From Hyphomicrobiales bacterium (GTDB lineage Bacteria > Pseudomonadota > Alphaproteobacteria > Rhizobiales > Rhizobiaceae): 64,000 bases of DNA. The stretch is from assembly GCA_017305835.1 (NCBI GenBank), contig JAFKJY010000050.1:1-64000 (forward strand), read 5' to 3'. Below the pieces are notes generated by a model that worked only from the letters and a program-made list of their open reading frames with translations, was not told the DNA's origin and ran no database searches. Position 1 is the stretch's first letter, and each line of letters begins with the position of its first letter. A program made the translations under genes and the position numbers. Of this stretch, positions 1 through 64,000 are shown in pieces.

Positions 1-1044
1 GGCGACTTCGTCGCGGTCAACAACCTGTCGCTCAGCGTCTACGAGCGCGAGTTCTTCGCGCTGCTGGGCGCCTCCGGCTGTGGCAAGACGACGTTGCTGC
101 GCATGCTCGCCGGCTTCGAGGCGCCGACCTCGGGCCGCATCCTGCTCGACGGGCAGGACCTCGCCGGCATCCCGCCCTACCGGCGGCCGGTCAACATGAT
201 GTTCCAGTCCTACGCGCTGTTCCCGCACATGAACGTGTGGAACAACATCGCCTTCGGCCTGAAGCAGGACGGCATGCCGAAGGGCGAGATCAGCAAGCGC
301 GTCAACGAGATGCTGAAGCTGGTCAGGCTCGAGCAGTTCGCGCTGCGCAAGCCGCACCAGCTCTCCGGCGGCCAGCGCCAGCGCGTCGCGCTCGCCCGCT
401 CGGTCGCCAAGCGGCCCAAGGTGCTGCTGCTCGACGAGCCGCTCGGCGCGCTCGACAAGAAGCTGCGCGAGCAGACGCAGTTCGAGCTGATGGACCTGCA
501 GCAGGATCTCGGCCTCACCTTCATGGTCGTCACCCACGACCAGGAGGAGGCGATGACCATGGCCGACCGCATCGCCATCATGGACAAGGGCGAGGTGATG
601 CAGGTAGCCACGCCGGCCGAGATCTACGAGGCGCCGACCTCGCGCTTCGTCGCCGACTTCGTCGGCAACGTGAACCTGTTCGAGGGCAGGGTAGCGGGCC
701 GCGAGGACGGCCGCACCCGCATCTCCGACGGCAACGGCGTCTCGCTGCTCGTGTCCGAGGCGGGCGGCGCGGCCGACGGCGCCGACGTCGCCTTCGCCAT
801 CCGGCCGGAGAAGATCCGCGTCTCCTCGGCCCGGCCGCAGGGCGCCGTCAACGCCATGGAGGGCGAGATCTACGACATCGCCTATCTGGGCGACATGACC
901 GTCTACCACGTCAAGCTGCCCGACGGGCGCATCGTCAAGGCGAGCGCGCTGAACGCCGCGCGCGCCAGCGACGACCCGCTGACCTGGAACGACAGGGCCT
1001 GGATCTCCTTCCCGGCGGATGCCGGCGTGGTCCTGGTGCGCTAG
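1..1044 (+). CDS. potG: Polyamine ABC transporter ATP-binding protein, PotG-like (5' partial)
   Basis: ATPase of a putrescine/spermidine-type importer, acting on the cytoplasmic face of the inner membrane to power the PotH/PotI channel encoded just downstream. The frame is open to base 1, so a few dozen N-terminal residues lie outside the window; 347 codons are visible. Walker A GASGCGKT lies at bases 67-90, followed by a Q-loop (MMFQSYALFPHM), the ABC signature LSGGQRQR (361-384), Walker B VLLLDEPLG and the H-loop VTHDQEE. A C-terminal TOBE-like region begins near codon 215, as in PotA/PotG proteins. The closest family feel is PotG (putrescine); the exact substrate is inferred, and no periplasmic binding protein gene is visible in the window. 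Confidence 0.93.
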   Translation, partial: GDFVAVNNLSLSVYEREFFALLGASGCGKTTLLRMLAGFEAPTSGRILLDGQDLAGIPPYRRPVNMMFQSYALFPHMNVWNNIAFGLKQDGMPKGEISKRVNEMLKLVRLEQFALRKPHQLSGGQRQRVALARSVAKRPKVLLLDEPLGALDKKLREQTQFELMDLQQDLGLTFMVVTHDQEEAMTMADRIAIMDKGEVMQVATPAEIYEAPTSRFVADFVGNVNLFEGRVAGREDGRTRISDGNGVSLLVSEAGGAADGADVAFAIRPEKIRVSSARPQGAVNAMEGEIYDIAYLGDMTVYHVKLPDGRIVKASALNAARASDDPLTWNDRAWISFPADAGVVLVR

Positions 1045-1066
1045 CGATGCCGGCGGAGGCCCAGCC

Positions 1067-2017
1067 TTGAGCGACGTCGCGATCAGGCCGGAACCGGCGG
1101 GCGCGGGGAGCCGAATCGTCTCCGCGGTCGCCGGGCGGCTGGTCATCATCGTACCTTACGTCTGGCTGCTGCTGTTCTTCCTCGTCCCGTTCCTGATCGT
1201 CCTGAAGATCTCGCTGTCGCAGGCGGCGATCGCGATGCCGCCCTATGCGCCGGCCTTCCGCCTCGGCGACGGCCTGGCCGGCTTCCTCGACGCCGTCGGC
1301 CAGTTCAGCTTCGACAACTATGTCTGGCTGACCGGAGACCCGCTCTACATCAACGCCTACCTGTCGAGCCTGATGATCGCGGCGGTGTCGACGGTGCTGA
1401 CGCTGCTCGTCGGCTATCCGGTCGCCTACGGCATGGCGCGCGCGCCGGCGACGATCCGGCCGACCCTGCTGATGCTGGTCATCCTGCCGTTCTGGACGAG
1501 CTTCCTGATCCGCGTCTACGCCTGGATCGGCATCCTCAAGCCCGAGGGGCTGCTCAACCAGTTCCTGCTGGCGACCGGCATCATCGACCAGCCGCTGGTC
1601 ATCCTCAACACGCATACGGCGATCTTCATCGGCATCGTCTACTCCTACCTGCCCTTCATGGTGCTGCCGCTCTACGCGACGCTGGAGAAGATGGACCACT
1701 CGCTGGTGGAGGCCGCGCTCGACCTCGGCTGCACCCGCATCGGCGCCTTCTGGAAGGTGACCTTCCCGCTGTCGCTGCCCGGCGTGATCGCCGGCTGCCT
1801 GCTGGTCTTCATCCCCGCCGTCGGCGAGTTCGTCATCCCCGACCTGCTCGGCGGCTCGCAGACGCTGATGATCGGCAAGACGCTGTGGAACGAGTTCTTC
1901 TCGAACCGCGACTGGCCGGTGGCGTCCGCCGTCGCCGTCATCCTGCTGCTGGTGCTGGTCGTGCCGATCATGATCTTCCAGAAGGTGCAGGCGGACGTGC
2001 AGGAGAGGGACCGCTGA
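1067..2017 (+). CDS. potH: Polyamine ABC transporter permease, PotH-like
   Basis: Inner-membrane channel subunit paired with PotI. The 316-residue product has about six hydrophobic segments and the ABC permease EAA loop (EAALDLGCTRIGAFWKVTFP), which docks on the PotG ATPase. I chose the TTG at 1067 because GGAGG sits 8 bases upstream (1054-1058) and the product then has the usual PotH length; an ATG at 1019 in the same frame lies inside potG and would add 16 unrelated residues. It starts 22 bases after the potG stop and is 1 base from potI, so one transcript is likely. Confidence 0.9.
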   Translation: MSDVAIRPEPAGAGSRIVSAVAGRLVIIVPYVWLLLFFLVPFLIVLKISLSQAAIAMPPYAPAFRLGDGLAGFLDAVGQFSFDNYVWLTGDPLYINAYLSSLMIAAVSTVLTLLVGYPVAYGMARAPATIRPTLLMLVILPFWTSFLIRVYAWIGILKPEGLLNQFLLATGIIDQPLVILNTHTAIFIGIVYSYLPFMVLPLYATLEKMDHSLVEAALDLGCTRIGAFWKVTFPLSLPGVIAGCLLVFIPAVGEFVIPDLLGGSQTLMIGKTLWNEFFSNRDWPVASAVAVILLLVLVVPIMIFQKVQADVQERDR

Positions 2018-2018
2018 G

Positions 2019-2843
2019 ATGAACACCGGCTGGAGCCGCTTCAACGTCGCGTCGGTGGCGGTCGGCTTCGCCTTCCTCTACCTGCCGATCGTGCTGCTGG
2101 TCGTCTATTCGTTCAACGCCTCGAAGCTGGTGACCGTGTGGGCCGGCTTCTCGACGAGGTGGTACGTCTCGCTGATCCACAACGAGGGCATCCTCAACGC
2201 CGCCTGGGTGACGCTGCGGGTGGGCCTGCTGTCGGCCACGGTGGCGACCGTGCTCGGCACGCTGGCGGCGCTGGCGCTGACCCGCTACACGCGCTTCCGC
2301 GGCCGCGTGCTGTTCTCCGGCATGGTGTTCGCGCCGCTGGTGATGCCCGACGTCATCATCGGCCTGTCGCTGCTGCTGCTGTTCGTGGCGCTCGGCTTCG
2401 ACCGCGGCTTCCTGACGATCACGCTCGCCCACGTCACCTTCACCATGTGCTTCGTGGCCGTGGTCGTGCAGTCGCGGCTGCTCACCTTCGACCGCTCGCT
2501 GGAGGAGGCCGCGATGGACCTCGGCGCCACGCCGGTGCGCACCTTCTTCCAGGTGACGCTGCCGGTGATCGCGCCGGCGATCGTGTCGGGCTGGATGCTC
2601 GCCTTCACGCTGTCGCTCGACGACCTGGTGATCGCCAGCTTCGCCGCCGGCCCCGGCGCCACCACGCTGCCGATGAAGATCTACAGCCAGGTGCGGCTCG
2701 GCGTGACGCCGGAGATCAACGCGGTCTGCACCATCCTGATCGGCATCGTCGCGACGGGCGTCTTCGCCGCCGCGCTCATCAACCGCCGCCGCGAACTGCA
2801 GCGCCAGCGCGACGAGCACGCGGCGATGCGGGCGGACGGATGA
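2019..2843 (+). CDS. potI: Polyamine ABC transporter permease, PotI-like
   Basis: Second channel subunit of the importer, 274 residues, the normal length for PotI. Hydrophobic segments are spread along the protein and the EAA loop reads EEAAMDLGATPVRTFFQVTLP. The ATG follows the potH stop by one base, with AGGAGAGG just upstream (2001-2008), so translation is probably coupled. It is the last gene of the visible pot cluster; a repeat element follows directly and may end the transcript. Confidence 0.92.
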   Translation: MNTGWSRFNVASVAVGFAFLYLPIVLLVVYSFNASKLVTVWAGFSTRWYVSLIHNEGILNAAWVTLRVGLLSATVATVLGTLAALALTRYTRFRGRVLFSGMVFAPLVMPDVIIGLSLLLLFVALGFDRGFLTITLAHVTFTMCFVAVVVQSRLLTFDRSLEEAAMDLGATPVRTFFQVTLPVIAPAIVSGWMLAFTLSLDDLVIASFAAGPGATTLPMKIYSQVRLGVTPEINAVCTILIGIVATGVFAAALINRRRELQRQRDEHAAMRADG

Positions 2844-2855
2844 GCGGCAACCTTC

Positions 2856-2951
2856 AGAGCGGTTCTGGTTTTATCGGAATCGGCAGAACCGCTCTATCTC
2901 CTTAGCCGCATTTCCGGACGCAAAACCGCTTCGCACTTTTGCTGGAAATGC
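2856..2951. repeat. Rhizobial palindromic intergenic repeat (RIME-like)
   Basis: Two adjoining palindromes fill the gap between the convergent potI and AsmA genes. The first is a perfect 12-base inverted repeat, AGAGCGGTTCTG (2856-2867) and its complement (2884-2895). The second is a long imperfect hairpin with outer arms GCATTTCC (2908-2915) and GGAAATGC (2944-2951) and inner arms GCAAAA/TTTTGC. This resembles from memory the mosaic intergenic elements found in many copies in Rhizobiales genomes. Here it may also serve as a two-way transcription stop for the converging genes. Confidence 0.75.
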
Positions 2952-2952
2952 T

Positions 2953-4779
2953 TCAGGGCTGGTCGGTGCCGGGCATGACCGGCGAGATGTAGGGCGCGTC
3001 CCACGAGCCGCCGACGAAGAACGAGATCGGCACGGCCTTGTCGCCGCCCTTGCCGGCGAGCGTGCCGGCGAGCGCCAGCCCCCGGCCGGGCAGCGGCACG
3101 ATGCCGCGCAGCCTGATCTGGCCGGAGCCGAGCCGGACGGTGGCGTCGTCGACGCGCGCGATGCCGTCCATGATGCTGGCCTTCACGTCGATCCCGTCGA
3201 AGGCCAGCGAGCCGGTGCCGACCTCCGAGAGCGAAAAGAACTCGCCCGAGCGCGCGCGCTCGGTGAAGCGCGAAAGGTCGACGCCGGCCATCGCGCCCTG
3301 CCCGAACGAGGCGCTGAAGGTGCCGCCGGCGGTTCGCAGCACGTCGGCCATCTCCTCGCCGCTGCCCTTGAGGCTGACGGCGAAGTCGGCGCGCGTGATC
3401 GGCACGAGCTGGTGGACCTGCATGGTCCTTGCCAGCGCGCCCATGTCGATGTGGCTGCCGCGCAGCCGCATCTCGACCATGGTGCGCTCGCTGTGGCGGT
3501 CGACGCGCATGGCGGCCTGCACGCTGCCGTCGAAGGCGGTGGCGTCGGAGATGTCGAAGGCGGCGAGGCCGGACTTCACCTGCGCCGTCGCGGCGAGGTT
3601 GGTGAAGGTCACCGGGCCGGCCGCGGCGCGCGCCGCCGACAGCCTGAGGTCGAGCGCGAGCTGGTCGCCGGCATTCCTGTCGACGGTGCGGTAGCGGCCG
3701 CCGCTGTCGGGCGTCAGCGCCGAGAACGCGCCGAGGAAGGAGCGCAGGTCGATCGTGTCGAAGGCGAGCGTGCCGGCGATCGACGGCACCGGCGCCCACA
3801 GCGCCATCTCGATCGTGCCGGTCGCCTGGTTGTTGTCGAGCCCGAGCGTGGCGTTGGCGAGCTTCAGGCGGCTGACGGCGCCGCTGAGCTCGCCCTGGAG
3901 CGAGAAGGCGCCGACCGCCGCGCCGGCCGCGATGTCGGTGTGCGACCATTCGAGCATGCGCCGCATCGACGGCGAGTTGATCTTCAGGCTGCCGCGCAGA
4001 TAGGCGTCGCCCGACATGTTGGCCGTGCCCTGGAAGGAGCCGGAGACGGGCGCCGACTGCATCGTGCCCGTGACCTGCGAGCTGCCGCCGGCGGCGAGGA
4101 ACAGCGGCTGGTTGCCGGTCACCTCGAGCGACACCATCTCGCCGCGCCAGATGCCGGTCGCCCGCACGTTCGCCGCCCGGTTGAGCGCCGGCCAGTCGAC
4201 CGTGCCGCTGACGCTGGACAGGATCTCGGTCTCCTGGCCGTTGCCGTGCAGCGCGACGCGCCCGTCGACGAACTCGATCGTGCCGACGGCGTCGGAAGGA
4301 AGCTTCGAGGCGTCGGGATTGGCGGGGTCGGCCTCGACCAGCGTCCGCGCCCTGGCGACGGCCTGGCGGAAGCGGCCGCCGCTCCAGTCGGCGGACGGGC
4401 GCGTGCGCAGCGCCTCGCGCCAGATGTTGAGGGTGGGCCGCGTCAGCTTGACAGAGGTGAACACCACGTCGCCGCGCAGCGCCGCGAAGGCCGACAGGCC
4501 GGTCTCGATCTCGTCGGCATGCACCACCGGCTGCGGGCTGCCCTCCCATTCGGAGAAGGTGACGTCGGCGAGCTCGGCCCGGAACACGGGCCAGATGTCG
4601 ATCTGCGGGGCGGAGCCGAGCGTGACCTTGTAGCCGCTCCACATGCTGAGCTCGAAGGCGATGCGGTCGCGCACGAGCTGGGTGGCGGCGATGTAGGGGA
4701 TGATCGCGACGACCGCGATGACGGCGAAGGCGAGGACGATTCCCGCCAGAACCACCCTTCTGATCGTCGGTGACGGCAT
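2953..4779 (-). CDS. AsmA family protein
   Basis: A 608-residue protein with one N-terminal membrane anchor (about residues 9-29) followed by a long periplasmic part rich in beta strands, ending in the AsmA-type C-terminal region where a 'DLSRFTERARSGEFFSLSEV'-like stretch precedes repeats about gain of function by the inner leaflet. AsmA-like proteins are thought to help phospholipids or outer-membrane components cross the envelope. I start at the ATG at 4779, preceded by GAGG, because it puts the membrane anchor at the N-terminus; the ATG at 4827 adds 16 basic residues. It is divergent from the acetoacetyl-CoA synthetase gene with 198 bases between. The precise role cannot be read from the sequence. 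Confidence 0.82.
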   Translation of the reverse strand: MPSPTIRRVVLAGIVLAFAVIAVVAIIPYIAATQLVRDRIAFELSMWSGYKVTLGSAPQIDIWPVFRAELADVTFSEWEGSPQPVVHADEIETGLSAFAALRGDVVFTSVKLTRPTLNIWREALRTRPSADWSGGRFRQAVARARTLVEADPANPDASKLPSDAVGTIEFVDGRVALHGNGQETEILSSVSGTVDWPALNRAANVRATGIWRGEMVSLEVTGNQPLFLAAGGSSQVTGTMQSAPVSGSFQGTANMSGDAYLRGSLKINSPSMRRMLEWSHTDIAAGAAVGAFSLQGELSGAVSRLKLANATLGLDNNQATGTIEMALWAPVPSIAGTLAFDTIDLRSFLGAFSALTPDSGGRYRTVDRNAGDQLALDLRLSAARAAAGPVTFTNLAATAQVKSGLAAFDISDATAFDGSVQAAMRVDRHSERTMVEMRLRGSHIDMGALARTMQVHQLVPITRADFAVSLKGSGEEMADVLRTAGGTFSASFGQGAMAGVDLSRFTERARSGEFFSLSEVGTGSLAFDGIDVKASIMDGIARVDDATVRLGSGQIRLRGIVPLPGRGLALAGTLAGKGGDKAVPISFFVGGSWDAPYISPVMPGTDQP

Positions 4780-4977
4780 CCTGCCTCGCTGCCCCGGACG
4801 GCCCCGCGCGAACGCCGGCCGCACCAACCCCTTTCGGGTTTAGCCATCATATGAGGCATTTCAAGCATTTGTGGCGTCGCGATGGCGTTTTCCCACGCAC
4901 AGTTGCGCCGCACGGCCAGCCGCTTGCCCTGCAGCGGGCCGATATGCAAAAGCGTGGCAGCCCTGGAGGAACCGAGC

Positions 4978-6945
<1,968 letters not shown>

Positions 6946-7140
6946 CGGAAGGTTCCCGCGAAATTTACCTAAGTTTCACAGGTGCTGGCGAATCTTAAAG
7001 ATTGCGTGCGCCCGGTAAGGTTTTGTTAAGCGCCGGGCTGGAAGGTCGTGCGTGAGTTTGGGACAGCCCGGCAACTGGTTGCGAATGCGATTGACGCGTT
7101 TTCTCAAGCCCCACGTGTGACAGCGAATCTGACCTTTGGC

Positions 7141-7166
7141 AGCGCCCCTTCCGGGGCGCTTTTTTT
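7141..7166 (+). terminator. Rho-independent terminator
   Basis: Perfect 8-base stem AGCGCCCC (7141-7148) and GGGGCGCT (7153-7160) with a 4-base loop and seven Ts ending at 7166. It faces transcripts from the left, so it can end the acetoacetyl-CoA synthetase message, about 195 bases after its stop. The T-run overlaps the stop codon of the convergent permease gene. The bases 6946-7140 hold no ORF that I can support. Confidence 0.85.
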
Positions 7167-8868
7167 ATGCGCGGTCCTGTGGCGGGGCCGAACCGTCGCG
7201 CGACAGCGCCTGCGAGAGCAGGATGACGGGCACCATCGCCGTCAGGATGATGAAGATGGCGGCGAGCGATCCTTCCTGCACCACGGCGCGCGAGGCGTTC
7301 TCGTAGACCAGCGTGGCGAGCGTGTTGAAGCCGAACGGCCTGAGCAGGATGGTGGCCGACAGCTCCTTCGCGGTGTCGACGAAGACAAGCACCGCGGCGG
7401 TGAGGATCGCCGGCCTGAGCAGCGGCAGCAGCACCGTGGCGGCGCTGGCGGCGGGTGAGCGCCCGAGGCTGCGCGCGACCTCGTCGAGACTCGGCGGCAG
7501 CTTCTCCAGCCCCGAGCGGATGCCGCTTTCGGCGAGCGCGAGGAAGCGGATCGTGCAGGCGATCACGACGGCCGCCGCCGAGCCCGTCAGCAGCAGGCCG
7601 GTGGAGACGTCGAGCCACGCGCGGGCCGCCGCATCGACCGTGTTGTCGATGCGCGCGAGCGCGAACAGCAGGCCGAGCCCGACGATTGTGCCGGGCAGCG
7701 CGTAGCCGAGCATGGCGAGCCGCGTCAGCGCGGCCGTCGCGCCGGAGCGGGACAGCCGCGTCGCATGGATGAGCACCAGCGCGAGCGCCACCGTGAGCAG
7801 GGCAGCAAGGCCCGATGTCAGCACCGTGTTGAACAGCGCGGAGGCGAGCGCGGCGTTGAGCAGGTGGTCGAGCCGGCCCGAGGCGTAGTCGGCGAAGACG
7901 TAGAGCGGCACGCCGAAGCCGAGCAGGACCGGCAGCAGCAGGCCGGCCGGCACGGCGATCGCGGCGGGGCCGGTGAGCTGCACGCGTGCCGCGCGGGCCC
8001 GCATGCGCGTCGAGCGCCGGTCGTGGAAGCGCAGCCGGCGCCGCGCCCACTGTTCCGCCATCAGCAGCGCGAAGACGAGCACGAACATCACCATCGCGAG
8101 CTGGGCCGCGCCCTCCAGGCTGGAGCGGTTGATCCAGGTGGTGAAGACGGCCGTGGTGATGGTCGGCACGCCGAGATATTCCGAGGCGCCGATGTCGTTG
8201 ACCGTCTCCATCAGCACCAGCGACACGCCCGCCACGATCGCCGGGCGCGACACCGGGAGAAGGACGCCGAAGAAGACCCGCGCCGGCCGCGCGCCCAGCG
8301 TGCGCGCGACGTCGGCGATGTCGCGGCCCTGCATCAGGAAGGCGATGCGGCTGGTGAGGTAGACGTAGGGGTAGAGCACCAGGATCATCACGAGCGCGAC
8401 GCCGCCGGTGGTGCGGATGTCGGGGAACCAGTAGTCGCGCGCGCTGGCGAAGCCGAACAGGGCGCGCAGCAGCGTCTGCGGCGGCCCGCTGAACAGGAAG
8501 AACTCGGCGAAGGCATAGGCCGCCAGATAGGGCGGCACGGCGAGCGGCAGCGCCAGCGCCCACGAAAGGACCCGCCGCAGCGGGAACTCGTAAGCCACCG
8601 TCGCCCAGGCCGTGGCGACGCCGAGCAAAGCGGTGCCGGCCGAGACGAGCAGGATCACCGTCGCCGTGTTGCGTGCCGCCCCCGGCAGCACGTTGCGGGC
8701 CAGATGCGGCCAGTCCTCGCCGCTGCCGGACAGGGCGATGAGGAACAGGGTCACGACCGGCAGGAACACCACCGCGCAGATCGCGGCGGCGGCGAGCAGC
8801 ACGCCCGGATGGCGCGTGCGCCGGCCGGCGATGCGTCGCAGCGGCCGGGGCAGGGCGTCGGCGTTCAC
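7165..8868 (-). CDS. fbpB: Iron(III) ABC transporter permease, FbpB/SfuB-like
   Basis: Fused double permease of a ferric-iron importer, 567 residues with about twelve hydrophobic segments in two halves. Both halves carry EAA-type loops: ADVARTLGARPARVFFGVLLP near residue 200 and DEVARSLGRSPAASAATVLLP near residue 480. The length fits the FbpB family. It lies 95 bases downstream of the binding-protein gene and is presumably co-transcribed with it. No ATPase gene follows: the next gene is convergent. The transporter must use an ATPase encoded elsewhere, or the operon has lost it. Confidence 0.88.
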   Translation of the reverse strand: MNADALPRPLRRIAGRRTRHPGVLLAAAAICAVVFLPVVTLFLIALSGSGEDWPHLARNVLPGAARNTATVILLVSAGTALLGVATAWATVAYEFPLRRVLSWALALPLAVPPYLAAYAFAEFFLFSGPPQTLLRALFGFASARDYWFPDIRTTGGVALVMILVLYPYVYLTSRIAFLMQGRDIADVARTLGARPARVFFGVLLPVSRPAIVAGVSLVLMETVNDIGASEYLGVPTITTAVFTTWINRSSLEGAAQLAMVMFVLVFALLMAEQWARRRLRFHDRRSTRMRARAARVQLTGPAAIAVPAGLLLPVLLGFGVPLYVFADYASGRLDHLLNAALASALFNTVLTSGLAALLTVALALVLIHATRLSRSGATAALTRLAMLGYALPGTIVGLGLLFALARIDNTVDAAARAWLDVSTGLLLTGSAAAVVIACTIRFLALAESGIRSGLEKLPPSLDEVARSLGRSPAASAATVLLPLLRPAILTAAVLVFVDTAKELSATILLRPFGFNTLATLVYENASRAVVQEGSLAAIFIILTAMVPVILLSQALSRDGSAPPQDRA

Positions 8869-8915
8869 GATGCGGCCCGGACGGAAGCTGGGCGCGCCGC
8901 CCCCGGACGGCCGAA

Positions 8916-8943
8916 AGGCCGGGGCGCCTTCACGCCCCGGCCT
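8916..8943 (-). other. Intercistronic hairpin between fbpA and fbpB
   Basis: Perfect 11-base stem, AGGCCGGGGCG (8916-8926) with CGCCCCGGCCT (8933-8943) and a 6-base loop, without a T-run. In binding-protein operons such hairpins usually protect or partly terminate the message so that the binding protein is made in excess over the permease. The same arrangement recurs at 48625-48657 behind the livJ-like gene. Confidence 0.6.
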
Positions 8944-8963
8944 CCGGTCTCATGCGCGACGGA

Positions 8964-10019
8964 TCAGTTCGTCGGGCCTTCATCGACGCCGACGCGGTCG
9001 ACCATCTCGGACGCGGCCTTGCGGTGCGCGGCGATCTCGGCGAGCGCGAGCGTGTCGGCATTCAGCGTGCCGAAGTTCCTGACCGTCTCCGACGGCTCGA
9101 TGCCCGGCGTGGCCGGATACTCGAAGGACTGCTCGGCCTGAATCTGCTGGGCCTTCGGGCTCGACAGGAACTGGATGAGCTTGACCGCATTGTCGCGGTT
9201 CGGCGCGTGCTTGGCCAGCGCGGCGCCGGAGATGTTCACATGCGTGCCGCCGTTCTCGAAGGTCGGGAACTTGACCTTGACGGCCTGCGCCCAGGACTTC
9301 TCCTTCTCGTCGCTGCCGTTCAGCATGACGCCGATATAGTAGGTGTTGCCGAGCGCGATGTCGCACTCCCCGGCCAGGATCGCGCCGGCCTGCGGACGGT
9401 CGCCGCCGGAGGGCTTCATGGCGAGGTTGGCCCTGAGGCGCTTCACCCACTCCTCGGTCTTGGCCTCGCCCCAATGGGCGATCGCGGCCGAGATCAGCGC
9501 GAGGTTGTAGTCGTGCTGGCCCGAGCGCATGCAGATCTTGCCCTTCCACTTGGGATCGGCGAGCTCGGCATAGGTGATCGGCTCGTCGCCGACGCGCTCC
9601 TTCGAGGCGTAGACGACGCGGGCGCGCTTGGTGACGCCGAACCAGTGGCCTTCCGGATCGCGGTACTCGGCCGGCAGGTTGGCGTTGATCGTGGCGTCGT
9701 CGAGCGCCTGGGTGACGCCCTTGGCCTTGGCGTTGGCCAGACGGGCGATGTCGACGGTGAAGATGACGTCGGCCGGCGAGTTGGCGCCTTCGGCCAGGAT
9801 GCGGTCCTCCAGCCCCTTGTCCAGGAACAGGAGCTCGGTCTTGATGCCGGTCTCTGCGGTGAAGGCGTCCAGCGCCGGCTTGATCAACTCGGGCTGGCGG
9901 TAGGAGTAGATGTTGACGACGCCCTCGGCGAGGGCGGTTGCCGGGGCGAGCCCGATGCCGGTGGCCAGGAAGGCTGCCGCAGCAAGCAATGTCCGGGAAC
10001 GAAAGGTAGTGGATTGCAT
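8964..10019 (-). CDS. fbpA: Iron(III) ABC transporter substrate-binding protein
   Basis: Periplasmic ferric-iron binding protein of the FbpA/FutA type, 351 residues. A signal peptide covers about residues 1-31 (hydrophobic stretch, then ATALAEG as the likely cleavage area). The mature start VVNIYSYRQPELIKP and the late paired tyrosines in NTYYIG, which ligate iron in this family, support the call. It is the first gene of a two-gene operon with the double permease. The 127-base region upstream may carry iron control, but I could not recognise a clear Irr, RirA or Fur box. Confidence 0.9.
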   Translation of the reverse strand: MQSTTFRSRTLLAAAAFLATGIGLAPATALAEGVVNIYSYRQPELIKPALDAFTAETGIKTELLFLDKGLEDRILAEGANSPADVIFTVDIARLANAKAKGVTQALDDATINANLPAEYRDPEGHWFGVTKRARVVYASKERVGDEPITYAELADPKWKGKICMRSGQHDYNLALISAAIAHWGEAKTEEWVKRLRANLAMKPSGGDRPQAGAILAGECDIALGNTYYIGVMLNGSDEKEKSWAQAVKVKFPTFENGGTHVNISGAALAKHAPNRDNAVKLIQFLSSPKAQQIQAEQSFEYPATPGIEPSETVRNFGTLNADTLALAEIAAHRKAASEMVDRVGVDEGPTN

Positions 10020-10146
10020 GGGGTATCTCCTCGATGCATTTCGCTCAGGGGCGCCTCCCTTGTTCCCGACAAAAACTTGAGGGTCAATGGCAGGTTTTCG
10101 CGGGAAGATGCGGCGCGAGCGCGCAACGAGGCCAAAACGGCCGGAA

Positions 10147-13100
10147 TCAGTGGGCCAGGACGCGAGTTGACGGAAAAGTGATCTCGACGAGAGTGCCCTC
10201 GCCGGGCGCGGAGCTGATGGCGAAGCGGGCGCGGTTGGCCTCCACCATCGCCTTGGTGAGCGGCAGGCCGAGCCCGGTGCCGTCGCCGCGCGGCCGCTTC
10301 AGCGCGTTGATCTGCTTGAACGGCTTCATCGCCTGCTCGATCTCGGCCGCCGCCATGCCGATGCCGGTGTCGCGCACCCGCATGACGATGTCGCCCGACG
10401 CCTCGTAGGCCGTCGACACGATCACCTGGCCGCCGGCCGGGGTGTAGCGGATGGCGTTGGACAGAAGGTTGAGCGCGATCTGGCGCACGCTGCGCAGGTC
10501 GGCCACCACCTCCGGCAGGCGCGAGGCGAAGGAGGAACGGATGATGACACGCTCGCGGTTGGCCTGCGGCTGCATCATCGCCACCGCCTCGCCCAGCACC
10601 TCGGCCAGCGACACCGCCTCGTAGCTCATCTCCTGCTGGCCGGCCTCGATCTTGGAGATGTCGAGCAGGTCGTTGACGAGGTCGAGCACGTGGTTACCCG
10701 ACTTGTTGATGTCGCGCAGGTAGTCCTTGTAGCGGTCGTTGCCGATCGGCCCGAACTTCTCGTCCAGCATCAGCTCGGAGAAGCCGATGATGGCGTTGAG
10801 CGGCGTGCGGATCTCGTGGCTGACGCGGGCGAGGAACTCGGTCTTGTGGCTGGAGGCGCGCTCGGCCTGGGCGCGCGCCTCGGTCAGGTTCTCCTCGGCG
10901 CGCTTCCAGTTGGTGATGTCGCGCAGCACCGCGCAGAAGCCGCTCGCCTGCGGCAGCCGGCCGATCGTCATGAACAGCGGGATGAAGCGGCCCTGCGCCT
11001 CGCGGCCGATCACCTCGCGGCCGTCGTTGAGCACGCTGGCGACGCCGTTCTCGGCGAGCCCCGCGAGATAGTCGCCGGCCGCCTTCTGGCTCTCCATCGC
11101 GAACAGCGACGTGAAGGGCTGGCCGACGAGGTTGAAGCCGTCGACGCCGAACAGCGCCTCGGCCGGCCGGCTGATCGAGCGGATCTTGCCGTCGTTGCCG
11201 ATGATGACGACGCCGTCCGTGGCGGTGTCGATGATGGTGCGCAGCTCCTCCAGCCGCGCGTCGACGTCGCCGGCTTCGGGGAGAGGTGCTGCGGCCGGTG
11301 CGACCGCGGCCGGCTCCTCGGCGCGGCGCAGGGCGAGCAGCAGCGCCTTGCCGCCGTCCCAGCCGACCGACTGCAGGAAGGCGTCGACCGGGAACTCGGC
11401 GCCGTCGCGCCTGCGCAGCCTGAGCTTGCGCTGCGCGGCATCGTCGGAGGCGTAGGGCTCGCCGAAGATCGCGCCGAGGCCGCCGGCCTCGTCGAGCGCG
11501 GCGAGCGAATTGTAGCCGGTGATCTGGAGGAACTCGCGGTTGGCGTAGAACAGCCTGTCGCCGGCATGCACCAGCAGCGGCAGCGGCAGCCGCGACAGCA
11601 GCGCCGTGTCGACCCCGCCCGCGGGCGCCTGGGCGGCGAGCCCGGCGAAGGCCGACGGCAGGAAGGCCGCGGCGACATGCGGGGCAGGGGCCTCGGCGGG
11701 GCGTGGAGCTTCGGGGGTGACCGTGTCGGCGGCGGGCTGGGCTTCGGCCGCTTCCGGAGCGGGGGCGCTGGTGTCCTCGCGATCCGGTTCGCCCTCGGCT
11801 TCGACCGGGGTCTCCACGACGGCTTCGCCGGTAGCGTCCTCGCTCGGTTCGGCGGCTTCGGCCTCGAACGCGGCAGCATTGGGCGCGTCGGTTTCGGATG
11901 CTTCCGGCTCGGCGGCAGTTTCGACGGACTCAGGCTCGGCCCGCGCTTCGGTCGCCTCGACGTCCGGGGCGACCTCGCCGGCCTGCGGCTCGTCGTGCGG
12001 CCGCGCGGCGGCGGGTTGCTCGGCCATGGGCGGCGTGGCTTCGGCGGGCGCGGCTTCGGCCTCGGGCGCCGTGTCGGCGGGGGCCTGCGGCTCACCGGCC
12101 GAGACGAGGCCGGCATTGCGCAGCTTCTCGCCGATCTCGCGGAAATTCAGCCGTTCGGCTGCCGACAGGCCGCGCGCGGCGTTGCCGGGGCGGCGCTCCT
12201 CCAGCCGGATGATCTTGTCGGACCCGGCGGGGCGGGCGGTGTCGGACTTCAGTGCCGGCGGCTCGCCGCGGAAAGGGTCCTCGGCGGGCGGCGCGGGCTG
12301 CTCGCCCAAGGTCGCGGCAGGCGCTTCGGCGGCGGGTGCTTCCTCGGTCCCCGCCTCGGGCGCCTCGTCGGCCGCCGGCTCCTGGATGCCGGCGAGCGCC
12401 AGGCCGATCGCCTCGGGGTCGACCATCGCGTCGCCCATGCGCGCGACGCCGAAGCCGCGAAAACCCTCGAAGCCGCGGTCGCGCCCGTAGACGGGCAGCG
12501 CGGCGAGGTCGACCGGCACCTTGAGGTCGGTGCCGGCGACGGGCCACAGCACCGAGCGGCCCGACCATGTGTCGCGCCGCGCCAGAAGGCCGGCGATCTC
12601 GCCGTCGGGGTCGAGGCCGAAGGCGCGCGCGACCTCGCCGAAGGGCCGGCCGACGATGTCGGACGCAGCCTCGCCGAAGGCGGTGCGGAACTCGTCCGAG
12701 ATGGCGCTGAAGCGGCCCTCGGCGTCGGTGCGCCAGACGAAGCGCAGCGGCATCGACGACAGCTCGGCGGCGGGGGCCGGGTGCGGCGCCTCGCCGCCCG
12801 GATGCCCGGCCTTCGGAGCCGGATGCGGCTCGCGGCCGGCGCCGTTGAAATACCAGCCGTCCTCGTCGGACCTGCCGGGCGCGGCGGGGCGGGTTGCGGT
12901 GGGCGCGGCTTCCGGCTCGGCGGGCTTGGTGACTTGCGGCTCGGGCTGTGCCGGTTCGGTCGCTGTGACCTCGGCCGGCTCGGGCTGCTCCGCAGGGCTT
13001 GCGGGCGCGCTCGCTTCGGCCTCCGCCGGCGCGGCCGGGTCGGCGACTGTCTCCTCGGCCGCTTCGAGAACCTGCTCGTCGACCACCATCAGCAGGTTGA

Positions 13101-13716
13101 GCGCGTCGGTGAGACGGGCCATGCCGGCGGGCAGCGAGGCGCGCGCGGCCGGCACCAGCCGCTTGACCAGCCTGTCGGTCTCGCCGGCCACTTCGAGGGC
13201 GAGCCGCCGCAGCGTCTCCGCCGCGAGGCCGAGCTCGCCGAAGCCGGGGGAGGCGGCGACCAGCGCGCCGGCGCGGTCGACCAGCGCGACGAACTGGCCT
13301 TCGCCGGAAAGCCCGGCGATCGCCCGGCGGGCGACGTCCTCGCGCGGCCGGCTCGCGGCGACCGGGTCGGAGGCAGCGAGCAGGATCGCGGCCTCGCCGT
13401 CGGGCATGGTCACGCCGACGGCGGCGAAGGAGAGCATCCGCCCACCGAGCCGCAGCGCCAGCGAGCGGCCTTCGGCCACGGCGGGGAAGCCCGGCGTCGC
13501 CTCGATCTGGCGGCGCGCGGCGACCGGCAGTTCGGGGTCCGTCCCGATCAGCGAGAAGATGTCGTCGTGGCCCAGCAGCGCCGCGCCCGGCCCGTTGGCC
13601 CACAGCACCTCGTCGAGCGGCACCGACAGCACGAGCAGCGCGTCGCCGGCGGACAGCCGCCCGCGCACCGCTTCCAGAACGGCGACATCGAGGAAGGAAT
13701 AGGACCGCGAACCCAT
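10147..13716 (-). CDS. pdhS: Multi-PAS sensor histidine kinase, PdhS/DivJ/PleC family
   Basis: A 1189-residue hybrid of sensor and kinase modules without membrane segments. The N-terminus (SYSFLDVAVLEAVRGRL) resembles rhizobial PdhS/CbrA-type kinases, which control DivK and the cell cycle and can mark cell poles. A first PAS-like region starts near residue 320, a second near 705 and a third near 822; long Ala/Pro/Glu-rich linkers (about 220-315 and 440-700) separate them. The dimerisation domain holds HEIRTPLNAIIGFSE with the phospho-accepting histidine at residue 967, typical of DivK-partner kinases. ATP-binding boxes NLLSNAIRYTP, RDTGIGM and GTGLGLPL follow. Its role as PdhS is inferred from architecture; another member of the family is possible. 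Confidence 0.8.
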   Translation of the reverse strand: MGSRSYSFLDVAVLEAVRGRLSAGDALLVLSVPLDEVLWANGPGAALLGHDDIFSLIGTDPELPVAARRQIEATPGFPAVAEGRSLALRLGGRMLSFAAVGVTMPDGEAAILLAASDPVAASRPREDVARRAIAGLSGEGQFVALVDRAGALVAASPGFGELGLAAETLRRLALEVAGETDRLVKRLVPAARASLPAGMARLTDALNLLMVVDEQVLEAAEETVADPAAPAEAEASAPASPAEQPEPAEVTATEPAQPEPQVTKPAEPEAAPTATRPAAPGRSDEDGWYFNGAGREPHPAPKAGHPGGEAPHPAPAAELSSMPLRFVWRTDAEGRFSAISDEFRTAFGEAASDIVGRPFGEVARAFGLDPDGEIAGLLARRDTWSGRSVLWPVAGTDLKVPVDLAALPVYGRDRGFEGFRGFGVARMGDAMVDPEAIGLALAGIQEPAADEAPEAGTEEAPAAEAPAATLGEQPAPPAEDPFRGEPPALKSDTARPAGSDKIIRLEERRPGNAARGLSAAERLNFREIGEKLRNAGLVSAGEPQAPADTAPEAEAAPAEATPPMAEQPAAARPHDEPQAGEVAPDVEATEARAEPESVETAAEPEASETDAPNAAAFEAEAAEPSEDATGEAVVETPVEAEGEPDREDTSAPAPEAAEAQPAADTVTPEAPRPAEAPAPHVAAAFLPSAFAGLAAQAPAGGVDTALLSRLPLPLLVHAGDRLFYANREFLQITGYNSLAALDEAGGLGAIFGEPYASDDAAQRKLRLRRRDGAEFPVDAFLQSVGWDGGKALLLALRRAEEPAAVAPAAAPLPEAGDVDARLEELRTIIDTATDGVVIIGNDGKIRSISRPAEALFGVDGFNLVGQPFTSLFAMESQKAAGDYLAGLAENGVASVLNDGREVIGREAQGRFIPLFMTIGRLPQASGFCAVLRDITNWKRAEENLTEARAQAERASSHKTEFLARVSHEIRTPLNAIIGFSELMLDEKFGPIGNDRYKDYLRDINKSGNHVLDLVNDLLDISKIEAGQQEMSYEAVSLAEVLGEAVAMMQPQANRERVIIRSSFASRLPEVVADLRSVRQIALNLLSNAIRYTPAGGQVIVSTAYEASGDIVMRVRDTGIGMAAAEIEQAMKPFKQINALKRPRGDGTGLGLPLTKAMVEANRARFAISSAPGEGTLVEITFPSTRVLAH

Positions 13717-13868
13717 GGACTCCGTCGGAAGGCGTTATCGTTGTCGGTTAACGGATTGGTAATAAATGCAAGGCCCGCCTGCGTCCAGATTTGCCCATCG
13801 CGGCGCCGGGCGAACTGCGCCATTGGTTAACTTCCACAGGCTTTTATGACGCGCTGCAAAATTTATTG

Positions 13869-13897
13869 TTGCAATGCACAAAAGACGGGCCTATATG
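13869..13897 (+). promoter_or_regulatory. Phasin promoter with a PhaR-like box
   Basis: A sigma70-like promoter: -35 TTGCAA (13869-13874), 17-base spacer, -10 TATATG (13892-13897), placing the start near 13904, some 45 bases before the phasin ATG. Overlapping the -35 is TGCAATGCA (13870-13878), which fits the TGC-N3-GCA type of site known for the PHB-responsive repressor PhaR of alphaproteobacteria. A repressor there would block the polymerase until PHB is present. This is a sequence match only. Confidence 0.42.
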
Positions 13898-13948
13898 GAG
13901 GTCAAGAACGAGACATCGCCGCATGTGGGCGACCGAAAGGACCGAACC

Positions 13949-14404
13949 ATGAGCAAGACCGCAACCAAGACGGCCGAGATCGCCGAGTTTCCGGCGTTCG
14001 ACGCGAGCCAGGCCACCGATCAGTTCCGTGCCTTCGCCGAGAAGGGCGTCGAGCAGTCCAAGGAAGCCTATGCGCGCATCAAGACCGGCGCCGAGGAGGC
14101 CCAGAAGGTCCTCGAGGCGACCTTCGAGCAGGCCAAGAGCGCCGGCAACGAGCTGTCGCTGAAGTCGCTCGCCGCGCTGCGCGCCAACACCGAAGCCGGC
14201 TTCGCCCATGTCGAGGCGCTCCTCGGCGTGAAGTCGGTCGCCGAGTTCTTCGAGCTCCAGGGCGCCTTCCTGCGCCAGCGCTTCGAGACCATGGTCGAGC
14301 AGGCCAAGGACTTCCAGGCCGCCTCCTCCAAGGCCGCCGAAGAGGTCGTCAAGCCGGCCAAGACCGCCTTCGAGAAGTCGCTGAAGGAACTGAAGGTCGC
14401 CTGA
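13949..14404 (+). CDS. Phasin family protein
   Basis: A 151-residue, soluble, helical protein of the phasin type, which coats polyhydroxyalkanoate granules. It is rich in Ala, Glu and Lys, with amphipathic helices (EQSKEAYARIKTGAEEAQKV; VEQAKDFQAASSKAAEEVVK) and no membrane segment. The start at 13949 leaves a GAAAGGA ribosome site; an in-frame ATG at 13874 would overlap the promoter. It is monocistronic as far as proteins go, but its last codons contain an EcfG-type promoter for the small RNA that follows at once. No terminator separates them, so a share of the phasin message may read into the RNA. Confidence 0.88.
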   Translation: MSKTATKTAEIAEFPAFDASQATDQFRAFAEKGVEQSKEAYARIKTGAEEAQKVLEATFEQAKSAGNELSLKSLAALRANTEAGFAHVEALLGVKSVAEFFELQGAFLRQRFETMVEQAKDFQAASSKAAEEVVKPAKTAFEKSLKELKVA

Positions 14405-14410
14405 GGCGTT
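14386..14410 (+). promoter_or_regulatory. EcfG-type general stress promoter inside the phasin 3' end
   Basis: GGAAC (14386-14390), a 16-base spacer and CGTT (14407-14410) match the consensus of EcfG/SigT/RpoE2 promoters exactly. The -35 lies in the last codons of the phasin gene and the -10 just after its stop. The predicted start is near 14417, a few bases before the first stem of the small RNA. Confidence 0.65.
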
Positions 14411-14416
14411 ATCATA

Positions 14417-14538
14417 GCGAACACCCGCGGGACGGTATCCTCCTCCCACCAGAACGCGGGCTGAAGGCCGGCACCTCCTCCCGCCGGCCGGACATAAGGA
14501 AAAGACCGGGATCCTCCTCCCCCCGGTCTTTTTCTTTT
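14417..14538 (+). ncRNA. Small RNA with three CCTCCTCCC (anti-Shine-Dalgarno) hairpin loops
   Basis: Three consecutive hairpins each show CCTCCTCCC in the loop: stem CCCGCG/CGCGGG (14424-14429, 14455-14460) with the motif at 14439-14447; stem GGCCGGC/GCCGGCC (14466-14472, 14483-14489) with the motif at 14474-14482; stem AAAGACCGGG/CCCGGTCTTT (14501-14510, 14522-14531) with the motif at 14513-14521 and a following T-run, which makes it the terminator. The motif is complementary to ribosome-binding sites. This layout is like the rhizobial suhB/alpha-r14 type, the Rhodobacter 'cuckoo' RNAs and Caulobacter GsrN (C-rich loops, SigT promoter). The start is inferred from the EcfG-type promoter; which family it belongs to would need a covariance search. 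Confidence 0.82.
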
Positions 14539-14578
14539 TTTGGCTGCCTGCAAAGCGTCCTGCGCCTCATGCGCGGCC

Positions 14579-14607
14579 TTGAAACTTTCCCGGATTGTCC
14601 TTATTGG
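14579..14607 (+). promoter_or_regulatory. Probable tRNA-His promoter
   Basis: -35 TTGAAA (14579-14584), 17-base spacer and -10 TATTGG (14602-14607). Transcription would start near 14614, about 32 bases before the mature tRNA 5' end. It stands right after the terminator of the small RNA, so the tRNA has its own transcript. Confidence 0.45.
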
Positions 14608-14645
14608 GACGCTGCGCCGCCACGTGGTGCGTGCGCGCGACCTGT

Positions 14646-14722
14646 GCGGTTGTAGCTCAGCTGGTTAGAGCGCCGGATTGTGGATCCGGAGGTCCTCGGT
14701 TCGATCCCGAGCAACCGTACCA
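14646..14722 (+). tRNA. tRNA-His (GTG anticodon)
   Basis: A 77-base tRNA with encoded CCA (14720-14722). Acceptor arms are GCGGTTG (14646-14652) and CAACCGT (14712-14718); the anticodon GTG is at 14680-14682 between CCGGA/TCCGG arms; the T arm is CTCGG-TTCGATC-CCGAG. The discriminator is A73, the 1-72 pair is G-U, and the base before G1 is T, so no G-1 is encoded. Most bacteria have G-1 and C73 in tRNA-His; the A73/U72 form without G-1 is the known variant of one alphaproteobacterial clade. Confidence 0.97.
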
Positions 14723-14783
14723 TTTCCTTTTCCTCCTCAGACGTGATCGTCCTGCGATGTGATCGCCCGCGGCTTCCGCCGCC

Positions 14784-14808
14784 GGAACCATCGCGCCTGC
14801 CCGCTGTT
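14784..14808 (+). promoter_or_regulatory. EcfG-like promoter before the small-protein cluster
   Basis: GGAAC (14784-14788), a 16-base spacer and TGTT (14805-14808); one base off the CGTT core. Transcription would start near 14815, giving a short leader with GGGGAGG (14821-14827) before the ATG at 14833. The good fit of start, ribosome site and ATG supports it, but the -10 mismatch keeps confidence moderate. Confidence 0.45.
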
Positions 14809-14832
14809 CGTCTATCGACGGGGGAGGCAGCG

Positions 14833-15051
14833 ATGGAGACGGACATGGCACACGAGAAACCCCGCGAAGGCGGCGCGCCCGGCACCACCGACCAGTGGCC
14901 GCGCTGGGAAGGCCCGCCCGAAAACCGCCCGCCCGGCTATCTGCCCGCGAAGGACGACCCGTCGCGCGACCGCGATGCGGTCGGCGAGAATTTGCGCGAC
15001 CCCGAAAAGAGCGACCTTTCGGACGCCTTCAAGACGCGGAAGGAGAAGTAG
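14833..15051 (+). CDS. Small hydrophilic protein of unknown function
   Basis: A 72-residue charged protein without membrane segments, rich in Pro, Asp, Glu, Lys and Arg, with a central WPRWEGPPENRPPGYLP stretch. I do not recognise a family. The ATG at 14833 has GGGGAGG 5 bases upstream; a second ATG at 14845 is possible. It is followed after one base by a second small gene with its own AGGAG, so the two are probably one unit. Codon use is as GC-rich at third positions as in neighbours, which supports real coding. Confidence 0.65.
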   Translation: METDMAHEKPREGGAPGTTDQWPRWEGPPENRPPGYLPAKDDPSRDRDAVGENLRDPEKSDLSDAFKTRKEK

Positions 15052-15052
15052 C

Positions 15053-15337
15053 ATGGCCGATCCCGACAGGAAGCCGGGCCGGCTGGACGACCCCGTCGGC
15101 GAGACGGACGTGCCGGCCCGGGCCAAGCCCGACTGGGACGACATCGGCGCCCGCGGCGTCGCCGGCGTCCCGGCCGGCGACGCGCCGCTGCCGCAGGACG
15201 AGCCCTCCGGCGACCTGCCGGAGGAGGACGACGACAACGCCTACCAGAACAGCGACGAGGCGCTGCCCGACGACGCGGAAGAACGCGCCATCACCCGCGA
15301 TCCCGACCGCGAGGGAGGCCGGTTCGATGAGATCTGA
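15053..15337 (+). CDS. Small acidic protein of unknown function
   Basis: A 94-residue, strongly acidic protein (many Asp and Glu, including PEEDDDNAYQNSDEALPDDAEE) that is likely disordered. No family is recognised. The ATG at 15053 has AGGAG (15041-15045) upstream and lies one base after the previous stop. The acidic composition resembles stress-linked or hydration-type small proteins, but that is only an impression. Confidence 0.62.
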   Translation: MADPDRKPGRLDDPVGETDVPARAKPDWDDIGARGVAGVPAGDAPLPQDEPSGDLPEEDDDNAYQNSDEALPDDAEERAITRDPDREGGRFDEI

Positions 15338-15464
15338 GACGGCCAACCCGCCGCGGCCCGGTCCGCTGCCGGACCCGTTCCCCGGTCCGACGCCGTCGCC
15401 CGAGCCGATGCCGGGACCGAAGCCCGGCCCGCTGCCGCATCCGATCCCGCCGCAGCCGATCTGA
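15327..15464 (+). CDS. Tiny proline-rich protein
   Basis: A 45-residue open frame from the ATG at 15327, which overlaps the end of the preceding gene by 11 bases and has GAGGGAGG at 15311-15318. The product is made almost wholly of short PGP/PxP steps (for example PGPLPDPFPGPTPSPEP), with few charges and no anchor. It could be the third gene of the small-protein cluster. A chance GC-rich frame cannot be excluded, since Pro codons are cheap in such DNA. Confidence 0.42.
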   Translation: MRSETANPPRPGPLPDPFPGPTPSPEPMPGPKPGPLPHPIPPQPI

Positions 15465-15479
15465 GGGGCAGCAGGGCGG

Positions 15480-17108
15480 CTAGAACAGGCTGCCCTGCTT
15501 GCCCGGATCGGCCGGCTTGGGCGCGGAACGCGCCCTCGGCCGGGCAGCCTCGCCGGTTGCAATGGCCTCGGCCGGGCCGTCGGCGAACTCGATCGACAGA
15601 CGGTCGCCCGAGGCGATCATCGCCGCGCGGCCGACAAGCCGGCCGTCCGCGCCGCGCACCACCGCATAGCCGCGCTCCAGCACCGAATGATAGGACAGGC
15701 TGGCGACCAGCCGCCCCGCCTGCGACAGGCGCGCGGCCGTGCGTTGCGTCCGGTTGGCGAAGGCCGTCTCGATGCGGCGGGCGAGCGCGTCGACGCGCCG
15801 CGATTCGGTTCGCGCCTGCAGGGCGATCGGCTCGACCCGCAGCCGCGCCGCGGCCTGCCGCAGCTCGCCGCGCTGCCCGCGCAGATAGGCCCTGGCGCAT
15901 TTCGGAAGCTGGTCGCCCTCCTTGCGCAACGCCGCGCGCTTCGCCTGCACCGTCGACGAGAGCGCGACCTGCGCCCGCGCCGCGTCGCGCCCGAGCAGCG
16001 TGCGCGCCTGGCTGATCTTACGCGACAGCGTCGCCGGCGACAGCCGCGCCTGCGCCAGCCGGGCGGCCTTGCGCTCCACCGCCACCTCCAGCCCGCGCCC
16101 GAGCCGCGCCGCCGCCTCGTCGAAGCGCCGCCGCGGCAGGGCGAGGAGCTGGTCGGCCGAAGGGAGCGCGCGCGCGGCGGCCCTGAGCGCCTGCCGCTTG
16201 CGCTCGCCGTTGCGGCTCATGCAGCCCTTGAGCCGCGCCGCGAGGCTGGCGACGGTGGCCTCCAGCTCCGCCTTGACCGGGACGGCGAGCTCGGCAGCAC
16301 CCGTCGGCGTCGGCGCGCGCACGTCGGCCGCGTGGTCGACAAGCGTCCAGTCGGTCTCGTGGCCGACCGCCGAGATCACGGGGATGGCCGAGGCCGCGAC
16401 GGCGCGCACCACCGCCTCGTCGTTGAAGCCCCAGAGGTCTTCGAGGCTGCCGCCGCCGCGCGCCACGATGATGATGTCGGGGCGCGGGATCGGGCCTAGC
16501 GGGTCGAGCGCGTTGAAGCCGGCGACCGCGTTCGACACCTCCGTGCCGGTCGTCTCGCCCTGCACCCGCACCGGCCAGACCAGCACGTGCAGCGGGAAGC
16601 GGTCGGAGATGCGGTGGATGATGTCGCGGATCACCGCGCCGGTGGGCGAGGTGACGACGCCGATGACGCAGGGCATGTAGGGCAGGAGCTGCTTGCGCGC
16701 CTCGTCGAACAGGCCTTCCGCCGCGAGCCGGCGGCGGCGCTCCTCCAGCAGCGCCATCAGCGCTCCGGCGCCGGCCGGCTCCAGATTGTCGATGACGATC
16801 TGATACTTGGACGAGCCCGGATAGGTGGTGAGCCGCCCCGAGGCGATCACCTCCATGCCTTCCTCGGGCTTGAACTTCAGCCGGGAGAACGTGCCCTTCC
16901 AGATCACCGCCTCGATGCGCGAGCGGTCGTCCTTGAGCGAGAAATAGGCGTGGCCGGAAGAATGCGGGCCGCGATAGCCCGACACCTCGCCGCGCACCCG
17001 AACGTTGCCGAACGCGTCCTCGACCGTGCGCTTGAGCGCGGCCGAGATCTCGCTGACCGTGAACTCGGCCGCGTTGGTCGGGGAATCGGTGACGAGAAGG
17101 TCGCTCAT
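15480..17108 (-). CDS. xseA: Exodeoxyribonuclease VII large subunit
   Basis: Large subunit of exonuclease VII, which with XseB degrades single-stranded DNA in both directions. The 542 residues start with an OB-fold domain (about residues 20-115, [21 protein letters not shown]), followed by the catalytic domain with [31 protein letters not shown] and [12 protein letters not shown], then a long Arg/Ala-rich coiled-coil region. The protein is somewhat longer than the 456-residue E. coli enzyme, through its C-terminal part. The small-subunit gene is not in the window. Confidence 0.95.
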
Positions 17109-17165
17109 GGGAGAACTGACGCCTGCCGGCGGGACCGCGTCAAGCGAGTCGGGCGACGCTTTGTC

Positions 17166-17456
17166 TCATGCATGCTCGGCCTTCGCCGAAAGCTTCAGCC
17201 CGAGCGACTTGAGCACACCGATCAGCGTCGTCAGTTTCGGGTCGCCACCCGGCGCAAGTGCTTTGTACAATGCCGCGCGCGTGACGCCGCTACCCCGTGC
17301 CACGCCCGTCATTCCGCGCGCCCGCGCGACGATTCCGATGGCATTGGTGATGTAGTCCGCATCGCCGCTCTCAAGCGCGTCGGCGATCAGTTCCACCTGG
17401 CTCTCGTCGCTTTTCAGGTAGTCGGCAGGATCGAAGGGTGTCGTCTCGATCTTCAT
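17166..17456 (-). CDS. Antitoxin of a RelE/HigB-like module (HigA-type HTH)
   Basis: A 96-residue DNA-binding antitoxin of the 'putative addiction module antidote' type. Residues 40-70 form a helix-turn-helix (IGIVARARGMTGVARGSGVT and RAALYKALAPGG). It lies second in the operon, after its toxin, with a 4-base ATGA overlap, the common order for this HigBA-like subgroup. It should neutralise the toxin and repress the shared promoter upstream of 17761. Confidence 0.86.
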   Translation of the reverse strand: MKIETTPFDPADYLKSDESQVELIADALESGDADYITNAIGIVARARGMTGVARGSGVTRAALYKALAPGGDPKLTTLIGVLKSLGLKLSAKAEHA

Positions 17457-17761
17457 TCGGCAATTTCCTTTGCCATCGCCCTGGCGGCCTCGATGTCCCT
17501 CGCCTGACTGCTCTTGTCTCCTCCGCAGAGAAGAAGGATCACCGTCGCCCCCCGTCTCGTGAAATAAACCCGGTAGCCAGGTCCGTAGTCGATACGCAGT
17601 TCGCCGACACCTCCGCCGACCGGCTTCACGTCACCGAACAGGCCGGATTGCACCCGCGCCAATCGCTGAGCGATACGCTCGACGGCCCGACGGTCACGCA
17701 GATTCCGGAACCATTCGGCGAACTTCCCCGTCTGGCGAAGTTCCAGTGTCAAAGCTGACAC
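17453..17761 (-). CDS. Toxin, RelE/ParE superfamily addiction module killer protein
   Basis: A 102-residue basic protein of the type II toxin family that acts on ribosome-bound mRNA. Typical features are WFRNLRDRRAVERIAQRLARV near the N-terminus, GELRIDYGPGYRVYFTRRG in the middle and LLCGGDKSSQARDIEAA near the C-terminus. It begins 32 bases from the end of the LysR-type gene on the same strand, so it may have a promoter inside that gene. Complete and apparently intact. Confidence 0.86.
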   Translation of the reverse strand: MSALTLELRQTGKFAEWFRNLRDRRAVERIAQRLARVQSGLFGDVKPVGGGVGELRIDYGPGYRVYFTRRGATVILLLCGGDKSSQARDIEAARAMAKEIAE

Positions 17762-17793
17762 CTCAGGTCAGGAATGTCAACTGCAGGATACAG

Positions 17794-18750
17794 TTACCAC
17801 CCCGCCAGCGCCTTGCCCTGCTTCTGTTTCTTCAGCCGGGCGAAGGCCAGCGCCTCGAAGTCGAAGCCGGGGGCGCTTTCGAGCGGCGGGACGGAGATGT
17901 TGTCGAGGCTCTCGGCGATGTGGCGGGCGAGCGCGTCGACGATCTCGGGGCGGCTGGTGTGGCCGCGCAGGATGCCGATCTGCACGTCGGGAAGGGGAGA
18001 AAAGCCCTCCGCCTCGCCGAGCACCCGCATGCCGGGGCGCAGCGCGCATTCCGGCAGGATCGAGACCGCCAGCCCGCCGAGCACGGCGGCGATCACCACC
18101 TGCGCCGACCAGCTCGTGAACAGGATGCGGTATTCGCGGTTGTGCGCGGTGAGCTGTTCGGTGGCGGCGCGCCGCCAGGCGCAGTTGGGCCGCCCGACCG
18201 CGAGCGGCAGCACCGCCTCCTCGTGCACGGCGTGGCTGGCCGACGTCACCCAAAGCAGCGGTTCGCGCCGCACGATCTCGTCGGGCCGCACGCCCTCGCA
18301 CTGCGTCACCAGCGCGATGTCGAGCTGGCCGCGGCGGATCAGCTCGGCGAGATTGGCCGTCGGCTCGCACATCACCGACAGCTCGACGCGCGGGTTGGAG
18401 CGCGCGAAGCGGCCCATGATCTCGGGCAGAAAGCGGTCGGCATAGTCGTCCGGCGTGCCGATGCGGACCTGGCCCTCCAGGCTGGTGTCGTCAAAGGCGG
18501 CAAGCGTCTCGCGGTTGAGCCGCATCATCCGGCGCGCGAAGGACAAAAGCCGCTCGCCTTCCTCGGAGAGCCTGTTGGTGCGCCCGTCCTTCTCGAACAG
18601 CGGCTTGCCGATCCGCTCCTCCAGCCGCCGCATCTGCATCGACACGGCCGACTGGGTGCGGTGCACCTCCTCGGCGGCGCGGGTGAACGAGCCTGTGTCG
18701 GCGATCGCCACGAAGGTCTGGAGCTGGTCGAGGTCGAGCGGCGCGGCCAT
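17794..18750 (-). CDS. LysR-family transcriptional regulator (LsrB/VtlR-like)
   Basis: A 318-residue LysR regulator: winged helix in residues 1-65 (DLDQLQTFVAIADTGSFTRA, then RTQSAVSMQMRRLEERIGKP), then a substrate-binding-like effector domain. The N-terminal sequence is close, from memory, to rhizobial LsrB and Brucella VtlR, regulators of stress, envelope and small DUF1127 genes. I prefer the ATG at 18750 since the HTH begins a few residues later; an in-frame start at 18798 adds 16 residues. It is divergent from a DUF1127 gene, with a dyad suited to LysR binding between. True LsrB sits elsewhere in S. meliloti, so this may be a paralogue. Confidence 0.8.
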   Translation of the reverse strand: MAAPLDLDQLQTFVAIADTGSFTRAAEEVHRTQSAVSMQMRRLEERIGKPLFEKDGRTNRLSEEGERLLSFARRMMRLNRETLAAFDDTSLEGQVRIGTPDDYADRFLPEIMGRFARSNPRVELSVMCEPTANLAELIRRGQLDIALVTQCEGVRPDEIVRREPLLWVTSASHAVHEEAVLPLAVGRPNCAWRRAATEQLTAHNREYRILFTSWSAQVVIAAVLGGLAVSILPECALRPGMRVLGEAEGFSPLPDVQIGILRGHTSRPEIVDALARHIAESLDNISVPPLESAPGFDFEALAFARLKKQKQGKALAGW

Positions 18751-18796
18751 GGGGAAGCGCTTTCCATCAATGGTGTTGATGCTCAAGATTAAAAAC

Positions 18797-18815
18797 ATTC
18801 GTTGGACTAATCAAT
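18797..18815. promoter_or_regulatory. Candidate LysR operator between lysR and DUF1127 gene
   Basis: An AT-rich dyad in otherwise GC-rich DNA: ATT-N2-TT-N5-AA-N2-AAT, covering 18797-18815. It sits 47 bases upstream of the LysR ATG and about 120 bases before the DUF1127 ATG, and contains the T-N11-A core expected for LysR-type proteins. It may serve autoregulation and activation of the divergent gene. Confidence 0.42.
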
Positions 18816-18935
18816 AGCATCGGCCGATATGTGCAACCGTTCAGCACAGCGCGAGACGCGAACCGGACAGGGTGCATCCTCCCAGCACCGTCCGGGCGGC
18901 GGCATGCGCGCGACCGATTCCGAAGGAGAGACATC

Positions 18936-19214
18936 ATGGCCGTTCTCGATCACAGCGCAGCCCGGGGTGCAGGCGTAGCGCCGCTGGCGCGCCTCGTGCG
19001 CGCGGCCGGCATGCTGCTCCAGTTTTGGCGCAACCGCGGCGACTTCGGCCGCCTCCGCGACATGTCCGACTGGGAGCTGGCCGACATCGGCCTCGACCGC
19101 GACGACCTGAGGACCGCCTGGGCGCGCCGCGCCGAGGTCGACCCGACGCATTATCTCGGCATGACCGCGCGTGCGCGCGGCGCGCTCGAAGACGCCGCGC
19201 GGCGCGTATCCTGA
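18936..19214 (+). CDS. DUF1127 domain-containing small protein
   Basis: A 92-residue protein whose C-terminal half carries the DUF1127 motif (FGRLRDMSDWELADIGLDRDDL). DUF1127 proteins are small, basic and common in alphaproteobacteria; known cases act in RNA turnover, phosphate and stress responses. The ATG at 18936 has AAGGAG upstream; an in-frame ATG at 18831 lies too far back. It is divergent from a LysR gene, recalling the control of DUF1127 genes by VtlR in Brucella. Two small hairpins and a strong terminator follow. Confidence 0.85.
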   Translation: MAVLDHSAARGAGVAPLARLVRAAGMLLQFWRNRGDFGRLRDMSDWELADIGLDRDDLRTAWARRAEVDPTHYLGMTARARGALEDAARRVS

Positions 19215-19303
19215 ATCGCGCCTGCGGGCTCTGCCCGCGGGCCTGCCCTATGCAGGCATTCCCCCTCTAGTGGCCGGTTTCCCCCCGGCAGCCTGCATGT
19301 CCT

Positions 19304-19331
19304 GCCCGGCCTTCCAGGCCGGGCTTTTTTA
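19304..19331 (+). terminator. Rho-independent terminator after the DUF1127 gene
   Basis: Stem GCCCGGCCT (19304-19312) and AGGCCGGGC (19316-19324) with a 3-base loop and a run of Ts from 19325. It ends the DUF1127 transcript and lies 27 bases from the stop of the convergent DUF937 gene. Confidence 0.82.
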
Positions 19332-19357
19332 TTGGCTGCCGGTTGGCCCGCCGCGCG

Positions 19358-20227
19358 TCAGCGGTGCTTGTCGAGGCCCTTGCGGAACTGGTCGAAGATC
19401 TGCTCGACGCCCTTCTGGTAGTCGTCGCGGGACTTGGCGCCTGCATCGAACATGTTGCCGAACAGGTCGTCATAGGGGGTTTTCGCGCGCCCCGATGGGT
19501 TCGCCTGCGGCTTCTTCGCCGCCGGCCTGGCCTGAGGCTTCGCTGCGGGCTTGGCCGCGCCGCCGCCGCCCATCATCTCCTCGAAGATGCGGCCGAACGG
19601 ATTGTCCCCAGCCGACGGGGAGGCACCGCCGCCGGCCGCGCCGCCGAACATGCCCTCCAGGATCTTGCCGAACGGGTTGTCGAAGGGGTTCATGCCCGGC
19701 TGCGGCGCTTCCGGATGCGGCGCGCGCGGGCGGCTGCCGGCGGCCTGGCCCATCATCTGTTTGAGGATCTCCGCCAGCGGGTTGTCTCCGGCGGCGCCCT
19801 TCATCTGCCCGGTCGACTGCTTGAACAGGCCGCCCATGATCATCGAGGCGAGCACCGGCAGCATCTGCTTCAGAAGATCCTGCCCGAGCCCGGTCGCCTG
19901 CGCGGCCTGGGCGGCGACGGCGCGCGACACCTCCTTGGAGCCGAACAGATGGCCGAGGATGCCGTTGCCCTCGGCGACGCCGGCCGGCTGGAAGGCCTTG
20001 CTCGCATCCTCGAAATATTTGGCATGGTCGCCGCTCGCCAGCGCCTGCAGGAACGAGCCGACGCCGTAGGGATCGGCAGCATTCTGCTTCAGGCCCTGGC
20101 TGAAGGCCGGCGTCAGCGCCTCGACAGCGAGCTCGGCCTGCTTGCGCGAGATGTCGAACTGCCTGGCCAGCAGGTCCATTGCGCGGCCGTCGTCGGCCTT
20201 GGCGAGCATGTCGTAGAGCGGAATCAT
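19358..20227 (-). CDS. DUF937 domain-containing protein
   Basis: A 289-residue soluble protein. The N-terminal two thirds match the DUF937 type (MIPLYDMLAKADDGRAMDLL, then QNAADPYGVGSFLQALASGD and LGHLFGSKEVSRAVAAQAAQ), a family of unknown function related to YidB. The C-terminal third is a low-complexity stretch with repeated NPFGKILEGMFGGA / NPFGRIFEEMMGG steps and an Ala/Lys/Pro-rich part. The ATG at 20227 has GAGGAG upstream. It is on its own, convergent with the DUF1127 gene. No function is assigned. Confidence 0.8.
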   Translation of the reverse strand: MIPLYDMLAKADDGRAMDLLARQFDISRKQAELAVEALTPAFSQGLKQNAADPYGVGSFLQALASGDHAKYFEDASKAFQPAGVAEGNGILGHLFGSKEVSRAVAAQAAQATGLGQDLLKQMLPVLASMIMGGLFKQSTGQMKGAAGDNPLAEILKQMMGQAAGSRPRAPHPEAPQPGMNPFDNPFGKILEGMFGGAAGGGASPSAGDNPFGRIFEEMMGGGGAAKPAAKPQARPAAKKPQANPSGRAKTPYDDLFGNMFDAGAKSRDDYQKGVEQIFDQFRKGLDKHR

Positions 20228-20326
20228 CGGGGCGTCTCCTCGCAAATTGCGCAGGCAGAGTAGCGGAGCAGGGGGAACCGGCGCAATTGCTCCGGTGCGA
20301 TCGTTCCCTCCCCCGAGCCTCGCCGC

Positions 20327-21700
20327 CTAGTAAGCGTACTCCAGAAATACCGGGTCGATCGAGCCGCCCCAGCGGGTGTGGTAGGCCTTGACCATTTCCT
20401 GCGCGGTGGTGGTGCCGCGGGCGACGATCTCCTCCAGCGGGGCGAGATAGTCGGTCTCGTCGTAGCCGTCGCGGTTGAGCCGCTTGCGGTTGGCGAGTCC
20501 GAGCCGGGAGATGGCGAGCACGTCGCGCGCGACCTCGCGCAGGTCCTGCCCGGCGACCTCGGCGGCGAGGCCCTTGACCGGCACGGCGTCGCGCATGGCA
20601 CGCACGTCCTCGTAGGTCCAGTCGCGCGTCAGCGCCTCGGCCGCGTCGAGCGCGGCGGCATCGTAGAGCAGTCCCACCCAGAAGGCCGGCAGCGCGCAGA
20701 TGCGCCGCCACGGCCCGCCATCGGCGCCGCGCATCTCCAGGAAGCGCTTCAGCCGCACGTCGGGGAACAGCGTCGACAGGTGGTTGGTCCAGTCGCCCAG
20801 CGTCGGCAGGCCGTCAGGCACCGAGTTGCGCAGCGCGCCGTCCATGAACTGGCGGAAGGTGACGTGGGTGACGTCGTGGTAGCGCCCGTCGCGGATGAGG
20901 AAGTACATCGGCACGTCGAGCGCCCAGTCGACATAGTCGGCGAAGCCGAAATCGGGCGAAAAGCAGAAGGGCAGCAGCCCGGCGCGCTGGTTGTCGGTGT
21001 CGCGCCAGATCTCGCCGCGCCAGCTCTGCAGGCCGTTCGGCCGCCCCTCGGTGAAGGGCGAGCTGGCGAACAGCGCGGTCGACAGCGGCTGCAGCTTGAG
21101 CGAGACCTGCATCTTGCGGCGCATGTCGGCTTCGCTCTCGAAGTCGAGGTTCACCTGGATCGTGCAGGTCCGGTACATCATATCGAGCCCGTGGCGGCCG
21201 ACCTTCGGCATGTAGGCCGTCATGATCTCGTAGCGCGACTTGGGCATGCGCGGCGTCTCGGAAAGCCGCCATTTCGGGCTGCCGCCCATGCCGAGGAAGC
21301 GGATGCCGAGCGGCCCGGCGATCTCGCGAAGCTGCGCCAGATGCGCGTTGCCCTCGCGGCAGGTCTGGTGGATCGTCTCCAGCGGCGCGCCGCTGAGCTC
21401 GAACTGGCCGCCGGGCTCCAGGCTGATGGCCCCCTGGCCGGTCGGCTCGACCAGCCCGATGATGTTGCCGGCATCCATGATCGGGTCCCAGCCGAGCATG
21501 CCCTGCATGCCTTCGAGAAGGGCGCGGATGCCGCGTTTGCCGCCATAGGGCACGGGGCTGTTGTCGGCCTCGTAGAAGGGGAATTTCTCGTGCTCGGTGC
21601 CGATGCGCCACTTGTCGCGCGGCTTGCAGCCCTCGGCGAGGTATTCGACGAGCTGGTCGCGCGTCTCGATCGGACGGGAGTCGGTTGTGTCGCGCGCCAT
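20327..21700 (-). CDS. gshA: Glutamate--cysteine ligase (gamma-glutamylcysteine synthetase)
   Basis: First enzyme of glutathione synthesis, joining glutamate and cysteine with ATP. The 457 residues belong to the proteobacterial/plant-type ligase: KWRIGTEHEKFPFY near residue 30, EPGGQFELSGAPLETIHQTC near 100, MYRTCTIQVNLDFESE and ASSPFTEGRPNGLQSWR in the core. The start at 21700 has GGAAGGA upstream; an in-frame start at 21754 adds 18 residues not expected in the family. In related rhizobia rsmE is a near neighbour, as here, with an Hsp70 gene between them. Confidence 0.94.
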   Translation of the reverse strand: MARDTTDSRPIETRDQLVEYLAEGCKPRDKWRIGTEHEKFPFYEADNSPVPYGGKRGIRALLEGMQGMLGWDPIMDAGNIIGLVEPTGQGAISLEPGGQFELSGAPLETIHQTCREGNAHLAQLREIAGPLGIRFLGMGGSPKWRLSETPRMPKSRYEIMTAYMPKVGRHGLDMMYRTCTIQVNLDFESEADMRRKMQVSLKLQPLSTALFASSPFTEGRPNGLQSWRGEIWRDTDNQRAGLLPFCFSPDFGFADYVDWALDVPMYFLIRDGRYHDVTHVTFRQFMDGALRNSVPDGLPTLGDWTNHLSTLFPDVRLKRFLEMRGADGGPWRRICALPAFWVGLLYDAAALDAAEALTRDWTYEDVRAMRDAVPVKGLAAEVAGQDLREVARDVLAISRLGLANRKRLNRDGYDETDYLAPLEEIVARGTTTAQEMVKAYHTRWGGSIDPVFLEYAY

Positions 21701-21827
21701 ATGTGGAAAATCCTTCCGGCCGGAGCGGTGCGCGCCAGATGTACGATTTCGCAAACGCCGTTCAAGTCAAAAATGCTGACAGGATCTTCGCCCGGGCGAA
21801 TGGGTCGCACGGGACGCGATGGGGCGG

Positions 21828-23123
21828 CTAGACCGCCCAGCGGCCGGCCTCGCCGCTCTCGCCGATCAGCGCCAGCCCGTGCGCGATCGACAGCAGCTCG
21901 CCGCCGCCCTCGATGCGTTCGCCGCCGAAGCGGCGCTCGAACAGGCCGCGCACGGCCGGCACGAAGGAGGTGCCGCCGGTGAGGAACACCTTGTCGATCG
22001 CCTGCGCCGGGGTATGTGTCCGCGCCAGCACCTCGTCGAGCGCCTGCTCCATGCGGGCGAGGTCGTCGGCGATCCAGCGCTCGAAATCGGCCCGCCGCAC
22101 GGACTTGCGTCCCGCGCGGCCGAGCGGCGGGAACACGAACTCGGCCTCGTCGGCCCCCGACAGCGCCATCTTGGTGGCCGAGATCGCCTGATAGAGCGGG
22201 TAGCCCTCGTCGTAGTCGACGAGGTCGACGAAAAGCTGCAGCCGGTCCGGCTCGGTCGACACCCGCACCAGCGACTTCAGCTCCTCGAACTCGCGCGTCG
22301 TCTTGAAGATGGAGAGCTGGTTCCAGCGGCCGAAATTGGCGAAATAGCTGGCCGGCAGGTCGAGCAGCTTGCCGAAGGAGCGGATGCGGCTGCCCTTGCC
22401 GATCTCCGGCGCCACCAGATTGTCGATCATGCGGTAGTCGAACTGGTCGCCGGCGATGCCGACGCCGCCATGGCCGATCGGCGTGGCGGAAAGCCGCCCC
22501 GCCTGCCGCTCGAAGCGGATGAGCGAATAGTCGGTCGTGCCGCCGCCGAAATCGGCGACCAGGATGGTGGCGTCGCCGGCCAGGCCCCGCGCGAACCAGT
22601 AGGCGGCAGCGACCGGCTCGTAGACGTAGGCGATCTCGGGGAAGCCGAAGCGGGCGAGGGCCGCGCTGTAGCGCTCGACGGCGAGCGCGTCGTCGGCATT
22701 GGCGCCGGCGAAGCGCACCGGGCGGCCGACCACGAGGCGCTCGACATCGGCCGGCCAGCCCTCGCCGGCATAGTCGACCAGCCGCCGCAGGAAGGCCTCC
22801 ATCAGGTCCTCGAAGCTGTGGCGGCGGGCATGCACGGTCGTCGCCTGGAAGGCCGCGCTCGCCGCGAAGGTCTTGATCGACTGGAGGAAGCGGCAGCCGC
22901 CCGGATTGTCGATGAACAGGCGGATCGCCGCCTGCCCGGCCTCGACCCGCAGCCGGGCGAGGCCGTCGCCGCCGAGCTCCTTGGTGAAGCCGAGCGCCGT
23001 GCGCATCGTGTCGGTCGTGCCGGCGCCGGAGGTGAACGCGAGCGAGCGCGTCGAGCCGTCGCCGTCGGCGGTCGCGAGCACGGTGTTGGTCGTGCCGAAA
23101 TCGAGCCCGAGCGCGCGAGACAT
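21828..23123 (-). CDS. Short Hsp70-family protein (YegD-like)
   Basis: A 431-residue member of the Hsp70/actin ATPase fold. Phosphate loops LGLDFGTTNTVLA near the N-terminus and VADFGGGTTDYS near residue 190, plus FLTGGTSFVPAVRGLF near residue 385, are intact. It ends after the ATPase domain, so the substrate-binding domain of DnaK is missing; E. coli YegD is alike in length and layout. The function of YegD-like proteins is not settled. The ATG at 23123 has GAAGGA upstream. Confidence 0.85.
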   Translation of the reverse strand: MSRALGLDFGTTNTVLATADGDGSTRSLAFTSGAGTTDTMRTALGFTKELGGDGLARLRVEAGQAAIRLFIDNPGGCRFLQSIKTFAASAAFQATTVHARRHSFEDLMEAFLRRLVDYAGEGWPADVERLVVGRPVRFAGANADDALAVERYSAALARFGFPEIAYVYEPVAAAYWFARGLAGDATILVADFGGGTTDYSLIRFERQAGRLSATPIGHGGVGIAGDQFDYRMIDNLVAPEIGKGSRIRSFGKLLDLPASYFANFGRWNQLSIFKTTREFEELKSLVRVSTEPDRLQLFVDLVDYDEGYPLYQAISATKMALSGADEAEFVFPPLGRAGRKSVRRADFERWIADDLARMEQALDEVLARTHTPAQAIDKVFLTGGTSFVPAVRGLFERRFGGERIEGGGELLSIAHGLALIGESGEAGRWAV

Positions 23124-23239
23124 GGCGAGCGTCCTTCGGAACGGATGGGTGCGGGGCGGCGGGCGGCGCGTCCGGCCCGCCCGGGCGAGGGCGCGCTTCT
23201 GGCACGCCGGGCCGGCCGTGGCAACCCTCGCGAGAGGCG

Positions 23240-23977
23240 TCAGCGCCAGTCGCCGATGGTCGCCTGGATGACCGCGAGCGCGGCCACGGCCGCCGTGTCG
23301 GCGCGCAGGATGCGCGGCCCGAGCGGGATCGCGGTGACGAAGGGCAGGGCGCGCAACTGCCGCCGCTCTTCCTCGGAAAAACCGCCTTCCGGGCCGACCA
23401 GCAGCCCTAGCCTGCGCTCGCGGATCGCCTGCAGCGCCGGCACGGGATTGTCGGTCTCGGCGCCCTCGTCGCAGAAGATCAGCCGGCGTTCCGGGTCCCA
23501 GCCGGCGAGGAAGGCCTCGAAGCGCACCGGCTCCACGACATGCGGGATCGCCAGGATGCCGCACTGCTCGGCCGCCTCGACCGCGTTGGCCCGCAGCCGC
23601 TCGGCGCCGATCTTGGCCATCTGCGTGTGCTGGGTGATGACCGGCGCGATGACGCCGGCGCCCATCTCGACGGCCTTCTGGACGAGATAGTCGAGCCGGC
23701 CGGCCTTGATCGGCGCGAAGGCGTAGACGAGGTCGGACGCGGGCGGCTGCGGCCGGGTCCGTTCGGCGATCGAGAGCCGGACCGCCTTCTTGCCCACCGA
23801 GGCGAGGCGCGCCAGCCACTCGCCGTCGCGGCCGTTGAAGACCAGCAGCTCCGCGTCTTCGCGCATGCGCAGCACATGGGCGAGATAGTGGCTCTGCTCG
23901 CGGCCGGCCTCGACCGTGCCGCCGGCCGAGAGGTCGTCATCCACGAACAGGCGTTGCATACGATAGTTGGCGCGCAT
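23240..23977 (-). CDS. rsmE: 16S rRNA (uracil1498-N3)-methyltransferase
   Basis: Methylates U1498 of 16S rRNA. The 245-residue SPOUT protein shows the N-terminal PUA-like part ([18 protein letters not shown]) and the knotted SAM site [13 protein letters not shown] with [17 protein letters not shown] at the C-terminus. The start is uncertain: the ATG at 23977 begins [11 protein letters not shown] as in rhizobial homologues, but the ribosome site is weak, and an ATG six codons on is possible. Confidence 0.92.
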
Positions 23978-24029
23978 GGCGCGACTTGGTATCGCCTGCG
24001 GTCGTATCGTCAAGTGGCGGAGGGGAAGC

Positions 24030-24305
24030 ATGCACCGCACGGCCGAACAGTTCGACGCGATCCGGCACGTCGAGATGCTGCTGGAGAGGCCTCTTCTGCC
24101 GAGCGAGGTCGCTGATATCCCCAGCCGCGATGCGTCGGAGACGATGGTCCGGATTTCGTTCCGCGGCTACGAGCTGTGGCTCTATTGCGACGGGGCGGAG
24201 ATTCAGGGGCGGGGGCGCGACGAACGCCTTGAAATCTACGATTATCCGGATCTTGCGGCCCTTTATGCCGATTTCAAGCGCAGGATCGCGATGCTATCCG
24301 ACTGA
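24030..24305 (+). CDS. Hypothetical protein
   Basis: A 91-residue soluble protein of unknown function with a strong ribosome site (GGAGGGG just before the ATG at 24030). It has a mixed alpha/beta look with a Tyr/Asp-rich C-terminal part ([20 protein letters not shown]). GC is a little lower than that of neighbours. It overlaps the end of the convergent gene by 12 bases. I recognise no family. Confidence 0.6.
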
Positions 24306-24962
24306 CGGGGCACTGTCGTGCCAGACGGGCCGATAGCCGGCGCGCAGCACGGCGACCGTCGTCGGCGGGGTGACGAGCGCGATGCCGTCGGGCAGGCTGC
24401 GGCAGGCGGGCGGCGGCGCGCCGTAGCCGCCGAAGCTCCATGGCAGCAGCGCGCCGCGCCTGACCGCGAAGGGTCTTTCGCCCAGCGCGACCATCGCGCC
24501 GTCGGGGAGCGCGCGCACCTCGGTTTCCGTCAGCGGCCGGGGCGCGGTACCCGCCGCGAGCCGCTCGGCATGCAGCCGGCCGTCGATCTCGGCGACCTTC
24601 GGCATCGCGGTGCCGAACGCGTCGGCGAAGGCGGATGCGAAGCGCTTCGCGGCCTCGCGCCGGCAATAGAAGCAGGGGCGGTGGCCGGCGGCCAGCGCCG
24701 TCACCTCGTCGAGGAAGAACAGCTCGGTCCAGCCGGTCCGCAGCGGGCCGCCCGGCCGGCGCGCATTGCGGCCCATCACGTCGCGCGGCGGCCGGTCGTT
24801 GAAGTCCAGTGCGCAGACGAGCCAGTGCGGCGTCGACCAGCGCCGGCGCATGAGCGTTTTCGTGTCGGGATCGTGGATGACGCCGCGGTTGCCCGTGAAC
24901 AGCCCGCGCGCGGGGCTGGCGACGATCTGGCCGAACGGGTCGACGCGGTTCTGCAGCGGCAT
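24294..24962 (-). CDS. Conserved hypothetical protein with a CxxC site
   Basis: A 222-residue soluble protein without a recognised domain. A CFYCRREAAKRFASAFADAF segment near residue 97 suggests a metal-binding or redox CxxC pair next to a helix. Other notable stretches are GNRGVIHDPDTKTLMRRRWS near the N-terminus and LPDGIALVTPPTTVAVLRAG near the C-terminus. From memory, such proteins occur as conserved unknowns in Rhizobiales. It is divergent from the class I amidotransferase gene. Confidence 0.65.
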   Translation of the reverse strand: MPLQNRVDPFGQIVASPARGLFTGNRGVIHDPDTKTLMRRRWSTPHWLVCALDFNDRPPRDVMGRNARRPGGPLRTGWTELFFLDEVTALAAGHRPCFYCRREAAKRFASAFADAFGTAMPKVAEIDGRLHAERLAAGTAPRPLTETEVRALPDGAMVALGERPFAVRRGALLPWSFGGYGAPPPACRSLPDGIALVTPPTTVAVLRAGYRPVWHDSAPSVG

Positions 24963-25079
24963 GGGAACACCTTGAATGGCAACGGCGTCATGCTATCGCT
25001 ACCGCATGCGCGCTGCCATTCCGAAAACCCGCTTGCCGTCCAGGACGTCCGTCTGGCCCTCGCGCAGGCGGGCTTTCTG

Positions 25080-25778
25080 ATGCGCGTGCTCGTCGTCGAG
25101 AACTTCGAGAACACCGGGCTCGGCCAGATCGCGGCGGTGCTCGACGAGCGCGGCGTGGGCGTCGACACGGTGCGGGCCCATCTCGGCGAGGCGCTGCCGG
25201 CCGCGACCGACGGCTATGACGGGCTCGTCGTACTGGGCGGCGGCCAGAACGCGCTGGACGACGCGGGCTCGCCCTGGTTTCCGCACTTGCTCGCCACGAT
25301 GCGCGGCTTCGTCGATTCCGGCCGCGCCACGCTCGGCGTCTGCCTCGGCAGCCAGTTGCTGGCGCGCGCCTATGGCGCCGACAACCTCGTGGGCGGGGCG
25401 AGCGAGTTCGGCTGGCAGTCTGTGACGCTGACGGAGGAGGGCGCGGCGGACCCGCTTCTGTCGGCCCTGCCGGAGAGCTTTCCGATTTTCCAGTGGCACG
25501 ACGACACCTTCACCCTGCCGCGCGGAGCGGTGCGGCTGGCCGGCAATCTCGCCGCTCACAACCAGGCGTTTCGCGTCGGCCGCGCCGGCTACGGCACGCA
25601 GTTCCACTTCGAGGCCGACCGCCGGCTCGTGCGCGAATGGAACGGCGCCTTCGCCGAATGGCTGGCGCAGCGCCAGCCGGACTGGGCGGGACGGCACGAG
25701 GCGGAAGCCGCCCGCCACGGCCCCGCCGCCGACGCCGCCGGCCGCGCCATCGCGAGCGCCTGGGCCGCGCTGCTGTAG
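25080..25778 (+). CDS. Class I glutamine amidotransferase-like protein
   Basis: A 232-residue stand-alone glutamine amidotransferase. The nucleophile elbow is GVCLGSQLLARAYGA with the catalytic Cys, the oxyanion part is VVLGGGQNALDD, and the His/Glu pair is in TQFHFEADR. Such free-standing enzymes release ammonia from glutamine or hydrolyse gamma-glutamyl compounds; the substrate cannot be told. I start at the ATG at 25080 since it opens straight into the first strand (MRVLVVENFE); in-frame ATGs upstream would add unrelated residues. No strong ribosome site is visible. Confidence 0.82.
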   Translation: MRVLVVENFENTGLGQIAAVLDERGVGVDTVRAHLGEALPAATDGYDGLVVLGGGQNALDDAGSPWFPHLLATMRGFVDSGRATLGVCLGSQLLARAYGADNLVGGASEFGWQSVTLTEEGAADPLLSALPESFPIFQWHDDTFTLPRGAVRLAGNLAAHNQAFRVGRAGYGTQFHFEADRRLVREWNGAFAEWLAQRQPDWAGRHEAEAARHGPAADAAGRAIASAWAALL

Positions 25779-25803
25779 GGAGTTCGCCGTTCGAGGGGAG
25801 CGC

Positions 25804-25919
25804 TGCCCCTCACCCTTACCCTCTCCCCGTGAAGGACGGGGAGAGGGGTCGTCGGCGTTGCGGCCGGCTTCCTTCCCAATGCGTATGAGAGAAGGTCCCC
25901 GGCAGGGGGATGAGGGGCA
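25804..25919. repeat. Palindromic intergenic repeat
   Basis: The 334-base gap between the amidotransferase gene and the next small ORF holds a repeat-like structure. Outer arms TGCCCCTCA (25804-25812) and TGAGGGGCA (25911-25919) enclose a perfect hairpin CTCTCCCCGT/ACGGGGAGAG (25821-25830, 25836-25845) and further C/G-rich arms. It resembles the 'CTCTCCCC' type of dispersed rhizobial palindromes. The rest of the gap (to 26112) shows no ORF. Confidence 0.6.
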
Positions 25920-26112
25920 AGCTCTCTCCTGTTGGGAAAGCGTCAGGCCCACGGCGTGGCAATCCGGCCACAACCGGAAATTCCTGTGCGGTTTGCCCGC
26001 AACGTCTCTGGCGCGCTCGCGTTGTTGGGCGTAGAAGCCCGCGCCGTCGGCCTGCCGAGAGCGGAACCGATTGGTAACCACGAAGCGTTAGAGTCGGGAA
26101 AGAGTACCGGGG

Positions 26113-26253
26113 ATGAATCCGATGAAAGCCGCCATTCTGTCTTTCCTGATGCTGTCCGCCGTCGCCATGGGCGGCATCGGCTTCTATTCCACGCAGGCCG
26201 TGGCCGACCACGCCGTCGCCGACGGCTACGGCATCAGCGCGATCGCGCACTGA
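26113..26253 (+). CDS. Small membrane or exported peptide (46 aa)
   Basis: An open frame of 46 codons, MNPMKAAILSFLMLSAVAMG at its start, that reads as a short signal or membrane segment (residues 4-28) plus a small polar tail ending in ISAIAH. Third-position GC is high, as in neighbouring genes, which favours real coding. Either the ATG at 26113 or the one at 26122 could start it; the ribosome site is weak (GGGG). It ends 3 bases before the end of the convergent phosphatase gene. Confidence 0.5.
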   Translation: MNPMKAAILSFLMLSAVAMGGIGFYSTQAVADHAVADGYGISAIAH

Positions 26254-26256
26254 TCC

Positions 26257-26994
26257 CTATCCCGACACCTCCAGCAGCCTCTTCGTCCTGCCGTCGACCG
26301 CCAGCGCGGTGAGCCGCCCGCTCGCATAGGCGAGCGTGTCGAGGTCGACGCGGTTGGGCATGAGCTCGGCCTCGTCGTGCGGCGTATGGCCGTGCACGAT
26401 CACCTTCGGGTGCAGGCCGGGATGGCCGAGGAACGGCTCGCGGATCCAGATCAGGTCCTCCGGGTCCTGCCGCTCGAGCGGCACGCCCGGCCGGATGCCG
26501 GCATGGCAGAAGAAGAAGTCGCCGAAGGCGACCGCGCGCGGCAGGCCCGACAGGAAGTCGAGATGCGCCTGCGGCATGGCGCGGGCCAGCGCCTGCCTGC
26601 CGGCCTCGGCGGTCGCCGCCGTGGCGAAGTCGACATGGGTGCCGTAGGAGCGCGCCGTGTCGTTGCCGCCGAAGCGGCGGAACATCTGCGTGCGGTCGCC
26701 ATGCGCGAGAAAGTCGACGAGGGCGACGTCGTGGTTGCCGGCGAGCGCCACGATGCGCGGCTCGCCGGCGATACGGCTCGTCAGGAAGTCGAGCACGCCG
26801 GCCGTGTCGGGGCCGCGGTCGACATAGTCGCCGAGATGGACGATGCGCCAGTCGGCGACGCCGTCGCGCGCGATCTCCTCGCCGATCCGGTCGTGCATGG
26901 CCTCGATCAGGTCGCGGCGGCCGTGCACGTCGCCGACCGCGTAGACCCGGATGCCGTCCGGCCCCTTCGCGTCGAGGAAGTGGATGCCGGCCAT
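26257..26994 (-). CDS. Metallophosphoesterase (serine/threonine phosphatase-like)
   Basis: A 245-residue calcineurin-type phosphatase. All metal-binding signatures are present: GDVHGR, LGDYVDRGPD, GNHD, CHAG and HGHT. Related bacterial enzymes include PrpA-like protein phosphatases and diadenosine tetraphosphatase-like proteins. It starts 8 bases after the lutC stop on the same strand, with no clear ribosome site, so it is probably translated from the lut transcript; no link to lactate metabolism is known to me. Confidence 0.88.
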   Translation of the reverse strand: MAGIHFLDAKGPDGIRVYAVGDVHGRRDLIEAMHDRIGEEIARDGVADWRIVHLGDYVDRGPDTAGVLDFLTSRIAGEPRIVALAGNHDVALVDFLAHGDRTQMFRRFGGNDTARSYGTHVDFATAATAEAGRQALARAMPQAHLDFLSGLPRAVAFGDFFFCHAGIRPGVPLERQDPEDLIWIREPFLGHPGLHPKVIVHGHTPHDEAELMPNRVDLDTLAYASGRLTALAVDGRTKRLLEVSG

Positions 26995-27002
26995 GTCGGG
27001 TG

Positions 27003-27674
27003 TCAGCCGTCGACCACGATGATGTGCAGCGCGCGCGGGCCATGGGCGCCGAGCAGCAGCTTCTGCTCGATGTCGCCGGAGCGCGACGGGCCGGTGATGA
27101 AGTTGAGCGTGCGCGGCATCTCGCCCTTGCCGTAGCGCGCACGCGCCAGCCGCATGACCGATTCCAGGTCGCCGCCTATGTCGGCCGCGTCGACCACGAC
27201 GATGTGGTGGTCGGGCAGGAAGTTGAGCGTGGTCGGGTTGTCCTTGCCGGAAAACAGCGCCAGCGTGCCGGTCTCGGCGATTGCCGCCGCCGCGTGGCTG
27301 ACGCTCGCCTCGTCGTCGCCGTCGGACGGGCCGTGGCGCACCTGCAGCGTCCGCTCGTTCACCCACGGCATCGCCTTCAGCCGCCGGTCGCCGCCCATGC
27401 GCACCTTGGCCGGCAGGTTGCGCGCGCGCAGATAGGCGGTGACGGCGGCCGGCACGACCTCCTCGCCCGCCACGCGCGCGACCGTCGCCGCCGCCTGCGT
27501 CGCCATCCTGCAGAACAGCTCGACGCGGGCCTCCGGATCGAGTTGTGCCCGCGTGGGGATGATGCCGGCCGGCGCCTCCATCAGCCGGTCCCACACATTG
27601 TCCAGCCGGCCGGCATTGCCCGAGGCGTCGAGCGCCTTGCGCACCTTGCCGAGGATTGCCTCGCGCGCGCTCAC
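27003..27674 (-). CDS. lutC: Lactate utilization protein C (LUD domain)
   Basis: A 223-residue protein of the LutC/YkgG family, a partner of LutA and LutB in the iron-sulfur L-lactate oxidase complex. The LUD domain runs through most of the protein (AAIAETGTLALFSGKDNPTT, then DHHIVVVDAADIG and FITGPSRSGDIEQKLLLGAHGP). The start is a GTG at 27674 that overlaps the lutB stop by 4 bases (GTGA) and is preceded by AGGGAAG. No ATG fits as well. Confidence 0.9.
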   Translation of the reverse strand: MSAREAILGKVRKALDASGNAGRLDNVWDRLMEAPAGIIPTRAQLDPEARVELFCRMATQAAATVARVAGEEVVPAAVTAYLRARNLPAKVRMGGDRRLKAMPWVNERTLQVRHGPSDGDDEASVSHAAAAIAETGTLALFSGKDNPTTLNFLPDHHIVVVDAADIGGDLESVMRLARARYGKGEMPRTLNFITGPSRSGDIEQKLLLGAHGPRALHIIVVDG

Positions 27675-29107
27675 AGCGGGCTTCCCTGCTTGAGCGCGTC
27701 GCGGTCGCGCCATTGCTGCATGAAGGTGCGGCCCTGCGGCGCCGGCATGTCGCGATGGCGCACCCAGCCGCCCGCCAGCGGCAGGAAGCCGAAGCGCCGC
27801 TTGCGGCCGCCGGCGACCGCCAGCAGCGGGAAGGCGAGCCAGGTGGCGAGGTGGTAGAGCGCCGGCCGCCGCGCAAACCACGCCCAGAATTTCAGGCCGG
27901 TGCGCGCAGCCGTCGGGTTCAGCCCGCGCTCCCATTCGCGCTCGCGCCAGTGGCGCATCATCTTCGGCAGCGGGATCTTCATCGGGCACACGCTCTCGCA
28001 GCGGCCGCAGAAGGTCGAGGCGTTGGGCAGGTGGCCGGCCTTGTCGACGCCGATCAGCGACGGCGTCAGCACCGCGCCCATCGGGCCGGGATAGACCCAG
28101 CCATAGGCGTGGCCGCCGACCGCGTGGTAGACGGGACAGTGGTTCATGCAGGCGCCGCAGCGGATGCAGCGCAGCATCTCCTGGAACTCGGTGCCGAGCA
28201 TCGACGAGCGGCCGTTGTCGAGCAGGATGACGTGGTATTCGTCCGGCCCGTCGGGATCGTTCGGCCGGCGCGGGCCGGTCGACACGGTGGTGTAGACGCT
28301 CATCTCCTGGCCGGTCGCCGAACGCGCCAGCACGCGCAGGATCTGCGCGGCGTCCTCCAAGGTCGGCACCACCTTCTCGATCGAGGCGATGACGACGTGG
28401 ACGCGCGGCAGGATCTGGCTGAGGTCGCCATTGCCCTCGTTGGTGACGATGATCGAGGAGCCGGTCTCGGCGACGAGGAAGTTGGCGCCGGTGATGCCGA
28501 TGTCGGCCTCGAAATATTTCTGCCTGAGCACGCGGCGCGCCTCGCCGAGCAGCGAGGCGGGGTCGGACAGGTCGCGCTCCGGCGGCAGGTCGGTGTGGAC
28601 GCGGCGGAAGTCGGCCTCGACCTGCTCCTTGTTCAGGTGCACGGCCGGGGCGATGATGTGGCTCGGATGCTCGCCGCGGAGCTGGATGATGTATTCGCCG
28701 AGGTCGGTCTCGACCGGGCGAATGCCCGAGGCCTCGAGAAAATCGTTGAGCTCGATCTCCTCGGTGATCATCGACTTGCCCTTGGCCACCGTCTTGGCGT
28801 CGTGCATGCGGCAGATGTCGAGCACGATGCCGCGCGCCTCGGCCGCGGTCTCGGCCCAGTGGACCTTGCCGCCGGCGGCCAGCACCTTCTCCTCGTAGGC
28901 GGTCAGGTAGAGGTCGAGATTGGCGAGCGTGTGGTCCTTGATGGCGCGCGCGCTGTCGCGCAGCGCGTCGAACTCGGGCAGGGCCTCGACCGCATGGCTG
29001 CGCTTGTCGATGAAGCCGGAGCGCACATGCCCCATCGCCTTCTGGAGCTGCGCGTCGGCCAGCGCCTCGTGGGCGTTCTGCTTGAAGGCGGGGGAGGTGA
29101 TCAGCAT
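27671..29107 (-). CDS. lutB: Lactate utilization iron-sulfur protein B
   Basis: A 478-residue subunit of the LutABC complex that oxidises L-lactate to pyruvate. An N-terminal LUD domain (TGANFLVAETGSSIIVTNEG near residue 195) is followed by two ferredoxin-type clusters, CIRCGACMNHCPVYH and CGRCESVCPMKIPLP, and a C-terminal extension typical of LutB. The ATG at 29107 opens MLITSPAFKQNAHEAL as in homologues; an upstream in-frame start at 29188 runs into the repeat region. Overlaps lutC, so translation is coupled. Confidence 0.94.
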   Translation of the reverse strand: MLITSPAFKQNAHEALADAQLQKAMGHVRSGFIDKRSHAVEALPEFDALRDSARAIKDHTLANLDLYLTAYEEKVLAAGGKVHWAETAAEARGIVLDICRMHDAKTVAKGKSMITEEIELNDFLEASGIRPVETDLGEYIIQLRGEHPSHIIAPAVHLNKEQVEADFRRVHTDLPPERDLSDPASLLGEARRVLRQKYFEADIGITGANFLVAETGSSIIVTNEGNGDLSQILPRVHVVIASIEKVVPTLEDAAQILRVLARSATGQEMSVYTTVSTGPRRPNDPDGPDEYHVILLDNGRSSMLGTEFQEMLRCIRCGACMNHCPVYHAVGGHAYGWVYPGPMGAVLTPSLIGVDKAGHLPNASTFCGRCESVCPMKIPLPKMMRHWREREWERGLNPTAARTGLKFWAWFARRPALYHLATWLAFPLLAVAGGRKRRFGFLPLAGGWVRHRDMPAPQGRTFMQQWRDRDALKQGSPL

Positions 29108-29154
29108 GGGCGAACTGCCTGAGCAGCAATCTTTGATGCTGGCGTTCCTTCGCG

Positions 29155-29310
29155 CCCCCCTCTGTCCTGCCGGACATCTCCCCCACAAGGGGGGAGATTG
29201 GCTTTCGTCGACTGTTTCGCCAGCCTTCGACGATTGGCGAAATCAATGCGGAAGTCTGATCTCCCCCCTTGTGGGGGAGATGTCCGGCAGGACAGAGGGG
29301 GGCAACGTAG
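29155..29310. repeat. Long perfect palindromic repeat inside the lut operon
   Basis: Two perfect 44-base inverted arms (29155-29198 and 29259-29302) with a 60-base spacer. Each arm contains CTGTCCTGCCGGACATCTCC and a CCCCCACAAGGGGG-type inner dyad. Bases 29284-29310 recur, reversed, at 53895-53921. It is a dispersed rhizobial palindrome without any ORF. It lies between lutA and lutB in the transcript, so it would fold into a very stable RNA stem there. Confidence 0.8.
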
Positions 29311-29342
29311 AACGCCTGGCCGCGAACGGGTTTCCATCTCCT

Positions 29343-30122
29343 TCACCTCCCTCCGATCGGCGGGGTGTCGGTCATGCCGGCGAGCACCTCGGCGACGTGG
29401 CGGACCTCCGTCGCCGAGCCCTGGCGCCTGAGCTTGCCGGCCACGTTCATCAGGCAGCCGAGGTCGCCGGCCAGCAGCATGTCGGCGCCGGCCGCCTCGA
29501 TGTTGGCCGTCTTCTTCTCGACGATCGCGTTGGAGATCTCGGAATACTTCACGCAGAACGTGCCGCCGAAGCCGCAGCACACGTCGGCCTCCGCCATCTC
29601 GGTGAGCTTCAGCCCGTCGACCGAGGCGAGCAGCGCGCGCGGCTGGCGCTGCACGCCGAGCTCGCGCAGGCCCGAGCAGGAATCGTGGTAGGTCGCGGTG
29701 CCGGGAACGGCGGCGGCAACGTTGCGCACGCCGAGCACGTCGACCAGGAAGCTGGTCAGCTCGTGCACCTTGTCGGAGAAGGCGCGGGCACGCTCCTCCC
29801 ACGCGGCGTCGCCGCGGAACAGCGCCGGATAGTGCTTCTTCAGCATGCCGGCGCAGGAGCCAGACGGCGCCACCACGTAGTCGAAGCCCTCGAAGGCCGC
29901 GATCGTGGCCTCGGCGATGGCACGCGTGTCGGCCCGGTCGCCCGAATTGTAGGCGGGCTGGCCACAGCAGGTCTGCGTCATCGGCGCGTCGACCGCGCAG
30001 CCGGCATCCTCCATCAGTTTGACGGCGGCGAAGCCGACGCTCGGCCGGAACAGGTCGACCAGGCAGGTCACGAACAGCCCGACATTCGGGCGCCCGGTCC
30101 GGCTGCTAGGGGTGGGTTCCAT
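29343..30122 (-). CDS. lutA: Lactate utilization protein A (CCG-domain)
   Basis: A 259-residue subunit with two cysteine-rich CCG domains: LFVTCLVDLF and TCCGQPAYNSG in the first, SGSCAGMLKKHY, DVCCGFGGTFCVKYSE and GCLMNVAGKL in the second. It is the GlcF-like part of the LutABC L-lactate oxidase. The ATG at 30122 (MEPTPSSRTGRPNVGLFV) precedes the first strand directly. It starts 46 bases after lldD, and a palindromic repeat separates it from lutB. Confidence 0.92.
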   Translation of the reverse strand: MEPTPSSRTGRPNVGLFVTCLVDLFRPSVGFAAVKLMEDAGCAVDAPMTQTCCGQPAYNSGDRADTRAIAEATIAAFEGFDYVVAPSGSCAGMLKKHYPALFRGDAAWEERARAFSDKVHELTSFLVDVLGVRNVAAAVPGTATYHDSCSGLRELGVQRQPRALLASVDGLKLTEMAEADVCCGFGGTFCVKYSEISNAIVEKKTANIEAAGADMLLAGDLGCLMNVAGKLRRQGSATEVRHVAEVLAGMTDTPPIGGR

Positions 30123-30168
30123 GCCTGGCCATCCTGCTTGGCGTTTGCTCTCGGGTCTGCGGGGCAGG

Positions 30169-31305
30169 CTATCTGGCCAGCCAGTCCTTGCCAGCATGCG
30201 TGATGTCGCGCTTGCCGCACAAGGCCATCGTGATGTCCATTTCCTTCCGGATGATTTCGAGGGCCTGCGTCACGCCTTTCTCGCCGCGCGCGCCGAGCCC
30301 GTAGAGGAACGGCCGGCCGATGAAGGTCCCCTTCGCGCCGAGGCACAACGCCTTGAGCACGTCCTGGCCGGACCGGATGCCGCCGTCGAAATGGATCTCG
30401 ACCCGGTCTCCGACCGCATCCGCGATCTCCTCCAGCCTGGAGATGGAGGAACTGGCGCCGTCGAGCTGGCGGCCGCCATGGTTGGACACGATGATGGCGT
30501 CGGCGCCGGTCGCCGCGGCCATCTCCGCGTCTTCCCGGTCCAGTATGCCCTTGAGGATGAGCTTGCCGCCCCACTGGCGCTTGATCCACTCGACGTCGGA
30601 CCACGACAGTTGCGGGTCGAACTGCTCGGCGGTCCAGGAGGAGAGCGACGACAGGTCGGTCACGCTCTTGGCATGGCCGACGATGTTGCCGAACGTCCGC
30701 CGCCGGGTCCGGAGCATTCCCATGCACCATGCCGGCCGGGTGGCCATCTGCCAGATATGCTTCGGCGTGAAGCGCGGCGGCGCCGAGAGGCCGTTGCGCA
30801 GGTCCTTGTGCCGCTGGCCGAGGATCTGCAGGTCGAGCGTCAGCACGAGCGCCGAGCAGCCGGCCGCCTTGGCGCGGTTGATGAGGTTGAGCACGAAGTC
30901 CTTGTCGCGCATCACGTAGAGCTGGAACCAGAACGGCTTGCCGGTGGCGGCCGCCACGTCCTCGATCGAGCATATGCTCATGGTCGACAGCGTGAACGGG
31001 ACGCCGAATTTTTCCGCGGCGCGTGCCGCCAGGATCTCGCCGTCCGCGTGCTGCATGCCGGTCAGCCCGGTCGGGGCCAGCGCGACCGGCATCGCGACCT
31101 TCTCGCCGATCATCGTCGATTCGAGCGTGCGGTTCGTCATGTCGACCAGCACGCGCTGGCGCAGCCTGATCTTGCGGAAATCCTCCTCGTTGGCCCGGTA
31201 GGTGCTCTCGGTCCACGAGCCGGAATCGGCGTAGTCGAAGAACATCTTCGGGACCCGCCGTCTGGCGAGGTTCTTCAGGTCGGCGATTTCCAGCGGCTGG
31301 GTCAT
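30169..31305 (-). CDS. lldD: L-lactate dehydrogenase (FMN-dependent)
   Basis: A 378-residue enzyme of the alpha-hydroxyacid oxidase family that oxidises L-lactate to pyruvate and passes electrons to the respiratory chain. The barrel motifs are intact: PVALAPTGLTGMQH, STMSICSIEDVAAATGKPFW, LTLDLQILGQRHKDLRNG, KGILDREDA and the active-site VSNHGGRQLDGASSS with the catalytic His and Arg. It follows lldR by 48 bases. Having both LldD and LutABC in one operon gives two routes for the same step. Confidence 0.92.
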   Translation of the reverse strand: MTQPLEIADLKNLARRRVPKMFFDYADSGSWTESTYRANEEDFRKIRLRQRVLVDMTNRTLESTMIGEKVAMPVALAPTGLTGMQHADGEILAARAAEKFGVPFTLSTMSICSIEDVAAATGKPFWFQLYVMRDKDFVLNLINRAKAAGCSALVLTLDLQILGQRHKDLRNGLSAPPRFTPKHIWQMATRPAWCMGMLRTRRRTFGNIVGHAKSVTDLSSLSSWTAEQFDPQLSWSDVEWIKRQWGGKLILKGILDREDAEMAAATGADAIIVSNHGGRQLDGASSSISRLEEIADAVGDRVEIHFDGGIRSGQDVLKALCLGAKGTFIGRPFLYGLGARGEKGVTQALEIIRKEMDITMALCGKRDITHAGKDWLAR

Positions 31306-31353
31306 CTGCGGTATCCACGTGGGGAGAAGTCGGGAACGGGAAAATCGTGCGGC

Positions 31354-32127
31354 TCAGCCGCCGCCCCGCTGCTGCAGCCGCAGCCGCGAGACGCGCTGCC
31401 ATTCGCTCGCCCGCTCGGCCTCGGCGGCCGCCTGCTCGACGAAGTCGATGTGCGCGCGGGCGGCCTTGCGCGCGGCTTCCGGGTCCGCCGCGCAGATCGC
31501 GTCGCGGATCGCGCAATGCTGCTCCAGCAGCCGGTCGCGCGCGCCGGGCAGCACGTAGATCAGCGACCGGTTGTAGAACACGTCGTCGGCCAGCAGGCGG
31601 TAGCAGGAGCGCAGCGTGTGCAGCAGCACGATGTTGTGCGCGCACTCGCCGACCGCGTTGTGGAGATCGACATCGGCCTCGGCCTCGGCCTCGAAATCGG
31701 CCGCCGCGTGCGCCGCCTTCATACGCTCGACGATGCCGGTGAGCAGAGCGCGGTCGGCCTCGGTGGCGCGCCGCGCCGCGAGCTCGGCCGCCACAGACTC
31801 GATCTCGCGGCGGTATTCGAGATAGTCGGACGCCGCCTTTCGGTGGCTGCGGATGAGCTGCGCCATCGGCGGCGCGAACACCTCGCCGACGATGTCGGCC
31901 ACGAAGGTGCCGCCGCCATGGCGCGATTCGATCAGGCCGCGCGCCTCCAGCGCCTTCAGCGCGTCGCGCAGGATCGGCCGCGACACGTCGAAGCGCGCCG
32001 ACAGGTCCCTCTCGCCCGGCAGCCGGTCGCCGGCGCCGAGCACGCCTTCGAGGATGAGCCGCTCGATCTGCTGCAACACCTCGTCGGCGGTGCGCGAATG
32101 CTCGATGCGGGTGAAGATCTCGGTCAA
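31354..32127 (-). CDS. lldR: FadR/GntR-family regulator, LldR-like
   Basis: A 257-residue regulator: winged helix at residues 10-75 (EVLQQIERLILEGVLGAGDR, then LSARFDVSRPILRDALKALE) and a helical FCD ligand domain (residues 95-240) with the metal-binding His and Asp typical of lactate regulators. It is first in the lldR-lldD-lut operon. In other bacteria LldR represses until L-lactate binds. A dyad at 32175-32195 is a good candidate for its own operator. Confidence 0.87.
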   Translation of the reverse strand: MTEIFTRIEHSRTADEVLQQIERLILEGVLGAGDRLPGERDLSARFDVSRPILRDALKALEARGLIESRHGGGTFVADIVGEVFAPPMAQLIRSHRKAASDYLEYRREIESVAAELAARRATEADRALLTGIVERMKAAHAAADFEAEAEADVDLHNAVGECAHNIVLLHTLRSCYRLLADDVFYNRSLIYVLPGARDRLLEQHCAIRDAICAADPEAARKAARAHIDFVEQAAAEAERASEWQRVSRLRLQQRGGG

Positions 32128-32174
32128 GGAGCACGTCCCAAGCGTCGCCCTATTCCATAAGGCCGGCGTCCTGT

Positions 32175-32195
32175 CTGGTCAATTCAGTTGTCCAG
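32175..32195. promoter_or_regulatory. Candidate LldR operator
   Basis: Inverted arms CTGGTCAA (32175-32182) and TTGTCCAG (32188-32195) with a 5-base centre; seven of eight positions pair. It lies 47 bases upstream of the lldR ATG in the region shared with the divergent acyltransferase gene. The form fits operators of FadR-type GntR regulators, so autoregulation of the lactate operon is likely. Confidence 0.5.
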
Positions 32196-32289
32196 TGGGG
32201 GCTTGTGCGCCGCGATACCGCTGGGGCGGAGCCGCCCGGCGTGCGGCCACTACCGAATCTTAGGGGTTTCGGCCTAGACCGGCCGCGAG

Positions 32290-33483
32290 ATGCAGACGCC
32301 TGCTTCCATAGGCCCCGCGGGCGAGGCGCGCACGGCCGCGCAGCCCCGGCGCTTCCCGGAGCTCGATGCGCTGCGCGGCCTCGCCGCCCTCGCCGTGGTG
32401 TTCAACCATTTCGTCGTCCTGTGGCGCGGCACGGCGAGTCCCGCCGTCCAGATCGCTCTCGACGCGGTGCCGCTGCGCTTCATGTGGTCGGGGCACCACG
32501 CGGTCCTGCTGTTCTTCCTCATCAGCGGCTTCGTGCTGACGCTGCCTTACATGTCCGCGCCGCCGGCCTATCCGGCCTTCCTCGCCCGCCGCATCTGCCG
32601 CATCTGGCTTCCCTATCTCGCGGCGCTCGCCCTCGCGGTGGCCGGCGCGGCGGCGTTCCACAGCCCGATCCCGGCGCTCGGGCCGTGGTTCAACCAGACC
32701 TGGAGCGCCATGCCGACGGCCGACGCTGTCGTCGACCACGTCGCCTTCGTCGGCCGCTATCCGAACGTCGTCTTCAACACCGCCTTCTGGTCGCTCGTCT
32801 ACGAGATGCGGATCTCGATCGTCTTTCCGCCGATCGCGTGGGCGGTGCTCAGGTTCCCGCCGGCGGTCGTCCTCCCGGCGGCCTTCCTCGCCTCCATGCT
32901 CGCCGCCTGGCCGGCGTCGAGCCCGTCGCAGGGCGACTGGCTGCCCACGATCCATTTCGCCGCGCTGTTCGTCGTCGGCGCGCTGCTGGCGCGCAACCTC
33001 GACGCGGTGCGCGCCTTCCACGACCGGCTCGGCCCGCGACCGCGCCGGATCGCGACATGCGCGGCGCTGCTGCTGGTCGCCTATGACCTCGCGCCGCCGG
33101 AGCGCTCGATCGGCGCGCCGCATGACTGGCTGGTGGTGCCCGGCCTCGCCTGGCTGCTCATGTCCGCCATCTGCCACGACGGCTGGCGCCGCGCCCTGCT
33201 GTCGCCGCTGCCGGCCTTCCTCGGGCGCATCTCCTACAGCCTCTATCTCGTCCACGGCACCGTGTTGTTCGCGCTCGTCCACGTCGCCTGGGGCCACGTC
33301 GCCCTGCCGTGGCTGCTGCCGGCCTACGTGGGATTGAGCATCGGCCTGGCCGTGCTCGCCCACCGCCTCGTCGAGGAACCGGCCAAGGCGCTCGGCCACG
33401 CGATCGCGGGGCGCCTGGCGCGGAATGACGCAGGCGCTGGCCGGCCGGCCAACCGATTTGCCATTCGCGAAGCCGGGCGATAA
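32290..33483 (+). CDS. Acyltransferase 3 family membrane protein (OafA-like)
   Basis: A 397-residue integral membrane acyltransferase with about ten hydrophobic segments. The family hallmarks are the N-terminal RRFPELDALRGLAALAVVFN followed by the essential His (NHFVVLW), LLFFLISGFVLTLPY, the FLARRICRIWLPYL arginine motif, and the C-terminal GRISYSLYLVHGTVLF. Such enzymes O-acetylate or otherwise acylate surface polysaccharides, glycans or small molecules; the acceptor is unknown. It is divergent from lldR and 39 bases before glcD. Confidence 0.86.
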   Translation: MQTPASIGPAGEARTAAQPRRFPELDALRGLAALAVVFNHFVVLWRGTASPAVQIALDAVPLRFMWSGHHAVLLFFLISGFVLTLPYMSAPPAYPAFLARRICRIWLPYLAALALAVAGAAAFHSPIPALGPWFNQTWSAMPTADAVVDHVAFVGRYPNVVFNTAFWSLVYEMRISIVFPPIAWAVLRFPPAVVLPAAFLASMLAAWPASSPSQGDWLPTIHFAALFVVGALLARNLDAVRAFHDRLGPRPRRIATCAALLLVAYDLAPPERSIGAPHDWLVVPGLAWLLMSAICHDGWRRALLSPLPAFLGRISYSLYLVHGTVLFALVHVAWGHVALPWLLPAYVGLSIGLAVLAHRLVEEPAKALGHAIAGRLARNDAGAGRPANRFAIREAGR

Positions 33484-33485
33484 AA

Positions 33486-33502
33486 GGTAAAAAGAAATTA
33501 CC
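33486..33502. promoter_or_regulatory. Candidate operator upstream of glcD
   Basis: Dyad GGTAA-N7-TTACC (33486-33502), an AT-rich patch right after the acyltransferase stop and about 20 bases before the glcD ATG. GntR-type regulators of glycolate genes bind such sites. No cognate regulator is adjacent unless LldR or a distant protein acts here. Confidence 0.33.
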
Positions 33503-33522
33503 ATTGGATGCGAGGCGTCGCG

Positions 33523-35019
33523 ATGTCCTCACTTGCCATGCCCGCGCCGGACGCTGGCACGCTGGCCCGCCGGGCCGAGATCGTCTCCGACATGAAGATC
33601 ATCGTGCCGGGCGAGGGCGTGGTCGACCACGTCACCGGCATGCGCGCCTTCGAGACCGACGGGTTGACCGCCTATCGCCAGCTCCCGCTCGTCGTCGTCC
33701 TGCCCGAGACGGTGGCGCAGGTTTCCCGCATCCTGAAATACTGCAACGACCGCAACATCCGCGTCGTGCCGCGCGGCTCAGGCACCTCGCTGTCGGGCGG
33801 CGCGCTGCCGCTTCAGGACGCCGTGCTGCTCGTCATGAGCCGCTTCAACCGCATCCTCGAGATCGACCTGCCGAACCGCGCCGTCGTCGCCCAGCCGGGC
33901 GTCACCAATCTCGGCATCACCCGGGCTGTCGAGGAGGACGGATACTATTATGCGCCGGACCCGTCCTCGCAGATCGCCTGCTCGATCGGCGGCAACGTGG
34001 CGGAGAATTCCGGCGGCGTGCACTGCCTGAAATACGGGCTGACGACCAATAACATCCTCGGCATCGAGATGGTGCTGATGAGCGGCGAGGTGGTGCGGCT
34101 GGGCGGCCGGCACCTCGACGCCGAGGGCTACGACCTGCTGGCGCTGATGACCGGCTCGGAGGGCCTGCTCGGGGTCGTCACCGAGGTGACGGTGCGCATC
34201 CTGAGGAAGCCGGAGACGGCGCGCGCGCTGCTGATCGGCTTCCCGAGCAGCGAGCAGGGCGGCCAGTGCGTCGCCGACATCATCGGCGCCGGCATCATCC
34301 CCGGCGGCATGGAGATGATGGACGCCCCGGCGATCCGCGCGGCCGAGGATTTCGTCCAGGTCGGCTACCCGCTCGACGTCGAGGCGCTGCTGATCGTCGA
34401 GCTCGACGGTCCCTCGGTGGAAGTCGACCATCTGATCGGGCAGGTCGAGGCGATCGCCTTGAAGAACGGCTCGACCACCTGCCGCATCTCGGCGAGCGAG
34501 GAGGAACGGCTGGCCTTCTGGGCGGGGCGCAAGGCGGCGTTCCCGGCGGTGGGCCGCATCTCGCCCGACTATTACTGCATGGACGGCACGATCCCGCGCA
34601 AGGAGCTGCCGCGGGTGCTGGCCGGCATGCGCGAGCTGTCGGAGAGCTACGGCCTGCGGGTCGCCAACGTCTTCCACGCCGGCGACGGCAACCTGCACCC
34701 GCTGATCCTCTACGACGCCAACAAGCCGGGCGAGCTGGAGAACGCCGAGGCCTTCGGCGCCGACATATTGCGGCTGTGCGTCAGGGTGGGCGGCGTGCTG
34801 ACCGGCGAGCACGGGGTGGGGGTGGAGAAGCGCGACCTGATGCCGGAGATGTTCGGCCAGGCCGACCTCGATCAGCAGATGCGCGTCAAATGCGCCTTCG
34901 ACCCGAACCACCTGCTCAACCCCGGAAAGGTCTTCCCGCAACTCCGCCGCTGCGCCGAGCTCGGCCGCATGCACGTCCACCGCAGCGAACTGGCGTTCCC
35001 GGACATTCCGAGGTTCTAA
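33523..35019 (+). CDS. glcD: Glycolate oxidase FAD subunit
   Basis: A 498-residue FAD-linked oxidase (4 domain) that oxidises glycolate to glyoxylate within the GlcDEF complex. FAD-binding parts VVPRGSGTSLSGGALPLQDA and IACSIGGNVAENSGGVHCLK are intact, as are HAGDGNLHPLILYD and GVLTGEHGVGVEKRD near the C-terminus. The ATG at 33523 has GAGG 8 bases upstream; an ATG at 33508 in frame is possible. glcE follows but is separated by a DUF559 insertion. Confidence 0.93.
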   Translation: MSSLAMPAPDAGTLARRAEIVSDMKIIVPGEGVVDHVTGMRAFETDGLTAYRQLPLVVVLPETVAQVSRILKYCNDRNIRVVPRGSGTSLSGGALPLQDAVLLVMSRFNRILEIDLPNRAVVAQPGVTNLGITRAVEEDGYYYAPDPSSQIACSIGGNVAENSGGVHCLKYGLTTNNILGIEMVLMSGEVVRLGGRHLDAEGYDLLALMTGSEGLLGVVTEVTVRILRKPETARALLIGFPSSEQGGQCVADIIGAGIIPGGMEMMDAPAIRAAEDFVQVGYPLDVEALLIVELDGPSVEVDHLIGQVEAIALKNGSTTCRISASEEERLAFWAGRKAAFPAVGRISPDYYCMDGTIPRKELPRVLAGMRELSESYGLRVANVFHAGDGNLHPLILYDANKPGELENAEAFGADILRLCVRVGGVLTGEHGVGVEKRDLMPEMFGQADLDQQMRVKCAFDPNHLLNPGKVFPQLRRCAELGRMHVHRSELAFPDIPRF

Positions 35020-35046
35020 GGGATGGGTGTGCGCTCGCAGGATCAA

Positions 35047-35110
35047 GGTTCCTCGCCCCCGCGTAGCGGGGGAGAGGTGGCTCGGGCGGAGCCCGAGACG
35101 GTGAGGGGGG
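35047..35110. repeat. Left inverted repeat of the DUF559 element
   Basis: The outer 35 bases (35047-35081) match, with one mismatch, the complement of the right arm (35571-35605). Inside are hairpins CCCCCGC/GCGGGGG and a variable GGCTCGGGC/GCCCGAG stem, ending in CGGTGAGGGG. The left arm overlaps the presumed GTG start of the DUF559 gene. Confidence 0.75.
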
Positions 35111-35532
35111 CGGATGCGCCGGGTCGCCGTTCGCCGCAAAGCATAGCGCGTGCGCGCTCGCTTCGCCGCGGCGACAATATGGCGGAAGCCGTCCTGTGGA
35201 ATGAGTTGAAGGGCCGCAAGCTGGGTGGGCATAAATTCGCCCGCCAGGTTCCGATCGGTCCCTACTTTGCCGATTTCTGCTGTCGCGAACGGCGCCTCGT
35301 CGTGGAACTTGATGGCAGCCAGCACGCGGAGAGCGACTATGATCGCCGACGCGACGATTTCATGTGTGAGCGGGGCTTCTCGGTGCTGCGTATGTGGAGC
35401 GCGGACGTGTCGCGGGACCTGAGGGGTGTCGGCGAGACAATCCTGGCGGCGGTCGAGGGGCGGCTGGAAACGGTGACCACGAGCGAACTAAGGTTTGTGA
35501 AGGCACGACGCGAAACGGGGAAAGTCCGGTGA
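35101..35532 (+). CDS. DUF559 protein (VSR-like endonuclease fold)
   Basis: A 143-residue protein of the DUF559 family, whose fold is that of the very-short-patch-repair and restriction endonucleases. Core motifs: RARSLRRGDNMAEAVLWNEL, LGGHKFARQVPIGPYFADFC, then VVELDGSQHAESDYDRRRDD with the catalytic Glu/Asp, and GFSVLRMWSADV. The start is uncertain: GTG at 35101 places VRGAD as the N-terminus as in some rhizobial relatives, ATG at 35023 reads through the repeat, and ATG at 35179 would lose the first helix. The gene is bounded by inverted repeats and breaks the glcD-glcE pair. Confidence 0.78.
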   Translation: MRGADAPGRRSPQSIARARSLRRGDNMAEAVLWNELKGRKLGGHKFARQVPIGPYFADFCCRERRLVVELDGSQHAESDYDRRRDDFMCERGFSVLRMWSADVSRDLRGVGETILAAVEGRLETVTTSELRFVKARRETGKVR

Positions 35533-35547
35533 ACCGGCCACGGCGCT

Positions 35548-35605
35548 CCCTCTCACCGGCTCGCTGCGCTCGCCACCTCTCCCCCGCTGCGCGGGGGCGA
35601 GGAAC
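35548..35605. repeat. Right inverted repeat of the DUF559 element
   Basis: Mirror copy of the left arm: CCTCTCACCGG, a variable GGCTCGCTGCGCTCGCC hairpin in place of the left stem, then CACCTCTCCCCCGC and GCGGGGGCGAGGAACC. The outer part pairs nearly perfectly with 35047-35081. It ends 21 bases before the glcE start. Confidence 0.75.
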
Positions 35606-35626
35606 CCAGTTCCTGGGCGATCTCGC

Positions 35627-36838
35627 ATGACCACCTTCACCCCCTCAACCGCCGGCGAAGTCCGCGAGGTCGTCGCCTGGGCCGCGGGCGAGGAAAGCCC
35701 GCTGGAAGTGCTGGGCCACGGCTCGAAGCGCGGCATCGGCCGGCCGGTGCAGGCGGCCCACACGCTCGACCTGTCGCGGCTGGCGGGCGTCACGCTCTAC
35801 GAGCCGGAGGAGCTTGTGCTCGCCGCGAAGGCCGGCACGCCGCTCGCGCAGATCGAGGCGCTGCTGGCGGCCCGCAACCAGCAGCTCGCCTTCGAGCCGA
35901 TGGACTACGGCCCGCTGCTCGGCGGCCCGGCCGGGCGCGGCACGCTGGGCGGGGCGATTGCCGCCAACCTGTCCGGCCCGCGGCGGCTGAAGGCGGGGGC
36001 CGCGCGCGACCATGTGCTCGGCATCGACGCGGTCTCCGGGCGCGGCGAGGCGTTCAAGGCGGGCGGCCGCGTGGTCAAGAACGTCACCGGCTACGACCTG
36101 TCGAAGGGACTTGCCGGCTCGTGGGGCACGCTCGCCGTGCTGACCGACATCGTCGTCAAGGTGCTGCCGGCGGCGGAGACCGAGGTGACGGTGGCGCTGC
36201 GCGGCCTGCTCGACGAGCAGGCGGCGGTGGCGATGGCCGCAGCCCTCGGCTCCAGCGGCGAGGTGTCGGGCGCGGCACATCTGCCGGAAGGCGTTTCGGG
36301 CGGCATGCTCGGCGGCGGGCTGGGCGGCGCGCCGGCCACGTTGCTGCGGGTCGAGGGCTTCGGCCCGTCGGTCGCCTATCGCGTCAAGCTGTTGCGCGAA
36401 CTGTTCCCGGGTGTGGCGGCCGACGAAATCGGCGCGGAGCAGTCGCGTGGACTATGGCGCGAGATCCGCGATTGCATGCCCTTCGCCGATGGCACCGACA
36501 GGCCGGTCTGGCGCGTCTCGGTGGCGCCGACGCAAGCGCACGGGCTGGCGCTGGCGCTGCGCATGCAGGTGCCGGCGACCGTCTTCTACGACTGGCAGGG
36601 CGGGCTCGTCTGGATCCGCATGGAGGACGGCGAGCCGCAGGCCGAGCTGCTGCGGGCGCTGGTCGCGCGCTGCGGGGGAGGCCACGCCACGCTGGTGCGC
36701 GCAGCCCCCGCGGTCCGCGCCGCAGTCGCCGTGTTCGAGCCGCAGGCGGCACCGCTCGCGGCCCTTTCGGCGCGGCTCAAGGAGCAGTTCGATCCGCTCG
36801 CCATCCTCAATCCGGGCAGGATGATCGCGGCTGCATGA
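35627..36838 (+). CDS. glcE: Glycolate oxidase subunit GlcE
   Basis: A 403-residue FAD-binding subunit of glycolate oxidase. The nucleotide-binding part reads LEVLGHGSKRGIGRP and LLGGPAGRGTLGGAIAANLS, followed by VKNVTGYDLSKGLAGSWGTL, both typical of GlcE. It works with GlcD and GlcF at the inner membrane. It starts soon after the right repeat of the DUF559 element, so its transcription from the glcD promoter would have to pass the stem-loops. Confidence 0.92.
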   Translation: MTTFTPSTAGEVREVVAWAAGEESPLEVLGHGSKRGIGRPVQAAHTLDLSRLAGVTLYEPEELVLAAKAGTPLAQIEALLAARNQQLAFEPMDYGPLLGGPAGRGTLGGAIAANLSGPRRLKAGAARDHVLGIDAVSGRGEAFKAGGRVVKNVTGYDLSKGLAGSWGTLAVLTDIVVKVLPAAETEVTVALRGLLDEQAAVAMAAALGSSGEVSGAAHLPEGVSGGMLGGGLGGAPATLLRVEGFGPSVAYRVKLLRELFPGVAADEIGAEQSRGLWREIRDCMPFADGTDRPVWRVSVAPTQAHGLALALRMQVPATVFYDWQGGLVWIRMEDGEPQAELLRALVARCGGGHATLVRAAPAVRAAVAVFEPQAAPLAALSARLKEQFDPLAILNPGRMIAAA

Positions 36839-36875
36839 TCGGCTAGTGTGAGGCAGAGCAACGAGGAGAAGCGCC

Positions 36876-37256
36876 ATGACCGACCAGCAGCCCACGCCGC
36901 CCGCACCGCGCCAGACCGATCGCTGGCTGGAGCCGGGACCGGCGAACATGCAGGTGATCTACGTCCTCTATCTCGCCGGCTTCGTCATCGGCATCACGGT
37001 GCTGATCGGGCTGGTGATGGCCTACGTCAACCGCGGCAAGGCCGGCGGCTGGATCGAGACGCATTACACATGGGCGATCCGCACCTTCTGGATCGCGCTG
37101 CTCGGCGGCTTCGTCTCGCTGCTGCTGATGCTGGTGGCGATCGGCTTCCTCTTGGCGCTGGCGGTCGCCGTCTGGGTCATCGTCCGCTGCGTCATCGGCC
37201 TGCAGGCGGTCAGCCGCGGCGAGCCAATCAAGAACCCCGAGAGCTGGTGGATTTGA
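36876..37256 (+). CDS. Small membrane protein (DUF4870-like)
   Basis: A 126-residue inner-membrane protein with three hydrophobic segments (about residues 26-48, 65-90 and 88-110) and a Pro-rich N-terminus, ending in GLQAVSRGEPIKNPESWWI, as in DUF4870-type proteins of unknown function. GAGGAG lies upstream of the ATG. It sits between glcE and the toxin-antitoxin pair, in an operon where it has no known role. Confidence 0.72.
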   Translation: MTDQQPTPPAPRQTDRWLEPGPANMQVIYVLYLAGFVIGITVLIGLVMAYVNRGKAGGWIETHYTWAIRTFWIALLGGFVSLLLMLVAIGFLLALAVAVWVIVRCVIGLQAVSRGEPIKNPESWWI

Positions 37257-37283
37257 GGTAGGTCGACAGCCGGAGTGACCACC

Positions 37284-37511
37284 ATGGATATTGCAGACAT
37301 TCTGAGCTCCGATCCCGAAATCGTCTCGGGGGCGGTGGTGTTCAAGGGAACGAGGGTCCCGGTCGATGCGCTTTTCGAGTATCTGGCCAAAGGTTCCTCC
37401 CTCGAGGAGTTCCTGGACGATTTTCCGACCGTGGAGCGGCGGCTGGCCAAGGCCGCGCTGAGGCTGGCGTCGGAAGATTTGAAGGGCTTCTTCGGGAAGC
37501 AGGCGGCTTGA
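37284..37511 (+). CDS. DUF433 antitoxin
   Basis: A 75-residue DUF433 protein (VapB45-like antitoxin) with a winged-helix-like fold: ADILSSDPEIVSGAVVFKGT followed by RVPVDALFEYLAKGSSLEEF. The ATG at 37284 has GGAG 8 bases upstream; a GTG at 37275 is less likely. It overlaps its partner by 4 bases (TTGA), which ties their synthesis. Confidence 0.85.
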   Translation: MDIADILSSDPEIVSGAVVFKGTRVPVDALFEYLAKGSSLEEFLDDFPTVERRLAKAALRLASEDLKGFFGKQAA

Positions 37512-37849
37512 GAGCGGTCGTCGATGAAGGGGTACCGAGGCGCCTTGCCGGCACGTTGCGTTCCCTTGGGCTCAAGGTTTCGCCCTTTCCACCCGAATGG
37601 AAGGGTTTGAGCAATGGCAAGCTGCTTTCCGCCGTCGAGGAGGCCGGCTTCGACTGCATGCTCACCTGCGACCGGAACATCAGGAACCAGCAACGGATGT
37701 CCGGTCGGTCGGTTGGATTGCTCGTGCTTCCGGCGCAGCGTTTCGACGACCTGCTGCCCTTCGTCCCGGTCATCGCAAGCGAGCTGACGAAGTTGCGTAG
37801 GGGAGAAGTGATCGTGATGGAAAGATCGCTTCCTGGCGAGGGCACGTAA
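37508..37849 (+). CDS. DUF5615 PIN-like toxin
   Basis: A 113-residue PIN-like ribonuclease toxin (VapC45-like) of the DUF5615 family. Acidic residues expected at the metal site are visible: Asp6 in VVDEGVPRRLA, and Asp49 and Asp55 in FDCMLTCDRNIRNQQ. The start is a TTG within the TTGA overlap with the antitoxin stop. Its own stop overlaps the glcF start by one base (TAATG), so toxin and glycolate oxidase translation are probably coupled. Confidence 0.83.
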   Translation: MRAVVDEGVPRRLAGTLRSLGLKVSPFPPEWKGLSNGKLLSAVEEAGFDCMLTCDRNIRNQQRMSGRSVGLLVLPAQRFDDLLPFVPVIASELTKLRRGEVIVMERSLPGEGT

Positions 37850-39165
37850 TGCAGACTTCCTTCACGCTCGCACAGCTTGCCGACCCCAACGTCGCGGAGG
37901 CGGACAGGATCCTGCGCGCCTGCGTGCATTGCGGGTTCTGCACGGCGACCTGCCCGACCTATGTGACGCTCGGCAACGAGCTCGACAGCCCGCGCGGCCG
38001 CATCTACCTGATCAAGGACATGCTGGAGGGCGGGCGGCCGGCGGACGAGGAGATCGTCACCCATATCGACCGCTGCCTGTCCTGTCTGTCCTGCATGACG
38101 ACCTGCCCGTCGGGCGTGCACTACATGCACCTGGTCGACCATGCGCGCGCGCATATCGAGGAGACGTACAGGCGGCCGCTCATGGACCGTCTGACGCGCG
38201 GCCTGCTCGCGGCGGTGCTGCCCTATCCGGCCCGCTTCCGTGCCGCGCTGCGGCTGGCGGGGCTCGGGCGGCCCTTCGCCGGCCTGTTCCGGGCCGTACC
38301 GGCGCTGAAGCCGCTCGCAGCGATGCTCGACCTCGCGCCGGCCCGCGTGCCGCCGGCCTCGCCCGTCTCCGCGCCGGCCACGCACGCAGCGTCTGGCGCG
38401 CGGCGCGGCCGCGTTGCGCTGCTGACGGGCTGCGCCCAGTCGGTGCTCGACCCAGGCATCAACGAGGCCACCGTCAGGCTGCTGACCCGGCTGGGCTTCG
38501 AGGTCGTCGTGCCGGAAGACGAGGGCTGCTGCGGCTCGCTGGTCCACCACATGGGGCGCGAGCGCGAGGCGCTGGCGGCCGCCCGCCGCAACGTCGACGC
38601 CTGGATGCGCGAGATCGCGCGGGGCGGCCTCGACGCCATCATCGTCACCGCGTCGGGCTGCGGCACCACGATCAAGGACTACGGCCACATGCTGCGGCTC
38701 GATCCGGCCTATGCCGGCAAGGCCGCGCAGGTCTCGGCGCTGGCGAAGGACGTGACCGAGTTTCTCGCGGGGATCGACCTGCCGGCGCCGGACGCCGCGG
38801 GCGGCCGCACGGTCGCCTACCACTCCGCCTGCTCGATGCAGCACGGCCAGAAGATCGTGCGCCAGCCGAAGGATCTGCTGAGGAAGGCGGGTTTTCGCGT
38901 CGTCGAGCCGCGCGAGGGGCATCTGTGCTGCGGCTCGGCCGGCACCTACAACATCATGCAGCCGGAGATCGCCGGGCGGCTGCGCGACCGCAAGGTGAGG
39001 AACCTCGCCGCCACCGGCGCCGACATCGTGGCAACCGGCAATATCGGCTGCATGACGCAGATCGCCGACCGTGCCGGCATGCCGATCGTCCACACAGTCG
39101 AACTGCTCGACTGGGCCTGGGGCGGCCCGGAGCCTGCCGCGCTGTCAGGCGGCGGCCGCGGCTGA
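37849..39165 (+). CDS. glcF: Glycolate oxidase iron-sulfur subunit
   Basis: A 438-residue subunit with two 4Fe-4S ferredoxin motifs, CVHCGFCTATCPTY near residue 26 and CLSCLSCMTTCPSG near 76, then two CCG domains (GCCGSLVHHMG and LCCGSAGTYN). It passes electrons from GlcD to the membrane. The ATG overlaps the stop of the DUF5615 toxin, and its last 21 bases overlap the convergent BASS transporter gene. Confidence 0.94.
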   Translation: MQTSFTLAQLADPNVAEADRILRACVHCGFCTATCPTYVTLGNELDSPRGRIYLIKDMLEGGRPADEEIVTHIDRCLSCLSCMTTCPSGVHYMHLVDHARAHIEETYRRPLMDRLTRGLLAAVLPYPARFRAALRLAGLGRPFAGLFRAVPALKPLAAMLDLAPARVPPASPVSAPATHAASGARRGRVALLTGCAQSVLDPGINEATVRLLTRLGFEVVVPEDEGCCGSLVHHMGREREALAAARRNVDAWMREIARGGLDAIIVTASGCGTTIKDYGHMLRLDPAYAGKAAQVSALAKDVTEFLAGIDLPAPDAAGGRTVAYHSACSMQHGQKIVRQPKDLLRKAGFRVVEPREGHLCCGSAGTYNIMQPEIAGRLRDRKVRNLAATGADIVATGNIGCMTQIADRAGMPIVHTVELLDWAWGGPEPAALSGGGRG

Positions 39166-40023
39166 CCGCCAGCTCCGCATCCACAGCACGATCGGGATGC
39201 TGACCAGATACATGGTGATGCCGTAGACGCCGGACGGCAGGCTGACCGCCGGCAGGGCCGACGCGCCGCCGGCGATCAGCGTGCCGACCGTCATGCCGAG
39301 CGCGGCGTTCTGGATGCCGCATTCGATCGAGATCGCCTTGCCTTCGGGCAGCGACAGCGAGAACAGCCGCGCCAGCCCGAGGCCGAGCGCCATCAGCAGC
39401 ACGTTGAGCAGCACCAGCGCCGGCCCGAGCGTGGGCAGGTTGTCGGTGAAGATCGACCAGTTGGAGGCGAGCGCCCAGATCACCACGCCGGCGAAGAACA
39501 GCACGGCGATGCGCGAGACGATCTTCTCGAGCCGCAGCGCGAAGGCGGGGCGCGCATAGCGCAGGCCGAGGCCGGCCGCGACCGGCGCGAGCGTCAGCAG
39601 CGCCAGCGACAGGCCGAGCGAGGTGACGTCGACGGACGAGGCCTCGATCCCCATGAAGTGGTCGGCCGCAAGCCCGGTGAGCACCGGCACGGTGAAGATG
39701 GCGACGAGCGTGGTGACGCCGGTCAGCGAGATGGCCAGCGCCACGTCGCCGCCGGCGAGCTTGCTCATCAGGTTGGAGCTCGGGCCGCCGGGCGCGAAGC
39801 TCAGGATCATCATGCCGACCGCCAGCTCCGGCGGCAGCCGGAAGAGGATGGCGAGCACATAGGCGACGACCGGCAGCAGGACGATCTGCGAGAACGCGCC
39901 GAGCAGGAAGGCCCGCGGCCTCAGCACCACGCGCTGGAAGTCGGCGAGCGTGAGGCCGAGCCCGAGCGAGAACATGATGATCACCAGCGCGATCGGCAGC
40001 AGCAGCGAGATGACGAGTTCCAA
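39145..40023 (-). CDS. Bile acid:sodium symporter family transporter
   Basis: A 292-residue membrane protein with about nine hydrophobic segments of the BASS fold. Characteristic parts are FSLGLGLTLADFQRVVLRPR, FAPGGPSSNLMSKLAGGDVA, and IECGIQNAALGMTVGTL with the sodium-site residues. Bacterial members carry organic acids, pantothenate or similar anions; the substrate is not known. The start is a TTG at 40023 with AGGAGGG 5 bases upstream; a GTG at 40041 is the alternative. Confidence 0.85.
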   Translation of the reverse strand: MELVISLLLPIALVIIMFSLGLGLTLADFQRVVLRPRAFLLGAFSQIVLLPVVAYVLAILFRLPPELAVGMMILSFAPGGPSSNLMSKLAGGDVALAISLTGVTTLVAIFTVPVLTGLAADHFMGIEASSVDVTSLGLSLALLTLAPVAAGLGLRYARPAFALRLEKIVSRIAVLFFAGVVIWALASNWSIFTDNLPTLGPALVLLNVLLMALGLGLARLFSLSLPEGKAISIECGIQNAALGMTVGTLIAGGASALPAVSLPSGVYGITMYLVSIPIVLWMRSWRSAAAAA

Positions 40024-40121
40024 GCATTCCCTCCTGATCACCCGATTCGCACGACGATAGCCTGCGACCGCGGGTTGGGAAGAAGCAATCTGCGCCGAAG
40101 GCGCGCCGGCGGCGGGGCGAG

Positions 40122-40151
40122 GGGGGCGGCGCGGCTTGCCGCACCGCCCCC
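40122..40151 (-). terminator. Hairpin downstream of the L,D-transpeptidase gene
   Basis: Strong stem GGGGGCGG-C-GCGGC (40122-40135) with GCCGC-A-CCGCCCCC (40138-40151), one mismatch and a two-base loop. It lies some 50 bases after the transpeptidase stop on the minus strand. No T-run follows, so termination would be Rho-assisted or incomplete. Confidence 0.4.
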
Positions 40152-40201
40152 GCCCGGGTCCCCGGTCTCCCCTCGGCCGGGCCCTTCAGGCGGATGCCGG
40201 G

Positions 40202-41062
40202 TCAGATGACGTGGACGGTCGTGCCGACCTTGACCCGCTCGTAGAGGTCGACGACGTCCTCGTTGCGCATGCGGATGCAGCCCGACGAGACGTTGTGGCC
40301 GATCGTCCATGGCGCGTTGGTGCCGTGGATGCGGTAGAGCGTGTCGCCGAGATAGAGCGCGCGGGCGCCGAGCGGGTTGGCCGGGCCGCCGTCCATGACG
40401 GCCGGCAGGACGCGGCCCTTCTTCTTCTCGCGCGCGATCATCTCCGCCGGCGGCCGCCATTCCGGCCACTGGCGCTTGTTGACGACCTTCTCGGTGCCCT
40501 TCCACATGAAGCCCTCCTTGCCGACGCCGACGCCGTAGCGCCGCGCCTTGCCGCCGGACTCGACGAGGTAGAGGAACTTCTGCGCCGTATCGACGACGAT
40601 CGAGCCGGGCTTCTGTGGCCCGTCATAGTCGACGGTCTGAGGCAGGAACCTGGGGTCCATCTGCATGACCTCGCGCGCCGCTGCCGGCGCCGAGACCTGC
40701 TGCGCACGCGACGGCGGCGCGATCTGCTGGCGCACGGCAGGAGCGACGACCCGCTGGCGCGCGGACGCAGGCGCGACCTGCTCCGCCGCCGGGCGGCTGC
40801 CGTAGACCACGACGCGCTGGCGCGGCGCGACCCGCACCACCGGATCGGGCGCCACCGTCATCGCCATGCCGGGCGCGGCGCGGCGCACGGTGCGCGTCTC
40901 GACCGCGACAGGGCCGCGGCGGAGCTGCATCACCCACGGCGCGGAGAGGTCGGGGCTGACCACCAGCGGCGGCGGCTCCGCATAGCGGTCGTTGGCGGCG
41001 GCGGGCAGGCAGAGGAGCGGCAGCGACGCGGCCGCGGCGAGCAGAAAGACAATTCGTTTCAT
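40202..41062 (-). CDS. L,D-transpeptidase (YkuD domain)
   Basis: A 286-residue exported enzyme that makes 3-3 peptide cross-links or anchors proteins to peptidoglycan. A signal peptide covers about residues 1-22 (hydrophobic, then LPAAANDRY). A Pro/Ala/Arg-rich linker (residues 30-130) leads to the catalytic domain: SIVVDTAQKFLYLVES and YRIHGTNAPWTIG, then VSSGCIRMRNED with the catalytic Cys and His. The ATG at 41062 puts the signal peptide at the N-terminus; the upstream in-frame start adds 27 residues. Confidence 0.9.
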   Translation of the reverse strand: MKRIVFLLAAAASLPLLCLPAAANDRYAEPPPLVVSPDLSAPWVMQLRRGPVAVETRTVRRAAPGMAMTVAPDPVVRVAPRQRVVVYGSRPAAEQVAPASARQRVVAPAVRQQIAPPSRAQQVSAPAAAREVMQMDPRFLPQTVDYDGPQKPGSIVVDTAQKFLYLVESGGKARRYGVGVGKEGFMWKGTEKVVNKRQWPEWRPPAEMIAREKKKGRVLPAVMDGGPANPLGARALYLGDTLYRIHGTNAPWTIGHNVSSGCIRMRNEDVVDLYERVKVGTTVHVI

Positions 41063-41262
41063 CGACGGACTCTTCAACAACACGCATCGAGGGCGCGGGC
41101 CGTCGAGGCCTCGCGCATGCGTCCAGTCTCGGGCCGCAGCCACACCGAAAGATGAATCGAATTGAATCGAATGCCGTTTTGTCAGGAAAGATTCCGGCGT
41201 GGTTACCGGCCGGTTCAGGAATCTGGTAAAGCGCCGGTAAAATCGCGGAAAAGGAGCGGGGC

Positions 41263-41901
41263 ATGGCGGAGGAGCTGCGGGAGGGGCTGATCGCCGGGCC
41301 GGACGGGCGGCCGCGCTGCTTCTGGCACGGCAACCTGCCCGACTACCTGCACTATCACGACCACGAATGGGGCCGGCCCGTGGCCGACGACCGGCGGCTG
41401 TTCGAGAAGCTGTGCCTGGAGGGCTTCCAGTCGGGCCTGTCCTGGCTGACGATCCTGCGCAAGCGCGACAATTTCCGCGAGGCCTTCGACGGCTTCGACT
41501 TCGAGCGCGTCGCCCGCTACGGCGAGGCCGACGTCGAGCGGCTGCTCGGCAATGCCGGCATCATCCGCCACGGCGGCAAGATCCGCTCGACCATCAACAA
41601 TGCGCGCCGGGCGATCGAGCTCGCCGGGGAGCACGGCTCGCTGGCGCGCTATTTCTGGGCGCACGAGCCGCAGCCGCGGGAGCGCCCGGCCGTGCTCGAC
41701 CTCGCCACGCTCAGGGCCAACCCCAAGACCGAGGTCTCGGCGCGGATCTCCAGGGACCTGAAGAAGCGCGGCTGGACCTTCGTCGGCCCGACGACCGTCT
41801 ACGCCTTCATGCAGGCGATGGGCCTCGTCAACGACCACATCGAGGGCTGCTCCTGCCGGGCGGAGGTGGAAGCCGACCGCCACCGTTTCGCGCGGCCCTA
41901 G
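41263..41901 (+). CDS. tag: DNA-3-methyladenine glycosylase I
   Basis: A 212-residue base-excision repair enzyme that removes 3-methyladenine. The N-terminal RCFWHGNLPDYLHYHDHEWG with catalytic-site aromatic and acidic residues, LCLEGFQSGLSWLTILRKR in the helix-hairpin core, and the C-terminal VNDHIEGCSC zinc ligands match Tag. The length is usual. It stands alone, upstream of the groESL promoter. Confidence 0.94.
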   Translation: MAEELREGLIAGPDGRPRCFWHGNLPDYLHYHDHEWGRPVADDRRLFEKLCLEGFQSGLSWLTILRKRDNFREAFDGFDFERVARYGEADVERLLGNAGIIRHGGKIRSTINNARRAIELAGEHGSLARYFWAHEPQPRERPAVLDLATLRANPKTEVSARISRDLKKRGWTFVGPTTVYAFMQAMGLVNDHIEGCSCRAEVEADRHRFARP

Positions 41902-41933
41902 CCATTCACCGTCGACAGGCGATCACGCCGCCC

Positions 41934-41962
41934 TTGACACGGATTTTGCCAGGTCATATCTG
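41934..41962 (+). promoter_or_regulatory. groESL promoter
   Basis: -35 TTGACA (41934-41939), 17-base spacer, -10 TATCTG (41957-41962). Transcription would begin near 41969, just before the CIRCE element, so that HrcA on CIRCE blocks early elongation. A heat-shock sigma (RpoH) promoter was not clearly seen apart from this site. Confidence 0.7.
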
Positions 41963-41971
41963 ACCGGCACG

Positions 41972-41998
41972 TTGGCACTCGCCCAAGGGGAGTGCTAA
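41972..41998. promoter_or_regulatory. CIRCE element (HrcA operator)
   Basis: TTGGCACTC-N9-GAGTGCTAA (41972-41998), one base from the TTAGCACTC consensus in the left arm. CIRCE is bound by the HrcA repressor, which is released on heat stress through GroEL titration. It precedes groES by about 64 bases. Confidence 0.95.
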
Positions 41999-42061
41999 CA
42001 GCGGTCCGGCCCCGGGCTGGACGACAGGATTGCTCAAACATCCGATCAGGGATTGAACAAC

Positions 42062-42358
42062 ATGGCAAAGACGAAGTTTCGCCCGCTCCACGACCGGGTC
42101 GTGGTGCGCCGGCTCGAGTCCGAGGAGAAGACCAAGGGCGGCATCATCATCCCCGATACCGCCAAGGAGAAGCCGCAGGAAGGCGAAGTCGTCGCCGTCG
42201 GCTCGGGCGCTCGCGACGAGGCGGGCAAGCTGGTTCCGCTGGACGTCAAGACCGGCGACAAGGTGCTGTTCGGCAAGTGGTCGGGCACCGAGGTCAAGCT
42301 CAATGGCGAAGAACTCCTCATCATGAAGGAGTCGGACATCATGGGCATCATCGGCTGA
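42062..42358 (+). CDS. groES: Co-chaperonin GroES
   Basis: A 98-residue lid of the GroEL chaperonin. It begins [20 protein letters not shown], has the mobile loop [20 protein letters not shown], and ends with [12 protein letters not shown]. Expression is under CIRCE control. A TTG 9 bases upstream is in frame but the ATG at 42062 matches the family start. Confidence 0.98.
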
Positions 42359-42432
42359 GCATCGGCCGCACCCTTCTTACCAATCGAGGACGTGGAGCTG
42401 CCCGGAGCAGCGGTCCGTCCAACAGGAGCTGA

Positions 42433-44079
<1,647 letters not shown>

Positions 44080-44113
44080 GTCCGGCAGCCCGGACCCACG
44101 GTTCGGAAATGCG

Positions 44114-44141
44114 AGGGGCGGCAGCGATGCCGCCCCTTTTT
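44114..44141 (+). terminator. Rho-independent terminator after groEL
   Basis: Stem AGGGGCGGCA (44114-44123) and TGCCGCCCCT (44128-44137), 4-base loop, then Ts to 44141. It ends the groESL transcript 35 bases after the groEL stop. Confidence 0.88.
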
Positions 44142-44171
44142 CGTGCGCGCGCGATTTTTTTATCGTCGGCC

Positions 44172-44196
44172 GGAACCTTTCGCCGCGCCGCTCGTT
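44172..44196 (+). promoter_or_regulatory. EcfG-type promoter downstream of groEL
   Basis: GGAAC (44172-44176), a 16-base spacer and CGTT (44193-44196): an exact consensus match for the alphaproteobacterial general stress sigma factor. It stands between the groEL terminator and a second terminator at 44240-44277, so the transcript would be short. Confidence 0.6.
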
Positions 44197-44202
44197 ATTC
44201 GC

Positions 44203-44277
44203 TTGTCCAAGGCAGTTCAAAAGGCAGCCAAGGACAAAGACGCCTCCAACACCCTCAAAAGTGCTGGAGGCGTTTTT
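44203..44277 (+). ncRNA. Candidate stress-induced small RNA
   Basis: The segment between the EcfG-type promoter and a strong terminator is about 75 bases long and holds no ORF. It can fold in two hairpins: TTGTCC and GGACAA around 44203-44236, and the terminator stem ACGCCTCCAACAC (44240-44252) with GTGCTGGAGGCGT (44261-44273), loop CCTCAAAA, then Ts. Family unknown. It could also be a leader of the downstream YqaA-like gene, but the terminator makes that less likely. Confidence 0.5.
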
Positions 44278-44321
44278 GCATTTGCCGTTGACGGGCGCGC
44301 GCACGCCCTGCACATCGCGGC

Positions 44322-44753
44322 GTGTCCGTTTCCAGCCTCGCAGCCCTCGCCGTCTCGGCCTTCACCTCCGCCACGATCCTGCCCGGGACGTCCGAGGCGC
44401 TGCTGCTCGCGCTGGCGGCGGCGGATGCGGCGCCCGGCTGGCTGCTGCTCGTCGTGGCGAGCAGCGCCAACGTCGCCGGCTCCAGCGTCAACTGGCTGAT
44501 CGGCCGCTTCCTCGCGGCGCGGCTGCGCGGCACGCGCTGGATGCCGGACGAGGCGGGGCTGGAGCGGGCCGCGCGCTGGTTCCGCCGCTGGGGCAAGTGG
44601 TCGCTGCTCGCCTCGTGGCTGCCGGTCGTCGGCGACCCGCTGACGCTCGCGGCGGGGCCGCTGCGCGTGCGCTATCCGGTCTTCCTCGTGCTCGTCGCCA
44701 TCGGCAAGACCGCGCGCTACGCGGCGGTCCTGGCGCTGGCGCGGCAGCTCTGA
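44322..44753 (+). CDS. YqaA-like small membrane protein (SNARE/VTT family)
   Basis: A 143-residue membrane protein with three to four hydrophobic segments of the YqaA/VTT type. Signs are ATILPGTSEALLLALAAAD and SSANVAGSSVNWLIGRFLA, then WLPVVGDPLTLAAGPLRVRY. The function is unknown; relatives of the DedA group move lipids. The start is a GTG at 44322 with a poor ribosome site. The gene ends one base from the end of the convergent livM gene. Confidence 0.74.
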   Translation: MSVSSLAALAVSAFTSATILPGTSEALLLALAAADAAPGWLLLVVASSANVAGSSVNWLIGRFLAARLRGTRWMPDEAGLERAARWFRRWGKWSLLASWLPVVGDPLTLAAGPLRVRYPVFLVLVAIGKTARYAAVLALARQL

Positions 44754-44754
44754 G

Positions 44755-46104
44755 CTACGCCCCCGGCTCCCCGGCGGGCTTCGGCACCGCCGCGCCGCGC
44801 GGCGGCGCTGTGCGCTCGGGGATCAGCCCCTGTGGCGCGAAGCGCAGCACGAGCAGCAGGATCAGGCCCATCAGGAACAGCCGCATGTGCGGCGCGGCGT
44901 CGAGCAGGCGCGCGCGCAGCACGCTCGACGGGTCGAGCCCGGCCGTCAGCGTGTTCATCACCAGGATGCCGGCGGGCTCGGCCTCGACCCAGACGAACCA
45001 GATCAGGAAGCCGCCCAGCACGGCGCCCCAGTTGTTGCCCGAGCCGCCGACGATCACCATCACCCAGATCAGGAAGGTATAGCGCAGCGGGTTGTAGGTG
45101 CCGGGCGTGAGCTGGCCGTCGAGCGTCGTCAGCATGGCGCCGGCGAGGCCGACGACGGCCGAACCGAGGATGAACACCTGCATGTGGCGGCGGGTGACGT
45201 TCTTGCCCATCGCCTCGGCCGCGTCGCGGTTGTCGCGGATCGCCCGCATCATGCGGCCCCAGGGCGAGTTGAGCGCCTTCTCGGCGAACCACATCAGGAC
45301 GACCAGCACGGCAGCGAACAGCAGCGCGTAGCAGATCTTGACGAAGATCGACGAGAAGATGACCGGGTTGGCGCCGACGAGCTGGGCGATGTCGAGGAAC
45401 CACGGCTCCTGCTGCAGCCCGATCTCGTAGGGCACCGGGCGCGGCATGCCGGTGACGTTCTTGACGCCGCGGGTGAGCCAGTCCTCGTTCTTGATCATCG
45501 CGATGATGATCTCGGCGATCCCGAGCGTGGCGATCGCCAGATAGTCGGCCCTGAGCCCGAGCGTGATCTTGCCGACCATCCAGGCGGCGGCCGCCGCGAG
45601 CAGGCCGCCGACGATCCACGACAGCAGGATGGGCAGGCCGAGCCCTCCGAGATAGCCGGTCTGCGCCGGGTTGTAGCGCTCGATGGCGTCGACCGCCGGG
45701 TCGAACACGGCGCGGATGACGAAATAGCCAACGAGGCCGACGAGGATCATCGCCGGCCTGCGCCATGGCCGCGGCACGACGCGGCCGGCCGCCCACACGG
45801 CGGCGATCGTGCCGATCAGCGCCAGCAGCGACAGGCCGATGCCGGCCCCGCCGGCCGCCCACGCGCCCGCGACGGGCGGCATCGAGACCAGCACGGCGGC
45901 GAGCCCGCCGAGGGCCGCGAAGCCGACGATGCCGACGTTGAACAGGCCGGCATAACCCCACTGGACGTTGACGCCGATCGACATGATCGCCGACAGCAGG
46001 CACAGATTGAGGAGCTGCAAGGCGACGTTCCAGCTCTGGAACATGCCGACGAGCACGATCAGCAGCGCCATCACCGCATAGAGGACGAGACCGCGCGAAC
46101 CCAT
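44755..46104 (-). CDS. livM: Branched-chain amino acid ABC transporter permease LivM-like
   Basis: A 449-residue permease with about ten hydrophobic segments. The diagnostic part is LGLRADYLAIATLGIAEIII and the cytoplasmic coupling loop NSPWGRMMRAIRDNRDAAEA. An extra hydrophobic insertion near residues 75-150 makes it longer than average for LivM. The ATG at 46104 overlaps the livH stop by one base (TGATG), so the two permeases are translated together. Confidence 0.9.
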   Translation of the reverse strand: MGSRGLVLYAVMALLIVLVGMFQSWNVALQLLNLCLLSAIMSIGVNVQWGYAGLFNVGIVGFAALGGLAAVLVSMPPVAGAWAAGGAGIGLSLLALIGTIAAVWAAGRVVPRPWRRPAMILVGLVGYFVIRAVFDPAVDAIERYNPAQTGYLGGLGLPILLSWIVGGLLAAAAAWMVGKITLGLRADYLAIATLGIAEIIIAMIKNEDWLTRGVKNVTGMPRPVPYEIGLQQEPWFLDIAQLVGANPVIFSSIFVKICYALLFAAVLVVLMWFAEKALNSPWGRMMRAIRDNRDAAEAMGKNVTRRHMQVFILGSAVVGLAGAMLTTLDGQLTPGTYNPLRYTFLIWVMVIVGGSGNNWGAVLGGFLIWFVWVEAEPAGILVMNTLTAGLDPSSVLRARLLDAAPHMRLFLMGLILLLVLRFAPQGLIPERTAPPRGAAVPKPAGEPGA

Positions 46105-47108
46105 CACAGCACCCTCCCGCGGAAGATTCCGGTCGGCCGGATCAGCAGCACGATGACCATGATGACGAAGGACACCGCGAACTTGTATTCGGTCGACAGC
46201 AGCTGCACGAGGCTCTCGGGCGAGAAGCCGAGATATTCGAGGAAGCGCTTGAACGGATAGGTGAGGATGATCTCGGAGAAGGCGATGACGAAGCCGCCGG
46301 CGATCGCCCCGAAGGGCTGGCCGATGCCGCCGACGATCGCCGCCGCGAAGATCGGCAGCAGGAGCTGGAAATAGGTGAACGGCTTGAAGCTCTTGTCGAG
46401 GCCGTAGAGCGTGCCGGCGATCGTGGCGAGGCTGGCCGCGATGATCCACGTCACCATCACCACCCGCTCGGGATTGATGCCCGACAGCAGCGCCAGGTCC
46501 TCGTTGTCGGAATAGGCCCGCATCGCCTTGCCCATCCGCGTCTTCTGCAGGAACCAGAACAGCCAGACGACGACCGCGGCGGCCACGACGACGGTGATGA
46601 CGACCGGCAGGCGGATCGTCAGCGCCTCCGCGAGACCCGTCATCTCGCGCCAGCCGCGCGCGTCGATGACGAAGCGGGCGCCGTCGGCGAAGCGCTGGTC
46701 GTCCGGGCCGATGGCGAAGCGCACGATGCCGTTGAGCATGAACATGACGCCGACCGAGGCCATGACGACCACGATCGCGGGCGCCTTGCGCACGCGGTAG
46801 AACCGGAACACCGCCCGGTCGGCGAGCAGCGAGAAGGCGACCGCGCCGGCCATGCCGACGGGCAGGGCGAGAAGCGCCGTCGGCAGCGGGCCGAGCGTGA
46901 CGCCGAGCGACTGCAGCCACCAGGTGACCAGGATGGTGATCATCGTGCCGAACGCCATCAGGTCGCCATGCGCGAAATTGGCGAAGCGCAGGATGCCGAA
47001 GACGAGCGTGACGCCGAGCGCGCCGAGCGCGAGCTGCGCGCCGTAGGCGAGCCCCGGCACCAGCACGAAATTGGCGAGCAGCACGAGCGCGTTGAGGAAG
47101 TCGGTCAT
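46104..47108 (-). CDS. livH: Branched-chain amino acid ABC transporter permease LivH-like
   Basis: A 334-residue permease partner of LivM with about eight hydrophobic segments. The family start GAQLALGALGVTLVFGILRF followed by ANFAHGDLMAFGT and the coupling loop KTRMGKAMRAYSDNEDLALL are present. It follows livF by two bases and so belongs to a livJ-G-F-H-M transcript. Confidence 0.91.
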   Translation of the reverse strand: MTDFLNALVLLANFVLVPGLAYGAQLALGALGVTLVFGILRFANFAHGDLMAFGTMITILVTWWLQSLGVTLGPLPTALLALPVGMAGAVAFSLLADRAVFRFYRVRKAPAIVVVMASVGVMFMLNGIVRFAIGPDDQRFADGARFVIDARGWREMTGLAEALTIRLPVVITVVVAAAVVVWLFWFLQKTRMGKAMRAYSDNEDLALLSGINPERVVMVTWIIAASLATIAGTLYGLDKSFKPFTYFQLLLPIFAAAIVGGIGQPFGAIAGGFVIAFSEIILTYPFKRFLEYLGFSPESLVQLLSTEYKFAVSFVIMVIVLLIRPTGIFRGRVL

Positions 47109-47110
47109 GC

Positions 47111-47815
47111 TCAGCCCCCCAGGAACGAGGCGCGGACGTCGGCGTTGGCGAGCAGCGCCTGGCCGGTGTCGGTGTAGCGGTTGCGGCCCTGCACGAGCAC
47201 GTAGCCGCGGTCGGCGATGTTGAGCGCCTGGCGCGCGTTCTGCTCGACCATCAGGATGGCGATGCCGGTGGCGGCCACCTCGATGATGCGGTCGAACAGC
47301 TCGTCCATGACGATCGGCGAGACGCCCGCCGTCGGCTCGTCGAGCATCAGCACCGACGGCTTCGTCATCAGCGCGCGGCCGACGGCGACCTGCTGGCGCT
47401 GGCCGCCCGACAGCTCGCCGGCCGGCTGGCGGCGCTTCTCCTTCAGCACGGGGAACAGGTCGAACACCTGCGCCATCGTGTCGGAGAAGTCGTCCTCGCG
47501 GATATAGGCGCCCATCTCCAGGTTTTCCTGGACGGTCATGGTGGTGAAGACGTTGTTGGTCTGCGGCACGAAGCCCATGCCGGCCTTGACGCGGTCCTGC
47601 GGCGACAGCGCGGTGATGTCGCGCCCCTCCAGCGTGACGCGCCCCTCGCGCAGCCTGAGCATGCCGAACATCGCCTTCATGGCGGTCGACTTGCCGGCGC
47701 CGTTCGGCCCGACGATGACGGCGATCTCGCCTTTCTCGACCGAGATGTCGCAGCCGTGCAGGATGTCCGCCCCGCCATAGCCGCCCGTCATCTTGTCCCC
47801 GGCGAGGAAGCTCAT
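47111..47815 (-). CDS. livF: Branched-chain amino acid ABC transporter ATPase LivF-like
   Basis: A 234-residue ATPase. Walker A GPNGAGKST, signature LSGGQRQQVAVGRAL, Walker B VLMLDEPTAG and the switch His region MVEQNARQAL, in which Gln-Asn replaces the usual His as in all LivF proteins. The ATG at 47815 overlaps the livG stop by 4 bases (ATGA). It couples to LivH and LivM on the inner face of the membrane. Confidence 0.93.
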   Translation of the reverse strand: MSFLAGDKMTGGYGGADILHGCDISVEKGEIAVIVGPNGAGKSTAMKAMFGMLRLREGRVTLEGRDITALSPQDRVKAGMGFVPQTNNVFTTMTVQENLEMGAYIREDDFSDTMAQVFDLFPVLKEKRRQPAGELSGGQRQQVAVGRALMTKPSVLMLDEPTAGVSPIVMDELFDRIIEVAATGIAILMVEQNARQALNIADRGYVLVQGRNRYTDTGQALLANADVRASFLGG

Positions 47816-48618
47816 GGCCGCGCCCCCGCCTGGCGGGCGGGCCGGTTCTTCAGCCCGCGCCCGAGATAGGCCTCGATCACCTGCTCGTTGGTGCGCACCG
47901 CCTCGGGCGAGCCCTGGAACAGCAGCCGCCCTTCCGCCATCACGATCACCGGGTCGCAGAGCTGGGCGATGAAATCCATGTCGTGCTCGATGACGCAGAA
48001 GGTGTAGCCGCGCTCGCGGTTGAGCCGCAGGATGGCGTCGGCGATGGTCTTGAGCAGCGTCCGGTTGACGCCCGCGCCGACCTCGTCGAGGAAGACGATC
48101 TTGGCGTCGACCATCATCGTGCGGCCGAGCTCGAGCAGCTTCTTCTGGCCGCCCGACAGATTGCCCGCCAGCTCCTCGGCGACGTGGCTGAGCTGGAGGA
48201 ACTCGATCACCTCGTCGGCGCGGCGGCGCACCTCGGCCTCGCGCTCGCGCACCCTGGCCGGCCGCGTCCACACCGAGACCAGCGATTCGCCCGGCTGCCC
48301 GCCCGGCACCATCATCAGGTTCTCGCGCACCGTCAGCGTCGAGAATTCGTGGGCGATCTGGAAGGTGCGCAGCAGCCCCTTGGCGAACAGCGCGTGCGGC
48401 GGCAGGCTGGTGATGTCGTCGCCGTCCAGCCACACCTTACCGGACGTCGGCCTGTAGTGGCCGGCGATGACGTTGAACAGGGTGCTTTTCCCGGCGCCGT
48501 TGGGTCCGATCAGCCCGGTGATGGACCCCTTCGCGATCTCGATGCTGACGCCGTCGACTGCCCTTATCCCCCCGAAATGCATGTGCAGATCGTCTACACG
48601 TATCATTCGGTTCCCCAT
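47812..48618 (-). CDS. livG: Branched-chain amino acid ABC transporter ATPase LivG-like
   Basis: A 268-residue ATPase partner of LivF. Walker A GPNGAGKSTLFN, the LivG-specific TFQIAHEFSTLTVRENLMM, signature LSGGQKKLLELGR, Walker B KIVFLDEVGAGVN and VIEHDMDFI. The Walker B 'DEVGAG' form is a mild departure from the usual DEPxAG. It follows the binding-protein gene by 53 bases containing a hairpin. Confidence 0.92.
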   Translation of the reverse strand: MGNRMIRVDDLHMHFGGIRAVDGVSIEIAKGSITGLIGPNGAGKSTLFNVIAGHYRPTSGKVWLDGDDITSLPPHALFAKGLLRTFQIAHEFSTLTVRENLMMVPGGQPGESLVSVWTRPARVREREAEVRRRADEVIEFLQLSHVAEELAGNLSGGQKKLLELGRTMMVDAKIVFLDEVGAGVNRTLLKTIADAILRLNRERGYTFCVIEHDMDFIAQLCDPVIVMAEGRLLFQGSPEAVRTNEQVIEAYLGRGLKNRPARQAGARP

Positions 48619-48624
48619 GTGCGC

Positions 48625-48657
48625 GGACGGCCCGGCCTTCTGCGGGCCGGGCCGTCC
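48625..48657 (-). other. Intercistronic hairpin between livJ-like gene and livG
   Basis: Perfect 13-base stem GGACGGCCCGGCC (48625-48637) and GGCCGGGCCGTCC (48645-48657), 7-base loop, without a T-run. It may stabilise the binding-protein part of the message and reduce read-through into livG. Confidence 0.6.
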
Positions 48658-48671
48658 TGTTCAGTCCACGG

Positions 48672-49868
48672 TCAGTGGAACTTGACGGTCTCGTACTTGC
48701 CGTCCTTGACGACGTACTCGCGGTAGGTGCCGGCGGCCTCGCCGGGTCCGATCAGCTCGACGTTCGTGGCGCCGACATAGTCGATGTCCTTGCCGTCCTT
48801 GAGAAGCTGCAGGCCCTTGGCGAGCTCGCCGGCCAGGATCTTCTCGCCGGGCGCATTGGCGACGTCGAGCACCGCGTCGCGGATCGCGGTGCGGTCGTGC
48901 GACTTCGCCTTCTGCATGGCGAGCGCGATCAGCGCGGCCGCGTCGTAGCTCTGGCCGGTGTAGGACGAGGTCGGGTCGATGTTGGCGGCCTTGGCGGCGG
49001 CGGCGAACTTGTCCGCACCTTCGCCCTCGGCGGCCGGGATCAGGCCGACCGTGCCTTCGAGATCCTTGCCGATCGCGTCGATCAGGCTCTGGCCATACAT
49101 GCCGTCGCCCAGCGCGAACTTCTCGAACGCGCCCGACTCGGTGGCCGCGCGGATGATGCCCACGCCGCCCTGGTCGACATAGCCGAGCACGACGAGAAGG
49201 TCGCCGCCGGCGGCCTGCAGCGCGGCCACCTCGGCCGAGTAGTCGCCCTTGCCGTCCTCGTGCGGCGCACTGATCGTGACCGTGCCGCCGGCCTTCTTGA
49301 AGGCCGCGCCGAAAGCATCTGCGAAGCCCTTGCCGTAGTCGTTGTTGGTGTAGGTCACGGCCACGGACTTGACGCCCTGGGCGACGAGCATGTCCGTCAT
49401 CACTTCGCCCTGGCGGGCGTCGGACGGCGAGGTGCGGAAGAAGAAGCCGTTGTCCTTGGCCTCGGTCAGCGCCGGCGAGGTCGCCGACGGCGAGATCATC
49501 ACCACGCCGTTCGGCACGGCGACGTTGTTGAGTACGGCGGTCGTCACGCCCGAGCAGTCGGCGCCCATGATCGCGGCCACCTTCTCGGCCGTCACCAGGC
49601 GCTCGGCGGCGGCGGTCGCCGCGGCGCTGTCGATGCAGGTCGAATCGACGCGCACCGGCACCAGCTTGTCGGCCAGCAGGCCGCTGTCGTTGACTTCCTT
49701 CCAGGCGAGCTCGGCGCTGGCGGCCATGCCCGGCGTGATGGATTCGAGCGGGCCGGTGAAGCCCAGGATGATCCCCACCTTGACGTCCTCGGCCGAAGCG
49801 GCGCCGGCCGCCAGGACGAAGGTTCCGGCCACGGAGGCGGCCAGGATGTTGCGGATCGCAGAACGCAT
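48672..49868 (-). CDS. livJ: ABC transporter substrate-binding protein, LivJ-like
   Basis: A 398-residue periplasmic binding protein of the amino-acid/amide type. A signal peptide covers about residues 1-26 (cleavage near AASAED), then VKVGIILGFTGPLESITPGM and the Leu/Ile/Val-type fold with VMISPSATSPALTE and VTYTNNDYGKGFADAFGAAF. The ligand is not certain: homologues bind branched-chain amino acids, amides or urea-like compounds. First gene of the liv operon; 194 bases separate it from fumC in the other direction. Confidence 0.9.
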   Translation of the reverse strand: MRSAIRNILAASVAGTFVLAAGAASAEDVKVGIILGFTGPLESITPGMAASAELAWKEVNDSGLLADKLVPVRVDSTCIDSAAATAAAERLVTAEKVAAIMGADCSGVTTAVLNNVAVPNGVVMISPSATSPALTEAKDNGFFFRTSPSDARQGEVMTDMLVAQGVKSVAVTYTNNDYGKGFADAFGAAFKKAGGTVTISAPHEDGKGDYSAEVAALQAAGGDLLVVLGYVDQGGVGIIRAATESGAFEKFALGDGMYGQSLIDAIGKDLEGTVGLIPAAEGEGADKFAAAAKAANIDPTSSYTGQSYDAAALIALAMQKAKSHDRTAIRDAVLDVANAPGEKILAGELAKGLQLLKDGKDIDYVGATNVELIGPGEAAGTYREYVVKDGKYETVKFH

Positions 49869-50062
49869 GATTTAACTCTCCCTGTTGCCCGTTTTTCTCG
49901 ACAAACCCCGTCATTCGCGCGGGGTTTCGGAGGAAAACGCGATACTCGTCTTGCCCAACCCGTTTGTAAAGCGCAAGCGCATCATCCGAAAGTTTGGATG
50001 GCCTGCGGCGCGTTGCCACCGACGCCGCGATGGGCGATATGAGCGCCGGGAGACATGACGCG

Positions 50063-51451
50063 ATGACCACACGTACCGAGACAGATACATTCGGCCCGAT
50101 CGAGGTGGCGGCCGACCGCTACTGGGGCGCGCAGGCGCAGCGCTCGCTCGGCAACTTCCGGATCGGCTGGGAGAAGCAGCCGCTGCCGATCGTCAAGGCG
50201 CTGGGCGTGGTCAAGCGCGCCGCGGCCGAGACCAACATGGAGCTCGGCCGGCTCGACCCCAAGCTCGGCAAGGCGATCGTCGCGGCCGCGCAGGAGGTGA
50301 TCGACGGCAAGCTCGACGGGCACTTCCCGCTGGTCGTCTGGCAGACCGGCTCGGGCACGCAGTCCAACATGAACGCCAACGAGGTGATCTCGAACCGGGC
50401 GATCGAGATGCTGGGCGGTGAGATGGGCTCGAAGAAGCCCGTGCACCCCAACGACCACGTCAACATGAGCCAGTCGTCGAACGACACCTATCCGACGGCC
50501 ATGCACGTCGCCTGCTCGGTGGAGATCGTCGAGCAGCTCCTGCCGGCGCTGAAGAAGCTGCACGGCGCGCTCGACGCCAAGGCGAAGGCCTGGACCGGCA
50601 TCGTCAAGATCGGCCGCACCCACACGCAGGACGCCACCCCGCTGACGCTCGGCCAGGAGTTCTCCGGCTACGCCGCGCAGGTGGAGAACGGCATCGCCCG
50701 CATCGAGGGCACGCTGCCGGGCCTGATGCAGCTCGCCCAGGGCGGCACCGCCGTCGGCACCGGCCTCAACGCGCCGATCGGCTTCGCCGAGAAGGTGGCC
50801 GACAGGATCGCCGCGATCACCGGCCTGCCCTTCACCTCGGCGCCCAACAAGTTCGAGGCGCTGGCGGCCCACGACGCGATGGTGTTTTCGCACGGCGCCA
50901 TCAACACGGTGGCGGCCTCGCTGTTCAAGATCGCCAACGACATCCGCTTCCTCGGCTCCGGCCCGCGCTCCGGCCTCGGCGAGCTGGCGCTGCCGGAGAA
51001 CGAGCCGGGCTCCTCGATCATGCCGGGCAAGGTCAACCCGACCCAGTGCGAGGCGATGACGCAGGTCTGCGTGCAGGTGTTCGGCAACAACGCCGCGCTC
51101 ACCTTCGCCGGCAGCCAGGGCCATTTCGAGCTCAACGTCTTCAACCCGGTGATGGCCTACAACTTCCTCCAGTCGGTGCGGCTGATGGCCGACGCGGCCG
51201 TGTCCTTCACCGACAATTGCGTGGTCGGCATCGTCGCGCGGGAAGACAATATCGAGGCGGCGCTGAACCGCTCGCTGATGCTGGTCACCGCGCTCGCCCC
51301 GACCATCGGCTACGACGCGGCCGCCAAGATCGCCAAGACCGCGCACAAGAACGGCACCACGCTGCGCGAGGAGGCGCTGGCGACGGGGCTCGTCACCGAG
51401 GCCGACTACGACCGGCTGGTACGGCCGGCGGACATGACGCGTCCCGGTTGA
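50063..51451 (+). CDS. fumC: Class II fumarate hydratase
   Basis: Iron-free fumarase of the TCA cycle, 462 residues. The family signature [13 protein letters not shown] with the catalytic Ser loop, [39 protein letters not shown] and [20 protein letters not shown] are intact. The ATG at 50063 has GGGAGA upstream and gives the usual length; an earlier frame start at 49994 would add 23 residues. Single gene, divergent from the liv operon. Confidence 0.96.
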
Positions 51452-51589
51452 CGGGCTGGTTGACGAAAATGTGAACGGACCGGATCGCCGGTGGCGCGTT
51501 CTGTGAACGATGCGTCACCGGCGCGACGGCTTCCGGCTCCGGAGGCGATCCGCTAGAGGGCGCGACGACGCCAACAACCGGAGCCTCCG

Positions 51590-51973
51590 ATGAACAACCT
51601 CCTCCTTCTCGTCGCCCGCATCCTCCTGTCCGTCATGTTCATCATGGCCGGCTTCCAGAAATTCGGCGACCTCGCCGGCACCGCGGGCTACATCAGCTCG
51701 GTCGGGCTGCCCGCCGGCTCGCTGCTGGCGCCGCTGTCGGGCGCGCTGGAGGTGCTGGCGGGGCTGGCCGTGCTGGTCGGCTTCCAGACCCGCATCGCGG
51801 CGTGGCTGCTCGCCGCCTTCTGCGTGGTCACCGCGCTGTTCTTCCACTTCGCCCCGGCCGACATGATGCAGATGCTGATGTTCACCAAGAACATGGCGAT
51901 CGCCGGCGGCTTCCTCGCCCTTTCGGTCGCCGGCGCCGGCGCCTGGTCGGTGGACGGCCGCCGCCGGGGCTGA
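51590..51973 (+). CDS. DoxX family membrane protein
   Basis: A 127-residue membrane protein with four hydrophobic segments, of the DoxX/DUF417 kind. The N-terminus LLLVARILLSVMFIMAGFQK and GLPAGSLLAPLSGALEVLAG are typical. Such proteins are linked with thiosulfate oxidation or redox balance; the role here is unknown. A good terminator follows. Confidence 0.85.
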   Translation: MNNLLLLVARILLSVMFIMAGFQKFGDLAGTAGYISSVGLPAGSLLAPLSGALEVLAGLAVLVGFQTRIAAWLLAAFCVVTALFFHFAPADMMQMLMFTKNMAIAGGFLALSVAGAGAWSVDGRRRG

Positions 51974-51997
51974 CGTCCCGACGTCGTCGCAATGAAG

Positions 51998-52026
51998 AAG
52001 GCCCGGGCGGTTCGTCCGGGCCTTTT
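51998..52026 (+). terminator. Rho-independent terminator after the DoxX gene
   Basis: Stem AAGGCCCGG (51998-52006) and CCGGGCCTT (52016-52024) with a 9-base loop and four Ts. It also lies 22 bases from the hisG stop on the other strand, where it could act as a hairpin. Confidence 0.75.
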
Positions 52027-52047
52027 GCTTTCGGGAAGCGTAGCGCC

Positions 52048-52746
52048 TCAGCGCGTGGCGGCGAGCAGCCCGGACAGCTCGGCGATGGTGGCGTCGTCGC
52101 GGTCGCTGCGGTGGCGCCGCGAGGCCACCAGGCAGGCCTCCGAGCGCAGGATGACGCCATCGGAGATCACCTTGAGGTGGTTGGCCCGCAGCGTCGAGCC
52201 GGTGGTGGTGATGTCGACGATGACGTCGGCCGAGCCGGCCGCCGGCGCGCCCTCGGTGGCGCCGAGGCTTTCGACGATGCGGTAGACCTGGATGCCGTGC
52301 TTGCCGGAGAAGAACTGCTGCGTCAGCCGCCAGTACTTGGTGGCGATGCGCAGGCGCCGTCCGTGCCGCTGGCGGAAGTCGGCGGCGACGTCGTCGAGGT
52401 CGGCCATCGTGTCGACGTCGAGCCAGACGTCCGGCACGGCCACCACCACGTCGGCGCGGCCGAAGCCGAGGCGCGCGGCGATCTCGACCCTTCCGTCGAC
52501 GTCGGCAATCGTCTCGCGCATCAGGTCCTCGCCGGTGACGCCGAGGTCGACCGCGCCGGCGCCGAGCTCGCGCGCGATCTCGGAGGCCGACAGGAGCACG
52601 AGCTCGATGTCGTCGCGGCCGGCGATCGTGGCGCGATAGCGGCGGCTATCCTCCGGCTCGACCACGGTCAATCCGGCGCGAGCGAGATGCCCCAGCATCT
52701 GCTCCTTGAGCCGGCCTTTCGAGGGCAGGGCGAGGGTGACGCTCAT
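52048..52746 (-). CDS. hisG: ATP phosphoribosyltransferase catalytic subunit (short form)
   Basis: First enzyme of histidine synthesis, short type that needs HisZ. The 232 residues match His[21 protein letters not shown] at the start, [20 protein letters not shown] in the middle and [20 protein letters not shown] with the PRPP site. It overlaps the hisZ stop by 4 bases (ATGA), so HisG and HisZ are made together. Confidence 0.95.
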
Positions 52747-53861
52747 GGCTTGGCCTCCCGCGCTTCCGCCAGCCGGTCGAGCCAGGCGGAGAAGCCGACG
52801 CCGGGGATCGGCTTCGTCGCGCCGAGCAGCGTCAGCAGCCGGTCGTAGCGGCCGCCGCCGGCGAGCGGGCGGGCCGCCCCCGGCAGCGCGATCTCGAAGA
52901 CGAGGCCGGTATAGTAGTCGAGCGGCCTGCCGAAGGCGGCGTCGTAGGTGAGCGAGGCCGTGGCGAGGCCCTGATCGGCGATGCGCTCGGCGCGCGCGGC
53001 GAAGCGGCCGAGCGCGGCCGACAGCGACAGCCCGCCGTCGCGGGCGAAGGCCTCCAGCGCGTCGGCGGCTCTCGCCAGCGGCACGCGGATGGCGAGGAAG
53101 GCCTTCAGCGCGGCCAGCGCCTCGTCGGAGAGCCGCACGCTGCGCAGGTCGGACTTCTCGATCAGGCGGCGGGCGATCTCCTCGGCGCTGCGCCCGGCAT
53201 GCGGCGAGAGGCCGGCCGCCTCCATCTGCGCGCCGATGTGGGCGGCGAGCGGCTCGACGTCGCCGGCCATGACGAGTGCTGCGGCCGGCTCGGGCAGCGC
53301 GGCATTGCGCGGCGGGTTGGCGAGGTCGGCGAGCGCGGCCTCCAGCGCGCCGGGCGAGCCGAAGGCGCGTGCCAGCCGCTTCTGCCAGCCACGCGGCAGG
53401 CCGAGCGCGGCGAGCACCGCCTCGAACACCGCCTGGTCGCCGACGGTGACGGCGACGGCGCGGCCCGGCAGCACGCGGGCGACCAGCGCCGCCGCGTCGG
53501 CAATCGAGCGTGCGTCCGCCGCGGCCGTGTCGGCCTCGCCGAGATCCTCGATGCCGGCCTGGAAGAACTCGTTGGCGCCCTCGCGCCGCTGCCGGAACAC
53601 CTCGCCGAGATAGGAGTAGCGGCGCGGGGTGGCCGCGCGGGTGGCGATGTGGTCGAGGCAGACGGGGATGGTGAACTCGGGCCGCAGGCACAGGCTCTCG
53701 CCCGTCTCGCTCTCGGTCAGGAAGATGCGCCGGCGCAGGTCCTCGCCCGCCATGTCGAGGAACGGGTCGGCCGGCTGGATCACCGGCACGTCGACGCGCG
53801 GCGCCCCGCGCTCCTCGAAGAGGGCGAGGATGTCGACTGAGAAGGCGGGGAGCGCGGTCAT
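52743..53861 (-). CDS. hisZ: ATP phosphoribosyltransferase regulatory subunit
   Basis: A 372-residue HisRS-like protein without aminoacylation activity that activates short HisG. It shows [40 protein letters not shown] and [20 protein letters not shown] (class II aaRS motif 2), but the HisRS anticodon-binding part is missing, as in HisZ. It lies 62 bases after hisS in the same orientation. Confidence 0.92.
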
Positions 53862-53894
53862 GCGGCCGCTCGCGTGATCTGCGAGGCCGGTGCC

Positions 53895-53921
53895 CTACGT
53901 TGCCCCCCTCTGTCCTGCCGG
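53895..53921. repeat. Fragment of the lut-operon palindrome
   Basis: 27 bases identical to the reversed 29284-29310, beginning CTACGTTG and ending CTGCCGG. It lies in the 62-base gap between hisS and hisZ and stops 2 bases short of the hisS stop codon. Only one arm is present, so it is a remnant or solo copy of the repeat. Confidence 0.7.
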
Positions 53922-53923
53922 GT

Positions 53924-55378
53924 TCATCCCTTCGCCCGATCCGCCTTTTGTGCATCGAGGACGCGCTGCACCGCCTCGACCAGCTCGCCCTCGGGCACGG
54001 AAAACTGCGCCGGGCGGCTGGCGCGCCACTCGGCATTGTCGGTGATTTCTTCCGCCGCCTTGGCCCCGGCGACCAGATCCTTGACCTGCACCTCGCCTTT
54101 CGCGCGCTCGTCGCCGCCCTGGATGACGACGCACGGCGCGCCGCGACGGTCGGCATACTTCATCTGCGCCTTCATGCCGGAGCCGCCGAGATACATCTCG
54201 GCGCGGATGCCGGCCTGGCGGAGCGCCGACACCATCTTCTGGTAGCGGCCGAGGCTGTCGGTGTCCTTGTCCATGACGAGCACCACGACCGGCGCGATGA
54301 CGTCGGTGTTCTCCAGCTTGCCGAGATTCTTCAGCGCGGCGGTGAGCCGCGACACGCCGATCGAGAAGCCGGTCGCCGGCACCGGCTCGCCGCGGAAGCG
54401 CGAGACAAGCCCGTCATAGCGCCCGCCGCCGGCGACGGAGCCGAAGCGCACCGTCTCGCCGTCCTCGTTGACGACCGGAAAGGTCAGCTCGGCCTCGTAG
54501 ACCGGGCCGGTGTAGTATTCGAGGCCACGGACGACGGAGGGGTCGATCTTGATGCGGCCGTCGTCATAGCCGGCTGCGGCGCAAAGCGCGCGGATCTGGC
54601 CTAACTCCGCGACGCCCTCGTTGTCCTCGATCTCGCCGGTCTCGATATAGGCGAGCACCTTCGCGATGCCGGCGTCGTCCAGCCCCGCGCCTTTCGTGAA
54701 GTCGCCGCTCTCGTCGAGCCGACCCCTGCCCAGCAGCAGGCGCACGCCCTCCGGCCCGAACTTGTCGAGCTTGTCGATCGCCCGCAGGACGGTCAGCCGC
54801 CGGCCGGCGTTTTCGGCGCCGCCGAGGCCGATCGCCTCCAGCACCCCATCCAGCACCTTGCGGTTGTTCACCCGGATCACGTAGTCGCCGCGCTTGATCC
54901 CCACGGCCTCCAGCGTGTCGGCCATCATCATCGCCATCTCGGCGTCCGCCGCCACGCCCGGCGTGCCGACGATGTCGGCGTCGAACTGCATGAACTGGCG
55001 GAAGCGGCCGGGGCCGGGCTTCTCGTTGCGGAACACCCAGCCCGAGCGATAGCTGCGATAGGGCTTCGGCAGCGCCTCGAAGTTCTCGGCGACGAAGCGG
55101 GCGAGGGGCGCGGTCAGGTCGTAGCGCAGCGACAGCCACTGCTCGTCGTCGTCCTGAAAGGAGAACACGCCCTCGTTGGGCCGGTCCTGGTCGGGCAGGA
55201 ACTTTCCGAGCGCGTCGGTGTATTCGATCAGCGGCTGCTCGACCGGCTCGAAGCCGTAGAGCTCGTAGACTTCCCTGATCTTCGCCGTCATCGCGTCGAC
55301 CGCGCGGATGTCGGCGGCGTGGCGGTCGACGAAGCCCCGCGGCAGCCGCGCCTTCGTTCTCTCAGCCTTGTCCGCCAT
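53924..55378 (-). CDS. hisS: Histidyl-tRNA synthetase (alphaproteobacterial type)
   Basis: Charges tRNA-His; 484 residues, longer than the 424 of E. coli. Motif 2 reads [20 protein letters not shown] (about residues 111-130) rather than the RYERPQ-type of most bacteria, motif 3 has [18 protein letters not shown], and the HisA-like parts are [14 protein letters not shown] and [17 protein letters not shown]. This resembles the divergent HisRS of the alphaproteobacterial clade whose tRNA-His lacks G-1, and the tRNA at 14646 has that form. The ATG at 55378 gives [16 protein letters not shown], expected for the family. Confidence 0.94.
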
Positions 55379-55572
55379 CGTCGAAAATCCGTGCCTTAAT
55401 GCGGGAATAGTGTTGCAAGACATCGTGCAACAACTGCGCGCGGTTCCTAACCGATGGCAGGGGAGGCGGCAAGGTGGCACGGCGCGCCGACGCGGCCGTG
55501 CGGTCGCGTGTTACCCCGGCAGGAGGCCGCGCGCGGGGCGTGGTCCGCCTCCGCCCCGCGCCGCCTCTTCCC

Positions 55573-57525
55573 TCAGCTGACGATCCTGAGGTTGGAGAGC
55601 TCGTCGGCGATGCGCTTGAAGATGTCGGACAGCGTGCCGCCGGTGGCGTTCCAGTAAAGCTTTTCGGGGTGCCCGCCGGCGTCGCGCCGGAAGCGCGAAT
55701 CCGAGGCGCAGGCCTTCAGCGCCTCGATCGCCTGGTTCTCGGCGGTGTTGCCGGTGGACAGGTCGAGCGAGACGGTCATCACCATGACGCTGGCCGTCTT
55801 GGCGTTGGCGCAGGCCGACGCCATCTGCTGGTCGAGCGCGCTGGTGTAGTTGGCGTTGGAATAGTCGTAGGCGCCGAGCCCGCTGGTGCCGGTCATCAGC
55901 CGCGAGGTGCCGGTGCCGTTGTAGCCCAGGCCGGCATAGCCGTAGGCCGAATAGGTCGACTTGTTGCCGGCCGGGTCGCCGAAGCCGAGCGAGTTCGGCG
56001 TGTAGTAGGTGTTGGCGCCGTCGGTGAGCACGATGACGACCTTGTCGTTGCCGTGCTCGCTCTCCGGCCGGCCTTCCGTGAAGGGCGCGCCGCTGGAGAT
56101 GACCCGCCAGCCCCAGGCGATGCCTTCCGGCACGTTGGTCGCCCCGTTCGAGGCCATCGCGTCGATGGCGCTCTTGACCGCGGCGAGCCCGTCATCGGTG
56201 GTCACGTCGGTCAGCGGCGTGATCGGCCCGGTGGTGCAGGAATAGTTCGGCCCGCTGCCCTGCGCCGACTTCACGCCGTAGGGCCGCACCTCGAAATACT
56301 TGGCCATGTTGCGCTGGCGCGTCTGGCCCGACGCGCTCTCGCTGCCGTCGTTCCACCAGTTGTTGGAGGCCGAGTAGCCGTCGAGCGTGGAATTGGTGTC
56401 GCCGAGCCACAGGTCGCCCGGCTCATCCGGCGCGAACATCGGCACGAACAGCGTCGCCGGGTCGCCATAGGCGGCACCCGTGTCGGAAATGCCGGCGTTC
56501 GGCGCCGTGTCGTCGACGTTGTAAGGATACGGCCGCGCCTCGACGCAGCCCTGCCAGCTCGCATAGGGGCCGAACGTCTCCTCGTAATAGCCGGAATCGC
56601 GCCAGGTGCCGGAGCGGCAGGTGCCGTCCCGGCGGGTGTCGGTGCAGACATATTCGCGGCCGGTCGAGACCCACTCGCGCGCCTCGACCTTCTTCATGTC
56701 CTTGTAGAGCGAGAAGCGCGACAGCGCCTCGCCCTGTTCCGTTCCCCAGCCCGCGCCCTGCTTGCGCCAGACGCCGTTGGACTTCGCCGCGGTGCGGTTC
56801 GGATCGGCGAGGCTCGTCCAGTCGAAATTCTCGTTGTGGACTGGCGACAGGCCGAGCGTGTCCATCCAGGTGTCGCCCGAATGCTGCGGACCGACATTGA
56901 CGGAGGCCGCGAACGGCACCAGGCCGAACTGCACCGGCTTGTCCACCTGCTTGATCTGGCGCGCCTGCTGGGCGAGCGTGTCGACGAGCTGCTTGGCCGC
57001 GTCCTTGAGCAGCGCCATGCGCTTCTTGCCCGAGCCGGTGCCGGTCGTGTCCATCGAGCCGGAATTGTCGAGCACCAGCGCCACCTCCAGCGTGTTCTTC
57101 AGCCGGATCTCGGTCGAGGCGGTGAAGTCGATGGTCGGGCTGGCGTCGCGGCCGGCGAGACTCTGGAAGACCGGGAAGAAGTAGGGCTTGTAGGAGAGCG
57201 TCGCCGACAGCTTCAGCGTGCCGCCGCCGGCTTCCGCCGTGGGCAGCGCGACGGCCAGCTCCGCGTCGGCCGGGTTCACCGGCCCGAGATTGGCGTCGAA
57301 GAAAGCGCGCGCATAGGCCAGCACCGCCTCGTTTGTGGCGCCCGAGACGAGCTGGCGCGCGGTGGCGATGCCGGCCGCGTCGAGCGCGTTCAGCGTCGCC
57401 TGCCGCTCGCGGTTCATCTCGGCGTAGTCGATGGCGATCGACAGCGCCCCCATGATCGGAACGATGGCCGCCGCGACCGCGATCGCATAGCTGCCGCCAC
57501 GATGTGCGAGGAAGCTGCGAAACAT
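55573..57525 (-). CDS. TadG-like pilus assembly protein with VWA domain (copy 1)
   Basis: A 650-residue exported protein: a single N-terminal membrane segment (about residues 12-34, within SYAIAVAAAIVPIMGALSIA) of the TadE/TadG type and a periplasmic von Willebrand A domain with the metal site VLDNSGSM (Asp153, Ser155-Ser157), later VVIVLTDGANTYYTPN. The C-terminus is IADELSNLRIVS, shared with copies 2 and 3. It is the most divergent of the three. TadG takes part in Flp pilus export or surface adhesion, but no other tad genes are in the window. Confidence 0.82.
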   Translation of the reverse strand: MFRSFLAHRGGSYAIAVAAAIVPIMGALSIAIDYAEMNRERQATLNALDAAGIATARQLVSGATNEAVLAYARAFFDANLGPVNPADAELAVALPTAEAGGGTLKLSATLSYKPYFFPVFQSLAGRDASPTIDFTASTEIRLKNTLEVALVLDNSGSMDTTGTGSGKKRMALLKDAAKQLVDTLAQQARQIKQVDKPVQFGLVPFAASVNVGPQHSGDTWMDTLGLSPVHNENFDWTSLADPNRTAAKSNGVWRKQGAGWGTEQGEALSRFSLYKDMKKVEAREWVSTGREYVCTDTRRDGTCRSGTWRDSGYYEETFGPYASWQGCVEARPYPYNVDDTAPNAGISDTGAAYGDPATLFVPMFAPDEPGDLWLGDTNSTLDGYSASNNWWNDGSESASGQTRQRNMAKYFEVRPYGVKSAQGSGPNYSCTTGPITPLTDVTTDDGLAAVKSAIDAMASNGATNVPEGIAWGWRVISSGAPFTEGRPESEHGNDKVVIVLTDGANTYYTPNSLGFGDPAGNKSTYSAYGYAGLGYNGTGTSRLMTGTSGLGAYDYSNANYTSALDQQMASACANAKTASVMVMTVSLDLSTGNTAENQAIEALKACASDSRFRRDAGGHPEKLYWNATGGTLSDIFKRIADELSNLRIVS

Positions 57526-57651
57526 ATGTAGATTGCCCCAAGCCGAAGCCCGGACTCTGCCAGCCCCGCGCTAAATTTGGCTTGCGGCGCGAGGCTCAAT
57601 TTGCGCCGGCGCGTTAGAACATCGTGAACCACGCCGGAGCGCGTGCTGTCC

Positions 57652-59571
57652 TCAGCTCACGATGCGCAGGTTGGAGAGCTCGTCGGCGATCTCCTTGAAG
57701 GTCTGCGAGAGATTGCCGCCGGTCGTGTTCCAGAACAGCTTCGCAGGCTTGGAAGGGTCGGCCGTGTCCTTGCGGAAGCGCGAGTCCGAGGCGCAGTCCT
57801 TCAGCCCGGCGATCTGCTTCTTCTGCTGGGTGTCGGTGCTCGACAGGTCGAGGCCGACCGTCATGACGATCAGGTGGTTGGCCTTCGCGTTGGTGCAGAC
57901 CTGCGCCATCTGGTCGTTGAGCGCGGCCGAGTAGTTGTCGTTGGAATAGTCGCTCTTGCTGACGCCCGAGCCGGTGCCCATGAACAGGCGCGTGTACGAG
58001 CCGCCCGACTGCGTCACGCGCGCATAGCCGTAGGCCGAGTAGGTCGACTTGTCGCCGGCGGGATCCGAATAGCCGAGCGAGGAGGGCGTGTAGTAGGTGT
58101 TCTCGCCGTCGGTGAGCACGATCAGCACCTTGTCGTTGCCCTTCTCCGTCTCGGGGCGGCCTTCGGAGAAGGGCGCGGCGTTCGACACGGTGCGCCAGCC
58201 CCAGGCGATGCCTTCCGGCACGTTGGTCGCGCCGTTCGGGCTCATCGCGTCGATCGCCGCGTTGACCTTGGTCAGGCCTTCCGAGACGGTGACGTCGGTG
58301 AGCGGCGTGATGGCGGTGGTCGTGCAGCTCGAGTTCGGCCCTTCGCCGGAGCCGGCGACGCTGACCTTGCCCTGCGGCGCCGGCGTGAAATACTTCACCA
58401 TCGAGCGCTGGCGGGCGTACTGGTCGCTCGTCGACGTGCTGGTCGAGACGGTCTGGTCGTCCCACCAGCTATTCGACGCGCCGAAGGTCTTGATCGTCTT
58501 CTTCGAATCGCCCTGGTCGGTCCAGACGTTGCCGACCTCGTCGGGCGCGAACATCGGCACGAACAGCGTCGCCGGCGTCGAGCTGGTCGGCGCGGCGTCG
58601 CTGGTGTTGTAGGGATAGGGGCGCGCCTCAACGCAGCCCTGCCAGCTCGCATAGGGGCCGTAGACGGGCTGGGTGACCCACGACGAGCCGACCCGCACGG
58701 TCTGCGTGCCGGTCTGGCGCAGCAGGTCGTCGTACAGGCTGAAGCGGGTGATCTTCTGGTTCTCGGCCGTGCCCCAGCCGGTGCCCTTCTTGTAGTAGAC
58801 GCCCGAGATGCTCTGCACGTAGCGGTTGCCGTTGGCCGACGCCTTCGCCTGGTTCATCGTATCCCAGTCGAAGTTCTCGTGGTGGATGGGCGAGCGGCCG
58901 TCGGTGTCCATCCAGGCGGCGGTAGCGTATTGCGGGCCGACATTCACCGAGGCCGCGAAGGGCACGACGGCGAACTGCACGGGCTTGACCATCTGCTTCA
59001 TCTGGCTCGCCTGCTGGGCGAGCGTGGCGACGAGCTGCTTGGCCGCGTCCTTCAGAAGCGTCATGCGCTTCTTGCCCGAGCCGGAGCCGGTGTAGTCCAT
59101 CGAGCCGGAATTATCGAGGACGAGGGCGACCTCCAGCGTGTTCTTGAGCTGCACCTCGATCTGCGCGCTGAAGCTGGCGGTGGTGCCGCCGTTCTTGCCG
59201 ATCAGCGCGTTGAAGGTGGGCAGGAAATAGGGCCGGTAGGTGAGGTCGGCCGACAGCTTCACCGTCGTGCCGCCGCCGGTGACGGTCGGCAGGGTGACGT
59301 GAAGCTGTGCGTCCGACGGGTCGACACCTCCGAGATTGGCCTCGAAGAAGTCCTGCGCGTAGGCGACGAGCTCCTGGTTGTCGGCGCCCTCGACGAGCCG
59401 GCGCGCGGTGGCGACGCCGGCCGCGTCCAGCGCGTTGATGGTGAGCTGGCGCTGTCGCGACATCTCGGAGTAGTCGACGGCCACCGCCAGCCCGCCCATG
59501 ATCGGGATGATGGAGGCGGCGGTGAGCAGCATGTAGTTGCCGCGCTTGTCGGACAGGAACCGGCGCAACAT
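57652..59571 (-). CDS. TadG-like pilus assembly protein with VWA domain (copy 2)
   Basis: A 639-residue paralogue of copy 1. The membrane segment is in NYMLLTAASIIPIMGGLAVA, the metal site reads VLDNSGSMDYTGSGSGKKRM, and VLIVLTDGENTYYTPS and IADELSNLRIVS close the protein. The ATG at 59571 has GGGGAG upstream; an in-frame start at 59586 adds five residues. It is near-identical to copy 3 over long stretches (for example GATNVPEGIAWGWRTV), so the duplication is recent. Confidence 0.82.
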   Translation of the reverse strand: MLRRFLSDKRGNYMLLTAASIIPIMGGLAVAVDYSEMSRQRQLTINALDAAGVATARRLVEGADNQELVAYAQDFFEANLGGVDPSDAQLHVTLPTVTGGGTTVKLSADLTYRPYFLPTFNALIGKNGGTTASFSAQIEVQLKNTLEVALVLDNSGSMDYTGSGSGKKRMTLLKDAAKQLVATLAQQASQMKQMVKPVQFAVVPFAASVNVGPQYATAAWMDTDGRSPIHHENFDWDTMNQAKASANGNRYVQSISGVYYKKGTGWGTAENQKITRFSLYDDLLRQTGTQTVRVGSSWVTQPVYGPYASWQGCVEARPYPYNTSDAAPTSSTPATLFVPMFAPDEVGNVWTDQGDSKKTIKTFGASNSWWDDQTVSTSTSTSDQYARQRSMVKYFTPAPQGKVSVAGSGEGPNSSCTTTAITPLTDVTVSEGLTKVNAAIDAMSPNGATNVPEGIAWGWRTVSNAAPFSEGRPETEKGNDKVLIVLTDGENTYYTPSSLGYSDPAGDKSTYSAYGYARVTQSGGSYTRLFMGTGSGVSKSDYSNDNYSAALNDQMAQVCTNAKANHLIVMTVGLDLSSTDTQQKKQIAGLKDCASDSRFRKDTADPSKPAKLFWNTTGGNLSQTFKEIADELSNLRIVS

Positions 59572-59701
59572 CGGAGAACTCCCCATTGAGGAGCCTCAGC
59601 CTAGCAGCCACCGCTGAAGGCCAGGTTCAGCGCACGGATCGGATTTGCCGCCGCCCGTTAACCGCCGCGAAACCATGGCGGAGGCGGCCGGCCCCGCGCG
59701 C

Positions 59702-59728
59702 AAAAAACCCGCCGGAAGGTCCGGCGGG
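59702..59728 (-). terminator. Rho-independent terminator of TadG copy 3
   Basis: On the minus strand, stem CCCGCCGGA/TCCGGCGGG (59708-59716 with 59720-59728) is followed by six Ts (59702-59707 as As on the plus strand). It ends the transcript of copy 3 and so isolates copy 2 from it. Confidence 0.8.
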
Positions 59729-59749
59729 CTTGTTGCCCGGGATGCCCGG

Positions 59750-61738
59750 TCAGCTCGTGATGCGCAGGTTGGACAGCTCGTCGGCGATCTCCTTGAAGGT
59801 CTGCGAGAGATTGCCGCCGGTGGTGTTCCAGAACAGCTTGGCCGGCTTGGTCGGGTCGTCGGCGTCCTTGCGGAAGCGCGAGTCCGACGAGCAGCTCTTG
59901 AGGCCGGCGATCTGCTTCTTCTGCTGGGTGTCGGAGGTCGACAAGTCGAGCGCCACCGTCATCACGATCATGCCGGCCGTCTTGGCGTTGGTGCACGTCG
60001 CCGCCATCTGGTCGTTGAGCGCCGCCGAGTAGTTGTCGTTGGAATAGTCGCTCTTGCTGACGCCCGTGCCGGTGCCCATGAACAGGCGCGTGTACGACCC
60101 GCCCGACTGGGTGATGCCGGTGTAGCCGAAGGCCGAGTAGATCGACTTGTTGCCGGCATAGTCGTTGTAGCCCAGCGAGTTCGCCGTGTAGTAGGTGTTC
60201 TCGCCGTCGGTGAGCACGATCACGACCTTGTCGTTGCCGTTCTCGGCGTCGCCGCGGCCCTCGCTGAAGGGCGCGCCGCCCGACACCGTGCGCCAGCCCC
60301 AGGCGATGCCCTCGGGCACGTTGGTGCCGCCATTGGGGGACATCGCGTCGATCGCGTCCTTGATCTTGGTCTTGCCGGCCGCGTCGGTCACGTCGGTGAG
60401 CGGCGTGATGGCGGTTGTCGTGCAGCTCGAGTTCGGGCCGTCGCCGGCGCTCGCGGCGCTGACCTTGCCCTGCGGTGCCGGCGTGAAATACTTCACCATC
60501 GAGGTCTGCCGGGCGAGCTGGTCGCTCGCCTTGGTGCTGGTCGACGTGGTGAGGTCGTCCCACCAGTTGGCCGACGTGCCGAAGGTCTTGATCGTCTTCT
60601 TCGAATCGCCCTGGTCGGTCCAGATGTTGCCGGCCTCGTCGGGCGCGAACATCGGCACGAACAGCGTCGCCGGCGTCGCGGTCGTCGGCGCCGCGTCGGT
60701 GGTGTTGTAGGGATAGGGCCGTGTCTCCACGCAGCCCTGCCAGGACGCATAGGGGGCGTAGACCGGCTGGTCCTCGTAGACGTCGACGTAGCCGTAGGTC
60801 TTGCATTTCCCGTTCGACTTCCACGCAATGCATTCGTAGTTCGTGCCGGTCTTGACCGACTGCGTGCCGGTCTGGCGCTTGACGTCGTCGAACAGGGTGA
60901 AGCGGGTGACCTTCTGGTTCTCCGCCGAGCCCCAGCCGGACCCCTTCTTGTAGTAGACGCCGGAGGAGGCCTGCACGTAGCGGTTGCCGTTCGACGAGGA
61001 CAGCGACTGGCTCATCGTCGTCCAGTCGAAATTCTCGTGGTGGATGGGCGAGCGGCCGTCCGTGTCCATCCAGGCGGCGGTCGAATATTGCGGGCCGACA
61101 TTCACCGAGGCGGCGAACGGGACCACCGCGAACTGCACCGGCTTGTCCACCTGCTTCATCTGGGTGGCCTGTGTGGCCATCGAATCGACGAGCTGCTTGG
61201 CCGCGTCCTTGAGAAGCGTCATGCGCTTCTTGCCCGAGCCGGAGCCGGTGTAGTCCATCGAGCCGGAATTATCGAGGACGAGCGCGATCTCCAGCGTGTT
61301 CTTGAGCTGCACCTCGGTGTGGGCGGCGAAGTCCACCTTGGTGGCCGAGCTGGTGTCCTTGCCCATCAGGGCGGAGAAGGTCGGCAGGAAGTAGGGCTTG
61401 TAGGTCAGGTCGGCCGACAGCTTGATCTTGCCGCCGCCGGCCGAGCTGGTCGGCAGCGTCACGTGCAGCGTCGCGTTCCTGGGGTCGACCGCGCCGAGAT
61501 TGGCCGCGAAAAACTGCTGGGCGTAGTCGACGAGCTGCTCGTCGGTCGAGCCGCCCTCGATCAGCCGCCGCGCGGTGGCGACGCCGGCCGCGTCGAGCGC
61601 GTTGAGCGTGAGCTGGCGCTGCCGCGACATCTCCGCATAGTCGATCGCGACCGCGAGGCCGCCCATGATCGGCACGATGGCCGCCGCCGTCAGCAACATG
61701 AAGTTGCCGCGCTTGTCGGAAAGGAAACGCCGAAACAT
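59750..61738 (-). CDS. TadG-like pilus assembly protein with VWA domain (copy 3)
   Basis: A 662-residue paralogue. Membrane segment NFMLLTAAAIVPIMGGLAVA, metal site VLDNSGSMDYTGSGSGKKRM, ending IADELSNLRITS. It carries a short extra insertion with cysteines (CIAWKSNGKCKTYGYVDVYE near residue 300) that copy 2 lacks. The ATG at 61738 gives MFRRFLSDKRG; the in-frame start at 61777 is less likely. Its transcript has its own terminator. Confidence 0.82.
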   Translation of the reverse strand: MFRRFLSDKRGNFMLLTAAAIVPIMGGLAVAIDYAEMSRQRQLTLNALDAAGVATARRLIEGGSTDEQLVDYAQQFFAANLGAVDPRNATLHVTLPTSSAGGGKIKLSADLTYKPYFLPTFSALMGKDTSSATKVDFAAHTEVQLKNTLEIALVLDNSGSMDYTGSGSGKKRMTLLKDAAKQLVDSMATQATQMKQVDKPVQFAVVPFAASVNVGPQYSTAAWMDTDGRSPIHHENFDWTTMSQSLSSSNGNRYVQASSGVYYKKGSGWGSAENQKVTRFTLFDDVKRQTGTQSVKTGTNYECIAWKSNGKCKTYGYVDVYEDQPVYAPYASWQGCVETRPYPYNTTDAAPTTATPATLFVPMFAPDEAGNIWTDQGDSKKTIKTFGTSANWWDDLTTSTSTKASDQLARQTSMVKYFTPAPQGKVSAASAGDGPNSSCTTTAITPLTDVTDAAGKTKIKDAIDAMSPNGGTNVPEGIAWGWRTVSGGAPFSEGRGDAENGNDKVVIVLTDGENTYYTANSLGYNDYAGNKSIYSAFGYTGITQSGGSYTRLFMGTGTGVSKSDYSNDNYSAALNDQMAATCTNAKTAGMIVMTVALDLSTSDTQQKKQIAGLKSCSSDSRFRKDADDPTKPAKLFWNTTGGNLSQTFKEIADELSNLRITS

Positions 61739-61848
61739 GCCGAGCCACCCCCGCGGGTTCAGACAATCGTCCGGCATATTCCCACGGATTCATTAAGGCC
61801 CGGTTTTGCGCGGTGCCGCAAAGGCAACCTCGGAAAAAAACGGCTCGT

Positions 61849-63069
61849 TTACATTCCCGCAGCGAGGGCGGCCTGGCGCGCGGCAGACGATCGCACCCGG
61901 CGCGGGCCGGAGAAGCGCTCGCCTTCCATGAGGTCGATGCCGAGGTCGATCAGCCCGACCGCGTCGTCGTCGCGCACCACGCCGGTGGCGATGACGGCGA
62001 TGCCTGCCTCGGCTGCGGCCTCGGCGAGTTCGGCGCCCGGGAGCTGCCGGCGCCGGCCGCGCTCGCGGTCGAGCAGCCGGTTGACCGGGATCTTGAGGAA
62101 ATGGGCCCCGCGCGCCCTGGTGCCGCGCAATTCGGCGCGCGCGCCTTCCCAGCCCTCGACGGCAATGCGGAAGCCGGCGGCGGTGAGCTGGTCCAGCCGG
62201 TCGCGCGTCTCGCCGCCGGCGGCAAGCAGCGTCGCCGGCACCGAAAACACCAGCGAGGCGGGCAGGCCGCGATGGACGCGCGCCAGCTCGGCGATCGCGT
62301 CGACCTCGGCGCGCGAGCCGAGCAGCGCTTCCGAGATCGCGATGTGGAAGGGCATGCGCTCGCTCGCCGTGCCGAGCTGGCGGCGGCTGGCAGACACCGC
62401 CGAGCGCACCAGCGCGGCCTCGAAGGCGGCCTGGTCGAGCCCCGGCAGGGGCTGCGCCATCCGACGGATGTCGAGCGGCTTGCCGCCCTCGGCGGGCTCG
62501 ACATGCGCATGCACCTCGAACCCGGTGGCGGCCCCCTGGGCGACCGAGATGATCGGCTGCAGGCTGACCTCAAGCTCGCCGGCCGCGACGGCCGAGGCGA
62601 GCGCCTGGCGGATCGCCTCCGACGTCGCCGGCTCGGCCTCGGGCGCGCGCTCGGCGGCCGGCGGCACGGCGACGGGACGCGCCTCGATCTCGGCGCGCCG
62701 CGGGAAGGGGGACGGCGTTTCGGCGGCCTGCGGCTGCGCCGCGGCCATGCCGGTCAGCGTCTCGATCTCCTCGGCGATCTTGCGGTTGAGCTCGCCGATC
62801 GAGGCGGCGTCGCGCTCGCTGCGCGAGGAGAGGTCCCGCAGCGCCATTTCGATGGAGCGCGAGAAGCGCAGGAAGTCGGTCTGGGCCTTGCGGGCGTTGC
62901 GCAGCGCCATCGCCGCGACGGCGACGGAGATGGCTGCGACGATCAGCGCGGCGATGGGAAACAGCGTCGATTCGGCCGCCACCGCTCCGGCGCTCTGCGC
63001 GCGCGAAGCCTCGAGCACGCTCAGCAGGCCGAGCACCACCGCACCGAAGAAGGCACCCTTTCGCAGCAT
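61849..63069 (-). CDS. Degenerate EAL domain protein
   Basis: A 406-residue protein with two N-terminal membrane segments (about residues 5-45), a short coiled-coil region (residues 60-95) and a C-terminal EAL-like domain. The EAL motif reads EVH instead of ExLxR, and the DDFGTG loop that binds metal is replaced by VEGWEG, so phosphodiesterase activity is unlikely. It may bind c-di-GMP or act as a structural partner. The ATG at 63069 precedes the first membrane segment; a GTG at 63132 is an alternative start, neither with a strong ribosome site. Confidence 0.72.
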   Translation of the reverse strand: MLRKGAFFGAVVLGLLSVLEASRAQSAGAVAAESTLFPIAALIVAAISVAVAAMALRNARKAQTDFLRFSRSIEMALRDLSSRSERDAASIGELNRKIAEEIETLTGMAAAQPQAAETPSPFPRRAEIEARPVAVPPAAERAPEAEPATSEAIRQALASAVAAGELEVSLQPIISVAQGAATGFEVHAHVEPAEGGKPLDIRRMAQPLPGLDQAAFEAALVRSAVSASRRQLGTASERMPFHIAISEALLGSRAEVDAIAELARVHRGLPASLVFSVPATLLAAGGETRDRLDQLTAAGFRIAVEGWEGARAELRGTRARGAHFLKIPVNRLLDRERGRRRQLPGAELAEAAAEAGIAVIATGVVRDDDAVGLIDLGIDLMEGERFSGPRRVRSSAARQAALAAGM

Positions 63070-63241
63070 AAGGACACACCCGTTGGCCAACGCGGCAATG
63101 GCCGCGCGGTTCCGCCCCGGGTCTTGTGCCACTTGCGCCGGACCCTGTTAAGCGAAAGCTCGTGACAGGGTGAATGCGTTCGGTTAATTCGGCCGCCATC
63201 GCGGGCGAGGCCTCCGCCCGCACGCCCAGGGAGCCCGCCGC

Positions 63242-64000
63242 ATGGCCGACGCGCCGAGAACGCTGACCTCGCTCGACGAGATCGCCGCGCCCTACGCCGC
63301 GATCCTGAGCGATGTCTGGGGCGTGCTGCACAACGGCATCGTGCCGCACCCGGCCGCCGTCGCCGCGCTGCGCCGCATGCGCGCGCAGGGCAGGGCGGTG
63401 GTGCTGATCACCAACGCGCCGCGCCCCTCGGCGCCGATCATCGCGCAGCTCGACCGCATCGGCGTCGACCGCGACTGCTGGGACCGGCTGGTCACGTCGG
63501 GGGACGTCACGCGGCGGCTGATCGCGGAGGGCGCGCGGCGGATTTTCCACATCGGCCCCGACGACGACCTGTCGATCTACGAGGGCCTCGACGTCGAGCT
63601 GGTGGAGGAGTTCGAGGCGGACGCCGTGGTCTGCACCGGCCTGTTCGACGACGAGACCGAGCGGCCGGAGGACTATGCCGAGCTGCTGATGCGGCTGCGC
63701 GCGCGCAACCTGCCCTTCATCTGCGCCAACCCCGACATCGTGGTCGAGCGCGGCGATCGTCTGATCTGGTGCGCCGGCGCGCTGGCGCGCGACTACGGCC
63801 AGCTCGGCGGCCGCACGCTGATCGCCGGCAAGCCCTTCGCGCCGATCTACGAGGCGGCGCTGGAGGCGGCTTCCGACGTGCTGGGGCGCGAGGTCGGCGC
63901 GGCGGACGTGCTGGCCATCGGCGACGGCGCGCTGACCGACCTGAAGGGCGCGGCGGCGCGCGGCATCGACATGCTGTTCATCACCGCGGGCATCCACGCG
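63242..64000 (+). CDS. HAD-superfamily class IIA hydrolase (TIGR01459-like), 3' partial
   Basis: A HAD phosphatase cut by the right edge after 253 codons. Motif I is AILSDVWGVLHNG with the nucleophile Asp, motif II VVLITNAPRPS, motif III GGRTLIAGKPFAPIYEAAL and motif IV AIGDGALTDLKGAA. The 'DVWGV' form is typical of the TIGR01459 subgroup, whose substrate is unknown. The ATG at 63242 has AGGGAG 8 bases upstream. It is divergent from the EAL-like gene. Confidence 0.88.
   Translation, partial: MADAPRTLTSLDEIAAPYAAILSDVWGVLHNGIVPHPAAVAALRRMRAQGRAVVLITNAPRPSAPIIAQLDRIGVDRDCWDRLVTSGDVTRRLIAEGARRIFHIGPDDDLSIYEGLDVELVEEFEADAVVCTGLFDDETERPEDYAELLMRLRARNLPFICANPDIVVERGDRLIWCAGALARDYGQLGGRTLIAGKPFAPIYEAALEAASDVLGREVGAADVLAIGDGALTDLKGAAARGIDMLFITAGIHA

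Follow-up and report, generated by a model that had tools for sequence, protein, structure and literature searches.

Directly downstream of a phasin gene, in the 64,000-nucleotide stretch of DNA analysed here (the window), lies a row of three hairpins, which raises the question of what RNA they belong to and from which promoter it is made. An earlier note had described hairpins that each present the same motif, with the last one doubling as the terminator, and this description was borne out. The motif CCTCCTCCC occurs three times in the window, where 0.78 occurrences are expected by chance over its whole length, and all three fall within 83 nt, with a T tract after hairpin 3. A covariance-model search in Rfam identified the segment as αr14 (RF02344) at 59.2 bits, over model positions 1–123 of 123, which exceeds the gathering cut-off of 58.8 bits by a narrow margin of 0.4 bit. 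The proposal of a known anti-Shine-Dalgarno sRNA family, for which the earlier note had suggested the αr14 model as a check, is thus supported. Features of the locus are listed in Table 1.

Table 1. Features of the phasin–αr14 locus, with positions in the window
Feature	Position	Strand	Description
Phasin promoter (probable)	13872..13899	+	TTGCAA-N17-TATATG, conserved TGTTGCAATGCACAA box on the -35 element
Phasin gene	13949..14404	+	151 aa, Phasin_2 PF09361 / TIGR01985
EcfG promoter (predicted)	14386..14410	+	GGAAC-N16-CGTT spanning the stop codon of the phasin; transcription predicted to begin at about 14416-14418
αr14 small RNA	14419..14537	+	RF02344, 59.2 bits, full-length match
Hairpin 1	14424..14460	+	CCTCCTCCC at 14439-14447, in part paired in the minimum-energy fold of the window sequence
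Hairpin 2	14466..14489	+	CCTCCTCCC at 14474-14482
Hairpin 3	14500..14541	+	CCTCCTCCC at 14513-14521; stem 14500-14510 / 14522-14532 plus T tract, intrinsic terminator
tRNA-His (GTG)	14646..14722	+	next gene in the block phasin / αr14 / tRNA

RNA folding shows that the αr14 region is more stable than its own shuffles (z = -3.2). All three hairpins carry CCUCCUCCC in the loop, and the 3' hairpin, a stem continued by the T tract, forms a Rho-independent terminator. In hairpins 2 and 3 the motif is wholly unpaired in the predicted fold. Loop 1 is on average 96% unpaired over 62 distinct relatives, and in the window's own sequence it is partly closed (~ 39% unpaired), as the loop motif can pair with GGGACGG. 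Judged by its sequence and predicted fold, the RNA behind the phasin gene is almost certainly an αr14 (“cuckoo”, NfeR1/CcsR-like) sRNA.

The closest described counterpart is NfeR1 of S. meliloti (Smr14C2, SmelC397; RF02344), which has the same three hairpins with CCUCCUCCC loops, the third being the terminator. The likeness extends to hypervariable stems, a length of about 120 nt and the full-length match to the Rfam model. The NfeR1 promoter is of the sigma-70 type, controlled by LsrB and NtrC, and does not depend on RpoE2 (PMC10746234, PMC7143759). Its three loops act redundantly at translation initiation regions, including that of ntrB (PMC10746234), and likewise target transport genes (PMC7143759). 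While the NfeR1 promoter carries LsrB (TGCA-N6-GCAT) and NtrC sites, the window RNA is phasin-linked, has a predicted EcfG promoter and has neither box; TGCA-N6-GCAT does not occur anywhere in the 64-kb window. The CcsR1-4/CIN1 RNAs of Rhodobacter sphaeroides (RF02791) share with it CCUCCUCCC hairpins behind a protein gene and a link to a stress-related alternative sigma factor, and likely also read-through and processing. CcsR is stress-induced, co-transcribed with its protein gene and processed by RNase E (PMC10253847). The gene ahead of CcsR is of the DUF1127 type (ccaF1), in place of the phasin gene ahead of the window RNA, and transcription depends on RpoHI/RpoHII; against RF02791 the window RNA scores 42.8 bits, below the cut-off of 65.3.

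Kinship with MmgR (αr8), suhB or GsrN, which the earlier note had brought up, was not upheld, since none of these scores here in Rfam; αr8 and suhB (RF00519) are absent among the matches of the window RNA up to E = 10. MmgR of S. meliloti has an anti-Shine-Dalgarno motif too, and restricts the levels of PHB and phasin (PMC7143759, PMC8401924), but it belongs to another family (αr8), is 77 nt long, is controlled by NtrC/AniA and is not phasin-linked. GsrN of Caulobacter crescentus resembles the window RNA as a general-stress sRNA whose C-rich loop pairs with target leaders, and it activates katG (PMC5869019). It is a functional parallel in part only, and neither an Rfam link nor sequence kinship to the window RNA was seen here.

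The synteny of phasin and RNA that had been proposed as a check is extensive. Of 80 named phasin loci, most of them from Mesorhizobium and some from Pseudaminobacter and Aquamicrobium, 79 have CCTCCTCCC immediately 3' of the stop codon; the lone exception (L126) is a locus that ends early at a contig end. Among 60 genera sampled from the window's family, 47 genomes contained a phasin, and the motif is present at 18 of these 47 loci, nearly all from different genera. Nearly all motif-bearing phasins fall into one cluster in the phasin tree (SH-aLRT 91), which includes a few loci without the motif; outside this cluster, the gene ends in a plain terminator hairpin. RF02344 scored above its cut-off in every phasin-linked relative tested. 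A tRNA lies at about the same position in eight of nine of these relatives (L088, L089, L090, L118, L166, L168, L179, and L185), and the block of phasin, αr14, and tRNA is therefore considered old.

The earlier note had also let its reading depend on conservation of the loops, and these proved invariant across 19 divergent αr14 copies, while the stems covary. Changes on both sides were observed at 18 of 27 stem pairs, with covariation of 0.409 compared with 0.189 in shuffled and at most 0.115 in slid alignments; the counts take related sequences as separate, and the slid control preserves their relatedness.

The phasin-linked RNA is not the sole αr14 copy in the genome. A second one, stronger at 97 bits, lies at G000:C123:25854-25975 (L001) after a DUF1127 gene; it carries the LsrB-type box TGCACAAAACGCAT (TGCA-N6-GCAT) at L001:1244 and is an ordinary NfeR1/CIN1-like member of the family. 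Weak αr14-like matches were also noted at L003:1501-1614 (37.4 bits) and L004:1501-1593 (26.5 bits). In each case there is one CCTCC-type hairpin where a gene ends, and these are possibly decayed or one-loop αr14 relatives.

Two promoters could supply the phasin-linked RNA. Upstream of the phasin gene, TGTTGCAATGCACAA together with TATAT is found in most relatives displayed among the family loci, and from this sequence we infer PhaR/AniA-like control of the phasin promoter. The sequence GCAATGCACAAAA is also present upstream of the DUF1127-αr14 locus (at about 1240 of L001). At the other end of the gene, the exact EcfG consensus that had been reported across the phasin stop codon is indeed there. 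Its parts are GGAAC at 14386-14390, a 16-nt spacer, and CGTT at 14407-14410; the phasin TGA occupies 14402-14404, αr14 follows directly 3' of the gene, and the -35 box is inside the coding sequence.

How much weight this site can bear was considered from several sides. The exact GGAAC-N16-CGTT pattern occurs four times in the window compared with 0.7 expected, and 94 times in the genome compared with 38 for the reversed pattern, and a lone match is therefore weak evidence. The other three exact matches in the window are at 44172-44196 (+), 47122-47146 (+), and 63089-63113 (-). Since GGAAC derives from the K-E-L codons of the conserved phasin C-terminus, free evidence is limited to CGTT and the spacing. 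That the consensus is the right one for the host follows from its phyR-nepR-ecfG locus (G000:C161), where PhyR (381.7 bits with the subfamily model), NepR (50 bits), and an adjoining ECF sigma factor are encoded, and which carries exact GGAAC-N16-CGTT on both divergent sides.

In a search through 395 genomes of the family, done with a looser motif than the strict pattern tried before, the full EcfG arrangement at the phasin stop codon was disclosed in 22 genomes of 11 genera, the remaining hits being scattered. The strict pattern, used across 297 genomes of the order, had found the window only, in a sample with few relatives of the right clade. CGTT stands at +3 after the stop codon in 6 of 18 αr14 loci, with two hits over 64 other offsets (binomial about 3e-10, assuming independent loci). 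When best-match scores were compared with those of shuffled downstream sequences, the observed value was reached in 0 of 500 shuffles at αr14 loci, while at loci without αr14 it did not clearly exceed them (35 of 500). The exact site is absent in siblings from the window's own genus (L077-L080, L119), which keep the RNA, and phasin-αr14 loci of core Mesorhizobium lack it as well; about nine changes are needed to place the EcfG label on the phasin tree. As far as sequence comparison can tell, the EcfG promoter is recurrent in several genera and not universal to phasin-αr14 loci. The claim of an EcfG-driven RNA hence stands in part: comparative evidence and the intact phyR-nepR-ecfG locus speak for it, while core Mesorhizobium and the own-genus siblings do without the promoter. 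In the window genome itself, there is good reason to think that the predicted promoter is active.

One further phasin locus, L175 (G328), combines an exact EcfG site at its stop codon with a single degenerate TCCTCCC hairpin; here the EcfG promoter apparently persists after the decay of the RNA with three loops.

In core Mesorhizobium, a spacer of ~ 100 nt separates phasin and αr14. The box TGC-N11-GCA, mostly as TGCAACAAAAGGTCGCA, is present in 60 of 62 long Mesorhizobium spacers compared with 1.6% of shuffled spacers, and in the named Mesorhizobium loci L090-L165 it is located ~ 60 nt upstream of the first CCTCCTCCC. An NtrC motif of this form has been described for NfeR1 (PMC10746234), and the presence of the box suggests a different, NtrC-type promoter input in Mesorhizobium. 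The window locus has neither the long spacer nor the box.

An EcfG start at the window locus has to be weighed against the possibility that the RNA is derived solely from the phasin 3'UTR, by phasin transcription (sigma-70, PhaR/AniA-type) followed by processing, with the EcfG match arising by coincidence from phasin codons. GGAAC does encode K-E-L, and is present without CGTT in L087, L133, L144, L154, and L160; the lack of the promoter in the window's genus siblings points the same way, as does the precedent of R. sphaeroides, in which CcsR RNAs are cut from a protein-coding precursor (PMC10253847). Coincidence does not account well for the recurrence of CGTT at precisely this spacing in 11 genera, with differing flanks and at almost no other offset, nor for an EcfG-match effect that fades or vanishes at phasin loci lacking αr14, so we regard an exclusive 3'UTR origin as unlikely. 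Less probable still, and quite improbable in our estimate, is an αr14 promoter that, like that of core Mesorhizobium, answers to housekeeping or nitrogen-status signals, with no EcfG role here. Such a promoter is favoured by the TGC-N11-GCA box of the Mesorhizobium spacers, which the window lacks together with the spacer itself; no sigma-70-like site was found in 13700-14800, and the distance from stop codon to RNA fits the EcfG site only.

It could also be argued that the structure, though elaborate, does no more than terminate or stabilise the phasin mRNA, without action in trans, as the third hairpin is a terminator and phasins outside the clade have a plain terminator hairpin in this place. 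Terminators need no such loops, yet three identical ones stay invariant while the stems covary, and identical loops recur in the DUF1127-linked copy of the same genome, which leaves very little room for this proposal. The reading that we favour, and consider reasonably likely as a whole, is a phasin-linked αr14 RNA with an EcfG start and additional read-through from phasin, repressing ribosome-binding sites of trans mRNAs.

According to this reading, general stress would lead sigma-EcfG to start a ~ 120-nt RNA at about 14417. A second supply would come from transcripts that start at the phasin promoter during PHB granule formation and run on into the RNA, and these may be trimmed by RNase E, as with CcsR. 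The exposed CCUCCUCCC loops, redundant with one another, would base-pair with ribosome-binding sites of the GGAGG type in trans mRNAs and so reduce the translation of these mRNAs. By analogy with characterized family members, repression through ribosome-binding sites is probable, while a specific role of the phasin-linked αr14 in storage is doubtful.

Autoregulation of phasin was not supported, as pairing of the motif with the phasin's own start region (-5.3 kcal/mol) is close to the background median (-5.4 kcal/mol). The phaC start region (GGGAGGAC) reaches -13.2 kcal/mol and is among the strongest tenth of start regions in the window. As a specific target phaC was rejected, because this pairing strength is generic, as given by a plain good ribosome-binding site. 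In the whole genome, GGAGGAGG-N3-9-ATG occurs in 48 places, compared with 6 for the reversed pattern. Among the first 30 of the 48, many are inside coding sequence and none was PHB-related by eye, and therefore no target is claimed. The tie between storage granules and stress put forward in the earlier note thus gains no support from targets.

The αr14 family, with NfeR1 and CcsR, is already known, and so is its mode of action. Phasin linkage and EcfG wiring of αr14 were not found in the literature searched, whose coverage did not extend to the cuckoo-RNA paper (Reinkensmeier and Giegerich 2015), and the phasin-αr14 linkage may already be in print. What is new here, on the evidence of the genomes compared, is the conserved and old order of phasin, αr14, and tRNA-His. 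A tentative further idea, which we hold to be possible without counting it as probable, is that phasin-αr14 is a rewired module. In it, a constant anti-Shine-Dalgarno RNA would have had its promoter exchanged between lineages (EcfG in many genera, the present one among them, and NtrC-type in core Mesorhizobium), so that the storage of carbon would be adjusted together with uptake-gene translation by different global signals.

Many rhizobia and related pathogens carry αr14 RNAs, whose control of nitrogen and transport genes has been shown. An αr14 fixed behind phasin, with a putative stress promoter or a nitrogen-type box depending on the lineage, would connect PHB storage with stress and with post-transcriptional control in a directly testable way. 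Phasin-αr14 loci would thus provide a natural series for promoter exchange on a constant small RNA.
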